From positions 62,001-126,000 of the forward strand of contig NC_019702.1 in assembly GCF_000317085.1 (NCBI RefSeq): a DNA stretch of 64,000 nucleotides, written 5' to 3'. The DNA is from Synechococcus sp. PCC 7502. GTDB taxonomy: Bacteria; Cyanobacteriota; Cyanobacteriia; Pseudanabaenales; Pseudanabaenaceae. Shown piece after piece: positions 1 to 64,000 of this stretch (its first letter is position 1; the number at the start of each line of letters is the position of its first letter). The notes below the pieces were generated by a model. The model made no database searches. It saw only the letters and a list, made by a program, of their open reading frames with translations, and had not been told where the DNA came from. The position numbers were made by a program, and so were the translations under genes.

Positions 1-1161
1 CAAAGCCGTCCATCGAGAGATGAGTTTCAATTTATTCATCGACAGCTAGGAGAAACTGGAACATGGGAAGCTTTGTGGAGAGCTTATTTGATTCTTAGAT
101 TATTTCAGTCTAGACAGTTAAATTTGGCTAGAGGAAATAACATTGAGAAGTTTAATAATTTGAGAAATACTTTATCGAATCTACCTATTGGAAGGTGGCA
201 ATCCGAGCATACTCAAGCATTAATTCAACTGACAAACGACGATAATTTTAGATTAATTGTGAAAGATGCTCTAGACTTATTTGGTGAGCAAAAAATCCAG
301 ATAAATCAGACTATTTGGATCTTGTATGATGATTTAGATGAAGATTTTTCTGAGAAAAATGGGGTTAGAGAGCAAGCATTAACTGGTCTATTTCAACTTA
401 TTCAAGCTTGTGACGCTCGCCGATTAACTTCAGTTAGATTTAAGATTTTCATACGTGAAGATATTTGGAATCGCTTAAACTTTGACAATAAAAGTCATTT
501 TAATGGACGTGATCTTCTTCTAAAGTGGACGAGAGTTGATTTCTTACGCCTTGCCTTACGACAAGCTATGCAATCAAGAGCCTTCAAAAATTTAGTGGAT
601 ATGACCTCACCTATTGAAAATATTGATACTGCCACTGAAGAAAATTTAAATAAAGCACTGGATTTACTGTGGGGTGTGCGTAGAAGAACTGGTACTAAGG
701 CTAAGTATGTTCATAGATGGGTTTATGAACGCCTATCAGATTTAAGCGGCGCTACTTTCCCTCGAAGTTTAAGTGTATTACTTCAGGGAGCAAAAGAACA
801 TGAACTCAGTTACAAGGGACAAGCATCATTAAAATCACCATCTGATCGGTTAATTCGTGGTACATCTTTAGAGAGAGGTCTAGAAAAAGCGTCTGAAGAA
901 CGTTGTGATGCAATTAGACAAGAGTATCCAGACTTAGAAAGATTTTTTGAATCTTTAGAAGGTGTTCCAGCATTGCCTACCAAAGAAGAACTTTATGTAG
1001 TATGGCAACAAAGTTATCTAGATTCATATCCTGACTTTGATAACTTTTCTGGTTTTTTGAGCGATATAGGATTAGCTAAATGGCGTGAAAAAGAGATTCG
1101 ATATGGCTTTGCCGATATCTATGTATATGGATTCAAAATGATTCGGAAGGGTGGAAGATAA
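1..1161 (+). CDS. P-loop ATPase-like protein, C-terminal part (5' end outside window)
   Basis: The reading frame is open from base 1, so this is the last 386 codons of a longer gene; the internal TTG at 73 is not a credible start. The segment ILYDDLDEDF around residue 110 has a hydrophobic strand followed by acidic residues, as in the Walker B strand of P-loop NTPases, and the later RFKIFIRED segment resembles the next core strand. The Walker A motif would lie upstream of the window. The overall look recalls the Sll1717-type P-loop ATPases of cyanobacteria, which have no settled function; this is a resemblance only. The gene is AT-rich, has no HIP1 octamer and adjoins a decayed toxin-antitoxin locus and an IS, suggesting accessory DNA. 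Confidence 0.6.
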   Translation, partial: QSRPSRDEFQFIHRQLGETGTWEALWRAYLILRLFQSRQLNLARGNNIEKFNNLRNTLSNLPIGRWQSEHTQALIQLTNDDNFRLIVKDALDLFGEQKIQINQTIWILYDDLDEDFSEKNGVREQALTGLFQLIQACDARRLTSVRFKIFIREDIWNRLNFDNKSHFNGRDLLLKWTRVDFLRLALRQAMQSRAFKNLVDMTSPIENIDTATEENLNKALDLLWGVRRRTGTKAKYVHRWVYERLSDLSGATFPRSLSVLLQGAKEHELSYKGQASLKSPSDRLIRGTSLERGLEKASEERCDAIRQEYPDLERFFESLEGVPALPTKEELYVVWQQSYLDSYPDFDNFSGFLSDIGLAKWREKEIRYGFADIYVYGFKMIRKGGR

Positions 1162-1197
1162 ATGTAGGGAGGCTTGCGCCCCCTATAAAAGCTAGTT

Positions 1198-1235
1198 CTA
1201 ACTCCCACCGATAAGTGCAACATCGCGGGAGTTAG
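1198..1235. repeat. Inverted repeat (9-bp stem, 20-nt loop)
   Basis: CTAACTCCC at 1198-1206 pairs exactly with GGGAGTTAG at 1227-1235. It lies between the end of the ATPase-like gene and the end of the decayed brnA, so it could have been a shared transcription end, but no T-run follows on either strand. Confidence 0.35.
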
Positions 1236-1287
1236 CTTCAAAGGCTGCATTATCACCATTCCAACCATTCGCTAACAGTAAAAATGC

Positions 1288-1521
1288 TCAAAATTTAACA
1301 GCAACTTTCTCTATAGGTTCCACAATCCAAAACTTGATTATAGACTGGCGATCTATATCTAAACGGGCTGACTCTCGATCAATTGCCGAAATCATCCACT
1401 AAGGCAAATCAACAGAAATAGGCTGAGTTTCTAAAGCAGGACGTTTTAATGTGGATAGATCGAATAAATCTAAGATATCTTCACCATCATCAAACTTTTT
1501 ATCCAACTCTTCAGCTTTCAT
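1288..1521 (-). pseudogene. brnA: brnA-type (RHH) antitoxin, inactivated by one in-frame stop
   Basis: Reading from ATG at 1521, the protein begins MKAEELDKKFDDGEDI and continues through ISVDLP, then TAG at 1399-1401, then WMISAIDRESARLDIDRQS and ends at TGA 1288-1290: 77 codons with a single nonsense codon at position 41. This is the layout of the short ribbon-helix-helix antitoxins that accompany BrnT toxins (acidic N-terminal toxin-wrapping part, then the RHH DNA-binding fold beginning at VDLP-xWM). The stop falls exactly at the residue between the RHH strand and the WM pair. The start overlaps the end of brnT by 11 bases, the usual toxin-first arrangement. A 40-residue N-terminal peptide could still be made but would lack the DNA-binding fold. 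Confidence 0.8.
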
Positions 1522-1678
1522 ATAGCTTCACCTCATTTTCGCGCGATCACCTTACAGAAATAATCCTAACCACAGAACCTCGATAAGTCACAATTGCTGA
1601 CTAGTTTTTGCCGTCAATCTTGCCAATGATCATAAAACGAGGCTTGTCTGTTGATAAAGTTTAGATTTCAACCCTATA
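1511..1678 (-). pseudogene. brnT: brnT toxin, 3' fragment left of the IS
   Basis: Translating the minus strand from the IS edge gives YRVEI, stop, TLSTDKPRFMIIGKIDGKN, stop, SAIVTYRGSVVRIISVR, stop, SRENEVKLYES and a natural TGA at 1511-1513. The string RFxxIGKI-SAIxTYR-xxRIISVRxSR-ExExY is the C-terminal half of the BrnT RNase-toxin fold. The premature stops are at 1661-1663 (TAA), 1601-1603 (TAG, where family members have Trp) and 1547-1549 (TGA, where they have Arg). The 5' part of the same gene lies at 2577-2669, beyond the IS, and joins this part in frame. Confidence 0.85.
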
Positions 1679-1697
1679 GAGTGTATTTGAGATCTAG
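1679..1697 (+). repeat. IS terminal inverted repeat (transposase 3' end side)
   Basis: Reads GAGTGTATTTGAGATCTAG. It matches the opposite end in 16 of 19 positions and contains the stop codon of the second transposase frame (1694-1696). Confidence 0.85.
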
Positions 1698-2233
1698 TTT
1701 TCTGCAAGCCTGATGAGCAATAGCCTGAGGAAACAGAGATTCAATTTTGTTGAAGCATTAAATAGAGTTTTCTCAAAGTTCTTAACTAAAATCTTACATC
1801 TTTCAACCCAAGCATTCGACCTTTCAATTACCCATCTTGCCTTGATAGGGACAAACCCAGACTTTCCAACTGATGCTTTTTCTGCTTTAGTGGGCTTGTC
1901 CGATAGTTCAAACTTGATTTTGCTCATAATTTGAGGGTAAATCTTCTCTAGCTCCTGCCTAATGCGGTCTGGATGATACCCGTTATCCAGCAAAATTGTA
2001 ATCTTAGGGACATTCATAGGCTTGGACTTAAAGTAATCAATATTTTCTGTGAACATCTCAATTAGTCCTTGGTCATCACTTACATTTGCTTTTGTACAAT
2101 GAGTGAAAAATGGAAATCCTAAACTATCAACTGCTAGGTGTCTTTTGATCCCGTTTGTGGCTTTGTAAAAGCAAAAAACTTTTGACTCCACTCCTGCATT
2201 GCAAGTATTCTTAACTGCCTGTGAGTCAATCAT
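1694..2233 (-). CDS. IS5-type transposase, C-terminal frame (orfB, DDE catalytic domain)
   Basis: This frame carries the catalytic domain: MIDSQAVKN supplies the first Asp, ILLDNGYH the second, and RWVIERSNAW the Glu of the DDE triad in the IS5 spacing. The listed ATG is internal to the natural product: the frame is open upstream and, after a -1 shift in orfA, reads NRKWTSLIMIDSQ directly into this ORF. The last codons lie in the terminal inverted repeat. As a free-standing 179-residue protein it would still contain the whole DDE triad but lack the N-terminal DNA-binding part. Confidence 0.85.
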   Translation of the reverse strand: MIDSQAVKNTCNAGVESKVFCFYKATNGIKRHLAVDSLGFPFFTHCTKANVSDDQGLIEMFTENIDYFKSKPMNVPKITILLDNGYHPDRIRQELEKIYPQIMSKIKFELSDKPTKAEKASVGKSGFVPIKARWVIERSNAWVERCKILVKNFEKTLFNASTKLNLCFLRLLLIRLAEN

Positions 2234-2235
2234 AA

Positions 2236-2532
2236 TCAGGCTTGTCCATTTTCTGTTTTTTTAGAATGTTCTCTCACCATGCCATGCAGTTGTTTCATTA
2301 TTCTTGTGATTACCCCTGCATCTCGCCATTGCTTGTAGTGCCAAAATACCGTTGAGTATGGTGGGAAGTCTTTGGGTAAATCTATCCAATTACAACCATT
2401 CTTTAGTTGGTATAGGATGGCATCGAGTATTTGTCTCTTTGTCCAATTAGATGGTCTGGTCTGCTTTTTCTGTGGTAACAATGGTTCTATGATTTCCCAT
2501 GCTTTGTCTGTTAAGTCGCTTGTGTAAGCCAT
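2236..2532 (-). CDS. IS5-type transposase, N-terminal frame (orfA)
   Basis: This encodes the 98-residue N-terminal part (DUF4096-like) with LTDKAWEIIEPLLP, LDAILYQLKNGCNWIDLP and STVFWHYKQWRDAG, a pattern shared by many IS5 transposases and involved in end binding. Near its 3' end the message contains seven A residues (template T-run at 2256-2262) in the frame of AAA AAA A, a classic slippery site. A -1 slip there fuses it to the DDE frame; without slippage translation stops at GQA-TGA. The start ATG sits 40 bp inside the element end. Confidence 0.85.
   Translation of the reverse strand: MAYTSDLTDKAWEIIEPLLPQKKQTRPSNWTKRQILDAILYQLKNGCNWIDLPKDFPPYSTVFWHYKQWRDAGVITRIMKQLHGMVREHSKKTENGQA
2256..2262 (-). 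promoter_or_regulatory. Slippery heptamer for -1 transposase frameshift
   Basis: Seven A residues on the coding strand lie just before the orfA stop. The zero frame reads KKTENGQA and stop; the -1 frame reads KKNRKWTSLIMIDSQ, which continues into the DDE domain. This is the expected device for making the fused transposase. Confidence 0.65.
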
Positions 2533-2553
2533 TTTGGGTTTATACTACCATTT

Positions 2554-2572
2554 CTAGATGTCAAATAGGCTC
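2554..2572 (-). repeat. IS terminal inverted repeat (transposase 5' end side)
   Basis: On the minus strand it reads GAGCCTATTTGACATCTAG, matching the other end except at three positions. TATA follows directly at 2573-2576. Confidence 0.85.
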
Positions 2573-2576
2573 TATA

Positions 2577-2669
2577 ACAATCATTCCATGGCATTTTTGC
2601 CTTTTCAAAGTCGATTCCATGCTTCGATTGACTAATCTGACTTTTTACTAGATCGTACTAAAATCGCAC
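2577..2669 (-). pseudogene. brnT: brnT toxin, 5' fragment right of the IS
   Basis: From GTG at 2669 the minus strand reads VRF-stop-YDLVKSQISQSKHGIDFEKA and then KMPWNDC up to the IS target site. The YDxxKSxxNxxKHGIDFxxA-LWND pattern is the N-terminal signature of BrnT toxins. Codon 4 is TAG at 2658-2660, where relatives have Glu (GAG). Joined across the IS with one TATA copy, the text continues NDCYRVEI, with the spacing expected in the family. The rebuilt gene has 86 codons, the normal BrnT size. Together with the other fragment the toxin has four nonsense codons plus the insertion. Confidence 0.85.
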
Positions 2670-2707
2670 AACTTTATTCAGGCTACAATAAATAATCTTC
2701 AAAATTA

Positions 2708-3127
2708 ATGCGATCCCTTACAAAAACAGAAGAGTATATGGCTTTAGATTTAAACTCTATTCAATTTCTAGAAGCGATCGCCCAATTTAACAAACAAGAA
2801 TTCTATACCTGCCACGATCTCTTAGAAGCAATATGGATGGATGCTTATTATCCAGAAAAAACTTTTTATCAAGGATTATTGCAAATTGCAGTGGGGCTTT
2901 ATCACCTTGGAAATTCCAATTACAAGGGCAGCATGATTTTACTGGGTGAAGGCATAGGTCGGCTTAGGGACTTTCAGCCAGAATACAAAGGGGTAAATGT
3001 CAGTCAACTAATTCAAGACAGTGCTGAACTGCTGAGCAAAATCCAAAAATCAGGTAAAGGGGAACTAGAAAGCAAAATTCTCAAATTGCCTGAAATTGTT
3101 TATATTTCTAGTGATGAAGAGCCATAG
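2708..3127 (+). CDS. DUF309 domain protein
   Basis: The protein has the DUF309 helical signature, with HDLLEAIWMDAY at about residues 33-44 (His, Glu and Trp conserved) and a second helix QGLLQIAVGLYHLGNSNYKG, the pattern known from DUF309 proteins across bacteria. The biochemical function of the family is not established. Two starts are possible: ATG 2708 or ATG 2738 (MALDLNSIQF); the latter has AGAAGAG just upstream and gives the more typical N-terminus. It lies just past the brnT remnant and reads away from it. Confidence 0.75.
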   Translation: MRSLTKTEEYMALDLNSIQFLEAIAQFNKQEFYTCHDLLEAIWMDAYYPEKTFYQGLLQIAVGLYHLGNSNYKGSMILLGEGIGRLRDFQPEYKGVNVSQLIQDSAELLSKIQKSGKGELESKILKLPEIVYISSDEEP

Positions 3128-3163
3128 ATTAGAATTTTTCCAGCTTTGGGGTCGTGGGGTAGT

Positions 3164-3616
3164 TTAGCAATGCAGGCAGGGCACCGAAATTGCCACTATA
3201 ACAATATACAAAATTGTTTTTGATAATTTTCGGGTGTGCAAAAATTGGGTATATCTCTCCCTAATAGCCAAATATTGTTCTTTTTGAGTAGAAGATAAAG
3301 GACAGTTTCGCAGAACCCGCACCAAGTCTTTATAAATGTATCCCGATCTAAAAAAATAGGGTCTGATTTCCAAAAAACTCAAGGCATAGGTGATCGCTTC
3401 TTGATCACCCGAGCGCAATCTGCTTCTAACCCCATTAATCCCACCTAAAAAAGCTAGATCATTATATTGACAATGAAACTCCTTACAGGCTTGCTCCCAA
3501 ATTTTCCATTCCTTTTCACTCCTATCTCGATATTTCCAAGTCTCATGGATGCGATCATGAAGTGAGACAATTTTTGCTGTATTGCTTATAATTTGGTGTT
3601 CGTAGGGTAAAACCAT
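3164..3616 (-). CDS. Conserved protein of unknown function
   Basis: A 150-residue protein with many charged residues in the first half (HETWKYRDRSEKEWKIWEQA), a central part containing YNDLAFLGG and LRSGDQEAITYALSFLEIRPYFFRSGY, and a hydrophobic tail of about 20 residues (ILYIVIVAISVPCLHC). The FLE-RPYFFRSGY segment followed by a basic helix looks like a bacterial family I have seen only as uncharacterised, and in which the protein ends soon after that helix. The hydrophobic tail here may be a frame extension or a membrane anchor. It stands alone, reading toward DUF309. Confidence 0.6.
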   Translation of the reverse strand: MVLPYEHQIISNTAKIVSLHDRIHETWKYRDRSEKEWKIWEQACKEFHCQYNDLAFLGGINGVRSRLRSGDQEAITYALSFLEIRPYFFRSGYIYKDLVRVLRNCPLSSTQKEQYLAIRERYTQFLHTRKLSKTILYIVIVAISVPCLHC

Positions 3617-3684
3617 AGACGGAAATTATACCTGATCACCTGCGGGAACAAAAACAAGTGTATGCAGGTACAACTTCCAGTAAC

Positions 3685-5289
3685 CTATACTTTTTCTAGT
3701 TTCTGAGTTGATACTAAAGCATGGTGTAACTTATTCAAAGCATCAATGTAGGCAGTGGCAGAAGCGACGATAATATCAGTATTTGCCGCATGACCAGAAA
3801 AAATTCCCCGTTCATGTTTTAAGCGAATTGTGACTTCTCCCAAAGCATCTATCCCTGCGGTGACTGACTGTACAGAAAATTCAATCAGTTGATTAGGCAC
3901 ATCAATTAGACGGTTAATTGCCTTATATACTGCATCCACGGGACCAGTTCCGACGGCGGCATCGGTAATTTCTTTACCTTCGGGGGTAAGAATCGTTACA
4001 GTTGCTGTGGGTACGGAGCGATCGCCGCAACTAACCTGAACTTGCTCTAACTGGAATGCCTTAGTAACTTTACGGATTTCATCATTAACGATCGCCTCTA
4101 AATCCCAATCACTAATGTCTTTTTTCTTATCAGCGAGTTCTTTAAAGCGCACAAATGCCTTATTTAGCTCTTGCTCAGAAAGCTCAAACCCCAATTCATT
4201 TAATCTGGCACCAAAGGCATGACGACCCGAATGCTTCCCAAGCACAATTAAGTTATCGGTTAAGCCAATGGATTGGGCATCCATAATTTCATAGGTGAGC
4301 TTATTTTTGAGAATACCATCTTGGTGAATTCCCGATTCATGAGCAAAGGCATTGGCACCAACGATCGCTTTGTTTGCCTGCACTAACATCCCCGTGAATT
4401 GAGAAACCAAGCGGGAGGTTTTATGGATTTGAATAGTATCAATTTTAGTCAAAGGTACTTCGGAATCCACAGCCCGTCCCAAAAACGGATTGAAGTATTG
4501 ACGACGCACATGCAAAGCCATTACCACTTCTTCTAAAGCGGTATTTCCTGCCCGTTCACCAATGCCGTTAATCGCACATTCTAGTTGTCTGGCTCCATTT
4601 TTCACAGCTTCAAGGAAGTTTGCCACTGCTAAGCCTAGATCGTTATGTCCATGCACAGAAATAATGGCTTTATCAATGCCTCGCACGTTTTGTTTAATAC
4701 CACGGATCAAAGCTCCAAACTCTTCGGGAGTGCTATAACCAACGGTATCGGGAATATTTAGAGTGGTAGCCCCTGCCCTAATTGCTGCCTCTAGGACAGA
4801 ATAAAGATAATCTGGATCGGAGCGGGTCGCATCCATCGGCGAAAACTCCACATCATCGCAAAAAGATTTGGCATAACTAACCATTTCTTCAGCGATCGCC
4901 AAGACTTCAGATCGAGATTTACGCAATTGATACTCTAGGTGAATATCAGAAGTGGAGATAAATGTATGGATTCTACCTTTGGCTGCGGGTTTAACAGCTT
5001 CGGCGGCGGCTTTAATATCTGCTTTGATCGCTCTTGCTAAACTACAAACGATAGGACCATCGACAGTGCCAACAGCTTCGGCAATTTTTTGGACTGCTTC
5101 AAAATCCCCCGGTGAGGCGATCGCAAACCCTGCTTCAATTACATCTACTCCCAGTTTCGCCAGTTGCCGTGCAATAATTAGCTTCTCTTCAACATTTAGG
5201 GTGGCACCGGGGCATTGTTCACCATCACGCAAAGTCGTATCGAAAATAATTACACGGTCTTGTTCGGCGGCTTGATCGGGAATAGACAT
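3685..5289 (-). CDS. leuA: 2-isopropylmalate synthase
   Basis: Condenses acetyl-CoA with 2-oxoisovalerate, the first committed step of leucine synthesis. At 534 residues it has the full LeuA length: a TIM-barrel domain beginning [14 protein letters not shown] (residues 16-29, metal Asp and catalytic Arg), [12 protein letters not shown] with the metal His pair, and NGIGERAGN, then the C-terminal leucine-sensing domain (about 400-534, with [12 protein letters not shown] and [10 protein letters not shown]). The long two-domain form implies leucine feedback control. It stands alone on the minus strand; three TTTAACTT copies lie just upstream. Confidence 0.95.
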
Positions 5290-5323
5290 GGTAGTTAACT
5301 CATATTCAATCTGTATTGATAAT

Positions 5324-5356
5324 TTTAACTTGACTTTAACTTTCTGTGTTTAACTT
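5324..5356 (-). promoter_or_regulatory. Three direct repeats in the leuA promoter region
   Basis: TTTAACTT occurs at 5324-5331, 5335-5342 and 5349-5356 (AAGTTAAA on the leuA strand), with spacings of 11 and 14 bases, 35-67 bases upstream of the leuA ATG. The near-helical spacing is what a repeat-binding activator would need; no regulator can be named from sequence. Confidence 0.4.
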
Positions 5357-5504
5357 TACATTTAAGTTTTTAAATTAGCTTCTGGATTGGCTTTTTAGAT
5401 TAAAGGACTGTTTCATTTTTAGCAACAGAGCAAGTTTAATTTGGGGTACAGATATACTAAGCCCATCAAATTTATCTCAACACCATAAAACCTGTGAGGT
5501 TACG

Positions 5505-6413
5505 ATGCTAGAAAATATCTCAAAGGATGCCAGAAGTTACCAAATTTTGTCTCTGTTTCTATTTTTAGTACTAGGAATTGGCACAAGGGATTGGACATTA
5601 AAGCCTGAATTAATGGCGGTTATTGCTGGCACTTGTTTAAGTACCCAAGTTTTGCTGTCATGGTTAACCTTTAAGTTGCAAACGCAGTTTCCCTTAGCAA
5701 ATTTCTCTGCCCATCAAATTAATTATCCAGTTAATTATAGAGTCAAAAATCACATCTTGAAAGGATTACCCAGTGCCCTTGTTACGACTTTAGGCATGTG
5801 TTTATTACTCAGGGCAGGTAGTCCTTCAACTATGATCTTGGCTGCTTTTTGTGCGATCGCTTCTAAATTTATTTTTCGAGTTGGCGATAAACATTGGTTT
5901 AATCCGGGGAACTTTGGCATTGTTACCGCTCTTTTATTTACATCCGATGCTTGGGTTTCACCGGGGCAGTGGGGCGATGAGGTTTGGTATGCCCTTGTAT
6001 TTTTATGTATGGGCGGCATGGTATTAAAGCGGGTAGGTAGATGGGATACGACAGCAGCTTTTTTTTGCAGTTATGCGGGCTTGGAGCTAATTCGTAATCT
6101 TTATCTCGGCTGGAGTTGGGATGTGTTGGGACATAGGTTAATGAGTGGCTCGTTGTTACTATTTGCCATGTTTATGATTACCGATCCTCGGTCTATTCCC
6201 AATGCTCGAAGTGCGCGGATCATTTGGGCGGTGGCGATCGCCTGCTTAACTTTTATCCTACGCAACTATTTCTTTGTATCTGATGCTGTTTTTTATGCCC
6301 TATTTGCCCTATCACCATTAACCTTAGTTTTGGATTATCTCTACAAGGCTCCTCGATTTACTTGGTTTAAGGATCAAGCGCCTCTAACTTCCAAGCCATT
6401 AGTCCTAAGCTAA
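5505..6413 (+). CDS. RnfD/NqrB-like integral membrane protein
   Basis: This 302-residue protein has about nine hydrophobic helices. FNPGNFGIVTALL around residue 137 and MFMITDPRSIPNA around residue 228 match two signatures of the RnfD/NqrB family, in which subunits of ion-pumping Rnf and Nqr redox complexes bind flavin. No other Rnf/Nqr subunits are near, and the protein is alone apart from the following DUF2330 gene. It may therefore be a stand-alone family member with a different job. Reading starts at ATG 5505 after a GTGAGG segment that could serve as ribosome site. Confidence 0.75.
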   Translation: MLENISKDARSYQILSLFLFLVLGIGTRDWTLKPELMAVIAGTCLSTQVLLSWLTFKLQTQFPLANFSAHQINYPVNYRVKNHILKGLPSALVTTLGMCLLLRAGSPSTMILAAFCAIASKFIFRVGDKHWFNPGNFGIVTALLFTSDAWVSPGQWGDEVWYALVFLCMGGMVLKRVGRWDTTAAFFCSYAGLELIRNLYLGWSWDVLGHRLMSGSLLLFAMFMITDPRSIPNARSARIIWAVAIACLTFILRNYFFVSDAVFYALFALSPLTLVLDYLYKAPRFTWFKDQAPLTSKPLVLS

Positions 6414-6469
6414 ATCTTGCCAATCCTATCAAATTTTTAGAATCGAATCTTTAGAGTAGAGATAAACCT

Positions 6470-7855
6470 ATGAAACCTGTTCGTCTTATTTTCAGCCTGC
6501 TTTTAAGCCTAGTTGTGCTGTGCGCCTTTAATCCGATCGCTTGGGCATTTTGTGGATTTTATGTATCTAAAGCTGATGCCAAACTCTATAACAATGCTTC
6601 TCAGGTGGTAATTGCCCGTGATGGCGATCGCACGATTTTAACTATGGCAAATGATTTTCAAGGGGATGTCAAAGACTTTGCCATTGTCATACCTGTACCA
6701 ACAATTTTGAAGCAAGATCAAGTGCGGGTTGGAGATGCCCAAATTATCGAACGTCTTGATAGCTTTAGTGCGCCTCGGTTGGTGGAATATTTTGATGCTG
6801 ATCCCTGTGCGCCAGTATATCCAATGATGGAGTCTATGCGAGCGGCACCTAGTGCGAATGGAGTAATGGATGCCATGAAAACTCGTAAAGATACTTATTT
6901 AGGTGTCACCATCGAAGAGAAATTTACCGTGGGTGAGTACGATATTTTAATCCTCAGTGCCAAAGAATCTGGCGGACTAGAAACATGGCTGCTCGAAAAT
7001 GGCTATCGCATTCCCCCAGGAGCAAGGCAAGTTTTACAGGCTTATATTCGCCAAAATCTGAAATTCTTTGTAGCTAAGGTCAATCTTGAAGAACTAGCAA
7101 AATCTGACACCCAATATCTTCGTCCCTTAATGATGGCGTTTGAGTCCAAACGATTTATGTTGCCAATTCGCTTGGGGATGGTTAATGCCAAAGGTGATCA
7201 AGATTTATTAGTGTATATTCTCTCACCCCGAGGACAAGCGGAAGTCACTAACTATCGAATGGTTAATATTCCCAGTGATGCCGAGATTCCAGAATTTGTT
7301 AAAAATGAATTTGGTGGTTTTTATAAGGCTATGTTCCAAACTGCCCACCGCCGTGAGGATAAAAGAGTGGCTTTCCTAGAATATGCGTGGGATATGAGTA
7401 GTTGTGATCCCTGTTCGGCACAACCTCTAACCCCTGAAGAGTTAACAAAAGCTGGTGTATTTTGGTTAAATTCGCCTGTACCTATGCCCTTAAACTCATC
7501 CTTTAACTCCATTCGCGATCGCCGCATTTCCGTCCCATCGAGGGGGAATGTATTTATTACAAGAATTCATGTCCGCTATAACCGTGATAAATTTCCCGAA
7601 GACTTAATCTTCCAAGAAACATCCAATCAACAACAGTTCCAAGGTCGATATATTATGCGCCATGCTTTTAAGGGAGAAGCTAAATGTGAAGCAGGTCAAG
7701 CTTACAGGAGGTCGTTACCTCAACGCTTTGAAAAAGAGGCACAAACTTTAGCGCAACTAACCGATTGGAAAATTGCAGATATTCGCCGTCGCTTACCCGT
7801 AGTCGATGTGCCTAGGAATCCGATTCAACAATTCTGGCAAAATATTTGGAGATAA
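6470..7855 (+). CDS. DUF2330 domain protein, exported
   Basis: A signal peptide (about residues 1-26, ending AWA before FCGFYV) is followed by a DUF2330 domain. The start of the mature part, with FYVSKADAKLYNNASQVVIARDG and FAIVIPVP, is characteristic of the family. Cysteines occur as DPCAP (about 112) and SSCDPCSAQP (about 312), possibly disulfide-forming or cofactor-related. The function of DUF2330 is unknown. It follows the RnfD-like gene by 56 bases on the same strand, so the two probably form an operon and may work together at the membrane surface. Confidence 0.8.
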   Translation: MKPVRLIFSLLLSLVVLCAFNPIAWAFCGFYVSKADAKLYNNASQVVIARDGDRTILTMANDFQGDVKDFAIVIPVPTILKQDQVRVGDAQIIERLDSFSAPRLVEYFDADPCAPVYPMMESMRAAPSANGVMDAMKTRKDTYLGVTIEEKFTVGEYDILILSAKESGGLETWLLENGYRIPPGARQVLQAYIRQNLKFFVAKVNLEELAKSDTQYLRPLMMAFESKRFMLPIRLGMVNAKGDQDLLVYILSPRGQAEVTNYRMVNIPSDAEIPEFVKNEFGGFYKAMFQTAHRREDKRVAFLEYAWDMSSCDPCSAQPLTPEELTKAGVFWLNSPVPMPLNSSFNSIRDRRISVPSRGNVFITRIHVRYNRDKFPEDLIFQETSNQQQFQGRYIMRHAFKGEAKCEAGQAYRRSLPQRFEKEAQTLAQLTDWKIADIRRRLPVVDVPRNPIQQFWQNIWR

Positions 7856-7965
7856 ATTAGGCTTAATTATCTGTGATTAATTAAGTAATTCGTGACTAAA
7901 ATAACTAGCTAATTGGTCTGGTTAATTAATTGAGTGAATTCATAAAGCCAAAATCTAATTTTTAA

Positions 7966-8018
7966 ATCCCTCTTCTTTTATTTGAGTTAAAGCTCTTAGG
8001 ATGATTGAGGGTTTTTTA
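7966..8018 (+). terminator. Possible terminator after the DUF2330 gene
   Basis: CCCTC near 7968 can pair with GAGGG followed by six T residues near 8006-8016. The loop is long, with an inner GAG/CTC pair, so the assignment is weak. Confidence 0.35.
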
Positions 8019-8149
8019 GTCTTAATTTTTTATTAACTTTTCATAAAATAGAAAAAAAATTTACTAATTTCGTGATCAAGTCTTATAAAATTTGCGTGAA
8101 ATTTACCTGAAATTTAGATATTCTTAAATAGTAATAATATTAATCAACT

Positions 8150-8521
8150 ATGTCTGAGCCGATCGCTCCATTAACGGGTAAAGCTTTACTCCAAAAAGTT
8201 AAAGAATCCAGTCATTTATCTAAACGAGAACAAGCCAAAATTTGCGGTTACTATTCTAGTAATAAAGATAGTGCCAATCTTACAGAATTTTATGAGGCAT
8301 TAATTCAAGCCAATGGGATTCCCCTTGATCCAGAAACATCTAAAGATGGGCGGGGACGAGAGCCTAACTATCGTGTTAGTGTGCATAAAAATGGTCAAAT
8401 TGTGATTGGTGCCACCTACACAGAAGAGATGGGATTAGTTCCGGGAGATGAATTTGAAATTAAGTTAGGCTATAAACATATTCAGCTTCGTCAAATTATT
8501 AATGAGGAAGACTCGGTATAA
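8150..8521 (+). CDS. cyAbrB-type transcriptional regulator (copy 1)
   Basis: A 123-residue cyanobacterial AbrB: the N-terminal helical part is LTGKALLQKVKESSHLSKREQAKICGYY, and the C-terminal half is a swapped-hairpin-like region, YRVSVHKNGQIVIGATYTEEMGLVPGDEFEIKLG. Unlike Bacillus AbrB, cyAbrBs carry the DNA-binding fold at the C-terminus. They are global regulators, acting on carbon, nitrogen and hydrogenase genes in Synechocystis. A second copy is at 58338-58721. It reads 15 bases ahead of the tatD gene, so the two are probably co-transcribed. I cannot decide between the two known paralogue groups. Confidence 0.88.
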   Translation: MSEPIAPLTGKALLQKVKESSHLSKREQAKICGYYSSNKDSANLTEFYEALIQANGIPLDPETSKDGRGREPNYRVSVHKNGQIVIGATYTEEMGLVPGDEFEIKLGYKHIQLRQIINEEDSV

Positions 8522-8536
8522 CGTTAATATAAATCG

Positions 8537-9316
8537 ATGCAGCTAGTTGACACCCATGTCCATATTAACTTTAAGGATTTTAACGATGATTTGCCATTGG
8601 TAAGATCAAGGTGGCAAGAGGCAGGAGTTACTCGGTTGGTACATTCCTGTGTGAAGCCATCGGAATTTAGTCAAATTCAAGCGATCGCTAATCAATTTCC
8701 TGAGCTTAGTTTTGCTGTGGGTTTACATCCATTAGATGCTCATACATGGCAACCTGAATGGCAGGAAGAAATCTTTAATTTAGCCAGTAGCGATCGCCGA
8801 GTTGTGGCAATTGGCGAAACTGGTTTAGATTTTTATAAAGCGGAAAATAAAGAGCAACAAATTTTGGCATTTCAAGCTCAATTAGATATTGCCCATCGTT
8901 TAAATATACCCGTAATTATTCATTGTCGAGATGCAGCGATCGCTACCCGTGAGGTATTAGCAGAATTTAATCATAAATATCCTGAACCTATTACAGGGGT
9001 AATGCATTGTTGGGCGGGAAATCCTGAAGAAACGCAATGGTTTGTTGATCTGGGAATGTACATTAGTTTTAGTGGAGTTGTTACTTTTAAGAATGCTCAA
9101 ACTATTCAAGCCTCTGCCCAAATTGTGCCAAGCGATCGCCTACTTATCGAAACTGATTGTCCGTTTTTAGCACCCATGCCCAATCGAGGTAAACGTAATG
9201 AACCTGCATTTGTTTTATATGTGGCTCAAAAATTGGCTGAAATTAGAGGTGAACCTTTAGAGCAATTAGCTGAGGAAACTACTCAAAATGCACTTAGGTT
9301 ATTCAAACTGGTTTAG
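8537..9316 (+). CDS. tatD: TatD-family metal-dependent deoxyribonuclease
   Basis: A 259-residue TIM-barrel hydrolase with all TatD metal-site motifs in order: VDTHVHI (residues 4-10), GETGLDFY (about 94-101), IHCRDA (about 132-137), MHCWAG (about 156-161) and [11 protein letters not shown] (about 214-224). TatD proteins act as Mg-dependent DNA exonucleases in DNA repair. The 3' end overlaps that of mutM by 4 bases, tail to tail, so two repair-related genes converge. Confidence 0.92.
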
Positions 9317-10152
9317 CTAATCGGCTGACATTTAGGACAAAAGTGAGTAGATCGCCCACCAAGTTTAATTCTGGCAATAACCCCACTGCAAACTTTACAG
9401 GGTTGTCCCGTCCGTCTAAATACCCAAGCCGAATGAATATAGTTACCTTTATCGCCGCCAATATCCACAAAATCACTAAATGTGGTACCACCGTGGGTAA
9501 TACCATCGCTTAAAACTCTCCGAATTGCTTGGACTAGTGATTCTAGTTGACTTTTAGTAAGTTGATTAGATTTAGTTTGGGGATGAATACCACTCAGGAA
9601 TAAACTTTCATCAGCATAAATATTGCCAATACCTGCAATTACCGTTTGATCTAGTAATGAGTTTTTAATTGGGCGATCGCTTTTTCTCAGTTTATTCTGT
9701 AAGTATTCATAATTAAAATTGGGGTCAAAGGGTTCCATTCCTAATTTTTGAACGCCGCTAATTATCTCTTCAGGATTTATTCCTGACGGCACTAACCACA
9801 TCTGTCCAAAGGTACGTTGATCGTTAAATCTTAGTTCTTGCTGGTTGGCAAAATAAATCCTAATGCGGGTGTGTGTATGAATCGGTAAAGAGCGATCGCA
9901 CCACAATAATTTTCCTGTCATGCGTAAATGAACTCCTAGCCAACTGTCATTACTGAGTTCTGCTAGGAGATATTTGCCCCGTCTATGCCAAGACAGAATT
10001 CGCTTACCCTTTAGCCCTAGGTTAAATTCCTCTGGATTATGGGGATAAGCGATTGTCCGTTCTAGTAAAATCTCACTGCTAATAATTTGGCGATCGCAGG
10101 TGGATTCATGCAAACTACGTCGTACGGTTTCTACCTCTGGAAGTTCGGGCAT
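9313..10152 (-). CDS. mutM: Formamidopyrimidine-DNA glycosylase
   Basis: Removes 8-oxoguanine and formamidopyrimidines from DNA and nicks the strand. The N-terminus [14 protein letters not shown] supplies the catalytic Pro2 and Glu3; GKYLLAEL around residue 60 has the conserved Lys; [12 protein letters not shown] is the helix-2-turn-helix region; and the C-terminus has the zinc finger CKVC ... CPKC. At 279 residues it is full length. Start ATG 10152 is fixed by the required N-terminal Pro. Confidence 0.95.
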
Positions 10153-10162
10153 TAATATATGG

Positions 10163-11215
10163 TTAGAATGGGTATTTCCACACTTTAATTATAGAATTTG
10201 CGGTGCTGGCAATACTTTTTTGATCGGGGCTAATGGCGATCGCACTAATTGGATCGACATCGCTTGCTTTAAACGTCTTTAGAAGCTTACGATTTTGCCA
10301 ATCCCAAAAATTTACAGTGCCACGGAAATTACCTGTAATCAAAACCTTACCACTTGGACTCAAGGTCATAGATTCCACCGAGTCAGAATTCTCAGCAAAG
10401 TTCCGAATTAGTTTGCCTTTGGCTAAGTCCCAAACCATGATCGTATTGATCGCCGTATCCTTGGTTGCTATTTGCCCAAAACTGCCGCTAAATAAAGTTT
10501 TACCATCAGGGGTTATCGCAAGGGAACCTACTGGACTTTCTTGTTTCAGACTATAAATTAGTTTACCATTCACTAAATTCCAGACTTTAATATTGCCATA
10601 CTGACTTACGGTGTTATCGGCATCACCACTGCTGCTGACTAAGGTTTTACCATCACGGCTAACAGCTAGGCTACTAATATAATCTGGATGCCCTTTAAGG
10701 GTATATAAAAGCTGCCCTGTGGGAAGATACCAAATCTTAACTGTGCGATCGTCGCTACCACTAGCAAGCAATTTACCATCGGGACTAATAGCTACAGCAC
10801 TAACGGAGCGAGTATGACCATAGAGGGTGCGTAATAACCTATTGCTTTTTAATTCCCAAATTTTAACGCTACTATCAACATCTCCCGTCGCCATTACCGA
10901 TCTATCTTCGCTAACGGCAATAGATGTAATACCTTGAGAGTTGGCTGATAGAGTTCGCAAAAGCTTTCGAGATGAAATATTCCAAACTTTGAGGGTATTA
11001 TCCCTACTACCACTGATCAATGTTTTCCCATCGGCACTAAAGGCGATCGCACTGACATCACTAGTATGACCAGCAAAAACCTCTAAGGGCTTGACCTCTG
11101 TCTGAGATAGCACCTTAGTCCCGTAAGAACTCCCAATTAGGAAAATTGCCACAGCCGCCGCTAACCTGCTCCCAGAAATTAATTTCATTACCCTATTTCC
11201 TAGCATAAAACACAA
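10163..11215 (-). CDS. WD40 repeat protein, exported
   Basis: At least six WD40 units can be read, for example GHTSDVSAIAFSADGKTLISG followed by DNTLKVWNI, then GHTRSVSAVAISPDGKLLASG with DRTVKIWYL, and later units ending IMVWDL, VNFWDW and IIKVWKY. Together they form one six- or seven-bladed propeller, a protein-protein interaction platform. The N-terminus has a signal-like hydrophobic segment (LAAAVAIFLIGSSYG), so the propeller is probably periplasmic. The true start may be ATG 11188 (MKLISGSRL), which gives a cleaner signal peptide. The partner is unknown. Confidence 0.85.
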   Translation of the reverse strand: MCFMLGNRVMKLISGSRLAAAVAIFLIGSSYGTKVLSQTEVKPLEVFAGHTSDVSAIAFSADGKTLISGSRDNTLKVWNISSRKLLRTLSANSQGITSIAVSEDRSVMATGDVDSSVKIWELKSNRLLRTLYGHTRSVSAVAISPDGKLLASGSDDRTVKIWYLPTGQLLYTLKGHPDYISSLAVSRDGKTLVSSSGDADNTVSQYGNIKVWNLVNGKLIYSLKQESPVGSLAITPDGKTLFSGSFGQIATKDTAINTIMVWDLAKGKLIRNFAENSDSVESMTLSPSGKVLITGNFRGTVNFWDWQNRKLLKTFKASDVDPISAIAISPDQKSIASTANSIIKVWKYPF

Positions 11216-11797
11216 TATTGCAATTGATTTAAATCACAACTTTAATGTGATCTATATCATAGGCATGTGGCTGTAAGCTAGTGTTTTCAGTACATACAGC
11301 ATATAAAAAGTCAAATTGACTAAGTTAGAACCACTAAACTACAGATATAGATACATATCCAGAATTTCTCTGCTAATTCTTAAGTTTTTATGAAAATTGA
11401 CCAAATCTTGACTTTGTAAAAATTTAGTTTATTTCTACTTTAATTAAAGAGGAGATCGCCCCCGTCCACCATAAATTTCCATCTCCACTTAAAAGAATTA
11501 CCTCTGGATATAGCGATCGGATTGCCTCACCAGAGCCATCATCAACTATCACTACTTGATATTTTGCTAAATCTCCGTTAATCCGCAAATTTCCCAAACA
11601 AGCGAGGGTAAGATGCTTACGATTACGAATGGGGATAATTATATAAACGTTCGCTGTATTTATATTGAGGTTTGAGGACTAGTAGGGAATGCTCTGCACG
11701 GGTGGTGGATATTTTAATTATTGATAATGCTACTTTTCCTTATTTTCGGATCAAATTGGTGGTTTGAGGTGACTCCTATAAAGTATATGGGAAGTAT
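11216..11797. other. 582-bp intergenic stretch with a gene fragment
   Basis: The left 200 bases are AT-rich and contain nothing I can name beyond a likely promoter area for the WD40 gene. The right part holds the glycosyltransferase fragment at 11424-11678. The last 100 bases include a direct repeat AAGTATATGGG near 11777-11801, next to the start of the MFS gene. Confidence 0.5.
11424..11678 (-). pseudogene. Glycosyltransferase family 2, N-terminal fragment
   Basis: The minus strand reads VYIIIPIRNRKHLTLACLGNL, then YQVVIVDDGSGEAIRSLYPE and SGDGNLWWTGAIS before diverging into SLIKVEIN and a stop. These are the donor-sugar binding motifs of rhamnosyltransferase-like GT2 enzymes (IIPxRNR, VDDGS, GNLWWTGA). 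The frame has no ATG or GTG after the upstream TAG (11679-11681), and the catalytic remainder of about 200 residues is missing, so this is a truncated relic. Relatives usually have a few more residues between VDDGS and EAI, which suggests a small deletion. Confidence 0.7.
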
Positions 11798-13069
11798 ATG
11801 GGGAAAAGCTTTATGAGTGAAACGCGATCGCAGGTGCAATGGCTTCAAGTATGGAGTTTGGCATTAGTTCAGGGGGCAATTTCCTTGGCTTGGGTTGTTT
11901 ATGGAATTTATTTGCCGAAGTTTATCGAGCAGGTTTTTGCCTATTCATTGGATCAAGCGCAGCAACTTACAGGATTGATTTTTGTGATTGAAGGGGCGAT
12001 CGCTGTAATTATTGAACCAGTATTTGGTGGGCTATCTGATCGGTGGCAGCGTTGGTTTAGTTCACGGATACCCTTGATTGTGGCGGGAACAATTGTCTCC
12101 ACGGGCTTATATATTGCTTTGCCCTGTGTTGTGATCTTTGGTGGTGCAAATGCGCTGACGCAATTAGTTTTACCGAGTTTGGCAATTTTATGGGCGATCG
12201 CCATGGCAACGTTTCGGAGTCCTTTACTATCTTTACTGGGTCGTTTTGCCTCTGAGACTCAATTGCCTCAAGCTGCGAGTATCGTAACCTTAGTTGGCGG
12301 TTTTATTAGTTCGATTCGTCCCTTGGCAACTAATTTTATTGTGGGTTTGGGCGCACCTATAACATTTACGATCGCCTCGATTTCTTTACTGGCTGGGGTA
12401 GCTGGGTTAAGATTTGCCATAATTTATGTACCCAAGGCAAAAAAGACAGAAGTAGAGATAGATCAAAATCAACCAATTCGAGCTTCTCTCAAGAATTTAA
12501 TAATTATTTTGGTGGTTGGGACACTGATAGGACTATCTCTGCGCTTACTTTTAGGTGAAGTTATCCCTCATATTTTTACTGTCCAAATATCACCATTTTT
12601 AGGTATATCAGTTCCCATCTTAATTGGGGCAGCTTTTATCGCTCAGTCGCTTTTTGCTCTTATATTTGGGGCGATCGCTAAAAAAATTGAAAATAGGTTT
12701 CTAATGATTTGGAGTTTGCTAGGCATGACAGGATGTTTAGGGTTATTGTCTATTACTTTATTTATTAATAATGTGGCGATCGCTTCTAGCTTAATTATTT
12801 TGCTATTACTTGCCTGTATGAGCATAGTTAATAATGGCACGATTCCTTTTGCTTTGACTATGGTTCCTAAATCCTTGGCTGGAATTGGAGTTGGCACCTA
12901 TTTTGGCGGAGTATCCCTAGCAGTTTCAAGCTTTGGGTTCTTGAGACCTAAGTTTACCGAAATATTTTCAATTTCAAATTTTTTCTTGATTACAGCGATC
13001 ACATTTTTAGGGGCAGGTGTAGGAATTTTTATGGGATATTGGCTGCAAGCACCCTCAAAGGTGGAGTAA
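11798..13069 (+). CDS. Major facilitator superfamily transporter
   Basis: A 423-residue membrane protein with about 12 hydrophobic helices in two halves, the GGLSDRWQRWF loop between helices 2 and 3 (the MFS signature G-x3-D-R-x-x-R), and a cytoplasmic middle loop rich in Lys/Glu (KAKKTEVEIDQNQ). The substrate cannot be deduced; family members include sugar and drug carriers. A better start may be ATG 11813 (MSETRSQ), five codons in. It has no close partner gene. Confidence 0.85.
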   Translation: MGKSFMSETRSQVQWLQVWSLALVQGAISLAWVVYGIYLPKFIEQVFAYSLDQAQQLTGLIFVIEGAIAVIIEPVFGGLSDRWQRWFSSRIPLIVAGTIVSTGLYIALPCVVIFGGANALTQLVLPSLAILWAIAMATFRSPLLSLLGRFASETQLPQAASIVTLVGGFISSIRPLATNFIVGLGAPITFTIASISLLAGVAGLRFAIIYVPKAKKTEVEIDQNQPIRASLKNLIIILVVGTLIGLSLRLLLGEVIPHIFTVQISPFLGISVPILIGAAFIAQSLFALIFGAIAKKIENRFLMIWSLLGMTGCLGLLSITLFINNVAIASSLIILLLLACMSIVNNGTIPFALTMVPKSLAGIGVGTYFGGVSLAVSSFGFLRPKFTEIFSISNFFLITAITFLGAGVGIFMGYWLQAPSKVE

Positions 13070-13185
13070 TTAAGTACCTTAAAGCATTTATTGGCTGAGA
13101 TTTTAAGAACCTATAATTTACAGCTTGTTGAACAATCAAGGGATACAGTAAAGATATTAAATATTAGTCTTAAATGACGAATTAA

Positions 13186-14391
13186 ATGTCAAAGCGAGTT
13201 TTAATTGGCGTCACGGGAGGAATAGCTGCCTATAAGGTATGTGAAGTTGTTTCCACCTTGGCTAAAAATGGGATAGAAGTGCGAGTAATCCTCACAGAAT
13301 CCGCCGAGGCATTTGTTTCGGGTTTAACATTTGCTACTTTATCGAGAAATCCTGCCTATAGCGATCGCAATTTTTGGCAACCGACCAATGGCAAACCTTT
13401 ACATATTGAATTAGCAGATTGGGCAGATGTATTTGTAATTGCGCCCCTTAGTGCCAATACCTTAGCAAAATTAGTGTGGGGACTAGCGGATAATTTACTC
13501 ACAAATACGGTACTTGCCTCTCGGTGTCCGCTTTTAGTAGCTCCTGCCATGAATACAACCATGTGGGAATCGGTACAAAATAATTGGCAAAGTTTACTAA
13601 CTAATCCCAGAATCAGAGCGATCGCCCCCAGTTCAGGAATTCTTGCCTGTGATGCAGTTGGTAACGGACGGATGGCAGAACCAGAAGTAATTTTGAATTA
13701 TATTGAGTCGGTACTTTGGACAAAGGGCAACCAGGATTTAATGGGTAAAAATATCCTTGTCAGTGCAGGGGGTACCAGAGAATTTATTGATCCTGTACGT
13801 TTTATTGGTAATCCTGCTACAGGTAAACAGGGGATAGCGATCGCCCAAGCTGCCCATCATCGTGGGGCAAATGTTACGTTAGTCACTGCTAATCCTAGTC
13901 TGAATTTAGAAGAATTTAAAGTAATCGCTGTTCAAACTTCGGCACAAATGCACAGAGAACTGTTATCTGAATTTACCAATACTCAACCCGACCTAACTAT
14001 TATGGCGGCTGCAGTTGGGGATGTAAAACCTAAATATTATAGCGATCGCAAACTGCCTAAATCGGAACTGCCCAGTCAACTAGAGTTAGAATCAATTCCT
14101 GATATTTTGCAAGAATTAAGTAAGCACAAACAGTCGCACCAAAAATTAATTGGTTTTGCTGCCCAAACTGGAACTACTCAGGAAATTATTAACGCTGCTC
14201 AATTAAAGTTACAAACTAAAAATTTAGATGCGATCGCTGCCAATCAAGTTAATTCCACACAAACAGGTTTTGCAACAGATACTAACCAAGCAACTTTTAT
14301 CCGCAGAAACGGTGTTCAAACTATTACACCCCTCTGTTCTAAGTTAGAACTGGCACATCGGCTATTAGATTTCGTCCTTAAACCTGAATAG
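13186..14391 (+). CDS. coaBC: Phosphopantothenoylcysteine decarboxylase / phosphopantothenate-cysteine ligase
   Basis: A bifunctional coenzyme A enzyme (also called Dfp). The N-terminal FMN decarboxylase domain (1-180) has GVTGGIAAYK, the catalytic His in HIELADWAD, PAMNTTMW and GILACDAVGNGRM. The C-terminal CoaB ligase domain (185-401) has SAGGTREFIDPVRFI, GNPATGKQG and AAVGDVKPKY. Full length at 401 residues. It joins cysteine to phosphopantothenate and decarboxylates the product to phosphopantetheine. Confidence 0.95.
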   Translation: MSKRVLIGVTGGIAAYKVCEVVSTLAKNGIEVRVILTESAEAFVSGLTFATLSRNPAYSDRNFWQPTNGKPLHIELADWADVFVIAPLSANTLAKLVWGLADNLLTNTVLASRCPLLVAPAMNTTMWESVQNNWQSLLTNPRIRAIAPSSGILACDAVGNGRMAEPEVILNYIESVLWTKGNQDLMGKNILVSAGGTREFIDPVRFIGNPATGKQGIAIAQAAHHRGANVTLVTANPSLNLEEFKVIAVQTSAQMHRELLSEFTNTQPDLTIMAAAVGDVKPKYYSDRKLPKSELPSQLELESIPDILQELSKHKQSHQKLIGFAAQTGTTQEIINAAQLKLQTKNLDAIAANQVNSTQTGFATDTNQATFIRRNGVQTITPLCSKLELAHRLLDFVLKPE

Positions 14392-14428
14392 TTATAATTG
14401 CAGCCTTAGGTGGATGTGTTTATGGACT

Positions 14429-16093
14429 TTAAGTAGTAGTCGCAGTAGTAGAACCAGATCGGCGGGAGAACAACATATTTTCACGATAATCCACAGGGCA
14501 ATCAATAATTGTGGGTACTGACTGTGCCAGTGCTTCTTTTAATGTGGGGACTAAATCAGCCGCCGCTTCAATTCTGTAACCCTTTAATCCCATACTGTCA
14601 GCTAGTTTTACAAAGTCGGGATTGCCAAACTGAATATAAGCACTTTTGCCGTAATGTACCTGCTGCTTCCACTCAATTAAGCCATAGCCGCCATCATTAA
14701 AAATTAAAGTCACAAATGCTAGTCCTAAGCGCACTGCAGTTTCTAGCTCCTGCATATTCATCATAAAGCCACCATCGCCTGTGACTGCCACTACTTGACG
14801 CTCAGGATAAACTAACTTGGCTGCCAAAGCCCCCGGAATTGCAATGCCCATCGCCGCAAACCCGTTGGAAATAATACATGTATTGGGGCGATCGCAATGA
14901 TAATGCCTTGCCATCCACATTTTATGCGCTCCCACATCTGAGATCACAATATCTTCAGCCCCCATCACCTGACGCAAATCATACACAATTTTTTGGGGCT
15001 TGACGGGATAGCCAGAATCTTCTGCGTACTGCTCGTAGTCAGCTTTTATACTATGTCTTAGCTCTAGGGCGTGGGGATTAGGTTTGCCTTGGCGATCGCA
15101 CCGATGGATAATCTCATTTAAGGCATCGGCAATATCACCCACCACCTCTACCTTAGGGATATAGCTGCTATCCACCTCGGCGGCAAGTTCACTAATATGA
15201 ATAATTGGGATTGCACCACTGGCATTCCATTTTTTGGGGGAATATTCCACCAGATCATAGCCCACGGCAATTACTAAATCCGTCTCATCAAAGGCATAGC
15301 TAATAAAATCTCGTTGCTGTAATCCCATCGTCCAGAGCGATAAAGGATGGGTATAGGGAATTACGCCTTTGCCCATAAATGTATTCACAACAGGAATATT
15401 AAGTTGAGTTGCAAATTCCGTAAGCGCATCACTGGCATAGGAACGAATTGCCCCATTGCCCACCAGCACCAGAGGGTTCTTAGCCTTGGAAATCAACCCT
15501 GCTGCCTCCCCTAAACTGTGATAGGAAGCATAAATTTTCCCGCTTTTACCCCGATCGCTGTCCCGATCATTGGATTGATGCAAAGGCGATCCAGTCACCG
15601 GCATAGCCGCAATATTTTCAGGCAAATCAATATGCACTGCCCCTGGTTTTTCGCTTTGTGCCACCTTAAATGCCTTACGCACAATTTCTGGAGTAATACT
15701 GGGACGGACAATTTGAGCATTCCATTTGGTTACGGGCGCAAACATTGCCACTAAATCTAAGTACTGATGGGATTCAATATGCATGCGATCAGTACCGACC
15801 TGTCCTGTAATTGCCACGAGGGGAGCACAATCAAGATTAGCATCAGCTACCCCTGTCATTAAATTAGTAGCACCTGGTCCTAAGGTGGAAAGACATACTC
15901 CTGCGGTTCCTGTCAGCCTGCCATAGACATCTGCCATAAATGCCGCCCCCTGTTCATGGCGAGTTGTAATAAATTGAATGGAAGACTTTTCTAAGGCATT
16001 CAAAACTTCCATATTCTCTTCCCCGGGCAGTCCGAAAATATATTTTACACCTTCATTTTCCAAGCACTGCACCAGAAGCTCTGCCGTATTCAT
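14429..16093 (-). CDS. Thiamine-diphosphate enzyme, acetolactate synthase large-subunit type
   Basis: Has the three domains of TPP decarboxylases: the N-terminal PYR domain with the activating Glu in RHEQGAAFMADVYGR (about residues 45-59), a central domain, and the PP domain with GDGGFMMNMQELETA (TPP-binding GDG-N) and FNDGGYGLIEWKQ. GPGATNLMTG and SPRK-like regions resemble acetolactate synthases (IlvB/IlvG/AlsS). No small regulatory subunit is nearby, and the sequence looks closer to the stand-alone catabolic-type or IlvG-like forms, so the substrate is inferred. Confidence 0.8.
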   Translation of the reverse strand: MNTAELLVQCLENEGVKYIFGLPGEENMEVLNALEKSSIQFITTRHEQGAAFMADVYGRLTGTAGVCLSTLGPGATNLMTGVADANLDCAPLVAITGQVGTDRMHIESHQYLDLVAMFAPVTKWNAQIVRPSITPEIVRKAFKVAQSEKPGAVHIDLPENIAAMPVTGSPLHQSNDRDSDRGKSGKIYASYHSLGEAAGLISKAKNPLVLVGNGAIRSYASDALTEFATQLNIPVVNTFMGKGVIPYTHPLSLWTMGLQQRDFISYAFDETDLVIAVGYDLVEYSPKKWNASGAIPIIHISELAAEVDSSYIPKVEVVGDIADALNEIIHRCDRQGKPNPHALELRHSIKADYEQYAEDSGYPVKPQKIVYDLRQVMGAEDIVISDVGAHKMWMARHYHCDRPNTCIISNGFAAMGIAIPGALAAKLVYPERQVVAVTGDGGFMMNMQELETAVRLGLAFVTLIFNDGGYGLIEWKQQVHYGKSAYIQFGNPDFVKLADSMGLKGYRIEAAADLVPTLKEALAQSVPTIIDCPVDYRENMLFSRRSGSTTATTT

Positions 16094-16279
16094 ATTTGTA
16101 ATTTTATTATTTGATTTTATTATTTGTAAGTTGAGGTCTTTAATTTCAGAAAACTAGCCAAAAGTTTAGCAAGGATTTGGGGTGTTTGTGGGTAAAGTCC
16201 CTAGATTTAAGGATTTCTGCCCAAGCTAGTTGTTTCGTCAGTCAAATCATGGTATTCAGATAGCAACTCATCATTCTCT

Positions 16280-16918
16280 ATGCTAAAGGCAATAGATTTT
16301 TTCATGTGGCAACATATCACCCAAGATGCAATTACCTTATTTGTAATAATTGACCCCATCGCCCTTGTTCCAGTATTTATCAGTATTACCCATCGAGAGG
16401 AGCCAGAGGCAAGACAAAAAATTGCGCTCCGTGCCGTTCTGCTCTCAGCAGGCATTTTAGGTGGTTTTTTAATATTTGGACAATTTTTACTCGCTGCTTT
16501 AGGTGTAAGTTTACCCGCCTTTCAAATTGGGGGAGGATTAGTGCTATTGATTGTGGGACTGCAAATGGTGCTGGAGGAGGCAAATGATACCAAAGAAGAG
16601 ATAACTTCCCTAGGAGACGTGGCAGTCTTTCCGTTGGCAATTCCTTTTATTGCTGGTCCTGGTGCGATCATGTCGGTGGTACTACTTACTGATAATAACA
16701 AGTTCAGTATTCCCGATCAAGCAATTACGGGGGGAGTAATAATTATAATTTTGGCTTTTACCTACTGGATACTAATGCAGTCCGAGGGAATTCAAAATTT
16801 ATTAGGAAATACTGGAGCTAACATGATCACCCGCATTATTGGACTAATTGTGGTGGCGATCGCTGTCCAAACTATGCTGACAGGGGTAAGTAACTTTTTC
16901 CAACTGAGTCAAGGTTAA
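16280..16918 (+). CDS. MarC-family integral membrane protein
   Basis: A 212-residue protein with six predicted helices. It starts MLKAIDFFMWQHITQDAITLFVIIDPIALVPVF, with the DP-x-x-x-x-P pattern in helix 1, followed by FGQFLLAALGVSLPAFQIGGGLVLLIVGLQMV and FPLAIPFIAGPGAIMSV, all typical of MarC (UPF0056/NAAT). Despite its name the family is not clearly linked to antibiotic resistance, and its transport substrate is unknown. Confidence 0.9.
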   Translation: MLKAIDFFMWQHITQDAITLFVIIDPIALVPVFISITHREEPEARQKIALRAVLLSAGILGGFLIFGQFLLAALGVSLPAFQIGGGLVLLIVGLQMVLEEANDTKEEITSLGDVAVFPLAIPFIAGPGAIMSVVLLTDNNKFSIPDQAITGGVIIIILAFTYWILMQSEGIQNLLGNTGANMITRIIGLIVVAIAVQTMLTGVSNFFQLSQG

Positions 16919-17009
16919 TTTTTAATATAGTTAGATAAAAAAATATCCACACCCAATAAGTCACTGTATGTAGTAAAACATTAGTAACGTTATCGAGAAT
17001 GGATGGGGA

Positions 17010-17136
17010 TGGATCATCAAACCAATTAACCAGCCGCCAGTAACTTAAATAGAAGCTAAATATTAAACTACTTACTGAAAATATTTAGACTATGCTAAAA
17101 AAGTTGTAACTGTAGCAGTTAGAGTTTGATGATCCA
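17010..17136. repeat. Perfect 13-bp inverted repeat, 101 bp apart
   Basis: TGGATCATCAAAC at 17010-17022 is the exact reverse complement of 17124-17136. The right arm lies inside the short ORF. The pair could close a long RNA hairpin or be the ends of a lost small element. Confidence 0.5.
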
Positions 17137-17161
17137 AGCATTTATGATTTTCTGTTTGCAT
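17090..17161 (-). CDS. Candidate 23-residue small protein
   Basis: ATG at 17161 is preceded on its strand by GGGAGGTGATGTCC, a near-complete complement of the 16S anti-Shine-Dalgarno sequence at 8-base spacing, stronger than for most genes in the window. The peptide starts MQTENHKCLDHQT and ends at TAG 17090-17092; it has one Cys, three His and no membrane segment. It lies about 120 bases past the end of hemE on the same strand. I do not recognise it; it could be a small protein, a leader or chance. Confidence 0.3.
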   Translation of the reverse strand: MQTENHKCLDHQTLTATVTTFLA

Positions 17162-17284
17162 GGACATCACCTCCCGTTGCCTAATTGGACAAAATATCAA
17201 ACTTTATAAGCTTTTTAAGCTGTATCCAATATAACATATTGCTTAAAAAAATCCTACAAAAAATTTTGTAAAAATCCAAGAATT

Positions 17285-18322
17285 TTAGGAAAAACTCATG
17301 CTTTTAACGGTTTCAAAGAAAAATTGGGCATTTTCTTCTGGGGTTGTGGATAAAATCCCATGTCCTAGGTTCATAATATGTCCCATTTGCCCCGCTTTGT
17401 TAACTACATCAAAAATGCGATCGCGAATATAAGTCTGACTACCAAACAAAACACAGGGATCAAGGTTGCCCTGAACTGCTATATTTCCTAACTTTGCCCT
17501 TGCTTCAGCTATATCCACTGTCCAGTCAAGGCTAATAATATCTACTCCAGATTTAGGCATCCGCTCTAAAATTCCCGCACTGCCATTGATATAGAGAATT
17601 AAAGGGGTGTCAGGATGGGTCGTTTTTACTAAATCCACAATCATTTTCTCGTAGGGTAGAGCAAAGGTTTCATAGTCTGTCGGGCTAAGTTGTCCCGCCC
17701 AAGAATCAAAAATTTGGACTATTTGGGCACCACAATCAATCTGATGCCTGACGTAATCAGCGATCGCCACTGCTAATTTTTTTAAAAAACTATGGAGTAT
17801 TTGAGGTTCAGAGTAAGCCATAGACTTAATGATGGTATAGTCCTTAGAACTTTTACCTTCGATTGCATAGGCAGCTAGAGTCCAAGGCGCACCGACAAAA
17901 CCTAGGATGGTGGCTTGATCAGCAACTTCATGTTTAATCGCTGCTAGAATTTTTTTAATAAACGGCATTGCTGTATCAGGATCAAGCTCTGTTAGGGCAT
18001 CAATCTGTGCCTGAGAGCGAATTGGATCGGCAATAATTGGTCCTCGGCTTTCGATAATATCAAAGTCAATGCCTAAGCCAGGTAGAGGGGTCAGAATGTC
18101 AGAGAACATGATCACACCATCGGGATGGAATGCCCTAAATGGTTGCAAAGAAATCTCCGCAGCTAATTCAGGTATTTCAGAACGCTCCCGAAAGGTTGGA
18201 TATTTTTGCCGCAGGTCTCGGTATGCTTTCATGTAACGTCCTGCTTGGCGCATCATCCATACTGGTGGACGGTCTAGTTCTTGTCCCCTAGCTGCCCTGA
18301 GTAACCGATCATTCCCTCCCAT
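17285..18322 (-). CDS. hemE: Uroporphyrinogen decarboxylase
   Basis: Decarboxylates uroporphyrinogen III to coproporphyrinogen III, the branch toward heme and chlorophyll. At 345 residues it is full length, with the N-terminal signature [13 protein letters not shown] (residues 19-31, with catalytic Arg residues), [13 protein letters not shown] (the conserved Asp), [16 protein letters not shown] and the C-terminal GNLDPC and NLGHGI motifs. ATG 18322 precedes GGNDRLLRA, the expected N-terminus. Confidence 0.96.
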
Positions 18323-18440
18323 AAGTCCTCTATATCCTTTAAAGTCTAGGTGTAAATTATAGGACTTATTGCGATCGTATTCAGTGCTACTTATTCATCT
18401 ATATCTTTCTTTTTAATCTTGATTAATTTAAAAAATTGAT

Positions 18441-20393
18441 TTAGAACTTCACTGGTTCACGATGCTTTTCAGGAACGGGCGTATATTCAGCCACAATTTT
18501 ACGAAAATCATCACCTTCAAGGGTTTCAGCTTCCACTAAAATATCTACTAGGCGATCGCACAAAGCCCGATTTTCCGTAATGATTTGTTTGGCGTGTTCG
18601 TAACATTGCTTAACTAAACGCCGCATTTCTCGATCAATTTTAATGGCAATCCGACTGGAATATTCAGATCGATGATCCCACCATTGGCGATCGCCATCAT
18701 CAAGAGCAACTAGCCCCAAGTTAGACATACCCAACTGAGTCACCATGTACCTAACTAGCTTGGTAATATGCTCAATGTCAGAGGCAGCTCCATTAGTAAC
18801 TTCAGCTTTACCAAATACCACTTCTTCAGTTACTCTTCCGCCCAGAGAAACGGTTATATTCGCTAAAATCCAACTACGGGAATATAAACCTTCTTCTTCA
18901 CTAGGTACGCCACGGGAAAACCCCCCAGTACCGCCAGATCGAGGAATAATCGTCACTTTATCAAGGGGGTCAGCATCTTTAATTAGAGTTTGCAATAGGG
19001 CATGACCAACTTCATGATAGGCAACTAGACGTTTTTTCACACTGTCTAGCATGGGACGCATACTCATGCCAATGGTTACCCGATCAAGGGCATCGGAAAT
19101 TTCTAAGTCCGTAATTTCTGGTTTCTGACGGCGAGCAGTGAGAATGGCAGCTTCGTTTAATAAATTTGCCAAGTTAGCTCCAGCGAATCCGGGTGTACGG
19201 CGGGCAATAACCTCTAGGGAAACACTTTCGGCAATGCGTTTATTGCGGGCATGTACCTTGAGAATTTCTAAACGTCCCTTAAAAGTTGGGTAATCCACCA
19301 TAATTTGGCGATCAAATCTACCAGGACGTAGTAAAGCTGCATCTAGGACATCAGCACGGTTAGTAGCAGCAATAATAATTACCCCCGTATTACCCTGAAA
19401 CCCGTCCATTTCCGTTAAAAGTTGATTGAGGGTTTGCTCCCGTTCATCGTTACCTCCACCAATACCAGAACCCCGTTGTCTGCCCACAGCATCGATTTCA
19501 TCAATAAATACAATGCAGGGAGCGTTTTCTTTTGCTTTATGGAATAAATCTCGTACCCGTGATGCTCCGACTCCTACAAACATTTCCACAAACTCAGAAC
19601 CAGATAGGGAGAAAAATGGTACACCTGCTTCGCCAGCGATCGCCTTAGCTAACATGGTTTTACCTGTACCGGGGGGTCCGATTAGTAATACTCCTTTAGG
19701 AATCTTGGCACCAACCGCAGTAAAGCGATCGGGCTGCTTTAAGAAAGTTACAACTTCTTGTAGTTCTTCTTTAGCGGAATCCACCCCTGCCACATCGTCA
19801 AAGATTACACCTGTTTTTGCTTCGGGAGAAAATTTTGCCCTGGATTTACCAAAGCTAAGGGTTTGGGCGGGACCGCCGGGAGAGTTATTTACTTTTCTAA
19901 ATAGGAAAAACAGCAGAAAGATTAATAAAACTGGAATAAAAAATGTACTTGCCAATTGCCAAAATACTGAAGGCTGCCTAATCGGTTTTACCCCGATATC
20001 AACTTTGTTTTCTTTAAGTGCCTTAATTAGCTCAATATTGCCATCACGGGCGACCAAGTCAACGCTAACTTTACTATTATCTTTGAGTTGAGCTTCTAGG
20101 ATTAACCCACTACTGTCGATATCAACTTTTTGGACTTGCTTGTCTTTAACTTTGGTTAAAAACTCACTGTAGTTCATAGAGCCAGTATCCCCTTCTTTTT
20201 GGGCATAGGCATAGTTGGGGACAGCAACTACGAGGCTAGATGAAGCTACTAGAGTGATTGTTAATGCCTTGAGTCGTTGCCACATAGAATAACGGAGTGA
20301 GGGTTTAAGAATTTTAGTTTCAGGAATTTTAGCAATGAAAAAATTTACCGTCGATCGCTCCTTGATGGTAGCAATACTCATTTTAATACGCAT
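18441..20393 (-). CDS. ftsH: ATP-dependent zinc metalloprotease FtsH
   Basis: A membrane AAA+ protease that degrades damaged membrane proteins, including photosystem II D1 in cyanobacteria. Order of parts: hydrophobic segment (about 46-65), lumenal/periplasmic domain, second membrane helix ([15 protein letters not shown], about 145-165), AAA domain with Walker A GPPGTGKT (about 237), [12 protein letters not shown] and the second region of homology [17 protein letters not shown], then the zinc protease site HEVGH (about 457). The start is uncertain: ATG 20393, ATG 20381, or ATG 20285 (MWQRLKALT) with a standard signal-anchor; the last fits family lengths best. Confidence 0.93.
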
Positions 20394-20825
20394 TTCTTGT
20401 ACTAGTTTAGTCTATTGCTGAAAAGTTATGTAGGGTATATGCAGAGAGAGTGTTACAAATCCAGTACAAATCCATTGTAAGTTTGATTTTTTTTGCAGTT
20501 TCTTGTGAGGTTTCTAAAGATTTATGAGCCAATATTAAAAGCTACAGCCTATGGGTTAGGTTGTAATTAATCAATATCTCTACTCTGACTATGGATTAGG
20601 TGACTATGGATTATGTCTATTGGTTGCCTGTAAAGATAGTTAATAGCCATCCTATACGGATTGAGTAGGTGGGGTTTCACATCTTAACCCCTCTCACAAA
20701 TCACTTGTGATTGCTATATCGATTACTTAGTTTAAATTCATTTAATTAATCTTTTTAACCTCATCTCCAATTTAATTTCTAATTTATCTGATGCTGGCGA
20801 TCTATAAAATTCCTATAACTCACCT
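20394..20825. other. 432-bp divergent promoter region, ftsH / rbcR
   Basis: Contains an imperfect tandem duplication GACTATGGATTA at about 20588 and 20603, and a short palindrome AATCAC-TT-GTGATT around 20699-20712. No ORF, RNA gene or repeat family recognised. Confidence 0.5.
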
Positions 20826-21758
20826 ATGATCGATATTCCTTTTACCCTTGACCAACTCCGCATTTTGAAGGCGATCGCTGCCGAAGGAAGTTTTAAGCGG
20901 GCGGCAGATAGTTTATATGTATCCCAGCCAGCCGTTAGTTTACAGGTGCAACATCTGGAACGCCAATTAGATGTACCGTTGTTTGATCGAGGGGGAAGAA
21001 GGGCGCAGTTAACAGAGGCGGGAAGACTTTTACTATCCTATGGCGATCGCATATTAAATTTGTGTCAAGAAACCTGTCGAGCCGTAGAAGATTTACAGAA
21101 TCTGAATGGGGGCACGTTAATTGTGGGGGCAAGCCAAACCACAGGAACCTATTTGATGCCCAGAATGATTGGTATGTTTCGGAAAAGATACCCCGATGTC
21201 TCTGTGCAACTGCATGTGCATTCCACAAGGCGGACGGCTTGGAGTGTTGCCAACGGACAGGTGGATTTGGCAATTATTGGTGGAGAAGTTCCCGCCGAGT
21301 TACAGGATTTGCTCACAATTACTCCCTATGCCGAAGATGAGTTAGCGTTGGTGATCCCTAGTTCCCATCCTTTAGCAAACTTAGGAACTTTACCCCGTGA
21401 GGAGCTATATCGTTTGAAATTTATTACCCTAGATTCTCAATCTACAATTCGGAAAGTGATTGATCAGGTATTGGGCAAAAATGGTGTGGATTTACGCCAG
21501 CTAAGTATTGAAATGGAACTAAATTCAATCGAGGCAATTAAGAATGCTGTACAGGCGGGACTGGGGGCGGCATTTTTATCTTTAACCGCCATTGAAAAGG
21601 AATTACAAATGGGAGTAATTCAAAGGGTAGCGATCGAGGGTATAGAAATTAAGCGTATGCTCTGTCAAATTCGTAATCCTAACCGCTATCTTTCTAAGGC
21701 AACAGAGGCTTTTTGTGGCGAAATATTACCAATGTTCAAGGATAAGTCTCTTCCCTAG
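20826..21758 (+). CDS. rbcR: LysR-type regulator RbcR
   Basis: A 310-residue LysR regulator: the N-terminal winged HTH reads [20 protein letters not shown] and [20 protein letters not shown] (residues 6-45), and the remainder is the periplasmic-binding-like effector domain. The stretch [20 protein letters not shown] and the [20 protein letters not shown] region are nearly invariant in cyanobacterial RbcR, the regulator associated with RuBisCO genes. No rbcLS is in the window. The arsR gene follows by 68 bases on the same strand but is probably a separate unit. Confidence 0.88.
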
Positions 21759-21826
21759 AAATCTTTAGCTACCGCTAAGTTAAGCTGGTAATTTAAATTG
21801 TTTTCAAGTTAAATAAGTTTCAAGTA

Positions 21827-22156
21827 ATGGCAAACCCATCTGTTTCTGTGGCAATATCTCCAATTCTGGCAGGATTTCATGCTCTATCTGACCCCTTGAG
21901 AATTAGGATTTTGGAATTGCTGCGATCGCAGGAGTTATGTGTGTGTGATTTGTGTGAACAACTAGATAATATAAGTCAATCTAAGCTTTCTTTTCACCTT
22001 AAGACTTTGAAAGATGCTGGTTTATTGCGATCGAGACAAGAAGGTCGATGGATTTATTACAGCCTGAATTTAGCTAAGTTTGTGGAATTAGAACAATACC
22101 TTGCTGAATATCGTCGGTTTAGTCAAATCCTACCAGTTCGTAATTGCTCAGATTAA
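21827..22156 (+). CDS. arsR: ArsR/SmtB-type metalloregulator
   Basis: A 109-residue winged-helix repressor. The arsenic-sensing motif ELCVCDLC carries Cys38, Cys40 and Cys43 at the start of the recognition helix region, the same arrangement as the As(III) site of plasmid ArsR; the DNA-contact helix is SQSKLSFHLKTLKDAGLL. ArsR releases DNA on binding As(III). Gene order with a GAPDH and arsJ downstream supports an arsenic role. Probable operators are at 22187-22206 and 22704-22731. Confidence 0.9.
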   Translation: MANPSVSVAISPILAGFHALSDPLRIRILELLRSQELCVCDLCEQLDNISQSKLSFHLKTLKDAGLLRSRQEGRWIYYSLNLAKFVELEQYLAEYRRFSQILPVRNCSD

Positions 22157-22186
22157 TTTTATTTGATGTGTCGTTCCATACTTCAC

Positions 22187-22206
22187 ATATCAAAAAAATT
22201 TGAAAT
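22187..22206. promoter_or_regulatory. Operator-like palindrome upstream of the DUF6232 gene
   Basis: ATATCAA-N6-TTGAAAT, one mismatch from a perfect inverted repeat, with the same half-sites and 6-bp spacer as the site at 22704-22731. It lies 36 bases before ATG 22243 and 30 bases after the arsR stop. Inferred ArsR site. Confidence 0.5.
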
Positions 22207-22242
22207 AATATATTTGTGTCTTAAAGCATAGGGATATTAGTT

Positions 22243-22620
22243 ATGACTAATCGAGATATTGCTGAACAAGTTTATTACGACCAAAAAAGAATCAGGGTTA
22301 CGAATAAAGGGATCGATATTCGTGGAGAGTTCTATCCATTTTTTAGAATTAATAAATATGCGGTCAGGATAATTAGTCCAGATCGTAAAGCTGCGATCGC
22401 ATTTATAGCATCTGGAATTTTATTACTAATTGTAGGTATTGGAATAATCTTTTTGATTGCTGGAGTTTGGCAGTGGGTTAAGCAAAAACCTGCCTATTGG
22501 CTTGTATTTGAGACTGATGAGATTAAAGATGATGTGGTTTATCAAACTTACTATAAGGAAGAAGCAGAAGCAATCCATTCAGCCTTAAATGTAGCGATCG
22601 CTAACGGGGTTCCCACTTAA
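22243..22620 (+). CDS. DUF6232-type membrane protein
   Basis: A 125-residue protein with a hydrophilic N-terminal part (VYYDQKRIRVTNKGIDIRGEFYPFFRI), one hydrophobic hairpin (IAFIASGILLLIVGIGIIFLIAGVW without the break, about residues 56-80) and a C-terminal part with YWLVFET. This layout matches DUF6232, a family of unknown function. Its position between arsR and the phosphate-binding gene, with an operator-like palindrome ahead of it, suggests arsenic-linked control, but the link may be positional only. Confidence 0.65.
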   Translation: MTNRDIAEQVYYDQKRIRVTNKGIDIRGEFYPFFRINKYAVRIISPDRKAAIAFIASGILLLIVGIGIIFLIAGVWQWVKQKPAYWLVFETDEIKDDVVYQTYYKEEAEAIHSALNVAIANGVPT

Positions 22621-22703
22621 ACACTTAGGCTTTAGCGATAACTCATCAAGTTTTCTTAAAATGATGTGTTAATTATTATTAAATTTATGCTACTCGTTTT
22701 AAT

Positions 22704-22731
22704 TAATATATCAAAATTTATTGATATATTA
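22704..22731. promoter_or_regulatory. Perfect operator-like palindrome upstream of sphX-gap-arsJ
   Basis: TAATATATCAA at 22704-22714 and TTGATATATTA at 22721-22731 are exact inverted repeats around a 6-bp spacer, about 31 bases before the sphX ATG. Size and symmetry fit an ArsR/SmtB dimer operator. A related copy precedes the DUF6232 gene. Confidence 0.6.
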
Positions 22732-22762
22732 TAACTATGTAATTGTGACCGAGGATAAATAA

Positions 22763-23782
22763 ATGAAAAATTCTATTATAAATTCGAGACAGGCTTTTAC
22801 ATTATTGGTATTGGTGGGAACTATTGCTATTGCCTCACAACTCTCGCCTATGCAGGCATCGGTAGATAACACAGTTAAAGTTGATGGTTCAAGTACCGTT
22901 TACCCCATTACCAAGGAAATTACCAAAAATTTTAATGCTGCTAATCCAACAATAAAAGTTGAAGTAAATTTTTCAGGGACAACAGGCGGATTTAAAAAAT
23001 TCTGTGCGGGGGAAATTGATATTAGTGATGCTTCTCGACCCATTACTAAAACTGAAATGGCAGCTTGCAAAAAAGCAGGTATCTCTTACTATGAGTTGCC
23101 GATCGCCTATGATGCCTTAACTGTGGTAGTAAATCCTAAAAATACATGGATCAAGGATATTACCGTAGCGGAATTAAAGAAAATTTGGGAACCCAGTGCC
23201 GAAGGTAAAATTAAACGCTGGAATCAGATTCGTCCAGAATTTCCCAATCAACCCATCACCCTATTCGCACCGGGTAAAGATTCAGGTACCTATGATTACT
23301 TTAACGCCGCCATTAACGGCAATGCTACAACCACCCGCAAAGATGTAACCACTAGCGAAGATGATAACGTTCTGGTAAAAGGAGTTAGTCAAAATCCTAA
23401 TAGTCTTGGCTACTTTGGGTTTGCGTACTATGAAACTCATGCTAAAGATTTAAAGGCAGTAGCGGTCGATAGTGGTAAAGGCGCAATTTTACCTTCACGG
23501 CAGGCAGTGGAAGCAGGCAAATATCAACCCCTTGCTCGTCCTTTATTTATTTACGTTAGTGCTAAATCCTTTCGGAAACCAGAGGTTAAAAGTTTTGTGA
23601 ATTTTTACCTGAAGGAAGCTCCCCAGTCTGTGGTAACGGTTCAGTATATTCCTCTTCCTGCTAGGGGCTATAAATTAGCAGAGAGTCGGCTGGTATTTGG
23701 TAGAGTCGGCACGATCTTTGCAGGTAAAACTGAGTTGAACTTATCCATTGGCGAGCTATTGGGTAAAGAGTTGGCTTTGTAG
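22763..23782 (+). CDS. sphX: SphX/PstS-type periplasmic phosphate-binding protein
   Basis: A signal peptide (about residues 1-33, ending MQA) precedes a PstS-like binding protein: [14 protein letters not shown] holds the phosphate-binding Ser/Thr loop, [25 protein letters not shown] the second ligand loop, and [12 protein letters not shown] the third. The Cys in KKFCAGE and AACKKAGI and overall length match cyanobacterial SphX. No pstC/A/B genes are present. It is followed by gap and arsJ at 41 and -4 bases, so it belongs to the arsenate-detoxification transcript; selective phosphate capture in arsenate is the likely use. Confidence 0.85.
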
Positions 23783-23823
23783 GTGAATCAACACATAAGT
23801 AAATTAATCAGAAGATAAAAATA

Positions 23824-24846
23824 ATGACTGTTAAGATTGGCATTAATGGCTTTGGTCGAATTGGTAGACTGGATTTAAGGGCAGCTTGGGGTTGGTCAGA
23901 GTTTGAGATTACGCATATTAATGAAGTTAAGGGCGGTATTGAGGCTTCGGCACATTTACTGAAGTACGATTCCGTTCATAGTAAGTGGGATCATGATGTT
24001 TCAGTGCAAGGAGATCGCCTCCAAGTTGATGATAAATCCCTAAGCTTTAGCGCCTATGCTACACCTGCCGAAGTTCCTTGGGATGATTTGGGCGTGGATA
24101 TAGTTTTAGAATGCTCAGGAAAATTCATCACCCTTGAAAAATTAAATTCCTACTTTACTAAAGGCGTAAAAAAGGTAATCGTCGCTGCCCCTGTGAAAGA
24201 AGCAGGAGCCTTAAATATTGTGATGGGAGTTAACGATCATCTCTACGAGCCGCAGATTCATCATGTGGTTACGGCTGCCTCCTGCACTACCAACTGTCTT
24301 GCGCCTGTAGTTAAGGTCATTCACCAACATTTGGGGATCAAGCATGGCATGATTACCACGATCCATGACAACACCAATACCCAAACCCTTGTGGACGCTC
24401 CCCATAAAGACCTGCGGCGTGCCAGAGCTTCCAGTTTATCGCTCATTCCGACTTCCACTGGTTCCGCTACGGCGATTGGATTAATTTATCCCGAACTCAA
24501 TGGCAAGTTGAACGGTTTAGCAGTCAGAGTGGCTTTACTCAATGCTTCTCTAACCGATTGCGTATTTGAAGTAGAAAGACCAACCACAACATCAGAAGTC
24601 AATGCGTTGCTGAAAGCCGCCGCCGATGGAGAACTTAAAGATATTTTGGGCTACGAAGAATTACCCCTAGTTTCCATTGATTACAAAGATGATCCGCGTT
24701 CGGCGATCGTTGATGCTTTATCGACAATGGTTGTAGATCAAACCCAAGTCAAGATTTTAGCTTGGTATGACAACGAATGGGGCTATGCCAATCGCATGGT
24801 TGAACTTGCCCGTAAAGTCGCCCTAGCTTTGGAGTCTCAGCCATGA
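23824..24846 (+). CDS. gap: Glyceraldehyde-3-phosphate dehydrogenase, arsenate-pathway type
   Basis: A 340-residue GAPDH with the N-terminal Rossmann motif INGFGRIGR, active-site Cys154 in [12 protein letters not shown], and the C-terminal [15 protein letters not shown] 23824 follows AGAAGATAAAA. Its stop overlaps the arsJ start as ATGA (24843-24846), so translation is coupled. GAPDHs encoded beside arsJ use arsenate in place of phosphate and make 1-arseno-3-phosphoglycerate, which ArsJ exports. The long [21 protein letters not shown] segment is typical of the ars-linked group rather than of the photosynthetic Gap2; the group assignment is from memory of the family. Confidence 0.9.
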
Positions 24847-26105
24847 CCATCGAAGCTAATAAAAGTGCCAACCTGAGAAACTACATTCTTGTTACTGCAT
24901 CCTATTGGGGTTTTACCATTACCGATGGTGCTTTGCGGATGCTGGTTTTGCTTTATTTTAATACGATTGGTTATTCGCCCTTACAGATTGCTTTTCTGTT
25001 TTTGTTTTATGAGGTGTTTGGGATTATTACCAACTTTTTGGGTGGCTGGATTGGCTCTCAGTTTGGTCTAAAGCTGACTTTATACGGTGGGATTGGCTTA
25101 CAGATTTTTTCCTTAGTCATGCTTTCGTTTTTAAATCCCAATTGGGGACAAGGAATAGCGATCGCCTACATTATGGTGGCACAGGCATTTTCAGGGATCG
25201 CCAAGGACTTAACCAAAATGAGTACCAAAAGTGCGATTCGATTAGTGGTTCCCCAAGAGGCGGAGTCAACTTTATTTAAGTGGGTAGCGATTCTAACTGG
25301 TTCTAAAAATGCGCTGAAGGGCATCGGATTCTTTATTGGCAGTTTACTGTTAGCTGGTTTTGGCTTTACCAATGCTTTATTAATTATGGGGGCATGTTTA
25401 TTTTTAATCTTGCTAACTGGGGTGATGCTACCGCAGGGTATGGGCAAAATCAAGGCAAAGGTTAAGTTCAAACAGCTATTTTCTAAAAGCCCAGAGATTA
25501 ATATTCTTTCTGCTGCCAGATTCTTTTTGTTTGGTGCGCGCGATGTTTGGTTTGTGGTTGGACTGCCCTTGTTTTTATACAGCACACTCCATTGGCAGTT
25601 TTTCCAAGTGGGTGGATTTCTGGCATGTTGGGTAATTGGCTATGGTATTATTCAGCTTTTGGCACCGGTGATCTTGAAGGCTATGGGGCAGGGACAATCT
25701 CCTCAAGCTAAAACTATTTTATTTTGGACTTCGGTTTTGGCATTCGTACCTGGGGCGATCGCATTAGGATTACAACTTCAACTTCCTCCTAATTTGGTGA
25801 TTATTATTGGCTTAACAATCTTTGGTTTAGTCTTTGCCTTTAACTCGGCAGTGCATTCCTATTTAGTTTTAGCTTTTACCGCCGATGATGATGTTGCCCT
25901 TAATGTGGGGTTTTATTACATGGCAAATTCGGGCGGTCGTTTGGCGGGAACGGTGCTATCTGGCTTAGTATTTCAAAGCTTTGGCTTAATTGGATGTTTG
26001 TGGGTTTCTACAGCATTTGTGTTAGCAGCAAGTTTAATTACCATAAAACTACCTGATCCTAATCCCCAAAAGGCGATCGCTTGGCAGGCTAGTGATGGTG
26101 ATTAA
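24843..26105 (+). CDS. arsJ: ArsJ organoarsenical efflux permease
   Basis: A 420-residue MFS permease with about 12 helices. It starts [27 protein letters not shown] and contains [21 protein letters not shown] (MFS loop 2-3), [20 protein letters not shown] and [15 protein letters not shown], the ArsJ pattern. ArsJ exports 1-arseno-3-phosphoglycerate, which hydrolyses outside to arsenate; with GAPDH this gives arsenate resistance without reduction to arsenite. The 4-base overlap with gap is the usual arrangement. No arsenate reductase or ArsB/Acr3 pump is in the window. Confidence 0.93.
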
Positions 26106-26142
26106 TTTAACCCTTATTTAATCCTTAAAAAATATACAAAAA

Positions 26143-27156
26143 CTAAGAAACTCCAGTCAACGGGATCGGGCTTTCAAGGGATTCTAGGACTAGTTCAGCT
26201 AGATCATTAATAAATACAGGATGACTATTTAGAGCAGGAACTCGGGCAAAATTGTGAATGCCTTCAGACTCGGCAACTTCTCGGTATTCGATGTCAATTT
26301 CCTGTAGGGTTTCAATATGTTCAGAAATAAAGCTAATTGGTACGACCAGTAAATCCTTAACTCCCCGCTTTGCTAACTGGGCGATCGCGGATTCTGTGTA
26401 AGGTTGCAACCACTGCACGGGACCAACTCGGCTTTGGTATGCCAAGGTATGGGGATTATAGCGTTGGTAGATTTGGCGAAGGGATTGCATTACCAAGTCA
26501 ACACAGTTTTCAATTTCGATCTGATAGGTGTCCCCATACTCAGTGACATACTTTTGCGGCACACCGTGGGCACTGAAGAAGATATGGACTTTTTCGGGAT
26601 CGGCAAAGGATTTAATTTTTTCCTCGATTACCTCTGCCATTGCCTTAAGATAACCTGGGCGATCATACCAAGATCGCACCACAATTTTTTCAATCTGTTG
26701 TAACTCCTTATCTTCTTTCCATAGCTTTTCCAGTAATCTGAGGCTAGAACCAGTGGTACTAATGGAGTATTGGGGATAAAGGGGTAGAATCACTAGCTTA
26801 GAAATCTGATCTTTCTTAATCTGGGCGATCGCCTCTTCGGTAAAAGGATTCCAATAGCGCATGGCTACATAAACCTTGGCATTGAGTCCTCGACGCTGTA
26901 GGGCATTTTCAATGGATTCTGCTTGTTCTTCGGTAAGCTGCCGCAAAGGTGATTTACCACCTATGGCTTTATAGTTTTCTTGGGAAACGGGCGATCTAGT
27001 AGCAGCAATTAGAGCCGCCACTGGCTTCTGTAAAAATTTGAAGGGTAAACGGATTAAATCAGGATCGGAGAATAGGTTGTATAGGAATAGGTACACGTCC
27101 TCTAGTCTTTCGGGACCGCCTAAATTTAGCAACAAAACACCTACACGACTATTCAT
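26143..27156 (-). CDS. hemH: Ferrochelatase without C-terminal CAB domain
   Basis: Inserts iron into protoporphyrin IX, the last step of heme synthesis. Motifs: [10 protein letters not shown] at the N-terminus, the active-site His in [12 protein letters not shown] (about residue 194) and the Glu in [15 protein letters not shown] (about 275). At 337 residues it stops shortly after the catalytic domain (SPIPLTGVS). Most cyanobacterial ferrochelatases carry a further linker and a chlorophyll a/b-binding-like membrane helix; none can be read in any frame in the 37 bases before arsJ ends. Confidence 0.93.
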
Positions 27157-27422
27157 GATTTAAGTTTCCTATATATTTATTTAATGACCTTGTTAATATA
27201 TTTTAATAATAGCTTAATAGTTCCACGGATAGTCTTAAATCATGCCCCATTTGCCCAAACATTTAACTAAATTAGTAACCAATTTAATTTGAATTAATAG
27301 TGATTAATGGTAAGAAAGTTGGTAAAGTCTTAAAAATCACAAAGTTAGGTTTTGATTCAGTGAGATTATTGACAATTAAGCCTAATGAACAGCAAAATCT
27401 TATGTCAGGCTGAATTGTACTC

Positions 27423-29210
27423 ATGGTAAAAGACGATCAATCTACTTTCATTAGTCAACGTTATCTCTGGGCAGTAGGACTTGCGGTTGAGGATTTCCCT
27501 CCAAGTTCTATTTTAAGCGATCGCTACCGAGTGGTGGAATCGCAGGTGGTTTCTGATACCCAGATTTTTAAGTTTCCAGATATTCCTGATGAAATTCCCC
27601 CCTATGTATCTGCCTATTTGCGGCTGGCTAAGCTCCCCCTGCATATTCCCCGTCCCTATGGCTTAGTTAAAGTCGGTGAAGATGACAATGCCCAAGAGCT
27701 ATTATTACTAGATCGAGCCCCAATTTCCCCCGAAGGTAAGCTCTATGCCAATCTTAGGGATCGATGGATAGAAGGTTCCGCACTACGACAGATTGATCTA
27801 ATGGGGCAGGTTTTAAGGCTTTGGCAACCATTATTAGATGTGGGGATGGTTAGTACATTGCTTACTCCTGACACTTTGAGAGTATTTGGTCCTTGGGTAC
27901 GCATCCTAGAACTGATTGTGGATGAAGATGAAGTTAAGTTATCTGATTTAGGGAATTTATGGATTGATTGGCTAGAACATGCTAAGCCTGAAATTAGTGA
28001 TGCCCTTGCGGATTTTTGCTTTGGACTCAGTCGGAGTGAATTTAGTCTGGATCAGGCGATCGCAACTTTAGACCAAATTGCCCAAAAACAAGCAGAAACA
28101 TTACCAATTAATATTCGCATTGCCAGTGGTACAGATACGGGACCAAGACGAGATCATAATGAAGATAGCTGTTATCCAACTCCTGAACGCCAAAAGCGAT
28201 CGCAACAACCAAAGGTACTACGGGATCGTCTGGCAATTATCTGTGATGGACTAGGTGGGCATGAAGGTGGGGAAGTTGCTAGTGACATGGCAATTAAGAC
28301 TATCGAAAAGGAACTGGAAGTTGTATTTACACAAATGGATAATAATCCTAATCCCTTTAGTCCCCAAGAGTTTATACAAAAACTTGATCGGGTCGTGCGT
28401 ATTGCCAATGATCAAATCGTTGCCCTTAATGATCGATACCAAAAACAAGCGCAACAACGGATGGGAACAACTTTGGTAATGGCGGTAATTCCCTATCCCC
28501 ACGAAGTTTATGTTGTCAACATCGGCGATAGTCGGCTGTACTGGATTCATAGTGAAAGTAGCGATCAAGTAACCGTTGATGATGATGTGTGCACCCGTGA
28601 TGTGATCTTGGGCTATAGTTTTCCAGCGATCGCTGCCCAAAGAGTGGATGGAGGATCATTAATTCAAGCATTGGGGACCCGTAGCTCGGATGTGTTATAT
28701 CCCCATATCCAAAGATTACCCTTGGATGAAGATTGCTTACTATTACTATGTTCCGACGGTTTAAGTGATTATGATCGGATTGAAGAAATGATGGATGTGC
28801 ATATACGTCCGATCTTGACGAATAACTTACCTCTCCATGAATCTGTAAAAAAACTGATTGATCTGGCAAATGAGCGCAATGGGCATGATAACGTCACTGT
28901 GGCTTTAATGCGATCGCAACTTGCAGAAACCGAAGATATTGAAGAGGAAGACACCTTACCCACAGAAGCAGATCAATTTCATGGATTCTTTGGTGATGAT
29001 TTACCCCTATCAGCCCCAACCAGTTCTAGTGTAGATGAAGAGAACGAATCAGCTACTGAGACTTCTGCTCCTCAAGACTTTAATTTGCGGCTAGTAATTA
29101 CTGGGGTTCTAGTATTGGTACTATTGGTTACTGGAGCGATCGCTATTAGCCAATTTACACCTATTAAAGATTTATTCCAACCATCGGTACCAACTAATGG
29201 TAAACAGTAA
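27423..29210 (+). CDS. PP2C-type serine/threonine phosphatase with membrane anchor
   Basis: Three parts: an N-terminal region of about 220 residues with no catalytic motif that I recognise (possibly a degenerate kinase-like fold); a PP2C/SpoIIE-class phosphatase domain (about 228-510) with all metal-site motifs RRDHNEDSCYP, CDGLGGHEGGEVAS, MGTTLVMA, VNIGDSRLYW, LLCSDGLSDY and NGHDNVTVAL; then an acidic linker and one membrane helix (about 556-578). The domain is therefore cytoplasmic and membrane-tethered. Such phosphatases reverse Hanks-type kinase action in cyanobacteria; no kinase gene is adjacent. Confidence 0.88.
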   Translation: MVKDDQSTFISQRYLWAVGLAVEDFPPSSILSDRYRVVESQVVSDTQIFKFPDIPDEIPPYVSAYLRLAKLPLHIPRPYGLVKVGEDDNAQELLLLDRAPISPEGKLYANLRDRWIEGSALRQIDLMGQVLRLWQPLLDVGMVSTLLTPDTLRVFGPWVRILELIVDEDEVKLSDLGNLWIDWLEHAKPEISDALADFCFGLSRSEFSLDQAIATLDQIAQKQAETLPINIRIASGTDTGPRRDHNEDSCYPTPERQKRSQQPKVLRDRLAIICDGLGGHEGGEVASDMAIKTIEKELEVVFTQMDNNPNPFSPQEFIQKLDRVVRIANDQIVALNDRYQKQAQQRMGTTLVMAVIPYPHEVYVVNIGDSRLYWIHSESSDQVTVDDDVCTRDVILGYSFPAIAAQRVDGGSLIQALGTRSSDVLYPHIQRLPLDEDCLLLLCSDGLSDYDRIEEMMDVHIRPILTNNLPLHESVKKLIDLANERNGHDNVTVALMRSQLAETEDIEEEDTLPTEADQFHGFFGDDLPLSAPTSSSVDEENESATETSAPQDFNLRLVITGVLVLVLLVTGAIAISQFTPIKDLFQPSVPTNGKQ

Positions 29211-29799
29211 ACAAGACGTGTAATAAAACTGCTTTTAACCTTGTTATAGCTTGTAAAGGATACGTTGTGTGGGGACTCTAGGGATGGAGCTATTTAATTA
29301 TTCATCCATCATCACAATTATGATATTCAAGCTAATCTTTTCACCATACCCTCTTGGTCACTAGATTTTTTGCCACTCAGTTAAGCCGTTATCGTGAACC
29401 GATGGGTTAGTTAAAGTTATCCGTTTTTAGCCAAGATTGTGTCACTCAAAATGGTTGGCTTCGGTTTTGAATTCGGAGAAATTATGGGCGATTCCTTTCA
29501 GGATGTGTTCCGCCGCAAAGACAAATAATTGTGAAGAGAGGGGGATAGATATACTGATGAACCACCGTAATAAAAATGGCAATAAAACTTTAGAGTCAAA
29601 GATTTGGGTTCGTGGGAGAATTAACTTAGATAGAGATTTGACTATCGAACTATATAACTCCAACCAATTAATCATATTGTGAGTATATTGTGAGTTCCCT
29701 GAATATTAAAATTAGCCAACCCTAGTCAACTCTGTCTTCAGATATATCATCTTCCGATTTATACCCATTAGGTACGCCCTAGGGAAAGGAGATAGTTTT
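29211..29799. other. 589-bp intergenic stretch before ppsA
   Basis: No convincing gene. A frame beginning TTG 29437, with an internal ATG at 29557, ends at 29682 and would give MNHRNKNGNKTLESKIW and so on (41 residues from the ATG, ending NQLIIL), with a purine-rich GAGGGGGA about 18 bases upstream, too far to be a normal ribosome site. The last 30 bases carry the strong GGGAAAGGAG site of ppsA. The rest is probably promoter sequence. Confidence 0.4.
29784..29789 (+). promoter_or_regulatory. Ribosome-binding site of ppsA
   Basis: AAAGGAG lies about 10 bases ahead of ATG 29800, fixing the start and giving the expected short N-terminal extension before the ATP-binding domain. Confidence 0.5.
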
Positions 29800-32241
29800 A
29801 TGACCTGCACAGATATTTTAGGCAGAAAAGGTGGCACAGACTGCAAAGAAGATGCTTTTGTCCTGTGGTTTGATCAAGTGGGAATTGCCGATATTCCCTT
29901 GGTTGGTGGCAAGAATGCTTCCCTCGGAGAAATGATCCGTGAGCTCAAGGTAAAAGGAGTCTCTGTCCCCAATGGCTTTGCCACTACTGCCCATGCCTAT
30001 CGTTACTTTATTCAAGCGTCAGGTATAGACGATAAGCTCCGCCAGTTATTTGCCATGTTGGATGTGGAAAATATTAATAGTTTGCGGTGTGTTGGTAAAC
30101 AGGCAAGATCACTGATTCTGAATACGCCGATGCCCATAGTGATCCAAGAAGCGATCGGGCGCGCCTATGCCCAGTTATGTGGTGAATATGGGGTAGAAAC
30201 TGATGTGGCAGTACGTTCTAGTGCTACCGCCGAAGACCTCCCCGATGCTAGCTTTGCGGGACAACAGGAAACCTATCTCAATGTGCATGGACTAAGTACG
30301 GTGTTGATGGCTTGCCAGAAATGCTTTGCTTCAATTTTTACGGATCGGGCGATTTCTTACCGCACAATTAAGGGCTTTGACCATTTCAGTATTGCCCTGT
30401 CTGTGGGGGTACAAAAGATGGTGCGTTCCGATCTTGCCACCTCTGGAGTGATGTTTTCCATTGATACCGAAACTGGATTTAGGAATGCTGCTTTAGTTAC
30501 TGCAGCCTACGGTTTAGGGGAAAATGTGGTACAGGGAGCAGTTAATCCCGATGAATATTTAGTATTTAAGCCCACCCTCAAGCAAGGATTTCGACCCATT
30601 ATCAGCAAGCGCATGGGCAGCAAAGAAATCAAGATGATCTATGACCTTGGTGGTAGTAAATTAACTAAAAATGTCTCAGTACCGACCTCGGAACAAAATT
30701 GCTTTGCTCTGAGTGATGATGAGATTTTACAACTGGCAAAATGGGCTGTGATCATTGAAGATCACTACTCACTGGTACGGGGTCAAGACTCTCCCATGGA
30801 TATTGAATGGGCAAAGGATGGAGAGACTGGCAAGTTATTTATTGTGCAGGCTCGCCCCGAAACCGTAGAATCTCAGAAATCTCAAAGTGTGTTGCGTAAC
30901 TACCATCTCCAAGAGCAATCCAAGGTGCTAACTACAGGTCGAGCCGTAGGTGCCATGATTGGTCAGGGTAAAGCCCGAATTATCCTTGATGCCCCTAATC
31001 TTGATCAATTTCAAGCAGGTGAAGTTTTGGTTACGAATAAAACCGACCCTGACTGGGAACCAATTATGAAAAAAGCCAGTGCGATCGTCACAAATCAAGG
31101 TGGTCGTACCTGCCATGCTGCGATTATTGCCCGTGAACTGGGGATTCCTGCGATTGTGGGTTGTGGTGATGCTAGTAGTGCGATCGCTAACGGTCAAGCA
31201 ATTACGGTTTCCTGTGCTGAAGGTGAAGAAGGTCGAGTTTATACTGGACTCCTACCCTTTGAAATTGAAGAAACAAACTTGGATCATCTCCCCCGCACTC
31301 GCACTAAAATTCTGATGAATGTGGGTAATCCTGAAGTCGCCTTTGGGTTATCGGCAATTCCTTGTGATGGCGTGGGTCTAGCAAGATTTGAATTTATTAT
31401 TGCTAATCACATCAAGGCACATCCACTGGCACTGATTCACTTTGATCAATTAAAGGATTTTTTTGAGAAACAACAGATTGCTAGGTTAACAGTGGGCTAT
31501 CCCCACAAGCCCGACTTCTTTGTGGATAAACTTACCTCTGGGGTGGCGATGATTGCTGCAGCTTTTTATCCTAAACCTGTGGTAGTGAGAATGTCTGACT
31601 TTAAGAGTAATGAATACGCTAACCTTTTGGGTGGTAAGCAATTTGAACCATCGGAAGAAAATCCTATGATTGGCTGGCGGGGTGCTTCACGTTATTATGA
31701 TCCTAAATATAGCGAGGCGTATGGTCTTGAGTGTCAGGCAATCAAACGAGTGCGAGATCAGATGGGCTTAACCAATGTGATCCCGATGATTCCTTTCTGT
31801 CGTACCCCTGATGAAGGTCGTAAAGTCCTAGCCGAAATGGAAAAGCATGGATTAAAACGGGGTGAGAATGGATTGCAAGTTTATGTGATGTGTGAAATCC
31901 CCAGTAATGTAATTTTGGCGGAGCAGTTTAGTGAAGTATTTGACGGATTTTCCATCGGTTCCAATGATTTGACCCAGCTTACTTTAGGGCTTGATCGTGA
32001 TTCGGCATTAATTGCCCATATTTTTGATGAACGCAATGAAGCTGTTAAACAAATGATCAGTATGGTAATTGCTAAGGTAAAAGAATGCGATCGCAAAATT
32101 GGTATTTGTGGACAAGCTCCCAGTGATTACCCCGAATTTGCCCGATTTTTAGTTAAAGAAGGTATTGATTCAATTAGTCTTAATCCAGACTCGCTCTTAA
32201 AAACTATGCTAGCTATCGCTGCGGCGGAGAGTGGACAATAG
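29800..32241 (+). CDS. ppsA: Phosphoenolpyruvate synthase
   Basis: Converts pyruvate and ATP to phosphoenolpyruvate, AMP and phosphate. The N-terminal ATP-grasp domain has VGGKNASLGEMI, VAVRSSATAEDLPDASFAGQ and MDIEWAKDG; the central swivelling domain has the phospho-carrier His439 in GGRTCHAAIIARELG; the C-terminal TIM barrel has EIPSNVILAEQF, FSIGSNDLTQLTLGLDRDS and the acid/base Cys in GICGQAPSDYPEF. At 813 residues it is full length. It converges on narB with a 24-base gap. Confidence 0.95.
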   Translation: MTCTDILGRKGGTDCKEDAFVLWFDQVGIADIPLVGGKNASLGEMIRELKVKGVSVPNGFATTAHAYRYFIQASGIDDKLRQLFAMLDVENINSLRCVGKQARSLILNTPMPIVIQEAIGRAYAQLCGEYGVETDVAVRSSATAEDLPDASFAGQQETYLNVHGLSTVLMACQKCFASIFTDRAISYRTIKGFDHFSIALSVGVQKMVRSDLATSGVMFSIDTETGFRNAALVTAAYGLGENVVQGAVNPDEYLVFKPTLKQGFRPIISKRMGSKEIKMIYDLGGSKLTKNVSVPTSEQNCFALSDDEILQLAKWAVIIEDHYSLVRGQDSPMDIEWAKDGETGKLFIVQARPETVESQKSQSVLRNYHLQEQSKVLTTGRAVGAMIGQGKARIILDAPNLDQFQAGEVLVTNKTDPDWEPIMKKASAIVTNQGGRTCHAAIIARELGIPAIVGCGDASSAIANGQAITVSCAEGEEGRVYTGLLPFEIEETNLDHLPRTRTKILMNVGNPEVAFGLSAIPCDGVGLARFEFIIANHIKAHPLALIHFDQLKDFFEKQQIARLTVGYPHKPDFFVDKLTSGVAMIAAAFYPKPVVVRMSDFKSNEYANLLGGKQFEPSEENPMIGWRGASRYYDPKYSEAYGLECQAIKRVRDQMGLTNVIPMIPFCRTPDEGRKVLAEMEKHGLKRGENGLQVYVMCEIPSNVILAEQFSEVFDGFSIGSNDLTQLTLGLDRDSALIAHIFDERNEAVKQMISMVIAKVKECDRKIGICGQAPSDYPEFARFLVKEGIDSISLNPDSLLKTMLAIAAAESGQ

Positions 32242-32265
32242 ATTAAAACCCCAATAATTTGCTAA

Positions 32266-34479
32266 TCATAACTTAATAATCTGGACAGCACAGGCTTTAA
32301 GTTCGGGTTGGAAGGAATAGGGATCGGCTTCGGGATGACTGAGATTATTAGCTTCAGCATTGTCTGCCCACAGAGAACCCCAGTGCATTGGCGCAAATAG
32401 AACTCCGGGAGCGATCGCCTCGGTAATTAAAGCAGGAAATTTGGCAATACCACGGCGCGACTTTACCTCGACTAAATCACCTTGACTAAGATTATATTTT
32501 TTTGCATCCTTAGGATAGATTTCCAGAAAAGGATGGGGGTGCATTTGATTAATTTTTTTGATTCTGCCTGTGCGGGTCATCGTATGCCAATGCCCATAGA
32601 CTCTACCAATGGTAAGGACAAAAGGATAGTTCTGATCGGGTGGTTCTGCTAACCCTTTGGAATGATAGGGGGCAAAATTAGCTTTCCCATTGGCGGTATG
32701 AAATTTTAGGTCGGTATATAGCCTTAATCCTCCCCACTGTACAGCCCCAGTTTTGAGCAGATCGTGGTTGATTTTAGTAAGATCACAGGGGCGATCGCTA
32801 GTAATGGCAGCAAATTCTGCATAGACTTCCGATGAATCTTTAAAGTTGAAATGCTTTGTAAATCCCAATCTGCGTCCCACTTCTGCAAAAATCTGCCAAT
32901 CATCCCTTGCCTCACCTAGGGGTTCATGGAATGCTTCACACAGGGTAATTCTCCGTTCAGAATTTGTCATCGTCCCCGTTTTTTCACTCCATTGGGTCGC
33001 AGGTAAAAGTAAATGGGCAAAGGCAGAGGTTTCCGTGGGATAGTAGGCATCTTGATAGACCGTAAACGGCGATCGATTTAAAGCCTGTTTTGTTCGTTCT
33101 AAGTCAGGAAAACTTACGGCTGGATTAGTCGCAGCAATCCATAGAAACCCTACTTCCTCTGATTCTAAGCCTCGAATCATATCCCATGCGGTTCTGCCAG
33201 TGCGGTCAGAGATCTGTCCCGTCGGCAACTGCCAATGTTGTTCTAATTCAGCCCGATGTTGAGGATTTGCCACAAAGCGATAACCGGGAAGAAGATGACT
33301 TAATCCCCCTGCTTCTCTGCCACCCATAGCGTTGGGCTGTCCAGTGAGGGAAAATGCCCCAGCCCCGGGCTTACCTATTTGCCCTGTGAGTAAATGCAGA
33401 TTAATAATAGATTGAACTTTAGCTGTTCCTTCCGTGGATTGATTTACGCCCATTGACCACAGAGATAAAACTCGTTGCGATTCTGCCCAAAATCTTGCTG
33501 CTGTTTCTAAATCTGCGATCGAGATGCCGCAACGATCCGCCACTATATCAGGAGGATAATGGGAGATTAAAGCAATAAATTCACCATAGTGATTAGTATG
33601 ATTTTGGATAAATTCATGATCCACGGCATGGTAGTTTTCTTTTTGATTCAGAATTAAATAGGCAATACCATTCAGTAAATCTATATCTGTACCGGGGCGA
33701 ATGGCTAAATGTAAATCAGCGACTTCGGCGGTTTGGGTACGACGGGGATCAACTACGATTAATTTTACATCGGGATTCTGTTTATGATGTTTGCGTAGGC
33801 GATTAAAAATAATGGGATGACATTCTGCGGTATTGCTACCAATTATAAATGCACAGTCGGTAAGGTCTAAATCCTCATAGCAGCAGGGCGGACCATCAGC
33901 CCCAAAGCTTTTCACGTAGCCTGAAACGGCAGAAGACATACATAGTCGGGAATTGGCATCAAAGTTATTCGTTCCTAAGCAGCCTTTAAATAATTTTTGG
34001 GCGATATAGTAATCTTCCGTTTGGAACTGCCCCGAACCATACATACATAGACCATCTGCACCTTGGGTATTCAGAACAGTGGTAATGCGATCGCAAATGG
34101 CAGTTAATACCTCTTCCCAACTAACTCTCTGGAAATCCTGATCTAAAGAACTTCGCATCATCGGATAGGTTAAGCGATCGCGATCTATCGATTCGGCTAT
34201 AGTTGCCCCTTTGACGCAGACCATACCTTGACTGGATGGGTGGGTGCGATCGCCTCGAACTTTAACTAAATCAACTAAAAACCTATTACTTTCTTGGCAT
34301 TTAATTTTGGGCTGATCTAATGAATTAACTTTGGAATTAACTACTGGATTATCTATACCTCGGTGAGCAGAATTTTGCAGTTCTATATCTTTTTCAGTAT
34401 CTTTCTGAGTTAAATGCACAACTTCTAAGCCACAGCCCACGCCGCAGTAGGGACAAAGAGTTTTAGTAATATTGGACAT
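32266..34479 (-). CDS. narB: Ferredoxin-dependent nitrate reductase
   Basis: A cytoplasmic molybdopterin enzyme that reduces nitrate to nitrite with ferredoxin. The N-terminal 4Fe-4S site is CPYCGVGC (residues 9-16) plus GMVCVKGA (about 86-93); Mo-bis-MGD binding motifs follow ([48 protein letters not shown]). At 737 residues it matches cyanobacterial NarB. It is the last gene of the nirA-nrt cluster, 20 bases after nrtC. Confidence 0.95.
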
Positions 34480-34499
34480 TTTGATTACATTAAGGGAGC

Positions 34500-36500
34500 C
34501 TATACCAATTGGCGATCGCCCACAAATTCTCTAATTTCAGCCGTATCAGGTAGGGCAGACATCGGTGCAGTCGGGTCAAAAATTTCACCATCTGCCAGCA
34601 CAATCGGAGCCAAAGAAGCAGGAGCAACGGGTAAATCTAATTCCTCTGAAGCTCGGCGATAGATATTGGGAGCAAGCATTTTATCCAAAATCTGATCATA
34701 ATTACTGGGAAAAGGAATCAAATTCCAGCGTGCCATTTGCGCCATCACCCACAGATGCTCAGAGCGATTAGGAGAGTTATCACCAAAGAAAATATTAAAA
34801 TCCTTCAGATATAGATTTTCTCCAGAACCCTTACGATAGGGGCTATTAAAACCACAGCGCACATAAACGGATTCTGCATTGAGATAAGCGGGTTGACAAA
34901 TAATTTCTAGTACCTCTTCTCGATTCTGCTCTGGTTGGCAATAGGCACAGGCTTCCAGTAATGCTTTAGTTAATGCTAAATGGCTATTGGGATATTTCTC
35001 CGCCCAGTCTGCTTTGACTCCCAACACCTTTTCAGGATGACCATTCCAAATATCTAAATCCGTAGCGATAATATATCCCAATTCCTCATGGACAGCACGG
35101 GAGTTCCACGGTTCACCCACAGAGAAGCCAATAATATTACTAGAAATTAGGTTAGATACCATTTGGGCGGGCGGAATTACCACCACATCTACTTGAGTAT
35201 CTGGATTAATCCCCGCATTTGCCAGCCAGTGGCGCAGTAGTAGGTTGTGCATAGAAGCAGAATGAACCATCCCAAATATCGGGCGGTGGGTCTGCGCTTG
35301 GACATATTGTTTTAAGCTAGCTAAATCCCTTACTCCTGCATTCCAAACTGCTTTAGCGATCGTAATTGCATTCCCGTTACGGCTTAAAGTTAATGATGAC
35401 ACTACAGGTACAGGTTCTTTTTTACCCATACCCAGAGTAATTGCTAAGGGCATTCCCGTTACCATTTGGGCTGCATCTAATCTACCTTCTCTAACCCCAT
35501 CGGCGATCGCTCCCCAACTTTTTTCACGGGATAAGGTTACTTCTAAGCCATGTTTGGCAAATAGTCCTTTTTCCTGTGCCATAACCAACGGTGCACAGTC
35601 TGTTAAGGGAATAAAGCCAATGGTTAAGTTCACCTTTTCAATACTGCCACGACTGATCACAGCTTCGACTTGGCGTTTAGCTTTTGCCACCTTATCTTTC
35701 TTCTGGCGGTTCAAAAACTCGACTAATTCTCCCCGCATTCTGTAATAACTAGGATTATTGACAATTTCCATGCGATGCCGTGGACGCGGTAAATCCACTT
35801 CTAAAATCTGTCCAATATGGGCGGAAGGTCCATTAGTTAGCATTACAATGCGATCGCTCAGTAATAAAGCCTCATCCACATCATGGGTAATCATCACCAC
35901 CGAAAGATGATAGTCTTCGCAAATTTTCATTAGCTGCTCTTGTAATCTGCCTCTAGTTAAGGCATCTAAGGCACCAAAGGGTTCATCTAGCAGTAATAGC
36001 TTGGGACGAATGGATAATGCCCTAGCAATTCCAACCCGTTGTTTCATCCCACCCGAAATTTCCTTGGGATACTTATCGGCGGCGGGACGTAAGCTCACTA
36101 GATCAATATGTTCCTCGACAATTTGACTGCGCTCTTTTTTAGATTTCTGCTTAAATACGCGATTAACCGCCAAGGCAATATTTTGTCTAACCGTCAGCCA
36201 CGGTAAAAGCGAGTGATTCTGAAATACCATCATGCGATCGGGACCGGGTTTTCTAACTTCCTTTCCTTCAAGAACAATTCCACCATTAGTTGCCCGATCT
36301 AGTCCAGCGATAATATTCAGTAAAGTTGATTTGCCACAGCCTGAATGTCCGATCAAGGTTACAAATTCACCCTTATTTACTTTTAAGTCCACATTACTAA
36401 TGGCAATATAGTCTCCTTCTTTCGTAGGGAAAATGCGATCGACATGATCGATTTCCAAGAATGGCAAATCTGAAGGTAAAGCACAGCGATCGTAAGTCAT
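34500..36500 (-). CDS. nrtC: Nitrate ABC transporter ATPase fused to a substrate-binding-like domain
   Basis: The N-terminal ABC ATPase (about 10-265) has [24 protein letters not shown] and [14 protein letters not shown]-terminal domain (about 290-666), beginning [28 protein letters not shown], resembles NrtA. This fusion is diagnostic of NrtC, whose C-terminal domain mediates nitrogen-status inhibition of nitrate uptake. It lies after nrtD, reversing the common nrtC-nrtD order, and 20 bases before narB. Confidence 0.95.
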
Positions 36501-36539
36501 GGTTTTAAGCAGGTAAAGTAAGTATTTAGCTAAAGGTGA

Positions 36540-37397
36540 TTAATGGGCATCATCAGTTAGGGCAAAGCGATTAAAGAGGAAGTCTAAAGCTTCATTTCGT
36601 AAGCCGTAATATCTGGGGTCTTCGGCAATTAAAGTGCGATCGCGGGGACGGGGAAAAGGCACTTCTAAGATTTCGCCAATCGTGGCTTTAGGTCCATTGG
36701 TCATCATCACAATGCGATCGCTCAACAACACGGCTTCATCAATATCATGGGTAATCATCAAAACGGTCACCCGATGCTCTTGCCAAATTTTTAAGAGTTC
36801 TTCTTGTAGTTCCTCACGGGTTAGGACATCCAAAGCGCCGAAGGGTTCATCTAAAATTAAAACCTGAGGACGAATAGCTAAGGCTCTGGCAATGGAAACT
36901 CTCTGTCTCATTCCTCCCGATAACTGTCTTGGCTTTTTATTTGCACCCGCAGTTAATCCCACCATTTCCAGATGCTCTTTCACAATTTCCGTATTTTGAG
37001 CTTTAGAGTTTTGGGGATAGACATTCTTTACTGCCAACATCACATTCTCAGAGGCAGTTAACCACGGCAGCAAGGAATAGTTTTGAAATACAACCATGCG
37101 ATCGGGACCTGGTTTAGTAATTAGCTTATTTTGCAGTCGAATCTCCCCAGTCGTGGGCTTATTAAAGCCTGCCACCATATTGAGAAGGGTTGACTTTCCA
37201 CAACCAGAATGTCCAATGACGCAGACAAACTCACCTTCATATACCGTTAAATTGATATTCTCCAAAACCACGAAGTCACCACGGCGGGTAGGATAAACCT
37301 TAGAGACATTTTCAAGTACCAAAAAAGGGTCTTTCTTAGGATTGTTGTGAATGCCTTGCTCAGAGCTATGGGGAGAATTTGAAGTAAGTGTTTGCAT
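36540..37397 (-). CDS. nrtD: Nitrate ABC transporter ATPase
   Basis: A single-domain ABC ATPase of 285 residues with Walker [10 protein letters not shown], signature LSGGMRQRVSIARAL and Walker [13 protein letters not shown]. It is close in sequence to the N-terminal half of NrtC, which follows after 39 bases. NrtC and NrtD form the heterodimeric motor on the cytoplasmic face of NrtB. The assignment as NrtD rests on the lack of the C-terminal binding domain. Confidence 0.92.
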   Translation of the reverse strand: MQTLTSNSPHSSEQGIHNNPKKDPFLVLENVSKVYPTRRGDFVVLENINLTVYEGEFVCVIGHSGCGKSTLLNMVAGFNKPTTGEIRLQNKLITKPGPDRMVVFQNYSLLPWLTASENVMLAVKNVYPQNSKAQNTEIVKEHLEMVGLTAGANKKPRQLSGGMRQRVSIARALAIRPQVLILDEPFGALDVLTREELQEELLKIWQEHRVTVLMITHDIDEAVLLSDRIVMMTNGPKATIGEILEVPFPRPRDRTLIAEDPRYYGLRNEALDFLFNRFALTDDAH

Positions 37398-37457
37398 ATT
37401 ATGCCTTCTGAATTATGTCTGGATAATTTATCTCGATAATATAAATAAAAGGAGGAT

Positions 37458-38339
37458 TTAACTATCTGTCTGTACCGTAAACTTACTGATGTAAAACACC
37501 ACCTTATCTAGTAATAAACCGACAATTCCTACATAGAAAAGTGCCACAATCATTTCACTATACTTACCACTGTTGTAGCTATCCCAGATAAAGAAACCGA
37601 TACCTACCCCACCCTTGAGCATTTCTGCTGCCACGATCGCCAACCACGATAAACCAATGGCAATGCGTAACCCAGTGAAAATATAAGGAGCCGCCGAAGG
37701 AATTAAAATTGTGACAAAGTATTCAGTGCGAGAGAGCCTTAAAACCTTAGCAACATTGCGATAATCCTGCGGTACTTGTTGTACACCCACGGCTGTATTC
37801 ATTAATACGGGCCACACCGAGGTAATAAAAATTACAAAAATGGCGGAAAGCTCAACCGCATCAGTACCTAAGAACTTTAAAACATCACTTCCTTTCATTG
37901 ATTCAAACACAGCCGATGAAATTGGTAGCCATGCCAAGGGGGGAACCGTTCTTAACACTTGAAAAATTGGATCAAATGCTCGATACATAACTACATTAGT
38001 ACCAATTAAAATGCCCAAACTGATTCCAAATACAACCGAAGCACTATAACCAATACCTACCCGTTTTAAGCTTTCAAAAATATGCCGCCCCAACCCCTTA
38101 TCAGTACCGCCATTATCAAAAAATGGATCGGCAATTAAGTTCCAAGCCTCACTGACGACCTTAGTTGGTGGGGGTAAAGGTGGAGCTTCTCCCTCACACA
38201 AAAATTGCCAAATTAAAAGTAATATTCCTAACGCCAGCACGGGTGGCACGACAAATTTAAGCTGCCCCTGCATCCATTCAGTTAAATGACTTAGAGAAGA
38301 TTTTTTGAGTAGGTTATTTGAAGTCATAGATTTAGTCAT
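37458..38339 (-). CDS. nrtB: Nitrate ABC transporter permease
   Basis: A 293-residue permease with about six helices. The loop motif around YFVTILIPSAAPYIFTGLRI contains the EAA-type ABC contact, and the AIGLSWLAIVAAEMLKGGVGIGFFIW part is characteristic of nitrate/taurine/sulfonate permeases; in this operon it is NrtB. It is separated from nrtA by 132 bases containing a hairpin. Confidence 0.93.
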   Translation of the reverse strand: MTKSMTSNNLLKKSSLSHLTEWMQGQLKFVVPPVLALGILLLIWQFLCEGEAPPLPPPTKVVSEAWNLIADPFFDNGGTDKGLGRHIFESLKRVGIGYSASVVFGISLGILIGTNVVMYRAFDPIFQVLRTVPPLAWLPISSAVFESMKGSDVLKFLGTDAVELSAIFVIFITSVWPVLMNTAVGVQQVPQDYRNVAKVLRLSRTEYFVTILIPSAAPYIFTGLRIAIGLSWLAIVAAEMLKGGVGIGFFIWDSYNSGKYSEMIVALFYVGIVGLLLDKVVFYISKFTVQTDS

Positions 38340-38429
38340 CTCCTTATAGGAATAGAAATAAAGTTTAGGGGTTAAATTAGGAGTTAATTTAATGGATGGG
38401 ATAAATCGCCACCCGTTTATAACCTATCT

Positions 38430-38456
38430 CCCTTTATCTGATTTAGAGACAAAGGG
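38430..38456 (-). terminator. Hairpin between nrtA and nrtB (attenuator or mRNA-stabilising)
   Basis: On the transcribed strand CCCTTTGTCT pairs with AGATAAAGGG (one mismatch in ten) around a 7-nt loop, just after the nrtA stop. No T-run follows. Such hairpins behind binding-protein genes often let that gene be made in excess over the permease genes. Confidence 0.5.
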
Positions 38457-38471
38457 ATAAAATGAAAACTC

Positions 38472-39737
38472 CTAGACCTTCTTAATTTTGAGACTCTTAA
38501 GATAAGCACTGGGATTAGCAGGATCAAACTTCACGCCATCAAAGAAGGTTTCCACCCCACGGGAAGTAGATTTTGGAATTGCGGCGGATTGCCCGATCGC
38601 CTTAGCAGCAGCACGCCAAATATCTTCACGGTTAACCTTATCCACTAGTTGCTTAGCATTAGTACTAGCGGGGAAATAACCCCAACGCATATCTTCAGTT
38701 ACAAACCAAATGTCATGACTCTTAAATGGATAGGAAGCACTATCTCGCCAGAATTTCATGGAAATATCTGAATTCTGAGCCTTACGACCGTTGCCGTAAT
38801 CAATTTTGCCTTGAATCCTTCCTAAAATCTCAGCAGCAGGTACCTTTAACCATTTATCTGCCCCGATGATATTACACAGTTCTACATGATTAGCAGGATT
38901 ATCACACCAAATTTGAGCTTCTAACACTGCCATAGTCAGAGCTTGTGCTGCTTTAGGGTGTTTATTAACCCAAGATGCGCGCATCGCAAAGGCTTTTTCA
39001 GGGTGATTCTTCCATAGTTCGCCTGTAACTAAGGCTGTATATCCGTGCTTTTGAGCAACGAGACGAGCATTCCAAGGTTCCCCTACACAAAATGCTTCCA
39101 TGGTGCCACTTTTCATATTCGCTACCATTTGCGGTGGTGGAATTACAATGGTGGAAAGGTCTTTATCAGGATTAATTCCGCCCGCAGCTAGCCAGTAACG
39201 CATCCATAGATCGTGAGTACCGCCAGGGAATGTTACTGCCACTTTTAATTCTTTGCCACCAGCTTTTGCCTTTGCCAATGCCTGTTTGAACCCTTCACTT
39301 TTTACGCCCAACTTTAAATTACTGTATTCATTAGCGATCGAAATTGCTTGACCATTAATATTTAGTCTTGCCAAAATGAACATTGGTACCTTTTTGCCAT
39401 TAGTTACTGTACCTTCAGAAATCTGATAAGGCATTGGTGAGAGAATATGGGCACCGTCGATACCACCGCCTTCAGAACCAGAAACAAGATTGTCACGGGT
39501 AGAACCCCAAGATGCCTGCTTTAGTACCTCGACATCACTCATCCCATGTTTAGCAAAATATCCCTTTTCTTTAGCAATAATTAAAGGAGCCGCATCGGTC
39601 AGAGCAATAAAGCCAAGTTTCGCCTTAGTAGTTTCTGGGGTAATTTTTGCTTGTCCTAATGCTGCATTGGCTGCTACGGTACCTAGAGCTGATGCTCCAG
39701 CAGTGACGATAAATTGGCGACGAGAAATATTAGACAT
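38472..39737 (-). CDS. nrtA: Nitrate/nitrite-binding protein
   Basis: A 421-residue binding protein of the NrtA/SsuA group: after the signal it reads KLGFIALTDAAPLIIAKEKGYFAKHG and later IVIPPPQMVANMKSGTMEAFCVGEPW, both NrtA hallmarks. The N-terminus SRRQFIVTAGASALGT is a twin-arginine signal. Known NrtA proteins are lipoproteins with a Cys after the signal; here the region ANAALGQAKI has no Cys, so it may be free in the periplasm. First transporter gene after nirA (62-base gap). Confidence 0.94.
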   Translation of the reverse strand: MSNISRRQFIVTAGASALGTVAANAALGQAKITPETTKAKLGFIALTDAAPLIIAKEKGYFAKHGMSDVEVLKQASWGSTRDNLVSGSEGGGIDGAHILSPMPYQISEGTVTNGKKVPMFILARLNINGQAISIANEYSNLKLGVKSEGFKQALAKAKAGGKELKVAVTFPGGTHDLWMRYWLAAGGINPDKDLSTIVIPPPQMVANMKSGTMEAFCVGEPWNARLVAQKHGYTALVTGELWKNHPEKAFAMRASWVNKHPKAAQALTMAVLEAQIWCDNPANHVELCNIIGADKWLKVPAAEILGRIQGKIDYGNGRKAQNSDISMKFWRDSASYPFKSHDIWFVTEDMRWGYFPASTNAKQLVDKVNREDIWRAAAKAIGQSAAIPKSTSRGVETFFDGVKFDPANPSAYLKSLKIKKV

Positions 39738-39799
39738 AGATTAGAGTTTGGATAGTTTTTAAGTTAGATATAAGTTAGATAAGAGTTAAACAAAATACT

Positions 39800-41356
39800 T
39801 TAGACAAGAATCAATTCAGATTTATTGACCGTAGCCCTAGATTTAGGAACAGCACCAAAATTCTCAATCAATAGTTTCTGCACCACATCTTTGAGGTCTT
39901 CGCAGGGAATTTTTTCCATAACGCATTCACCCAAATGGGCATCTTTCCCGACTTCGCCCCCCATATAAATATCAACAGCATCGACCATAACGCCATTTTT
40001 ACGAGCTTTACAGCCAATGAAGCCAATATCACCCACTTGGGGTTGCCCACAGGAGTTCGCACATCCACTCCAATGGATTCTCACGGGGCGGGGCAAAGAT
40101 AGTTCAGATTCTAATGCCTCCACTAGTGCCAGACTTCTGTTTTTAGTTTCAATAATTGCTAAATTACAAAACTGAATGCCAGTGCAAGAAACTAAGGCTC
40201 GGAATAAATTACCCGGATAGGCAGAGAATTTTTGGAGTAAAGGTTCTTTGAGTAAAGCTCCAATCCGAGAATCAGGAACATCTGGAATAATAATGTTCTG
40301 CTCTACGGTTAAACGTACTTCTCCACTACCATAGACATCTGCCATCCGAGCTAGATTAAACATATCGGAAGCATAGAGCCTGCCGACAGGGACATGTAAT
40401 CCCACATAATTTAAGCCCGATTGCTTTTGGGCATGGATACCGATGTGATCGCGTTTATTCCACTCAATTTCGTCTTTAGGTGAAGCAGGTAGAAGAGTAT
40501 ATCCAAGTCGCTTTTCCACCTCATCGCGAAATTTGGCTATGCCCCATTCATCAATCAGCCACATAAGTCGAGACTTTTGCCGATTTTCCCTCAGTCCATG
40601 ATCTCGAAATACTAAAAGGATAGCCTCACACAACTGCACCACATCACGAGGATCAACCCAAGCATTGAGGGGAATTGCTTCTGCAACGCGCTTGATGGAG
40701 AAGAAACCTCCGACTAAGACATTAAAACCTATCGATGCTCCTTTTTCTCCACCTTTATAAGCGGGAATAAAGGCAATATCATTGATTTCGGCATGAACAG
40801 AATTATCTCGACAACCTGCGATCGCAATATTAAATTTCCGAGGCAGATTACTAAAGGATTTATTGCCGTCACCGTTGTTAGTAATCATGTCTTGAATTTT
40901 GCGTGCCAAGCCACGGGTATCAATCAATTCATTCGCATCTATGCCCGCTACAGGAGAGGCAGTGATATTTCGCACGTTATCCATACCAGATTGAATGCTA
41001 GTTAAGCCTGATTCGCTAAATTTACGAAAAATTTCTGGAACATTGCTTAAGGCAATCCCGCGCATTTGGATATTTTGGCGAGTGGTAATATCAGCAACAC
41101 CATCTTCACCGCACTGCTGGACTACTTCTGCCAGTACTCTCAATTGCCCACTGGTTAAGATGCCACTAGGAATTCGCATCCGCAGCATAAATTTGCCGGG
41201 GGTACTTTTGCGATAGAACAAGCCTAACCACTTGAGCCGATGTTCTAAATCATCAGAGGGTACTTCTTCCCAACCAATCTGGGCAAAATGCTCAAGCTCA
41301 GCTTTTACATCTAATCCATCTTTTGCTGATTTTAAATCTTCAAACTTATTTGCCAT
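39800..41356 (-). CDS. nirA: Ferredoxin-nitrite reductase
   Basis: Reduces nitrite to ammonium with six electrons from ferredoxin. The siroheme/4Fe-4S ligands are in SCTGIQFCN and HWSGCANSCGQPQ. I place the start at ATG 41356 (MANKFEDLKSAKDG, 518 residues) because GGAG lies 8 bases before it; an upstream in-frame start at 41395 adds 13 unlikely residues. First gene of the nirA-nrtABDC-narB unit, with an NtcA-type promoter 60-105 bases upstream. Confidence 0.95.
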   Translation of the reverse strand: MANKFEDLKSAKDGLDVKAELEHFAQIGWEEVPSDDLEHRLKWLGLFYRKSTPGKFMLRMRIPSGILTSGQLRVLAEVVQQCGEDGVADITTRQNIQMRGIALSNVPEIFRKFSESGLTSIQSGMDNVRNITASPVAGIDANELIDTRGLARKIQDMITNNGDGNKSFSNLPRKFNIAIAGCRDNSVHAEINDIAFIPAYKGGEKGASIGFNVLVGGFFSIKRVAEAIPLNAWVDPRDVVQLCEAILLVFRDHGLRENRQKSRLMWLIDEWGIAKFRDEVEKRLGYTLLPASPKDEIEWNKRDHIGIHAQKQSGLNYVGLHVPVGRLYASDMFNLARMADVYGSGEVRLTVEQNIIIPDVPDSRIGALLKEPLLQKFSAYPGNLFRALVSCTGIQFCNLAIIETKNRSLALVEALESELSLPRPVRIHWSGCANSCGQPQVGDIGFIGCKARKNGVMVDAVDIYMGGEVGKDAHLGECVMEKIPCEDLKDVVQKLLIENFGAVPKSRATVNKSELILV

Positions 41357-41419
41357 TGGAATTACTCCATTTGTGTAGTTATGTTTGCAGCACATATATT
41401 TGCATCACAACTTGGAAGC

Positions 41420-41461
41420 AATTTAAGCTTTTAACAATAAGCATTTCGTATAATGTATTAC
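41420..41461 (-). promoter_or_regulatory. NtcA-activated promoter of the nirA cluster
   Basis: On the minus strand GTA-N8-TAC (41448-41461) is followed after exactly 22 bases by TAAATT (41420-41425), fitting the class II NtcA promoter (GTAN8TAC, N22, TAN3T). Transcription would start near 41413, leaving a leader of about 55 bases. Confidence 0.85.
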
Positions 41462-41625
41462 AAAGTTTTAAAGATTATGAAGTTTTGACAATAAAATTAT
41501 GATGATTTTGCATAAACTTTAATTTTGGGATTTGCATAGACGAAGGCGGTAAATTTTAGGTTGGATCAATGGCGAAAAGCCTGTATAATTATCAACTGCA
41601 CTAAAAATCTAGGAATAGTCTGATC

Positions 41626-41859
41626 ATGCGTCAATGCCAACTTACTGGAAAGAAAGCCAATAACGGCATTTCTATCTCTTTTTCCCATAAGATGCACAAG
41701 CGTCTGCAACACGTTAATTTACAAAATAAAAGAATTTGGTGGGCTGAAGGCAAGCGATTTGTTACTTTATCCATCTCTACTAAAGCAATTAAGACCCTGC
41801 AAAAGAAAGGTTTATCAGCTTTTGCCAAGGAAGCAGGGCTAGACTTAAACAAACTCTAA
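41626..41859 (+). CDS. rpmB: 50S ribosomal protein L28
   Basis: A 77-residue basic protein: [20 protein letters not shown], then [29 protein letters not shown] without break and [16 protein letters not shown], matching cyanobacterial L28. The usual N-terminal CQLTGK motif is present; the zinc-type CXXC of some L28 forms is absent. Single gene. Confidence 0.95.
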
Positions 41860-41909
41860 GGTTACTTGAATCAATCTTAAATTAATAAACTCAATCAAAA
41901 ATTCACAGA

Positions 41910-42755
41910 ATGCAGATTGGCATCATTGGCTTAGGTCTAATTGGTGGTTCTTTGGGCTTAGATTTACGATCGCATGGTCATTACGTTTGGGGTCTAAGCC
42001 GCAGTCAATCTACCTGTGAAGAAGCCAAGTCCGTAGGAGCAGTTGATGAGGCTGGTGTAAATTTAACTGAAATTAAAAGCCTCGATCAGACCGAGGTTAT
42101 TTTTGTATGTACACCTATTGATAGCATTATTAAAACTATTGCGGCGATCGCTCCTCAGCTAAAATCCTCAGTCATTATTACCGATGTGGGTTCTGTTAAG
42201 TCGGCAGTTATCGATCAAGCTCAAACCCTGCATCCCAGATTTATCGGCGGACACCCTATGGCAGGTACTGCTTTTAGTGGTATTAGTGCGGCTCAAAAGA
42301 ACTTATTTCAAGGTCGTCCCTGCGTTTTAACGCCAAATCAAACCACCGATCAAGAAGCACTAAAAATATTACGATCGCTTTGGCAGTCAGTGGGGGCAGT
42401 AATGTATGAATGTGATCCAGAGGCGCATGATCGGTCGGTAGCGTGGATTAGTCATTTACCAATTTTAATTAGTGCGGGTTTAATTTTGGCTTGTGATCAA
42501 GAGTCAAATCAAGCGATCGCTCAACTGGCACAACATTTGGCAAGTTCAGGATTTCGGGATACTAGCCGAGTGGGGGGAGGAAATCCGCAGTTGGGAAGTT
42601 TAATTGCGGAATATAACCAAGTAGCTTTATTAGATAGCTTAAAAGCATATCAAAGGGTTTTAGCTGATTTAATCCACCAAATTGAAGCAAAAAACTGGAG
42701 AAGTTTGGAGCAATCTTTAACTGTGGCGCAGCAATTACGAAATTTATATTTATGA
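41910..42755 (+). CDS. tyrA: Arogenate/prephenate dehydrogenase
   Basis: A 281-residue TyrA: Rossmann start GIIGLGLIGGSLGLDLRSHG, VIFVCTPIDSI, DVGSVKSAVI and the catalytic region FIGGHPMAGTAFSGI with the conserved His, then AWISHLPILISAGLI. Oxidises arogenate (typical for cyanobacteria) or prephenate in tyrosine synthesis. Followed after 15 bases by a small ORF on the same strand. Confidence 0.93.
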   Translation: MQIGIIGLGLIGGSLGLDLRSHGHYVWGLSRSQSTCEEAKSVGAVDEAGVNLTEIKSLDQTEVIFVCTPIDSIIKTIAAIAPQLKSSVIITDVGSVKSAVIDQAQTLHPRFIGGHPMAGTAFSGISAAQKNLFQGRPCVLTPNQTTDQEALKILRSLWQSVGAVMYECDPEAHDRSVAWISHLPILISAGLILACDQESNQAIAQLAQHLASSGFRDTSRVGGGNPQLGSLIAEYNQVALLDSLKAYQRVLADLIHQIEAKNWRSLEQSLTVAQQLRNLYL

Positions 42756-42770
42756 ATGGAAGATTAATTT

Positions 42771-42983
42771 ATGTCCCCTCAAGCATCAATTATTAAGACA
42801 GTTCAAGGTATCCTTGCTGGTGATGGCAATTTGTACGATCCCATGAATGCAGAACAGGGTGGCATCGTCTTACCCGATTGGATTTTTGAAATTATGAACT
42901 ATTGCAAGGCTTATGGCATCACTGTGAATACGATAAGGCAAGAAGCAAAACGGGGTAAACTGGCAGAAATGATCGAGGTTTGA
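42771..42983 (+). CDS. Small conserved-looking protein of unknown function
   Basis: A 70-residue hydrophilic protein (MSPQASIIKTVQGILAGDG, then LPDWIFEIMNYCKAYGITV and a basic end NTIRQEAKRGKLAEMIEV). Gap to tyrA is 15 bases and to the next gene 34 bases, with continuous codon use, so it is probably translated. No family recognised. Confidence 0.6.
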   Translation: MSPQASIIKTVQGILAGDGNLYDPMNAEQGGIVLPDWIFEIMNYCKAYGITVNTIRQEAKRGKLAEMIEV

Positions 42984-43017
42984 GTAATTCCTATGGCATC
43001 AGAAGCTTTCAGAATCT

Positions 43018-43773
43018 ATGTTTAAGTCTTCAATGGGATTGGGATTAGTTGCGATCGCCGCATGGGGAATTCTACTAATCAAGCTTTGGCTATTTGGGCA
43101 ACTTTATTTATTAATTCATCCCAACTATATAGGCTTAACTATAGGCGCAGGCATTGTATTACTAGGACTAAGTAGCTACAAAACATGGGAGTTACTCAAA
43201 AGTTCACAATCAATTGCTCAAGCTAAACAGAAATTTAGCCAAATGCAACACTCAAACCTATTACCTAGTCGGTTAAGTAGCGGATTACTATTAGCAGCAG
43301 CAATTATTGGACTAGTCATTACCCCAAAACCCTTTGCCAGTGACGCAGCGATGCACAGAGGGGTTGGTGATCAGTTAGGTGCTATTCGTACAGTACAGCA
43401 ATCCTTTCGCGCCAGTAATCGACCTGAAGAGCGATCGCTAATTGAATGGATTAGAACCTTAAATGTTTATCCTGAACCTGATGCTTATACTGGACAAAAG
43501 GTTAAAGTTACTGGTTTTGCCGTGCATCCTCCCGATTTACCCGATCAATATATGTTGATCTCTCGGTTTGTGATTACCTGTTGTGCTGCCGATGTTTATC
43601 CCGTCAGCTTGCCCGTTAAACTTAATCAAAATAGGAGTAATTATCCCGTCGACCGTTGGTTTGATATTTCAGGAACCATGGTTACAGAAAACCTTAATGG
43701 CAGACGACAGCTAACTATTCAGCCTACAACCATCACGGCGATCGCAGAACCGAAAAATCCCTACGACTATTAG
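43018..43773 (+). CDS. TIGR03943-type membrane protein (putative permease partner)
   Basis: Two N-terminal membrane helices, a basic loop, a third helix (about 92-106), then a soluble part with TGFAVHPPDLPDQYMLISRFVITCCAADVYPV. The FVITCCAAD motif is the recognisable signature of TIGR03943 proteins, which are usually encoded beside a DUF318/UPF0718 permease. No such permease is in the window. The paired Cys suggest metal or redox chemistry; this is inference. Confidence 0.78.
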   Translation: MFKSSMGLGLVAIAAWGILLIKLWLFGQLYLLIHPNYIGLTIGAGIVLLGLSSYKTWELLKSSQSIAQAKQKFSQMQHSNLLPSRLSSGLLLAAAIIGLVITPKPFASDAAMHRGVGDQLGAIRTVQQSFRASNRPEERSLIEWIRTLNVYPEPDAYTGQKVKVTGFAVHPPDLPDQYMLISRFVITCCAADVYPVSLPVKLNQNRSNYPVDRWFDISGTMVTENLNGRRQLTIQPTTITAIAEPKNPYDY

Positions 43774-43774
43774 A

Positions 43775-43969
43775 CTACAGTATTTTTCTATAACATTGTT
43801 TTTGACAATATTGGTCTTGTAAGGAAAAGTAAACTTCACAAGCCCAGTCGGTATAGTCAAATATCAGAACGGAGTTATCGTCGGCAATTACAACATATTC
43901 AACTTCATCAAAGGTAACACCGACCTGATAGAACGGGCAATTCCAGCAGTGGATATCTAGTGGAGCGTT
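43775..43969 (-). pseudogene. Cys-rich 64-codon open frame without a start codon
   Basis: The minus strand is open from a TAA (before 43969) to TAG 43775-43777: NAPLDIHCWNCPFYQVGVTF, then acidic ADDNSVLIFDYTDWACEVYF and a Cys-rich end. The composition looks protein-like (HCWNCP, two further Cys pairs), but no ATG, GTG or TTG precedes the first conserved-looking residues. It may be a relic of a longer gene or use a rare start. Family not recognised. Confidence 0.35.
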
Positions 43970-43996
43970 TTATGTTTAATTAAACCTAGCTACTTA

Positions 43997-45451
43997 CTAC
44001 AATTTTACTAAAAAGAATTTCTCACTATTTAATAGCTGGGATGATGATTTGGAGACAATTTCTTTAATTATTTTCTTATCTTTTTCTGCCATAGCTAATT
44101 GATAGGTTTGTACAAAATTGTATCCGCCAGCCAAATATTTAGCTCCATCCTTAGCTCGATCTAATAAATAAGCTGGATTGATCTGATCAGGTGTAGGAAT
44201 CCATCCTTTTCTTTCCGATAGGTAGAGAATTGTCGGATCATTACCAGTTGTCACTACTATCAAAGAATTCTTAGGAACAGTTTGCTTAATAATCTGTGCT
44301 AGTTCAAATAATTCTGAATTGCTAGGATTTTCTTTAGTTATATATTCCACTGAATAAAATAATGAGCCAGCCATTAGAAAAATTATCAGAAGTATATTAA
44401 TTATTTGCTTAGGGTAGCTAACTCTTGTAAAGGCTTTACCTATATATATTGAAGTAGGAATAAGTAGTGGTAATTGATAATATTCATGAAAAGAGTTTAA
44501 ATTTCCAAACACAAGAATATATAAAATATTTGATATAAATAACAAGTCAAAAAATATTTCTTCCTTCTTTTCCCTTTTACAAAATATGCCAAATATCATA
44601 GCGATAAATCCGATAACTAGAAGATGGCGAACTGCTATAAAGTAGATAATTTGTTCAAACATTATTCCTAGTCGCTTGAAATTCCAGCCAAATCTTTCAG
44701 AGCCAAACCCAAAGCTTAAGCCATACTCATTAGCAATTTGATAAGAATGAAAGTACCAAGCTAGTGTGGGAATAATTATGATGAAAGTATAAAGATAAAG
44801 ATTGAGATTTGAGAACATTTTAGATTTAAATTTTTGCCAAGCCAAGTATATAAGCGGCAGAGAAAGATAAAAAGCGGGAACTACTTTAATAAGACATGCC
44901 AAGCATATTAATAAAGATGATGTAAAGAGATATTTTTTTTGATCATTTTTTATCCATTTATAAAAGAAGTAAGTTCCTGAAATAGCACACATTAATACTA
45001 ATGACTCAGGCTGAAATGTTCTACTGTAATAAATATTAGTTGGAATAATTATGTAGAAAAAGCATGACCAGAATGATAGCTTTTTATCTTCAGTAATCTC
45101 TAAGCAAAGTTTATAGAAGAAATAAATTGCAATTAAGGAAAAGATAATCGACGCAAGCCTACCTATACTTTCATGAACACCAAAAAATTTATAAAGTATG
45201 GCAATGAAAAATGAATAAATTGGAAATTCTGTTTGACAATAACCTGCTAGATTGCCACCCCAGTCAATTTGTGGATACAAAAAGTTATATCCATTTTCAT
45301 AAAAATTGCGTGCCATCGCCGCAGTATCAGCTTGCCTCCAAGCATGGACACCCAAAATTGGTGATTGGATACTATATATTCTCAAACAAAATGCTAAAGA
45401 TAATAAAAATCCCAGTGGGTTTGAAGTTATTAGACTTCGTATTTTTAACAT
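43997..45451 (-). CDS. GT39-type membrane glycosyltransferase
   Basis: A 484-residue protein with about ten or more hydrophobic helices. Near the N-terminus GVHAWRQADTAAMARNFYENG contains the acidic/WRQAD loop typical of ArnT/PMT-like enzymes that use polyprenyl-phosphate sugars; the C-terminal 120 residues are soluble (IIVVTTGNDPTILYLSERKG). The acceptor is unknown. The gene is more AT-rich than its neighbours, has many A/T runs and no HIP1 octamer, so it may have been acquired. It sits between unrelated genes. Confidence 0.8.
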   Translation of the reverse strand: MLKIRSLITSNPLGFLLSLAFCLRIYSIQSPILGVHAWRQADTAAMARNFYENGYNFLYPQIDWGGNLAGYCQTEFPIYSFFIAILYKFFGVHESIGRLASIIFSLIAIYFFYKLCLEITEDKKLSFWSCFFYIIIPTNIYYSRTFQPESLVLMCAISGTYFFYKWIKNDQKKYLFTSSLLICLACLIKVVPAFYLSLPLIYLAWQKFKSKMFSNLNLYLYTFIIIIPTLAWYFHSYQIANEYGLSFGFGSERFGWNFKRLGIMFEQIIYFIAVRHLLVIGFIAMIFGIFCKREKKEEIFFDLLFISNILYILVFGNLNSFHEYYQLPLLIPTSIYIGKAFTRVSYPKQIINILLIIFLMAGSLFYSVEYITKENPSNSELFELAQIIKQTVPKNSLIVVTTGNDPTILYLSERKGWIPTPDQINPAYLLDRAKDGAKYLAGGYNFVQTYQLAMAEKDKKIIKEIVSKSSSQLLNSEKFFLVKL

Positions 45452-45532
45452 TTATAGACCTAGAAATAAGTATAGACTTAGATTTAATCACAACAAAGCT
45501 ATTGATCCAACCTTAAATCTAGTTCAAGCTAT

Positions 45533-46240
45533 TTATACCGCTAGGAATTGCTGAATAACATCATTACTTAATTCAGAAGTAGCTCCCGATGAAACAATGC
45601 TCCCTTTTTGCATAGCATAGTAACGATCTGCTTGTTTAACAAAATGTAAGTGCTGCTCCACTAATAATACGGATAAACCAGTTGTGGCAACTATCTTCCG
45701 CACGGCAGCTTCTATTTCTAAAATAATTGAGGGTTGAATTCCTTCGGTGGGTTCATCTAAAACTAATAACTTCGGTTTCCCCATTAACGCTCGGGCGATC
45801 GCCAGTTGTTGTTGTTGTCCTCCACTTAAATCGCCTCCCAACCGAGATAGCATAGTTTTAAGTACGGGGAATAGTTCAAAAATTTCTTCAGGTATGTCTT
45901 TGCTAGGTTTGGTTTTCTGGCGATCAGTCAATGCCTCTAACCCTAAGATTAAATTCTCTTTTACCGTTAACCGAGGAATTACTTCCCGACCTTGGGGAAC
46001 ATAGCCAATTCCCATTCTTGCCCGTTGATCTGAAGTTTTATTAGCGATCGCCTTACCATCAAAGTTGATATAGCCACCACGGGGTTTAATTAAGCCCATC
46101 AGTGTTTTGAGAAGTGTAGTCTTGCCCACGCCATTTCTTCCGATTAAGCACACCATTTGCCCAGATTCAACATGTAAATCCACGGAACGGAGGATATGAC
46201 TTTCGCCGTAGTAAACATTTAGACCTGATATTTGCAACAT
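45533..46240 (-). CDS. urtE: Urea ABC transporter ATPase UrtE
   Basis: A 235-residue LivF-type ATPase: NVYYGESHILRSVDLHVE, Walker A GRNGVGKTT, signature LSGGQQQQLAIARAL and Walker B LLVLDEPTEGIQPSI. The 'DEPTEGIQPSI' form is typical of UrtE. Last gene of urtC-urtD-urtE, 26 bases after urtD. Confidence 0.92.
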   Translation of the reverse strand: MLQISGLNVYYGESHILRSVDLHVESGQMVCLIGRNGVGKTTLLKTLMGLIKPRGGYINFDGKAIANKTSDQRARMGIGYVPQGREVIPRLTVKENLILGLEALTDRQKTKPSKDIPEEIFELFPVLKTMLSRLGGDLSGGQQQQLAIARALMGKPKLLVLDEPTEGIQPSIILEIEAAVRKIVATTGLSVLLVEQHLHFVKQADRYYAMQKGSIVSSGATSELSNDVIQQFLAV

Positions 46241-46266
46241 GGGATTTTCCTACTTACTTTTTTTCT

Positions 46267-47013
46267 CTAATCTTCTTGATTACCAAGATAAACTTCTATA
46301 ACCTGTGGATCATTTTGCACCTCATCCATAGTCCCTTCGCATAGCACTGAGCCTTGATGTAGCACTGTGACCTTACGGGCGATCTGGCGCACAAATTCCA
46401 TATCATGTTCAATCACAATAATGGAGTGGGACTCGGCAAGGGAGATTAATAATTCTCCTGTGAGCTCGGTTTCCTCGTCAGTCAGCCCCGCCACCGGCTC
46501 ATCCACCAATAATAAATCGGGAGACTGTGCCACTAACATTCCGATTTCTAGCCATTGCTTTTCCCCGTGGGAGAGTAAATCAGCTTTGAGGTCAGCTTTA
46601 GCAATTAGACCTGTGGTATATAGCAATTCCTCCACGGTATGTTTTTCTTTGACGGTGGGCTGTCCAAATAAAATACCAAATACGGATTTATCTCGGCTGC
46701 AAGAAAGAAATAGGTTTTCGGTAACGGTTAGGTTTAAATAGACCCTAGGAGTCTGAAACTTTCGTCCTACGCCTAGTTGTGCCACTTGATACTCGGCAAG
46801 CGATCGCACGTTGCGCCCCTTAAATCTTACCTGTCCAGTCGTGGGCTTAACTTTGCTAGTAATTACATCTAAAAATGTGGTTTTTCCCGCACCGTTAGGT
46901 CCGATTACTACCCGTAATTCACCCTTATCCATCGAGAAATTGAGATTATTCAAAGCCTTAAAACCATCAAAACTGACAGTTAAATCCTCAATCTCCAAGA
47001 TTTTTTCGTTCAT
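46267..47013 (-). CDS. urtD: Urea ABC transporter ATPase UrtD
   Basis: A 248-residue LivG-type ATPase: LTVSFDGFKALNNLNFSMD, Walker A GPNGAGKTT, KFQTPRVYLNLTVTENL, the LSHGEKQWLEIGMLVAQ signature variant and LLLVDEPVAGLTDEE. LSHGEKQWLEIGM marks UrtD among LivG relatives. Its start overlaps the end of urtC by 26 bases. Confidence 0.93.
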   Translation of the reverse strand: MNEKILEIEDLTVSFDGFKALNNLNFSMDKGELRVVIGPNGAGKTTFLDVITSKVKPTTGQVRFKGRNVRSLAEYQVAQLGVGRKFQTPRVYLNLTVTENLFLSCSRDKSVFGILFGQPTVKEKHTVEELLYTTGLIAKADLKADLLSHGEKQWLEIGMLVAQSPDLLLVDEPVAGLTDEETELTGELLISLAESHSIIVIEHDMEFVRQIARKVTVLHQGSVLCEGTMDEVQNDPQVIEVYLGNQED

Positions 47014-48163
47014 ACTGTACCTCTGGGTCTTCTTCTAAACTGGGATAAGTAGCAATTTCACGGTTTCCTTGGATTTTCTGCCAAAGCTCATAGCCTTCGG
47101 TGCGTAACCACCCAACTAAGCCATTGGGGAGAACCATCACCACAATTAAAAATAATGCACCTTGGAAGAATAGCCAGACTTCAGGAAATTGTTCACTCAA
47201 TAAACTTTTGGCAAAGTTCACAACTAAAGTCCCAAGTACGGCACCAATTAGGCTGCCTCTCCCACCAACTGCCACCCAAATCACCATCTCAATGGAAAAG
47301 CCAATATCCATTTGCCTTGGGGAGATAATACCTGTTTGGGGGGTAAATAAAGCCCCAGCAATACCTGCTAAAGCTGCGGAAATCGCAAATACCATCACCT
47401 TAAATCCCGTGGGATTGTAACCTGAAAATCTCAGGCGGTTTTCATCATCTCGAATTGTGACTAATAATCTGCCAAACCTTCCACTGGCAAGCCATCGACA
47501 CAAATAATAGGCACCGATTAACATGATAACTGTAATTATGTAAAATGCTCTTTGGGTTTCAGGCGATCGCACCGTAGCCCCAAAAATTGTCTGAAAGTCT
47601 GTTAATCCGTTGGTGCCATTGATTAGCTTTTGCTGCCCGTTAAAGAAATTAAAAAAGATAATCGTAGTCGCTTGGGTCAAAATCGAGAAATAAACCCCAC
47701 GAATTCGGTTTCTAAATACCAAGTATCCCAACACTGCCGCCGTAATTCCGGGAATTAAAATAATCGCTAGGAGCGTAAATGGGAAGGAGTTAAAAGGTTG
47801 CCAAATTAGTGGTAACTCAGTGACACCATACAAGCCCATAAACTCGGGAAGCTTGCTAGTGGCTGACGCTGGGATTTGCAGCTTTAAGTACATGGCAAAG
47901 GCATAACCACCAAGGGCGAAAAATACTCCATGCCCAAGGCTCAGAATGCCCGTGAATCCCCAGATTAAATCAATGCCCAAGGCAGCGATCGCTAATGCCA
48001 GAAACCGACCTAAAAGACTGACTCGAAATCCTTGCCCTGTTGCTTCTAGTACCCAAGGAATTACAAATATTAGGAGTAAAGCAATAACTAAAACTATTCC
48101 TAACTCTATACCGATCTTACCTAAGGGCGATCGCTTTTCAGTTATTGGAGAATTAACGGTCAT
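46988..48163 (-). CDS. urtC: Urea ABC transporter permease UrtC
   Basis: A 391-residue LivM-type permease of about ten helices. GFTGILSLGHGVFFALGGYA and VAVGGRGSLIGAVLGTLVVN are conserved in UrtC. urtA (binding protein) and urtB (first permease), usually just upstream, are absent: the upstream neighbour is divergent desaturase DNA. An NtcA box lies 60-73 bases before the ATG. Confidence 0.93.
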   Translation of the reverse strand: MTVNSPITEKRSPLGKIGIELGIVLVIALLLIFVIPWVLEATGQGFRVSLLGRFLALAIAALGIDLIWGFTGILSLGHGVFFALGGYAFAMYLKLQIPASATSKLPEFMGLYGVTELPLIWQPFNSFPFTLLAIILIPGITAAVLGYLVFRNRIRGVYFSILTQATTIIFFNFFNGQQKLINGTNGLTDFQTIFGATVRSPETQRAFYIITVIMLIGAYYLCRWLASGRFGRLLVTIRDDENRLRFSGYNPTGFKVMVFAISAALAGIAGALFTPQTGIISPRQMDIGFSIEMVIWVAVGGRGSLIGAVLGTLVVNFAKSLLSEQFPEVWLFFQGALFLIVVMVLPNGLVGWLRTEGYELWQKIQGNREIATYPSLEEDPEVQYERKNLGD

Positions 48164-48207
48164 CAGTAACTAAAATTATGAATGAATCCAAGGGCAAAAT
48201 ATCATAC

Positions 48208-48236
48208 CCACTCAGATTTTAGGTATCCATTTTTAC
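48208..48236 (-). promoter_or_regulatory. NtcA-type promoter of urtCDE
   Basis: On the minus strand GTA-AAAATGGA-TAC (48223-48236) is followed after 21 bases by a TATTTT (TAN3T) near 48196-48201, close to the class II NtcA layout. It is the only GTAN8TAC seen between the divergent genes. Confidence 0.65.
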
Positions 48237-48383
48237 TTAATCTTGGGCTACTTAATTTTGTAATCTTGCAAGTCAAACTTTTTTTGATCCCACATAAGAA
48301 ATGTAATTTGTTAACAAATCTCAATATAAATTAGGGTACAATACTCTGCGGTTCCACAACTAGTTTCAAAACTAATAGTTAGC

Positions 48384-48584
48384 ATGAGTAAAGAAATTGA
48401 TTTCTCAAAAGAAGCTAAATCTCAGCCGCTTCCCAGTTCCATTCTTAGTTCCAAGTCATCCACAGTTAACTTTAATCAGGTGCGGATGCAAGCAGAACTT
48501 TTAGAATTAGAGTTTGATATTGACACGCTACTAGGACAGTTACAAAACCTTAGCCGCTTAAGCCAAACTGGGAGTAAAAAATAA
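48384..48584 (+). CDS. Small hypothetical protein preceding desA
   Basis: A 66-residue hydrophilic protein: a Ser-rich N-terminal half and an amphipathic helix [20 protein letters not shown] that continues with leucine spacing suited to a coiled coil. Its stop codon TAA overlaps the desA ATG by one base (A at 48584), so the two are translationally coupled. Function not known; an accessory to the desaturase is possible. Confidence 0.65.
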
Positions 48585-49621
48585 TGGTTACGGTATCCCA
48601 ACCGCAAGTATCATCTGCGCCCAAAACTCTTCCGCCAGACACCACACTCCGATCAATTATTAAAACCTTACCGCCCGAATGCTTTACCAAGAATCCCCTT
48701 AAAGCTTGGTCTGGCTTACTATTCAGCGTTATTGCAGTAGCCTTAGGTTATGTCAGTATCGCCCTATCTCCTTGGTACCTATTGCCCTTCGCTTGGATTT
48801 ATACTGGCACCGCTCTTACAGGTTTTTTTGTAATTGGTCACGACTGCGGTCACCGTTCTTTTTCTAATCGCAACTGGATCAATAACTTGGTGGGGCATAT
48901 TGTGTTTTTGCCTTTGATCTTCCCATTTCACCCTTGGCGATTAAAACATGATCATCACCATTTACACACCAATAAAATGGATGAAGATAATGCTTGGTAT
49001 CCCTTTACTGAGGAGTTATATAAGGAAGTTAAGCCTTATGAACGTACTGCTTATCGCTTGATTCGAGGTAAGTTTTGGTGGTTAGGTTCCATAATTCACT
49101 GGGCAAATCTGCACTTTAACCCTAGCCTCTATCCTGAGAAGCAAAGAAAAGAAGTGATATTCTCGGCAGGTTTAGTAATTGCCTACGCAGCGATCGCTTT
49201 CCCGTTAATGATTTTGGCGGGTGGTATCTTCGGCTGGGTTAATTTTTTCCTAATGCCTTGGTTGGTTTATCACTTTTGGATGAGTACATTTACGATTGTG
49301 CATCATACTATGCCAGATATTCCTTTTAAGACTAAGGAAGCATGGAATGCCGCCCAAGATCAGCTTACAGGTACAGTCCATTGTGAATATCCTGCTTGGG
49401 TAGAGCTATTGTGTCATCACATTAATGTCCATATTCCTCACCACATTTCTACGGGTATTCCTTCCTATAATTTGAGAATGGCACATGAATCTCTGAAACA
49501 AAACTGGGGTGATTATCTATATGAAACCACATTTAACTGGAAGCTAATGGATCGTATTAGTTCTGAATGTCACATTTATGATGCGGAAAATTGTTATAGG
49601 CGGTTTGATCAGTTGTCTTAG
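48584..49621 (+). CDS. desA: Acyl-lipid delta-12 desaturase
   Basis: A 345-residue membrane desaturase that turns oleoyl into linoleoyl chains on glycerolipids using ferredoxin. The three di-iron histidine boxes are HDCGHRSF (about 86-93), HDHHHLHT (about 123-130) and HIPHHIS (about 286-292), and the hydrophobic pairs between them match DesA. With desB at 62548-63627 the strain can make tri-unsaturated chains. Confidence 0.94.
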
Positions 49622-49725
49622 ATTTTAAAACTTTTTTAGCTTGAATGTTTACACTTAATTTTTTCGGTTAATTTTTAGAGACAACTAAACTTTAAAAAAC
49701 TTGTTATTCTAATTTCATCCTAATT

Positions 49726-49751
49726 CCTGTGTCATTGGCATAGGTTTTTTT
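49726..49751 (+). terminator. Rho-independent terminator after desA
   Basis: CCTGTG and CATAGG form a six-base stem (one G-T pair) around TCATTGG, followed by seven T residues. It ends the desA transcript and sits 18-43 bases before the nagA frame. Confidence 0.6.
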
Positions 49752-49774
49752 ATTATTGTTTTTATTATTTGTAT

Positions 49775-50788
49775 ATGCGGCGATCGCCTAAATTTATTTG
49801 CTATTCCAGTGGTGGGATCGATTTACAGATTAATGGGGCTTTGGGCATAGCCTTTAATGAATTAAATAGCGAGAATAGTGCATCTTTGGCTAAAGTTTGC
49901 GAATATCTATGGAATTGTGGCATTGACGGATTTTTACCAACTTTAGTTACTAATGCCCCTGAAAAAATTTTGAGTTCTTTGGCAGCGATTCATCAAGCGA
50001 TCGCCCAGCTTAAAAATGCTCCCAACTCAGCCCAAATTTTAGGAGTGCATTTAGAATGTGCTTTTTTCCATCCCGATCGCCGTGGAGCGCATCCTAGAGA
50101 GTATCTTAAACCTTTAACCATAGATTCACTCAAACAATTAGTTGGCGATCACTTAGAAATTATTAAGCTGATCACCCTTGCCCCAGAGCTAGATGTCACG
50201 AATACTGTTATTCCCTTTTTAGTCGAACGGGGGATTATTGTCAGCCTCGGACATTCCACAGCTACATCTAGGCAGGCTCAATCTGCTTTTAATCTGGGTG
50301 CAACTATGGTGACCCATGCCTTTAATGCCATGCCACCTTTGCATCATCGAGAGCCGGGGTTATTGGGGGCAGCGATTTTAAATCCGAGGGTTTACTGTGG
50401 TTTAATTGCCGATGGGGTCCATGTCCATCCCCAAATGGTTGAGATATTATGGCGACTGAAGGGCAAAGAAATTGTTTTAGTCAGTGATGCCCTTGCCCCT
50501 TTAGGCTTACCCGATGGGATTTATCCGTGGGACGATCGCACCATTGAGATCAAAGATTTTACGGCACGATTGCCCGATGGAACTCTATCTGGGACAACTC
50601 TTTCGCTGTTTGATTGTGTGCAGAATCTGGTCATATGGGGAATTTGCTCTCCCCAAGAAGCGATCGCCCTAGCAACGGAAAGTCCCAGAAAAGTTCTTAA
50701 TCTGCCCTTGTTTCCAGCTTCTCTAGCTTGGTATTGGCAGGAAGAGGAGGCACAACTGACTTGGGAACGCTGCGATGGATACCGATGA
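49775..50788 (+). CDS. nagA: N-acetylglucosamine-6-phosphate deacetylase, N-terminally short
   Basis: Metal-dependent amidohydrolase of the NagA family: [32 protein letters not shown] with the metal Glu, [11 protein letters not shown] and [17 protein letters not shown] with the two His, then [11 protein letters not shown]-like VSDALAPLG with the catalytic Asp. Normal NagA has about 50-60 residues before [10 protein letters not shown], forming part of a beta-domain; here only about 14 remain and a TAA lies upstream in frame. The TTG at 49769 is an alternative start. The gene may be N-terminally deleted or have lost function. Confidence 0.8.
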
Positions 50789-51635
50789 TCATAGCTAAGG
50801 TGGACTTAAGCTGCTTACGGGGAATCACTGCATCAACTTGCCCATGAGCAAGGAGGTACTCGGCAGTTTGAAAGTCATCGGGGATTTTTTGTTTGAGGGT
50901 TTGCTCAATTACCCTCCTGCCCGTAAAGCCAATCAGTGCCTTCGGTTCAGCTAGGATAATATCTCCGAGCATGGCAAAACTAGCGGTAACTCCGCCTGTA
51001 GTGGGATAGGTCAGAATAGGGATGTAAAGTAATTTAGACTGGCGATGGCGATCGAGGGCAGCTGAGGTCTTTGCCATTTGCATTAAGCTTAAAATTCCCT
51101 CCTGCATTCTTGCGCCTCCAGAAGCACAGACAAGGATAACTGGAACTTGCTGTTGGGTTGAGGCTTCAATTAGTCTAGTAATTTTTTCCCCTACCACCGA
51201 TCCCATACTGCCTGCCATAAACCGAAAGTCCATGACCCCTAGTCCCACAGGTATGCCTTCTAATTTGCCAAATCCAGTTACAATTCCATCCCCAAGACCA
51301 GTGCTTTTCTCGGTTTCAATTAATCGATCTTTGTATGCTTTGCGATCGCGAAACTCCAAGGGATCACAGGAACGTAGGTGCTCATTGATTTCAACCCAAG
51401 TATTTGGATCAATTAGCTGACTAATTCTTTGGGCAGAAGTAACTTGCACATGGTGTTGGCATTCGGGACAAACCATATAGTTGGTCTGCAAATCTTTAAT
51501 ATAGGTTAAGGCATCGCAGGATTCGCACTTGTACCATAGCCCATCGGGTATATCCCGCTCTTGATAGGGAGGATCATACGGCAATTCAGGAGTAGGAGAT
51601 TTACGGCGATCGGCAAACCAGTCAAACAGCGACAT
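50697..51635 (-). CDS. accD: Acetyl-CoA carboxylase carboxyltransferase, beta subunit
   Basis: A 312-residue AccD: N-terminal zinc finger CESC ... CPEC (about residues 36-58), then the carboxyltransferase fold with [21 protein letters not shown] and [20 protein letters not shown]. Partners AccA/B/C are elsewhere. Its 3' end overlaps that of nagA by 92 bases on the opposite strand. Confidence 0.95.
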
Positions 51636-51755
51636 ATTTCACTCTAAAGAGTTTATCAAAACCCTAAAAAAATTATCAAATCACATCAAATCATAACTCA
51701 AGGAATTACATCCCTAAAATTATGATTCTAAATGAATATCCTAATTAACCTGTGA

Positions 51756-52907
51756 TTAATTGGCAACTGGTTTCGGCTTAGGCATATCTTGCAGGTGCGT
51801 ATAAACCGTTCGGGAAATTTGCCGAATTAGTTCATTTGCCCTTTGATCGTTACTAGGTCGTTTAGCGATCGCGGAAATAATATATCTTTTCCCATTTGGC
51901 ATATCGATAATTCCGGCATCACCAACTACGGATTTAATATCACCGGTTTTGTGAGCAATTCGAGCATCAGGGGGAATACCTTGGGGCAGAAGGGTATTAG
52001 TTTTAGTACGGTGCATAATATCCATCAGGCGATCGCGGCTGCGCGGAGAGAGGATTTTACCCTGTTCCACCATTGATAAAAGGTTAACTAAGTCCTCTGG
52101 GCTGGTGGTATTCGTCCCAGTTAAATCAGGGAGGGGATTACGAATGACCGTAGAAGTTAAGTCCCAACTTAAAAATCTTTGATTTGCCTCCTCTATGCCA
52201 CCGATGCGCTTAATAATCATATTAGTAGCAGTATTATCACTGATGATGATCATCAAGGTTATAGTTTCAAGGGCAGATATTTTAGTGCCAACGGGTTCGT
52301 ACTGCAAACCTCCCGATTCACCGACAATCACATCTTTACTTAGCACTAACTGCTCATCTAAGCGGGCTTTACCAGCATCAACATCCTGCAAAAATGCGAC
52401 TAATACTGGAATTTTAATCATACTGGCGGAAGCGATCGCCTCACTACCTTTAATATTGACATACCCCCCGCTATCAAGGTCAGTTAAGTAGGTCTCCACA
52501 GTAATGTCTGGCTGGGATTTAGTCAGGGCATTAATTTTGGTGGTTAATTCGGTTAATTCAGTTTTGGTAGCAGGTTCAGGGAGAGGTGAGGTAGTTGGAG
52601 TTGTCTTAGGCGTATCAGTCGGGGTAGTTTCGGGGGGAGCAACCACCACAGGTTCAGGGCGAAAAAAGGCAATGGATGTACCAGTTATTACACTTATGCC
52701 GATGCCAATAATTACTAACTGGAGGAATATGCCGAAGAATGGTAAAAATACAGATTTTTTAGGTGCTTTTTTGACCATAGTTCTTCTTCTCCCCGTTACT
52801 GTAGTTGGGGTGGTTGATGGTTGCGGTTCTGAAGTAGAACGTTTAGAACTTAGTCGCGTTGGTCGATCTGTTGCCACAAATTTTTGTTTACTCACACCTT
52901 GTGACAA
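51756..52907 (-). CDS. Class A beta-lactamase-like serine hydrolase, membrane-anchored
   Basis: A Pro/Thr-rich, basic N-terminal part precedes one membrane helix (FLQLVIIGIGISVITGTSIAFF region, about 55-75) and a Pro/Thr-rich linker (about 80-120). The hydrolase domain has the Ser-x-x-Lys motif SASMIKIPVL, the SDN motif in IISDNTATN and the KTG triad in AHKTGDI. The domain lies on the outer side of the membrane. Many cyanobacterial members act as weak beta-lactamases or peptidoglycan enzymes; the substrate is not clear. Confidence 0.85.
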   Translation of the reverse strand: MSQGVSKQKFVATDRPTRLSSKRSTSEPQPSTTPTTVTGRRRTMVKKAPKKSVFLPFFGIFLQLVIIGIGISVITGTSIAFFRPEPVVVAPPETTPTDTPKTTPTTSPLPEPATKTELTELTTKINALTKSQPDITVETYLTDLDSGGYVNIKGSEAIASASMIKIPVLVAFLQDVDAGKARLDEQLVLSKDVIVGESGGLQYEPVGTKISALETITLMIIISDNTATNMIIKRIGGIEEANQRFLSWDLTSTVIRNPLPDLTGTNTTSPEDLVNLLSMVEQGKILSPRSRDRLMDIMHRTKTNTLLPQGIPPDARIAHKTGDIKSVVGDAGIIDMPNGKRYIISAIAKRPSNDQRANELIRQISRTVYTHLQDMPKPKPVAN

Positions 52908-52950
52908 ATATAGTAACTAAATTTTGTAAAAATTCAAATCATTATTCAAA

Positions 52951-53727
52951 TTATTTCTCTTGTGCTGCCCAATTAATTTGACGGATAATGCCACGTAACA
53001 TATCAATTTCAGGTTTTGTCAGATTTGCTTTATTAAATAAATGTCGTAATTTTTGCATGCGACTAAAGGATGTGTGAGGAAAAAGATAGCCAATTTTTAA
53101 TAAAACCGCTTCTAAGTCTTGATAATATGCCTCTAAGTGTTCTAGGCAGGCGATCGCTGATTCGGAATCTGTATTTTCTTTATTTTTTAGATTTTGAGAA
53201 GCAGAATTTACTGGAGGTAATAAAATCTGAAGCTGATAACAACAGATTGCTACTGCTTGGGCAAGGTTGATTGATGGGTAAATTGGCGATACGGGAATTT
53301 GGATCACCTTTTGGCAGTAGGCAATCTCAGCATTTGTTAAACCTCGGTCTTCCCGCCCAAACACGATCGCTCCTATTTCCATATTAGGTAAATACTCAAA
53401 ATCAACTCCAGACTCAATTCCTAGGAGCCACCTGATCCCAACTTCAGGGCTTTCGGTAGTAATTTCTGTGCGTCCCGTCGTGGCGATCGCCCTTTGACAA
53501 CCACCTAAAGCTTGGGGTAAATCATCAACAACTTTGGCACTATCGAGAATATCTTGGGCATGAACTGCCATATCTTGGGCGGCTTTGGCATAACGATCGC
53601 TGGTCAGATCAAACTTTGGATTTACCAGCCATAATTCCGATAGTCCCATATTTTTCATGACTCTAGCGATCGAACCCACATTTAATGCTCCCGATGGCTC
53701 CACCAAGATAATCCGAATCTCTAACAT
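52951..53727 (-). CDS. TrmJ/SpoU-type RNA 2'-O-methyltransferase
   Basis: SPOUT methyltransferase: IRIILVEPSGALNVGSIARVMKNMGLSELWLV begins the knotted fold; VFGREDRGLTNAEIAYCQ and IPVSPIYPSINLAQAVAICCYQL are motifs 2 and 3. I use ATG 53727 (MLEIRII, 258 residues); the longer frame from 53811 would run into cobD. TrmJ methylates tRNA position 32; the exact target here is inferred. Last gene of a tight four-gene minus-strand run. Confidence 0.88.
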   Translation of the reverse strand: MLEIRIILVEPSGALNVGSIARVMKNMGLSELWLVNPKFDLTSDRYAKAAQDMAVHAQDILDSAKVVDDLPQALGGCQRAIATTGRTEITTESPEVGIRWLLGIESGVDFEYLPNMEIGAIVFGREDRGLTNAEIAYCQKVIQIPVSPIYPSINLAQAVAICCYQLQILLPPVNSASQNLKNKENTDSESAIACLEHLEAYYQDLEAVLLKIGYLFPHTSFSRMQKLRHLFNKANLTKPEIDMLRGIIRQINWAAQEK

Positions 53728-53744
53728 TGATCTAAGTTGTTGAT

Positions 53745-54758
53745 CTAAGTTTTTATGAATGAACAAATGCTGATCGCAGTAATTCCCAAACCTAACCATA
53801 GCAAACAACAAATTCGAGTTAGATGCAAAGCTTGGTAAATAGTTTTAGGCGTAATCGGATCAATATCATCTCCAAGTGAGGGTTTGTATTTAATTTCTCC
53901 CCGATACTGATTAGCTCCCCCGACTTGAACGCCCAAAATTGCCGCATAAATGCACTCACTCCAACCAGAATTAGGACTTGGATCGGCGATCGCATCCCGT
54001 TGACAAATACGCCATACTGCTAAAGGTTTACCTGAAATTAAGCCCAAAGTTATTACTGTTAAGCGGCAGGGAAGCCAAGTTAAAACATCTTCGGTTTTAG
54101 CACTGAACCAACCTAAGTCTGCATAGGGAGGATAACGGTAGCCCACCATAGAGTCCAAGGTACTAGCAGCTTTGTATGCCATAGCGATCGCTACACCTAC
54201 ACTGGGAGTTAAAAATAAAGTAAACCCTAGCAAAGCATAAAATAATGGGGCGGTAACTCCATCAACAGCATTTTCGGTAATAGTTTCTAATACTGCGCGT
54301 AAAATTTCTGGCTCTGTTAAGTTCTCAGTATCCCTGCCCACATATTGACTTAATCGCTGGCGTGCCTTGATTAGATTATCAGATTCTTGCTTCAGCGCAT
54401 TTAATACATCTTCTGCCGCATTTCTTAAACTTTTCCCAGCCCAACAACTAGCGAGGAGAATACTGGAAACTACTATGCCTAGCCTTAAATCCAGATAGGT
54501 AAAAAAGCTAATTATTAACCAAGTGATCCCGCCACTTATGGCAATGAGGCTAAAGCCTAGAACTATGCCCCATAGCTTCATGACCACAGGTGAAAATTTA
54601 GGGATTTTAGTATTTTTGTTGGTATCTGTGAAAACTACACAGTTGGTAAACCCTGCGATCGCCCATCCCATAACCTGCACAGGATGGAGAAAATTAACAG
54701 GATCACCAATTACATAGTCTATAAAAGCTGCTAAAACTAAGATAGTAACCAGAATCAT
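53745..54758 (-). CDS. cobD: Adenosylcobinamide-phosphate synthase
   Basis: A 337-residue integral membrane CobD/CbiB, starting AAFIDYVIGDPVNFLHPVQVMG, with VDGVTAPLFYALLG, MAYKAASTLDSMVGYR and DPSPNSGWSE motifs. It attaches aminopropanol phosphate to adenosylcobyric acid in cobamide synthesis. It starts at the base right after the preceding gene's stop and is followed by the methyltransferase after 17 bases. No cobalamin riboswitch seen. Confidence 0.93.
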   Translation of the reverse strand: MILVTILVLAAFIDYVIGDPVNFLHPVQVMGWAIAGFTNCVVFTDTNKNTKIPKFSPVVMKLWGIVLGFSLIAISGGITWLIISFFTYLDLRLGIVVSSILLASCWAGKSLRNAAEDVLNALKQESDNLIKARQRLSQYVGRDTENLTEPEILRAVLETITENAVDGVTAPLFYALLGFTLFLTPSVGVAIAMAYKAASTLDSMVGYRYPPYADLGWFSAKTEDVLTWLPCRLTVITLGLISGKPLAVWRICQRDAIADPSPNSGWSECIYAAILGVQVGGANQYRGEIKYKPSLGDDIDPITPKTIYQALHLTRICCLLWLGLGITAISICSFIKT

Positions 54759-55109
54759 TTACTGGTTTTTCAAATGGGCATGAATGGCTTGGAGTTCAGT
54801 TAAAATCTGCTGCAAAATCTGATTAGTTGTATTTACGGGAGACTCTTGCACTTGAATCGTGACCTGTTGAATTTTTAAGACATCCCTAGCGAACCGAGAT
54901 ACTTCCGTTGGGTGAAACAACAAAGGCTCATTGCGATTTTGGCGCAGTTCAGGATTTAACTTTTTGGGATCATAGGGTAAATTAATTTCTTCCACATCCG
55001 TATTGGCATAACGATATAGGGAAGGACGCGATCTCCCCAAAGCCTTCTGTACAGCCTCAATATTCATGAGAAATTCTGAAGAGGAATTTTCAGTTGTCAT
55101 ACTGATCAA
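54759..55109 (-). CDS. Unknown protein with HTH-like N-terminal part
   Basis: A 116-residue protein. The middle FLMNIEAVQKALGRSRPSLY followed by RYANTDVEEINLPYDPKKLNPE resembles the helix-turn-helix start of MerR/excisionase-like proteins, with LFHPTEVSRFARDVL next, and the C-terminal 30 residues (NTTNQILQQILTELQAIHAHL without break) have coiled-coil spacing. Possible later starts are ATG 55100 and 55067. Its stop abuts the cobD start, so they are co-translated. DNA binding is inference. Confidence 0.6.
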   Translation of the reverse strand: MISMTTENSSSEFLMNIEAVQKALGRSRPSLYRYANTDVEEINLPYDPKKLNPELRQNRNEPLLFHPTEVSRFARDVLKIQQVTIQVQESPVNTTNQILQQILTELQAIHAHLKNQ

Positions 55110-55112
55110 GAA

Positions 55113-55586
55113 TTACTTTTTACCGAGTAAATTACGATTTAACTCTAGCACTGGGCTCACTAAAGCGACTTCCTGCGGTTCTAAAAGCTGCTTGACCACC
55201 TGCTGCATAATATTATAGGTGGCATCACAGCTACGCTCAGCATTAAAGGCTTGCATAATTGTTTGAAACCAAATTAAAAACTGATTCTTGAGGTTATCGT
55301 CATCATCAATCAAAACAGTTAAAGCCACATATCGTAATACTCTTAAGGTATCCCGTTTCCATTTGTCCGATACATCCTCAGCCCCATTTTGCAAAAGCTT
55401 GGGATCGAGCGATCGCAGTTTTGTATAGACTTGCTCGACAATCTTGGCTTCAAGGGATTTTAGTTTTTGATAGACTTGCTTACGCAGGCTAAAGGACTTG
55501 ATGTAAGTGTTAATAAACTCTAATTCATCATCACTAGCATATCTGCCATCAGTTTCCACACTTAACTTTTCTAAATTGACAAACAT
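55113..55586 (-). CDS. Phycobilisome-protein-like (globin-fold) protein lacking bilin Cys
   Basis: A 157-residue helical protein. KWKRDTLRVLRYVALTVLIDD aligns by eye with the phycobiliprotein helix E segment, in which bilin is bound by a Cys before Arg-Asp; here Lys replaces that Cys, so no chromophore should attach at that site. Only one Cys (RSCDATYNIM) occurs, later in the chain. The ends MFVNLEKLSVETDGRYASDD and LNRNLLGKK fit a cyanobacterial family annotated as phycobilisome protein. First gene of the four-gene run, 3 bases before the next. Confidence 0.65.
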   Translation of the reverse strand: MFVNLEKLSVETDGRYASDDELEFINTYIKSFSLRKQVYQKLKSLEAKIVEQVYTKLRSLDPKLLQNGAEDVSDKWKRDTLRVLRYVALTVLIDDDDNLKNQFLIWFQTIMQAFNAERSCDATYNIMQQVVKQLLEPQEVALVSPVLELNRNLLGKK

Positions 55587-55701
55587 ATAAGTTCCTAAAG
55601 TGATCCCCAGTGATAATTATCTATAGGTTTGGACACAGGCGATCAAGATTTAATAAAAATTTGTAGCAATGCGTATCTAATGAATATCCTAAGACGGCTC
55701 C

Positions 55702-56478
55702 TTAAAGAAATCTAGTAAGCAACACACGGTAGCGATTCTTTTTCGTAACGGTAATTTCCCCGACTGCCAATCGTCCTTTACCACTTACCGCTACAAGATC
55801 ACCGGATTTAAGCTGATAACTAGGCTGGGTTACACTTTTCCAATTAACCCGCACATCATCACCATCAATAAAATCGACCATCTTACTCCTAGACATGCCA
55901 AATCCCGCCGAAGCGATCGCATCCAAACGCAAAGAGGCTTCAACCGTAGCAATTTCTTTAGTTTGGGGTGGTCTAATTTTTAAATTTGCTAGTTCAATAC
56001 TGCGAACTTTAACAGGGACAGTGCGAACTTGGTTGAGACTTACGCTTAAATATTCCACCAACTCTGGTACCACGATCACCTGCGCTCCTTTTTCTCCCAG
56101 TAAAATCAAATCTCCAACTTTTTGACGTTCAATACCTGTACCTAAAATTGCTCCTAAAAAGTCTCGATGGCTAGCGGGATCAAATAAAAAATTACCACTA
56201 ATATCTATAGCTGCTAAATTAACCATCTCTGGTTCTAGGGGTAAATCTATGTGGGCGATCGCCATCCGACATCTTTCCGCTTGGGCATAGCCACCGTAGA
56301 TTACGAACTTAACTTCAGTAAATTTCTTAAATACCTGTTGTGCCTCAATTAGCTCTGACGGAGACAGAAAATCACTACATACCACTTCCCATGTTTGCAA
56401 CGCCTGATCGCCTAAATCTAAGAGTCGGCTGATAACTTCTCGGTGTTCTAATCCAGTTAATAAATCCCGTGGCAACAT
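55702..56478 (-). CDS. Photosystem II S4 domain protein
   Basis: A 258-residue protein with a YlmH-like N-terminal domain (VKFVIYGGYAQAERCRMAIA; FLGAILGTGIERQKVGDLIL) and a C-terminal S4 RNA-binding domain (LRLDAIASAGFGMSRSKMVD, DDVRVNWK, KSGDLVAVSGKGRL). This is the cyanobacterial/plastid family linked to photosystem II assembly. Likely RNA-binding; no partner adjacent. Confidence 0.9.
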   Translation of the reverse strand: MLPRDLLTGLEHREVISRLLDLGDQALQTWEVVCSDFLSPSELIEAQQVFKKFTEVKFVIYGGYAQAERCRMAIAHIDLPLEPEMVNLAAIDISGNFLFDPASHRDFLGAILGTGIERQKVGDLILLGEKGAQVIVVPELVEYLSVSLNQVRTVPVKVRSIELANLKIRPPQTKEIATVEASLRLDAIASAGFGMSRSKMVDFIDGDDVRVNWKSVTQPSYQLKSGDLVAVSGKGRLAVGEITVTKKNRYRVLLTRFL

Positions 56479-56630
56479 TTTAATATTCTGCTTAAATATT
56501 CACAATCCGCTCAGTAATGCCTTAGTTCATTTCACAAATCATGTTGATTATGGTGAGAACTCTGAAGGTAAATTAAAATAAAATTAAAAGTCAATATAAT
56601 TCACCCTAAACCTATCCTAGGTGATCACCC

Positions 56631-56918
56631 ATGAATCTGCCGCTAATTATTGGAGCCCTTGCTGTTTCTTTCTTTTTGATGTGGGGGTTGCTGAGTATTC
56701 TCAAAACTTCCTTCCAAACCGCCCTGATTGTGACTTTGATTGTTTTTGGCTTACAAATGGGCTTAAAAATTTCACCCCAAGAAGTATTTAACCAAATCTC
56801 GGTATTTATTGGTGGCATAGGTAAGTGGTTTGTAAAATGGGGAACCACAAATAAACCACCTTCGGACTTCCCCAAAGAGTCTTTGCAATGGCTCCTAGAT
56901 TCGGTATTTAATACTTAA
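56631..56918 (+). CDS. Small membrane protein of unknown function
   Basis: A 95-residue protein with two close hydrophobic helices (LPLIIGALAVSFFLMWGLL and ALIVTLIVFGLQMGLKI) and an amphipathic third segment (EVFNQISVFIGGIGKWFVKW). The gene ends 16 bases before the 3' end of the convergent MoaD-like gene. Family not recognised, but composition and clear start (after AGGTGATCACCC) support a real gene. Confidence 0.7.
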   Translation: MNLPLIIGALAVSFFLMWGLLSILKTSFQTALIVTLIVFGLQMGLKISPQEVFNQISVFIGGIGKWFVKWGTTNKPPSDFPKESLQWLLDSVFNT

Positions 56919-56934
56919 ATTACTGAATTAATAG

Positions 56935-57210
56935 TTAGCCGCCAGCGATCGCAGGAATAATACTAACCTCATCTCCATCATTCAGCACTGTATTAGCACC
57001 ATCTAAGAAGCGAATATCTTCACTGTTAACATAGAAATTAACAAATCGGCGCAGGTTTCCCGCTTCATCACAAATACGAGCCTTAATCCCCGGGCAGTTA
57101 CTTTCTAGGGAATTTAGCATTTCGGTGACATTACTACCTTCGCACTCAACTACGGCTTGATTATTGGTTAACTGTTGCAGGGGAGTGGGAATTAAAACTT
57201 TGAGAGCCAT
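56935..57210 (-). CDS. MoaD/ThiS-family ubiquitin-like sulfur carrier
   Basis: A 91-residue beta-grasp protein ending in the required Gly-Gly (SIIPAIAGG). Upstream features: [12 protein letters not shown], a central [19 protein letters not shown] helix, [18 protein letters not shown] and [11 protein letters not shown]. The C-terminal Gly is thiocarboxylated by an E1-like enzyme. In cyanobacteria such a protein often serves threonine synthase-linked or cysteine/molybdopterin sulfur transfer; the exact pathway is open. Confidence 0.88.
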
Positions 57211-57259
57211 ATCTAAGGAATTTATAAGTGAAATTTGTAAGAAATTTGATTGAACAAAA

Positions 57260-58207
57260 CTACTCTAATTTTGCCATAAAAGCAGTCATTGCCGCTTTAG
57301 CATTTCGACGCAGGCGATCAGGTTTAATCCGACGTAAGGCAGAACCTGTAAAGTTTTTATCCCATTCTTGATCAGTAATTTTGGCTAAGTCAGCTAAATT
57401 TGGGACAGTATTCTGGGGATAGGGCTGAAATTCTTGAACTTTAGTCTCTTGAGCAAAGCGATGATTCCAAGGGCAGACATCTTGGCAAATATCACAACCC
57501 GCCACCCAGTTATTAAGGTTTATATTTTCAGGTAATGCCTCGGACTTGTTTTCAATGGTGTGATATGCAATACAACGATTAGCATCTACTACAAATGGCT
57601 GAGCGATCGCCCCCGTTGGACAAGCATCAAGACAACGGGTACAGGTACCACAGTGTTCGGTATGGGGTTGATCTGGTTCTAATTCTATGTTGGTTAAAAT
57701 CTCCCCTAAAAATATCCATGAGCCATACCCTCGGCTAATTAAATTACTATGTTTCCCAATCCAGCCAATTCCTGCCCTTTGCGCCCATGCTTTTTCAGCG
57801 ATCGGAGCAGTATCAACGTAATACCGAGTTTCAATATCCTCACCTTGCGACTGTAGCCAATGGCTGAGAATTTTTAGTTTTTTACCTAATATACGGTGAT
57901 AATCCCGTCCCCACCCATACCGAGAAATCTTAGCAATGGCAGGATCATCAACGTGAATATTTGAGTGAGTATTTGAGGTGTAATAATTTAATCCCACGCA
58001 AATTACGGACTCTACCGAAGGCATAAGTTCTTTAATATTCAGACGTTTAGGATTTTCCATCCATGCCATATCAGCGTGATAACCCAATGCCAACCAACTT
58101 TTCAATCTGTCAGCTTCAGGGTAACTTTCTAAATCAGCGATCGCTATTCCTACCAGATCAAATCCAATTTCATAAGCCTTTTGTTTAATATCAGCAGACT
58201 GCACCAT
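57260..58207 (-). CDS. queG: Epoxyqueuosine reductase
   Basis: A 315-residue cobalamin- and Fe-S-dependent enzyme that reduces epoxyqueuosine in tRNA to queuosine. The N-terminal part has [19 protein letters not shown] and [16 protein letters not shown] with the cobalamin domain; [20 protein letters not shown] is the catalytic Asp region; then two 4Fe-4S motifs [16 protein letters not shown] and [11 protein letters not shown]. Full length and typical. Confidence 0.95.
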
Positions 58208-58337
58208 AAATTTGTTGGGAATTTGTTGGGATTAATATTGCAAAATAATTACTAATTAAGAAAAGATTTGACGAAAATACGAGTTATCTTAGATACTAGA
58301 ATGTTAGGATTAATTGTGTTTTAAATCATTAGAATCA

Positions 58338-58721
58338 ATGGCAAAAATTAAGCAACCTGTAATGTTAGAAGGTGAAGCATTACTCCAAAAAGTTAAAGAA
58401 CTAGAACATTTATCTAAGGAAGAGAAAGCTAAAGCCTGTGGTTATTCTACCGTAACCAAAACAGGTAAGGATCGCATAAATTCCATGAAGTTTTTAAATG
58501 CTCTAATGGAAGCAGCTAACATTAAGCTTGATACCAAAGGTTCTACCAAAGGTGGCAGAAGTGCAAGTTATAGAGTTAGCGTTCAAAAAAATGGGAATTT
58601 ATTAATTGGCTCAGCCTATACTTCACAAATGGGTTTAAATCCTGGCGATGAATTAGAAATTAGGTTAGGACGCAAACATATTCAGCTTAAGCCATTAGGT
58701 ACTATTGACTCTGAAGCATGA
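58338..58721 (+). CDS. cyAbrB-type transcriptional regulator (copy 2)
   Basis: A 127-residue cyAbrB from ATG 58338: LEGEALLQKVKELEHLSKEE, GYSTVTKTGKDRINSMKFLN, YRVSVQKNGNLLIGSAYTSQ and GLNPGDELEIRLGRKHIQL. The same order of motifs as copy 1 at 8150-8521, about half identical by eye. An in-frame start at 58314 adds MCFKSLES and is less likely. Together they probably represent the two cyAbrB paralogues found in all cyanobacteria. Confidence 0.88.
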   Translation: MAKIKQPVMLEGEALLQKVKELEHLSKEEKAKACGYSTVTKTGKDRINSMKFLNALMEAANIKLDTKGSTKGGRSASYRVSVQKNGNLLIGSAYTSQMGLNPGDELEIRLGRKHIQLKPLGTIDSEA

Positions 58722-59212
58722 GCGAAGTTAATTTTTCCCGAACTTAGAAATAACTATTATAAACACCGCAAACATTCTAAATATAGGAGTGACTGATGCT
58801 AAATTTTACTTAACTACTTCAACCAGCAAATTCATATAGTTATCAGATTTTAACTTTATTATATACTTATCAAATTTATGACAAAAATTATTAAAGTTAG
58901 CTGATTTGACTTCCTACGTTTTTAGTCCAAAATCACACCTGAGATAGATAGAAATTGCTCAATCAGATAAATTTGGAAAGCAATTAGGGCATTTTAGAAA
59001 CTTAGCTTCACTACTTGTCTAAGAAACTAGGTCAATGCAAAAATGGGAAGATTGAACTTGGGGTGTAGTGAAATGGGGTAATATCAGCTGCTTCAGTAAT
59101 TAGTATAGCGATCGCCCTAGTAAGACTCTTAATTGAATTAGCAAAATGGGCTAGATAATAAAGAAAAAATCTAGATAACCTTTATCTCTAATCTTTAAGG
59201 ATGTAATTACTA
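58722..59212. other. 491-bp stretch between cyAbrB and tRNA-Arg
   Basis: AT-rich, with no recognisable gene. An open stretch near 59085-59157 would read VISAASVISIAIALVRLLIE and end AKWAR-stop, but it has no start codon or ribosome site. It includes one HIP1 site near 59109. Confidence 0.45.
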
Positions 59213-59285
59213 TGAGCATAGAGGGACTCGAACCCCCGACACCCAGGACCGGAACCTGGTGCTCTATCCACTGAGCTATATGCCC
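59213..59285 (-). tRNA. tRNA-Arg (anticodon CCG)
   Basis: The minus strand folds as a full cloverleaf: acceptor GGGCATA with TATGCTC (one G-T pair), D arm GCTC-AGTGGATA-GAGC, anticodon stem CCAGG-CCTGG with loop TTCCGGT giving anticodon CCG, and T arm GGGGG-TTCGAGT-CCCTC-like, discriminator A. Length 73. No CCA encoded. It reads codon CGG. Confidence 0.95.
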
Positions 59286-59369
59286 GCATCGAAATCATAT
59301 CACTATTTTAGCGATGTTTGGCTCTTGATGCTAACATACCAACAGATGTACTCCCTAAGCCGCATTTAT

Positions 59370-60038
59370 ATGGTGAAAAGAATAGTTTTTGGGTTAATTT
59401 GGGTAGCCTTCGGTACCTATGCTTTTCTCTACGCACCAACCGATCAGCCTGAGACAAACACTTTAATTCAAAATTTAATCGCTGGACATATTGAAGGAAT
59501 TAACCCTGCTATAGTTGCGCTTTTTAATATCATGGGAGTTATCCCTGGTATCTATGCCTGTCTTTTATTTGCTGATGGGCGGGGGCAGAAAATTCCAGCG
59601 TGGATATTTGTGATTTTATCCTTTTTTATTGGAGCATTTGGTTTACTCCCTTACCTTGCCTTGAGAAAGCCCAATCCAACTTTTATTGGTAAGCAGAACT
59701 GGCTTATTAAGGTATTTGACTCTAAATTGACAGGAATTTTGCTGGCGATCGCAGCAGCGTATTTAGTTGCCTATGGAGTATGGAAAGGTGACTGGATTGA
59801 CTTTATTCACCAATTTCAAACTAATCGCTTTATCCATGTGATGAGCTTAGATTTTTGCTTGCTATGTTTACTATTTCCGTGGCTGTTGAGTGATGATATG
59901 CAGCGCCGAGGGATGGAAAATAATCAAACGTATATGCTAGTGTCGGTAGTTCCTCTGTTTGGGGTATTGAGTTATTTATGTATGCGATCGCCTTTAATTA
60001 GTTCTGAACCTAGCCAAAATCAAACCTTAGCATCTTGA
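59370..60038 (+). CDS. Multi-pass membrane protein of unknown function
   Basis: From ATG 59370 (MVKRIVFGLIWVAFGTYAF, 222 residues) the protein has about six helices, with GINPAIVALFNIMGVIPGIY, a soluble loop, FVILSFFIGAFGLLPYLALR, and IHVMSLDFCLLCLLFPWLLSDD. The last segment resembles DUF2834-type proteins of photosynthetic organisms. The longer frame from 59259 would overlap the tRNA, so it is rejected. Confidence 0.75.
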   Translation: MVKRIVFGLIWVAFGTYAFLYAPTDQPETNTLIQNLIAGHIEGINPAIVALFNIMGVIPGIYACLLFADGRGQKIPAWIFVILSFFIGAFGLLPYLALRKPNPTFIGKQNWLIKVFDSKLTGILLAIAAAYLVAYGVWKGDWIDFIHQFQTNRFIHVMSLDFCLLCLLFPWLLSDDMQRRGMENNQTYMLVSVVPLFGVLSYLCMRSPLISSEPSQNQTLAS

Positions 60039-60119
60039 GATTTAATTAATCTTATCTTTGATAGGAATGGGTTAATATATGCCTAATACACTAACTTAAG
60101 TAGCCAAAAGCTAATTAAA

Positions 60120-60719
60120 ATGACTGACTTTACTCCCTACAAAAAACTAGGAGTCACAGAAGATGCCTCTTTCGAGGAAATTAAGGATGCGCGCGATCGC
60201 CTAATTGTGGAGCTAGATGGAGATACTCCCGCCCAAGAATTAGTTGAAGCTGCCTATGATGCCATACTTATGGATCGGCTTAAGGCTAGACAGGAGGGTA
60301 AAATTAAGGTTCCAGATCGGATTAGGTTTCCCGAAAAAAATATTACGACATCTCCAAGCATACTCCAACCCGTGGCATCTCCTGCTAAGTTGCGATGGCT
60401 GTCCGAGTCTTTAGATCGTCCTAGCCGTAAAGATTTAGTCACTTACACATGTACTTTTGCGGGATTATTAGCATTAAGTATTTTCCTGCCTGCTTCTAAT
60501 AGCATTTGGATGGCAATCGCCCTGTTGGCAAGCATTTATTTTCTAAAGTCTAAGGAAAATCGGTTCTGGCGTTCTTTACTTCTGGCACTGGTGGGACTGG
60601 TTATAGGTGTATCCTTGGCAGTAGGGCTTTTACCTTTAATTATTCATGGTTTTTCCCTGTCAATTTCTACAGCAATTATCCTTTTGGTCATGTGGCTCGT
60701 CACGACTCTTCTGCGCTAA
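60120..60719 (+). CDS. CPP1-like J-domain-related membrane protein
   Basis: A 199-residue protein. The N-terminal 70 residues (FTPYKKLGVTEDASFEEIKD, then RDRL and AAYDAILMDRLKARQEGKI) resemble a J-like domain without the HPD motif, and the C-terminal 100 residues hold about four hydrophobic helices. This is the CPP1/DUF3353 layout: chaperone-like proteins that protect protochlorophyllide oxidoreductase in plastids. Overlaps yraN by 20 bases tail to tail. Confidence 0.85.
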   Translation: MTDFTPYKKLGVTEDASFEEIKDARDRLIVELDGDTPAQELVEAAYDAILMDRLKARQEGKIKVPDRIRFPEKNITTSPSILQPVASPAKLRWLSESLDRPSRKDLVTYTCTFAGLLALSIFLPASNSIWMAIALLASIYFLKSKENRFWRSLLLALVGLVIGVSLAVGLLPLIIHGFSLSISTAIILLVMWLVTTLLR

Positions 60720-61080
60720 AAGCAGACTCTATATAGTTATAAAGTTGGTAAATACCAGACTTATCTATGTTCACAAGGGCAACATCAAATCGGCAATCTA
60801 AGTTAGATAGATGGGGATACTGCCCCAGAAATTCTAAGGCTGAAATATATAGCTTCTTTTGCTTAGATTTAGTAATTGCCAATGCCCCATCTTCGTCCCA
60901 GTTACCCAAACTACGGGTTTTTACTTCTACAAATATTAACCGATGGCGATCGCAGGCAACTATATCTAACTCCCCGCAAGGGCAGTACCATTGAGTTGCC
61001 AAGATTTCCCAACCTTGTGCCTTTAGGAGTTGGACGACCAAATTTTCGCCTTGATTGCCACGAATTTTAGCCGTCACCAT
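60700..61080 (-). CDS. YraN/UPF0102 nuclease-fold protein
   Basis: A 126-residue protein with GNQGENLVVQLLKAQGWEIL, CPCGELDIVACDRHRLIFVEVKTRS (the restriction-endonuclease-like D-x-n-E-x-K pattern) and ITKSKQKKLYISALEFL, matching UPF0102. Its cellular role is not settled. The upstream gene ends inside its start (7-base overlap), so the two are co-translated. Confidence 0.9.
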   Translation of the reverse strand: MVTAKIRGNQGENLVVQLLKAQGWEILATQWYCPCGELDIVACDRHRLIFVEVKTRSLGNWDEDGALAITKSKQKKLYISALEFLGQYPHLSNLDCRFDVALVNIDKSGIYQLYNYIESAFSAEES

Positions 61081-61400
61081 AAGACTTGAATTACTGTGCC
61101 AACTACTAACAGCTTGCTCGTATCAGTTTCACTAGGATATGCACGCATAGCAGCTACCCTGGCATCTGCCCCATGATTAACAACACGAGATGCGATCGCA
61201 TATTTACCATTGTCAACAGGAATTTCAAAACACTCATACTCATCATTGCCTCTCAGACCAAGCACTCGTGACTCGGAGAACTGAAGCGACTCTCCTTCAA
61301 GGTCGATTTCCACAAAAAGAAGCCAATCTGAAAATATTGCTTGTTTGGTAATTTCAGTTTCAGACTGATCACGCTGCAACAGTTTCTTTAGTTGGTTCAT
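61074..61400 (-). CDS. Unknown 108-residue protein upstream of yraN
   Basis: Starts MNQLKKLLQRDQSETEITKQ, then an acidic middle (FVEIDLEGESLQFSESRVLG, ECFEIPVDNGKYAIASRVVN) and SKLLVVGTVIQVLW. The stop TGA lies within the yraN start. No family recognised; the tight overlap and codon use make it real. Confidence 0.7.
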   Translation of the reverse strand: MNQLKKLLQRDQSETEITKQAIFSDWLLFVEIDLEGESLQFSESRVLGLRGNDEYECFEIPVDNGKYAIASRVVNHGADARVAAMRAYPSETDTSKLLVVGTVIQVLW

Positions 61401-61723
61401 AGTTAAGGAAATTGTGTTTTATGGAGAAGGCATTAGCTAAGGAGCATAGCTGGCGAGCAGTCGTTTTAGGAGTAATAATAAAAGCCTTAAAAGAACAAAT
61501 CTGCGATTTTAGCATTGGTGTGTATTTAACATAATACCAAATCCAGAAAACAGAACTACAGATGACCCGCAACAAAAGCTAATAGTCCTATATTCGTTGA
61601 ATGAACTGTAGCTTAATCTTAGGAAATTAGTATAAAATACAGCCTTAGAATTTTTTATTGAATGCTTGAGTTCACCCGCTTCAGATATTCCCAACTTACC
61701 ACACATCTCTATTGACTTGCGTT
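61401..61723. other. 323-bp stretch without a recognisable gene
   Basis: Overlapping short frames occur on both strands. One plus-strand frame, ATG 61421 to 61534, would give MEKALAKEHSWRAVVLGVII and 17 more residues; no ribosome site is visible. I see no repeat with other parts of the window. Confidence 0.4.
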
Positions 61724-62320
61724 TCAAATGAAAGGATTAGTTGGGAAATAGTGAATTCTAATTGCCCTAGCCGTCCCTGTTGACTGAGGCTCAGTAGCTC
61801 CACTCCTGATGACTTTTTCCGCCCACATTTTCCTAATTTCTGCTTCTCGTTCGAGCGTGAGTTCTTCCCAATCCCGAAGGTCGTTAAGGCGGTTATCAAG
61901 TTTTTCAAGGGAAAAGAAAAAGTCTTCCTCCCATGGGTCGGGAGTTCCGATAGCAGTGTCCCAGCCTTCTGCGCTTCCATCAAGAAACCTTACCAGTTTT
62001 CCCTCTTTCCAATGCTGGTAATCGATGTAATCATCAAACATGATGAAGGCGAAAGCTTCCCCAAAATCAACCGACAATTCAGGGAGAATCCCTTTTTGAG
62101 GAACAGTAAGGGGATCACCGAGTTTTTCACGACTTGGAAGCCATCTCGGAGTATCACTTGTTCTCCCATACTCTTCCACGACAGCAAAGGAATTTTCAGG
62201 TAAAACAACTATTTTTTTTGAATCTCTTCCATAATAATTTCTTGTCTGAAGCCAATCCTGAAGGCGATCGACACAATCAGACTTCAAAGGAACAAAAATA
62301 GCTCCGAATGTTTCCACCAT
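61724..62320 (-). CDS. Unknown 198-residue protein
   Basis: A soluble, acidic protein. Notable parts: VETFGAIFVPLKSDCVDRLQ, FAVVEEYGRTSDTPRWLPSR, FGEAFAFIMFDDYIDYQHWK and EGWDTAIGTPDPWEEDFFFS. One Cys only. The pattern is reminiscent of small immunity-type or DUF proteins with aromatic/acidic surfaces, but I cannot place it. It has no HIP1 octamer and sits between unrelated genes. Confidence 0.6.
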   Translation of the reverse strand: MVETFGAIFVPLKSDCVDRLQDWLQTRNYYGRDSKKIVVLPENSFAVVEEYGRTSDTPRWLPSREKLGDPLTVPQKGILPELSVDFGEAFAFIMFDDYIDYQHWKEGKLVRFLDGSAEGWDTAIGTPDPWEEDFFFSLEKLDNRLNDLRDWEELTLEREAEIRKMWAEKVIRSGATEPQSTGTARAIRIHYFPTNPFI

Positions 62321-62489
62321 AAGAGTTCTAGTTGCTTAATGCTATAGTCAAGTAGCAAATTTTGATGCTAGCTTATCATCTTTTGTCTGCACCAATGCCC
62401 ATTTATGGGTGCTGCTCTTACTCAAGTAGTGTCCTAGCTTCTGTCGCAGCTACTAAGAAGTATTTAACAGATAAGTATGAGCAGAAGTT

Positions 62490-62526
62490 ATGGAGGGTTT
62501 ATGGGGAATCCTTTTAGTCCCTCCAT
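62490..62526 (-). terminator. Hairpin downstream of desB
   Basis: ATGGAGGG (62490-62497) and CCCTCCAT (62519-62526) form a perfect eight-base stem with a 21-base loop, 22 bases past the desB stop. No T-run, so it may be a processing or stability element instead. Confidence 0.4.
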
Positions 62527-62547
62527 GAAAATCATCCAAGATTAACC

Positions 62548-63627
62548 TTAAGATTTATCCGCAGCAGGTTGGTAGTAAACCGTTTTCTGTCCGTCGGAGA
62601 CATAGTGACAATTTTTATAAGCACGCCAGAAGACTTTGAATATAGATTCTTCGGACTTACGGTAATAGCTACCTAGAACGGGTTTAATTGCTTCAGTAGC
62701 GGTTAAGAGATTGTAGTGGGGAATGCTCAGAAAAATGTGATGGGCAACGTGGGTACCGATATTGTGGTGAATATCATTGATAAATCCATAGTCATGATCG
62801 ATGGTTGATAGTGCGCCTTTAAGAAAATTCCAGTTGCTGCCACTGTACCAAGGAATATTTGTATCGGTATGGTGTAAGAAAGTTACAAAGTCTAGCCACA
62901 CCACAAATAAAACGTAGGGAACTAGGTAAAACTTAACTAGCCATAGTGCGCCAAATTGATAGGTAAGAAATCCTAAAAGCGTAATCATTAAACTGCAAGC
63001 AATGGTACTAGTGATTACATCCCATTTTTCCGAAGGTTTAAAAATTGGACTACTGGGTAAAAAGTGGGAGCCAGACTTGCCAGGTGTACGTTTGAATAGG
63101 TAAAGGGGATAGGCAAGCATGGAAATATCAAAGCGAGCAAATTTTTCAATCCACCTCATCTCATTGTACTTGGTTTCTGTGACTGGGTACCAGCTTTCAT
63201 CATTTTCGAGGCTGCCAGTATTTTGGTGATGGGTACGGTGACTGATGCGCCAACCGTGAAAAGGTACCAAGATTGGGGTATGTGCTAGATGTCCAACTAA
63301 ATTATTGAGCCATTTGTACCTAGAGAAGGAACCATGTCCACAGTCATGTCCGACCACAAATAAAGCCCAAAACATAGTGCCTTGAGCTAACCAAAATATA
63401 GGATAAAAGTACCAAGAATCTAACTGAGCAGCGATCGCATACAATCCAGCGATTATAAATAAGTCAAAAAAAAAGTAGTAAAGAGATTTAGTTATAGATG
63501 GCTGAAAACATTCAGGGGGAATAGCGTTTCTAATATCTTGAAGGGTAAATGGTAGTTTTTCGTCTGTATGCAAATTTCTGGAGTCATTTTCTAATGTGTT
63601 TTGTGTCACCTTAAAATCTCTTAACAA
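62548..63627 (-). CDS. desB: Acyl-lipid omega-3 (delta-15) desaturase
   Basis: A 359-residue membrane desaturase with the histidine boxes HDCGHGSF (about 97-104), HRTHHQ (about 133-138) and HVAHH (about 296-300). The H-R-T-H-H second box and FHGWRISHRTHHQNTG context are those of omega-3 desaturases, unlike the H-D-H-H-H box of desA. It introduces the third double bond. In other cyanobacteria desB is cold-induced; no cold element was identified here. Confidence 0.94.
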   Translation of the reverse strand: MLRDFKVTQNTLENDSRNLHTDEKLPFTLQDIRNAIPPECFQPSITKSLYYFFFDLFIIAGLYAIAAQLDSWYFYPIFWLAQGTMFWALFVVGHDCGHGSFSRYKWLNNLVGHLAHTPILVPFHGWRISHRTHHQNTGSLENDESWYPVTETKYNEMRWIEKFARFDISMLAYPLYLFKRTPGKSGSHFLPSSPIFKPSEKWDVITSTIACSLMITLLGFLTYQFGALWLVKFYLVPYVLFVVWLDFVTFLHHTDTNIPWYSGSNWNFLKGALSTIDHDYGFINDIHHNIGTHVAHHIFLSIPHYNLLTATEAIKPVLGSYYRKSEESIFKVFWRAYKNCHYVSDGQKTVYYQPAADKS

Positions 63628-63714
63628 TAAAAATACCTACATAGCATACAACCTTTTTATCCCCTTGATCCCCGCCTTAGGAACTTGACTCCATATTTTC
63701 CGTCTAGTTTTTAC

Positions 63715-64000
63715 TTAATAACTATCTAATATTTTTTGGCTCAGGTTACATAGCTCCAAATGTTTGTGACCGTTGCTGGCAATAATGTTTCCCCATTGGG
63801 TAATGTCGGGGTTATTGTAGGTGAGGGCAGTACCATCAAAATGAGTTAGTTTTCCGCCTGCTTCTGTTAGGATAATTTCGGGGGCGCAGTAATCCCAATC
63901 TTTAGGGGCAGAGGTACCTGAAACAGAAATGTAGTAGTCCGCAGTGCCAGAGGCGATCGCTCCAAATTTTCCACCAATGCTCCCTACAGAAAGTTCCTGT
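63715..64000 (-). CDS. Inositol monophosphatase / CysQ-like phosphatase, C-terminal part
   Basis: The minus strand frame is open to base 64000 and is the last 94 residues of a longer gene: SVGSIGGKFGAIASGTADYY, APKDWDYCAPEIILTEAGGK, then LTYNNPDITQWGNIIASNG and a stop at 63715-63717. D-W-D-Y-x-A-P-E with TEAGG is the second metal-binding motif of the IMPase superfamily; the spacing suits 3'(2'),5'-bisphosphate nucleotidase (CysQ), though other members are possible. Confidence 0.88.
   Translation of the reverse strand, partial: QELSVGSIGGKFGAIASGTADYYISVSGTSAPKDWDYCAPEIILTEAGGKLTHFDGTALTYNNPDITQWGNIIASNGHKHLELCNLSQKILDSY

What the first reader, a model, noticed from the sequence alone, without database searches (positions are those of the whole stretch)
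1288..2669. A brnTA toxin-antitoxin locus killed by an IS and five nonsense codons, with the insertion event exactly reconstructable
Seen directly: brnT is split at NDC/YRVEI by an 894-bp IS, and deleting the IS plus one TATA rejoins an 86-codon frame with family-like spacing. Toxin stops lie at 2658-2660, 1661-1663, 1601-1603 and 1547-1549; the antitoxin has one at 1399-1401. Most stops can come from single transitions (CAA to TAA, TGG to TAG, CGA to TGA). A toxin needs to die before or with its antitoxin; the IS gives a natural first hit. The locus gives a datable example of toxin-antitoxin decay.
Basis: partly seen in the sequence, partly recalled or inferred. Interest (0 to 1): 0.68.

Follow-up and report, generated by a model that had tools for sequence, protein, structure and literature searches.

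The report
Dead toxin-antitoxin pair with late transposon
A small bacterial toxin-antitoxin gene pair in a cyanobacterium, probably acquired from a related genus, has rotted into a pseudogene carrying five stop codons and a jumping gene; the jumping gene most likely landed late rather than dealing the first blow, so this is a clear but ordinary case of gene decay.

Summary
On the minus strand a BrnT-type toxin gene (2669-2577 and 1678-1511) is split by an 894-bp IS5-family element (1679-2572) with a 4-bp TATA duplication. Four in-frame stops lie in the toxin and one in the antitoxin (1288-1521). A relative from another genus (G031) carries the intact pair with no IS; it aligns without gaps and has exactly four bases at the duplicated site, so the junction prediction holds. 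All 19 related IS copies inspected in the same genome are flanked by TATA on both sides. Corrections: the antitoxin matches Pfam CopG_antitoxin (PF12441), not BrnA. 'IS as first hit' is not supported: the IS transposase, including its -1 frameshift, carries no lesion, and under equal rates the chance that it predates all five stops is about 0.007. The dead locus is 85% identical to G031, whereas leuA is 72% (G031) and 81% (same-genus G001), so the pair was probably acquired horizontally. In six relatives the toxin is already deleted to a few tens of bases or nothing, while the antitoxin is intact in two and broken in four, which fits 'toxin dies first'. It is an ordinary decayed TA module, not datable in absolute terms.

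The parts
2573..2669 (-). 5' piece of the brnT toxin pseudogene (first 31 codons from a GTG, plus right TATA copy); stop TAG at 2658-2660
   Evidence: PF04365 positions 1-26; 81% DNA identity to G031 brnT; coordinates
1511..1678 (-). 3' piece of the brnT pseudogene (includes left TATA copy); stops at 1661-1663, 1601-1603, 1547-1549; overlaps brnA start by 11 nt
   Evidence: PF04365 at 34.8 bits, E 1.3e-7 in genome search; ungapped homology to G031
1288..1521 (-). antitoxin pseudogene (77 codons, CopG/ribbon-helix-helix type), stop TAG at 1399-1401 leaving a 40-aa ORF
   Evidence: PF12441 hit; 80% aa identity to intact G031 antitoxin over 71 codons; alignment of eight orthologues
1679..2572 (-). 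894-bp IS5-family insertion sequence, single copy of its type; imperfect ends GAGTGTATTTGAGATCTAG / GAGCCTATTTGACATCTAG
   Evidence: PF13340 and PF01609 transposase domains; genome search; ends
2236..2532 (-). IS transposase ORF1 (98 aa), intact; A7 slippery run near its end
1694..2233 (-). IS transposase ORF2 (179 aa from its first ATG; the frame stays open back to the slippery run), -1 frame relative to ORF1, intact
1675..1678 (.). left copy of TATA target duplication
2573..2576 (.). right copy of TATA target duplication
1198..1268 (-). relic of the last codons of gltB (glutamate synthase), downstream of the antitoxin
   Evidence: 76% to the gltB 3' end of G031 with 9 bases missing; no intact gltB of this type in the genome
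1171..1197 (-). decayed remains of the gltB terminator hairpin
   Evidence: comparison with relatives; BLAST extension to G020

Best explanation
This is a non-functional relic of a type II toxin-antitoxin operon (BrnT ribonuclease-type toxin followed by an overlapping CopG/ribbon-helix-helix antitoxin). The lineage probably acquired it from a Pseudanabaena-like relative, together with a scrap of the gltB 3' end that the intact operon adjoins there. Selection lapsed and nonsense mutations accumulated in both genes. An IS5-family element then inserted into the already decaying toxin at a TATA site and duplicated it; it most likely arrived after most of the stops. Shown: the gene identities, the lesions, the empty site in a relative, and an undamaged IS. 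Inferred: the horizontal transfer, the late IS, and toxin loss before antitoxin loss.
For: Toxin and antitoxin profile hits. Intact ungapped pair in G031, 29 bp after gltB, with no IS and one 4-base site. TATA flanks at all 19 sibling IS copies inspected. IS ORFs without stops and with a conserved -1 frameshift; P = 0.007 that five of five stops fall in brnTA if the IS was present throughout. The transposase differs at 8 of 122 conserved columns, relatives 0-8. brnTA is 85% identical to G031, but leuA is 72% to the same genome and 81% to same-genus G001. The antitoxin shows relaxed constraint: 9 of 12 unique changes at codon positions 1-2 against 5 of 21 in intact relatives (Fisher P 0.009); omega 0.09-0.16 against 0.03-0.06.
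Against: The left IS end differs from the right at 3 of 19 positions, and the transposase deviations are at the top of the relatives' range, so the IS is not pristine. Dead and live substitution rates are estimated from few sites. High DNA identity of a short locus alone does not prove transfer. No sister strain is available.
Confidence: 0.77

Rival explanations
1. The IS insertion was the first hit: it silenced the toxin and, by polarity, the antitoxin, and all five stops accumulated afterwards.
For: The insertion alone would abolish the toxin safely; the IS ends and a few conserved transposase residues show some divergence.
Against: No stop in about 288 transposase codons against five in about 162 codons of brnTA; P about 0.007 for equal exposure, and about 0.05 even for three of the five stops.
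Confidence: 0.15
2. The pair is ancestral to this genus and was inherited vertically beside gltB; gltB was later deleted, leaving its tail.
For: Relatives carry the same module beside gltB, and a gltB tail remains here.
Against: Gene order is permuted (toxin-antitoxin-gltB tail here, gltB-toxin-antitoxin in G031). The dead DNA is more like another genus than leuA is like its own congener. Same-genus G001 has no such locus next to DUF309 and no gltB of this type.
Confidence: 0.2
3. The remaining 40-aa N-terminal antitoxin ORF is still made and kept as a mini-antitoxin against related toxins.
For: The ORF 1399-1521 has an intact start; orphan antitoxins are common elsewhere (PMC7192599, PMC10790755).
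Against: Amino-acid changes unique to this copy are as frequent before the stop (4) as after it (4), and the ribbon-helix-helix half is lost.
Confidence: 0.04

Closest known systems
BrnT (PF04365) toxin with CopG_antitoxin (PF12441) type II TA modules
   Same: Toxin profile hit, gene order toxin then antitoxin, 11-nt overlap as in the intact G031 pair
   Different: Interrupted by an IS and five stops; antitoxin below the family cut-off; not functional
brnTA of Brucella (BrnT/BrnA)
   Same: Toxin family
   Different: The antitoxin belongs to a different Pfam family (CopG_antitoxin, not BrnA PF14384)
IS5-family elements with two-ORF frameshifted transposase in cyanobacteria
   Same: PF13340 and PF01609 domains, A-run frameshift, TATA target duplication as in the genome's other copies
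   Different: Single copy here; nearest relatives about 71-74% identical in DNA
Orphan antitoxins and degrading TA pairs (Klebsiella, E. coli surveys PMC7192599, PMC10790755)
   Same: Toxin lost while antitoxin persists in relatives
   Different: In the window both genes are dead

Membership tests
BrnT toxin (PF04365) | match to the family profile | tested here: met
   3' piece 34.8 bits against 34.5 cut-off; 5' piece 18.5 bits to positions 1-26
BrnT toxin (PF04365) | complete open reading frame | tested here: not met
   four stops and an 894-bp insertion
BrnT toxin (PF04365) | ribonuclease activity | not testable with these tools
   needs an assay
BrnA antitoxin (PF14384) | match to the family profile | tested here: not met
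   no hit at E up to 1 for this antitoxin or its intact orthologues
CopG_antitoxin (PF12441) | match to the family profile | tested here: inconclusive
   21.2 bits (E 0.00049), intact orthologue 24.9, cut-off 28
IS5-family insertion sequence | transposase domains with two ORFs in -1 frame | tested here: met
   PF13340 E 1.6e-27, PF01609 E 8.5e-11; frame layout shared with relatives
IS5-family insertion sequence | inverted ends and short target duplication | tested here: met
   16 of 19 end positions match; TATA on both sides, as in 19 sibling copies

The most novel reading that the evidence does not exclude
The 3' end of gltB, at its terminator hairpin, is a recurrent turnover site for toxin-antitoxin modules in Pseudanabaenaceae. 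Modules arrive and decay there repeatedly with the toxin lost first, and the brnTA plus gltB-tail segment moved between genera as a circularly permuted unit.
Probability: 0.2. Interest if true: 0.42.

Novelty: new member of a known kind. Interest (0 to 1): 0.18.

Why it matters
It gives a clean, checkable example of how a toxin-antitoxin pair dies. Intact, toxin-less and fully dead versions of the same module exist in related cyanobacteria, and an insertion sequence can be ordered relative to point mutations. It does not change what is known about such systems, since toxin loss with orphan antitoxins is already documented.

Tried and rejected
Plasmid collection: only a 95-bp, 75% match in Catenovulum. 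Near-identical IS copies: none in the own genome (about 40 related copies at 71-74%), none in 58 relatives, and none among the species genomes of genome contigs (best 78-80% aa), so absolute dating failed. A same-genus empty site at DUF309 was examined: in G001 that gene adjoins an aminoacyl-tRNA synthetase gene, not brnTA, which is compatible with insertion in the G000 lineage but is not a clean empty site because the flanks differ. The mutation type of each stop was not worked out, since that would amount to listing repairs. Literature searches for this strain's insertion sequences gave nothing useful.

Full report
What is there. The window lies in a 3.58-Mb cyanobacterial genome. All coordinates of the finding were reproduced: five stops, two TATA copies and an 894-bp element. 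The toxin halves were searched apart with X at each stop and hit PF04365 at complementary profile positions. The six-frame genome search found the 3' half independently. The antitoxin hits PF12441 CopG_antitoxin weakly and not PF14384 BrnA, as does its intact orthologue, so 'brnA' is a loose name.

IS-free relative. A DNA search of 58 relatives gave 85% identity over 349 bp in G031 and weaker matches in others. In G031 an intact 95-codon toxin and 74-codon antitoxin overlap by 11 nt and start about 29 bp after gltB. Window 1306-1654 aligns to L004 1501-1849 and window 2575-2669 to L004 1872-1966, both without gaps. Extended, both TATA copies fall on the same four bases, L004 1870-1873 (TGTA). 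The predicted junction is thus matched without joining anything. The element's relatives in the same genome, about 40 copies at 71-74% identity, were inspected at 19 places, and every one is flanked by TATA on both sides.

Order of events. The IS transposase has both ORFs open, the family -1 frameshift at an A run, and the expected transposase domains. It deviates at 8 of 122 conserved columns, while relatives range from 0 to 8. Counting stop-creating single changes, brnTA holds 37% of the opportunity, so all five stops falling there has probability about 0.007 if the IS had been present throughout. This assumes equal rates. The three mismatches between the IS ends temper it. The antitoxin shows relaxed constraint on this branch (9 of 12 unique changes at codon positions 1-2, against 5 of 21 in intact relatives, Fisher P 0.009). 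Omega against relatives is still only 0.09-0.16, so most divergence accumulated while the gene was functional and death was comparatively recent.

Origin. The dead locus is 85% identical to G031. By comparison leuA, close by in the window, is 72% identical to G031 and 81% to same-genus G001. A decaying locus should diverge faster, so acquisition from the Pseudanabaena side is the simplest reading. A relic of the gltB 3' end (1198-1268) and its terminator lies after the antitoxin, whereas in G031 gltB lies before the toxin. This genome and G001 lack that gltB, and this genome keeps only a divergent glutamate synthase paralogue. The permuted order is unexplained; tandem duplication with deletion, or a circular intermediate, would give it.

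Relatives as a decay series. At or near gltB the toxin is reduced to its last 43, 42, 31 or 25 bp in G023, G032, G034 and G015, and to nothing beyond the overlap region in G025 and G017. For G032 the contig is too short to show gltB itself. The antitoxin is intact in G032 and G034, and frameshifted, interrupted or truncated in G023, G015, G025 and G017. No relative has an intact toxin with a dead antitoxin.

Verdict. It is an ordinary decayed TA module with a tidy comparative context.

Noticed in passing
window 1-1161 and upstream (L155:157-588 and 599-3262): Immediately upstream lies a two-gene cassette matching PADLOC candidate defence system PDC-M28 (143-aa A; an 887-aa protein matching both B, with a KGGVGR ATPase motif, and C, apparently fused).
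   Followed up: partly
window 1171-1268: Relic of gltB 3' end and terminator downstream of the antitoxin, in permuted order relative to G031; the genome lacks the gltB it came from.
   Followed up: partly
L004, L006, L007, L008, L009 (region after gltB): In several relatives different toxin-antitoxin-like genes (VapBC/PIN-like, HicB-like, BrnT/CopG; names by eye except BrnT/CopG) sit just after gltB, suggesting a turnover hot spot.
   Followed up: partly
L001 1501-1993: The genome has a second, apparently intact BrnT module whose antitoxin is of the BrnA type (PF14384, 25.0 bits, just under cut-off).
   Followed up: no
G000, about 40 places: A related IS5-family element is present in about 40 copies of 71-74% identity to this one; the 19 inspected sit at TATA sites, a strong target preference.
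   Followed up: partly
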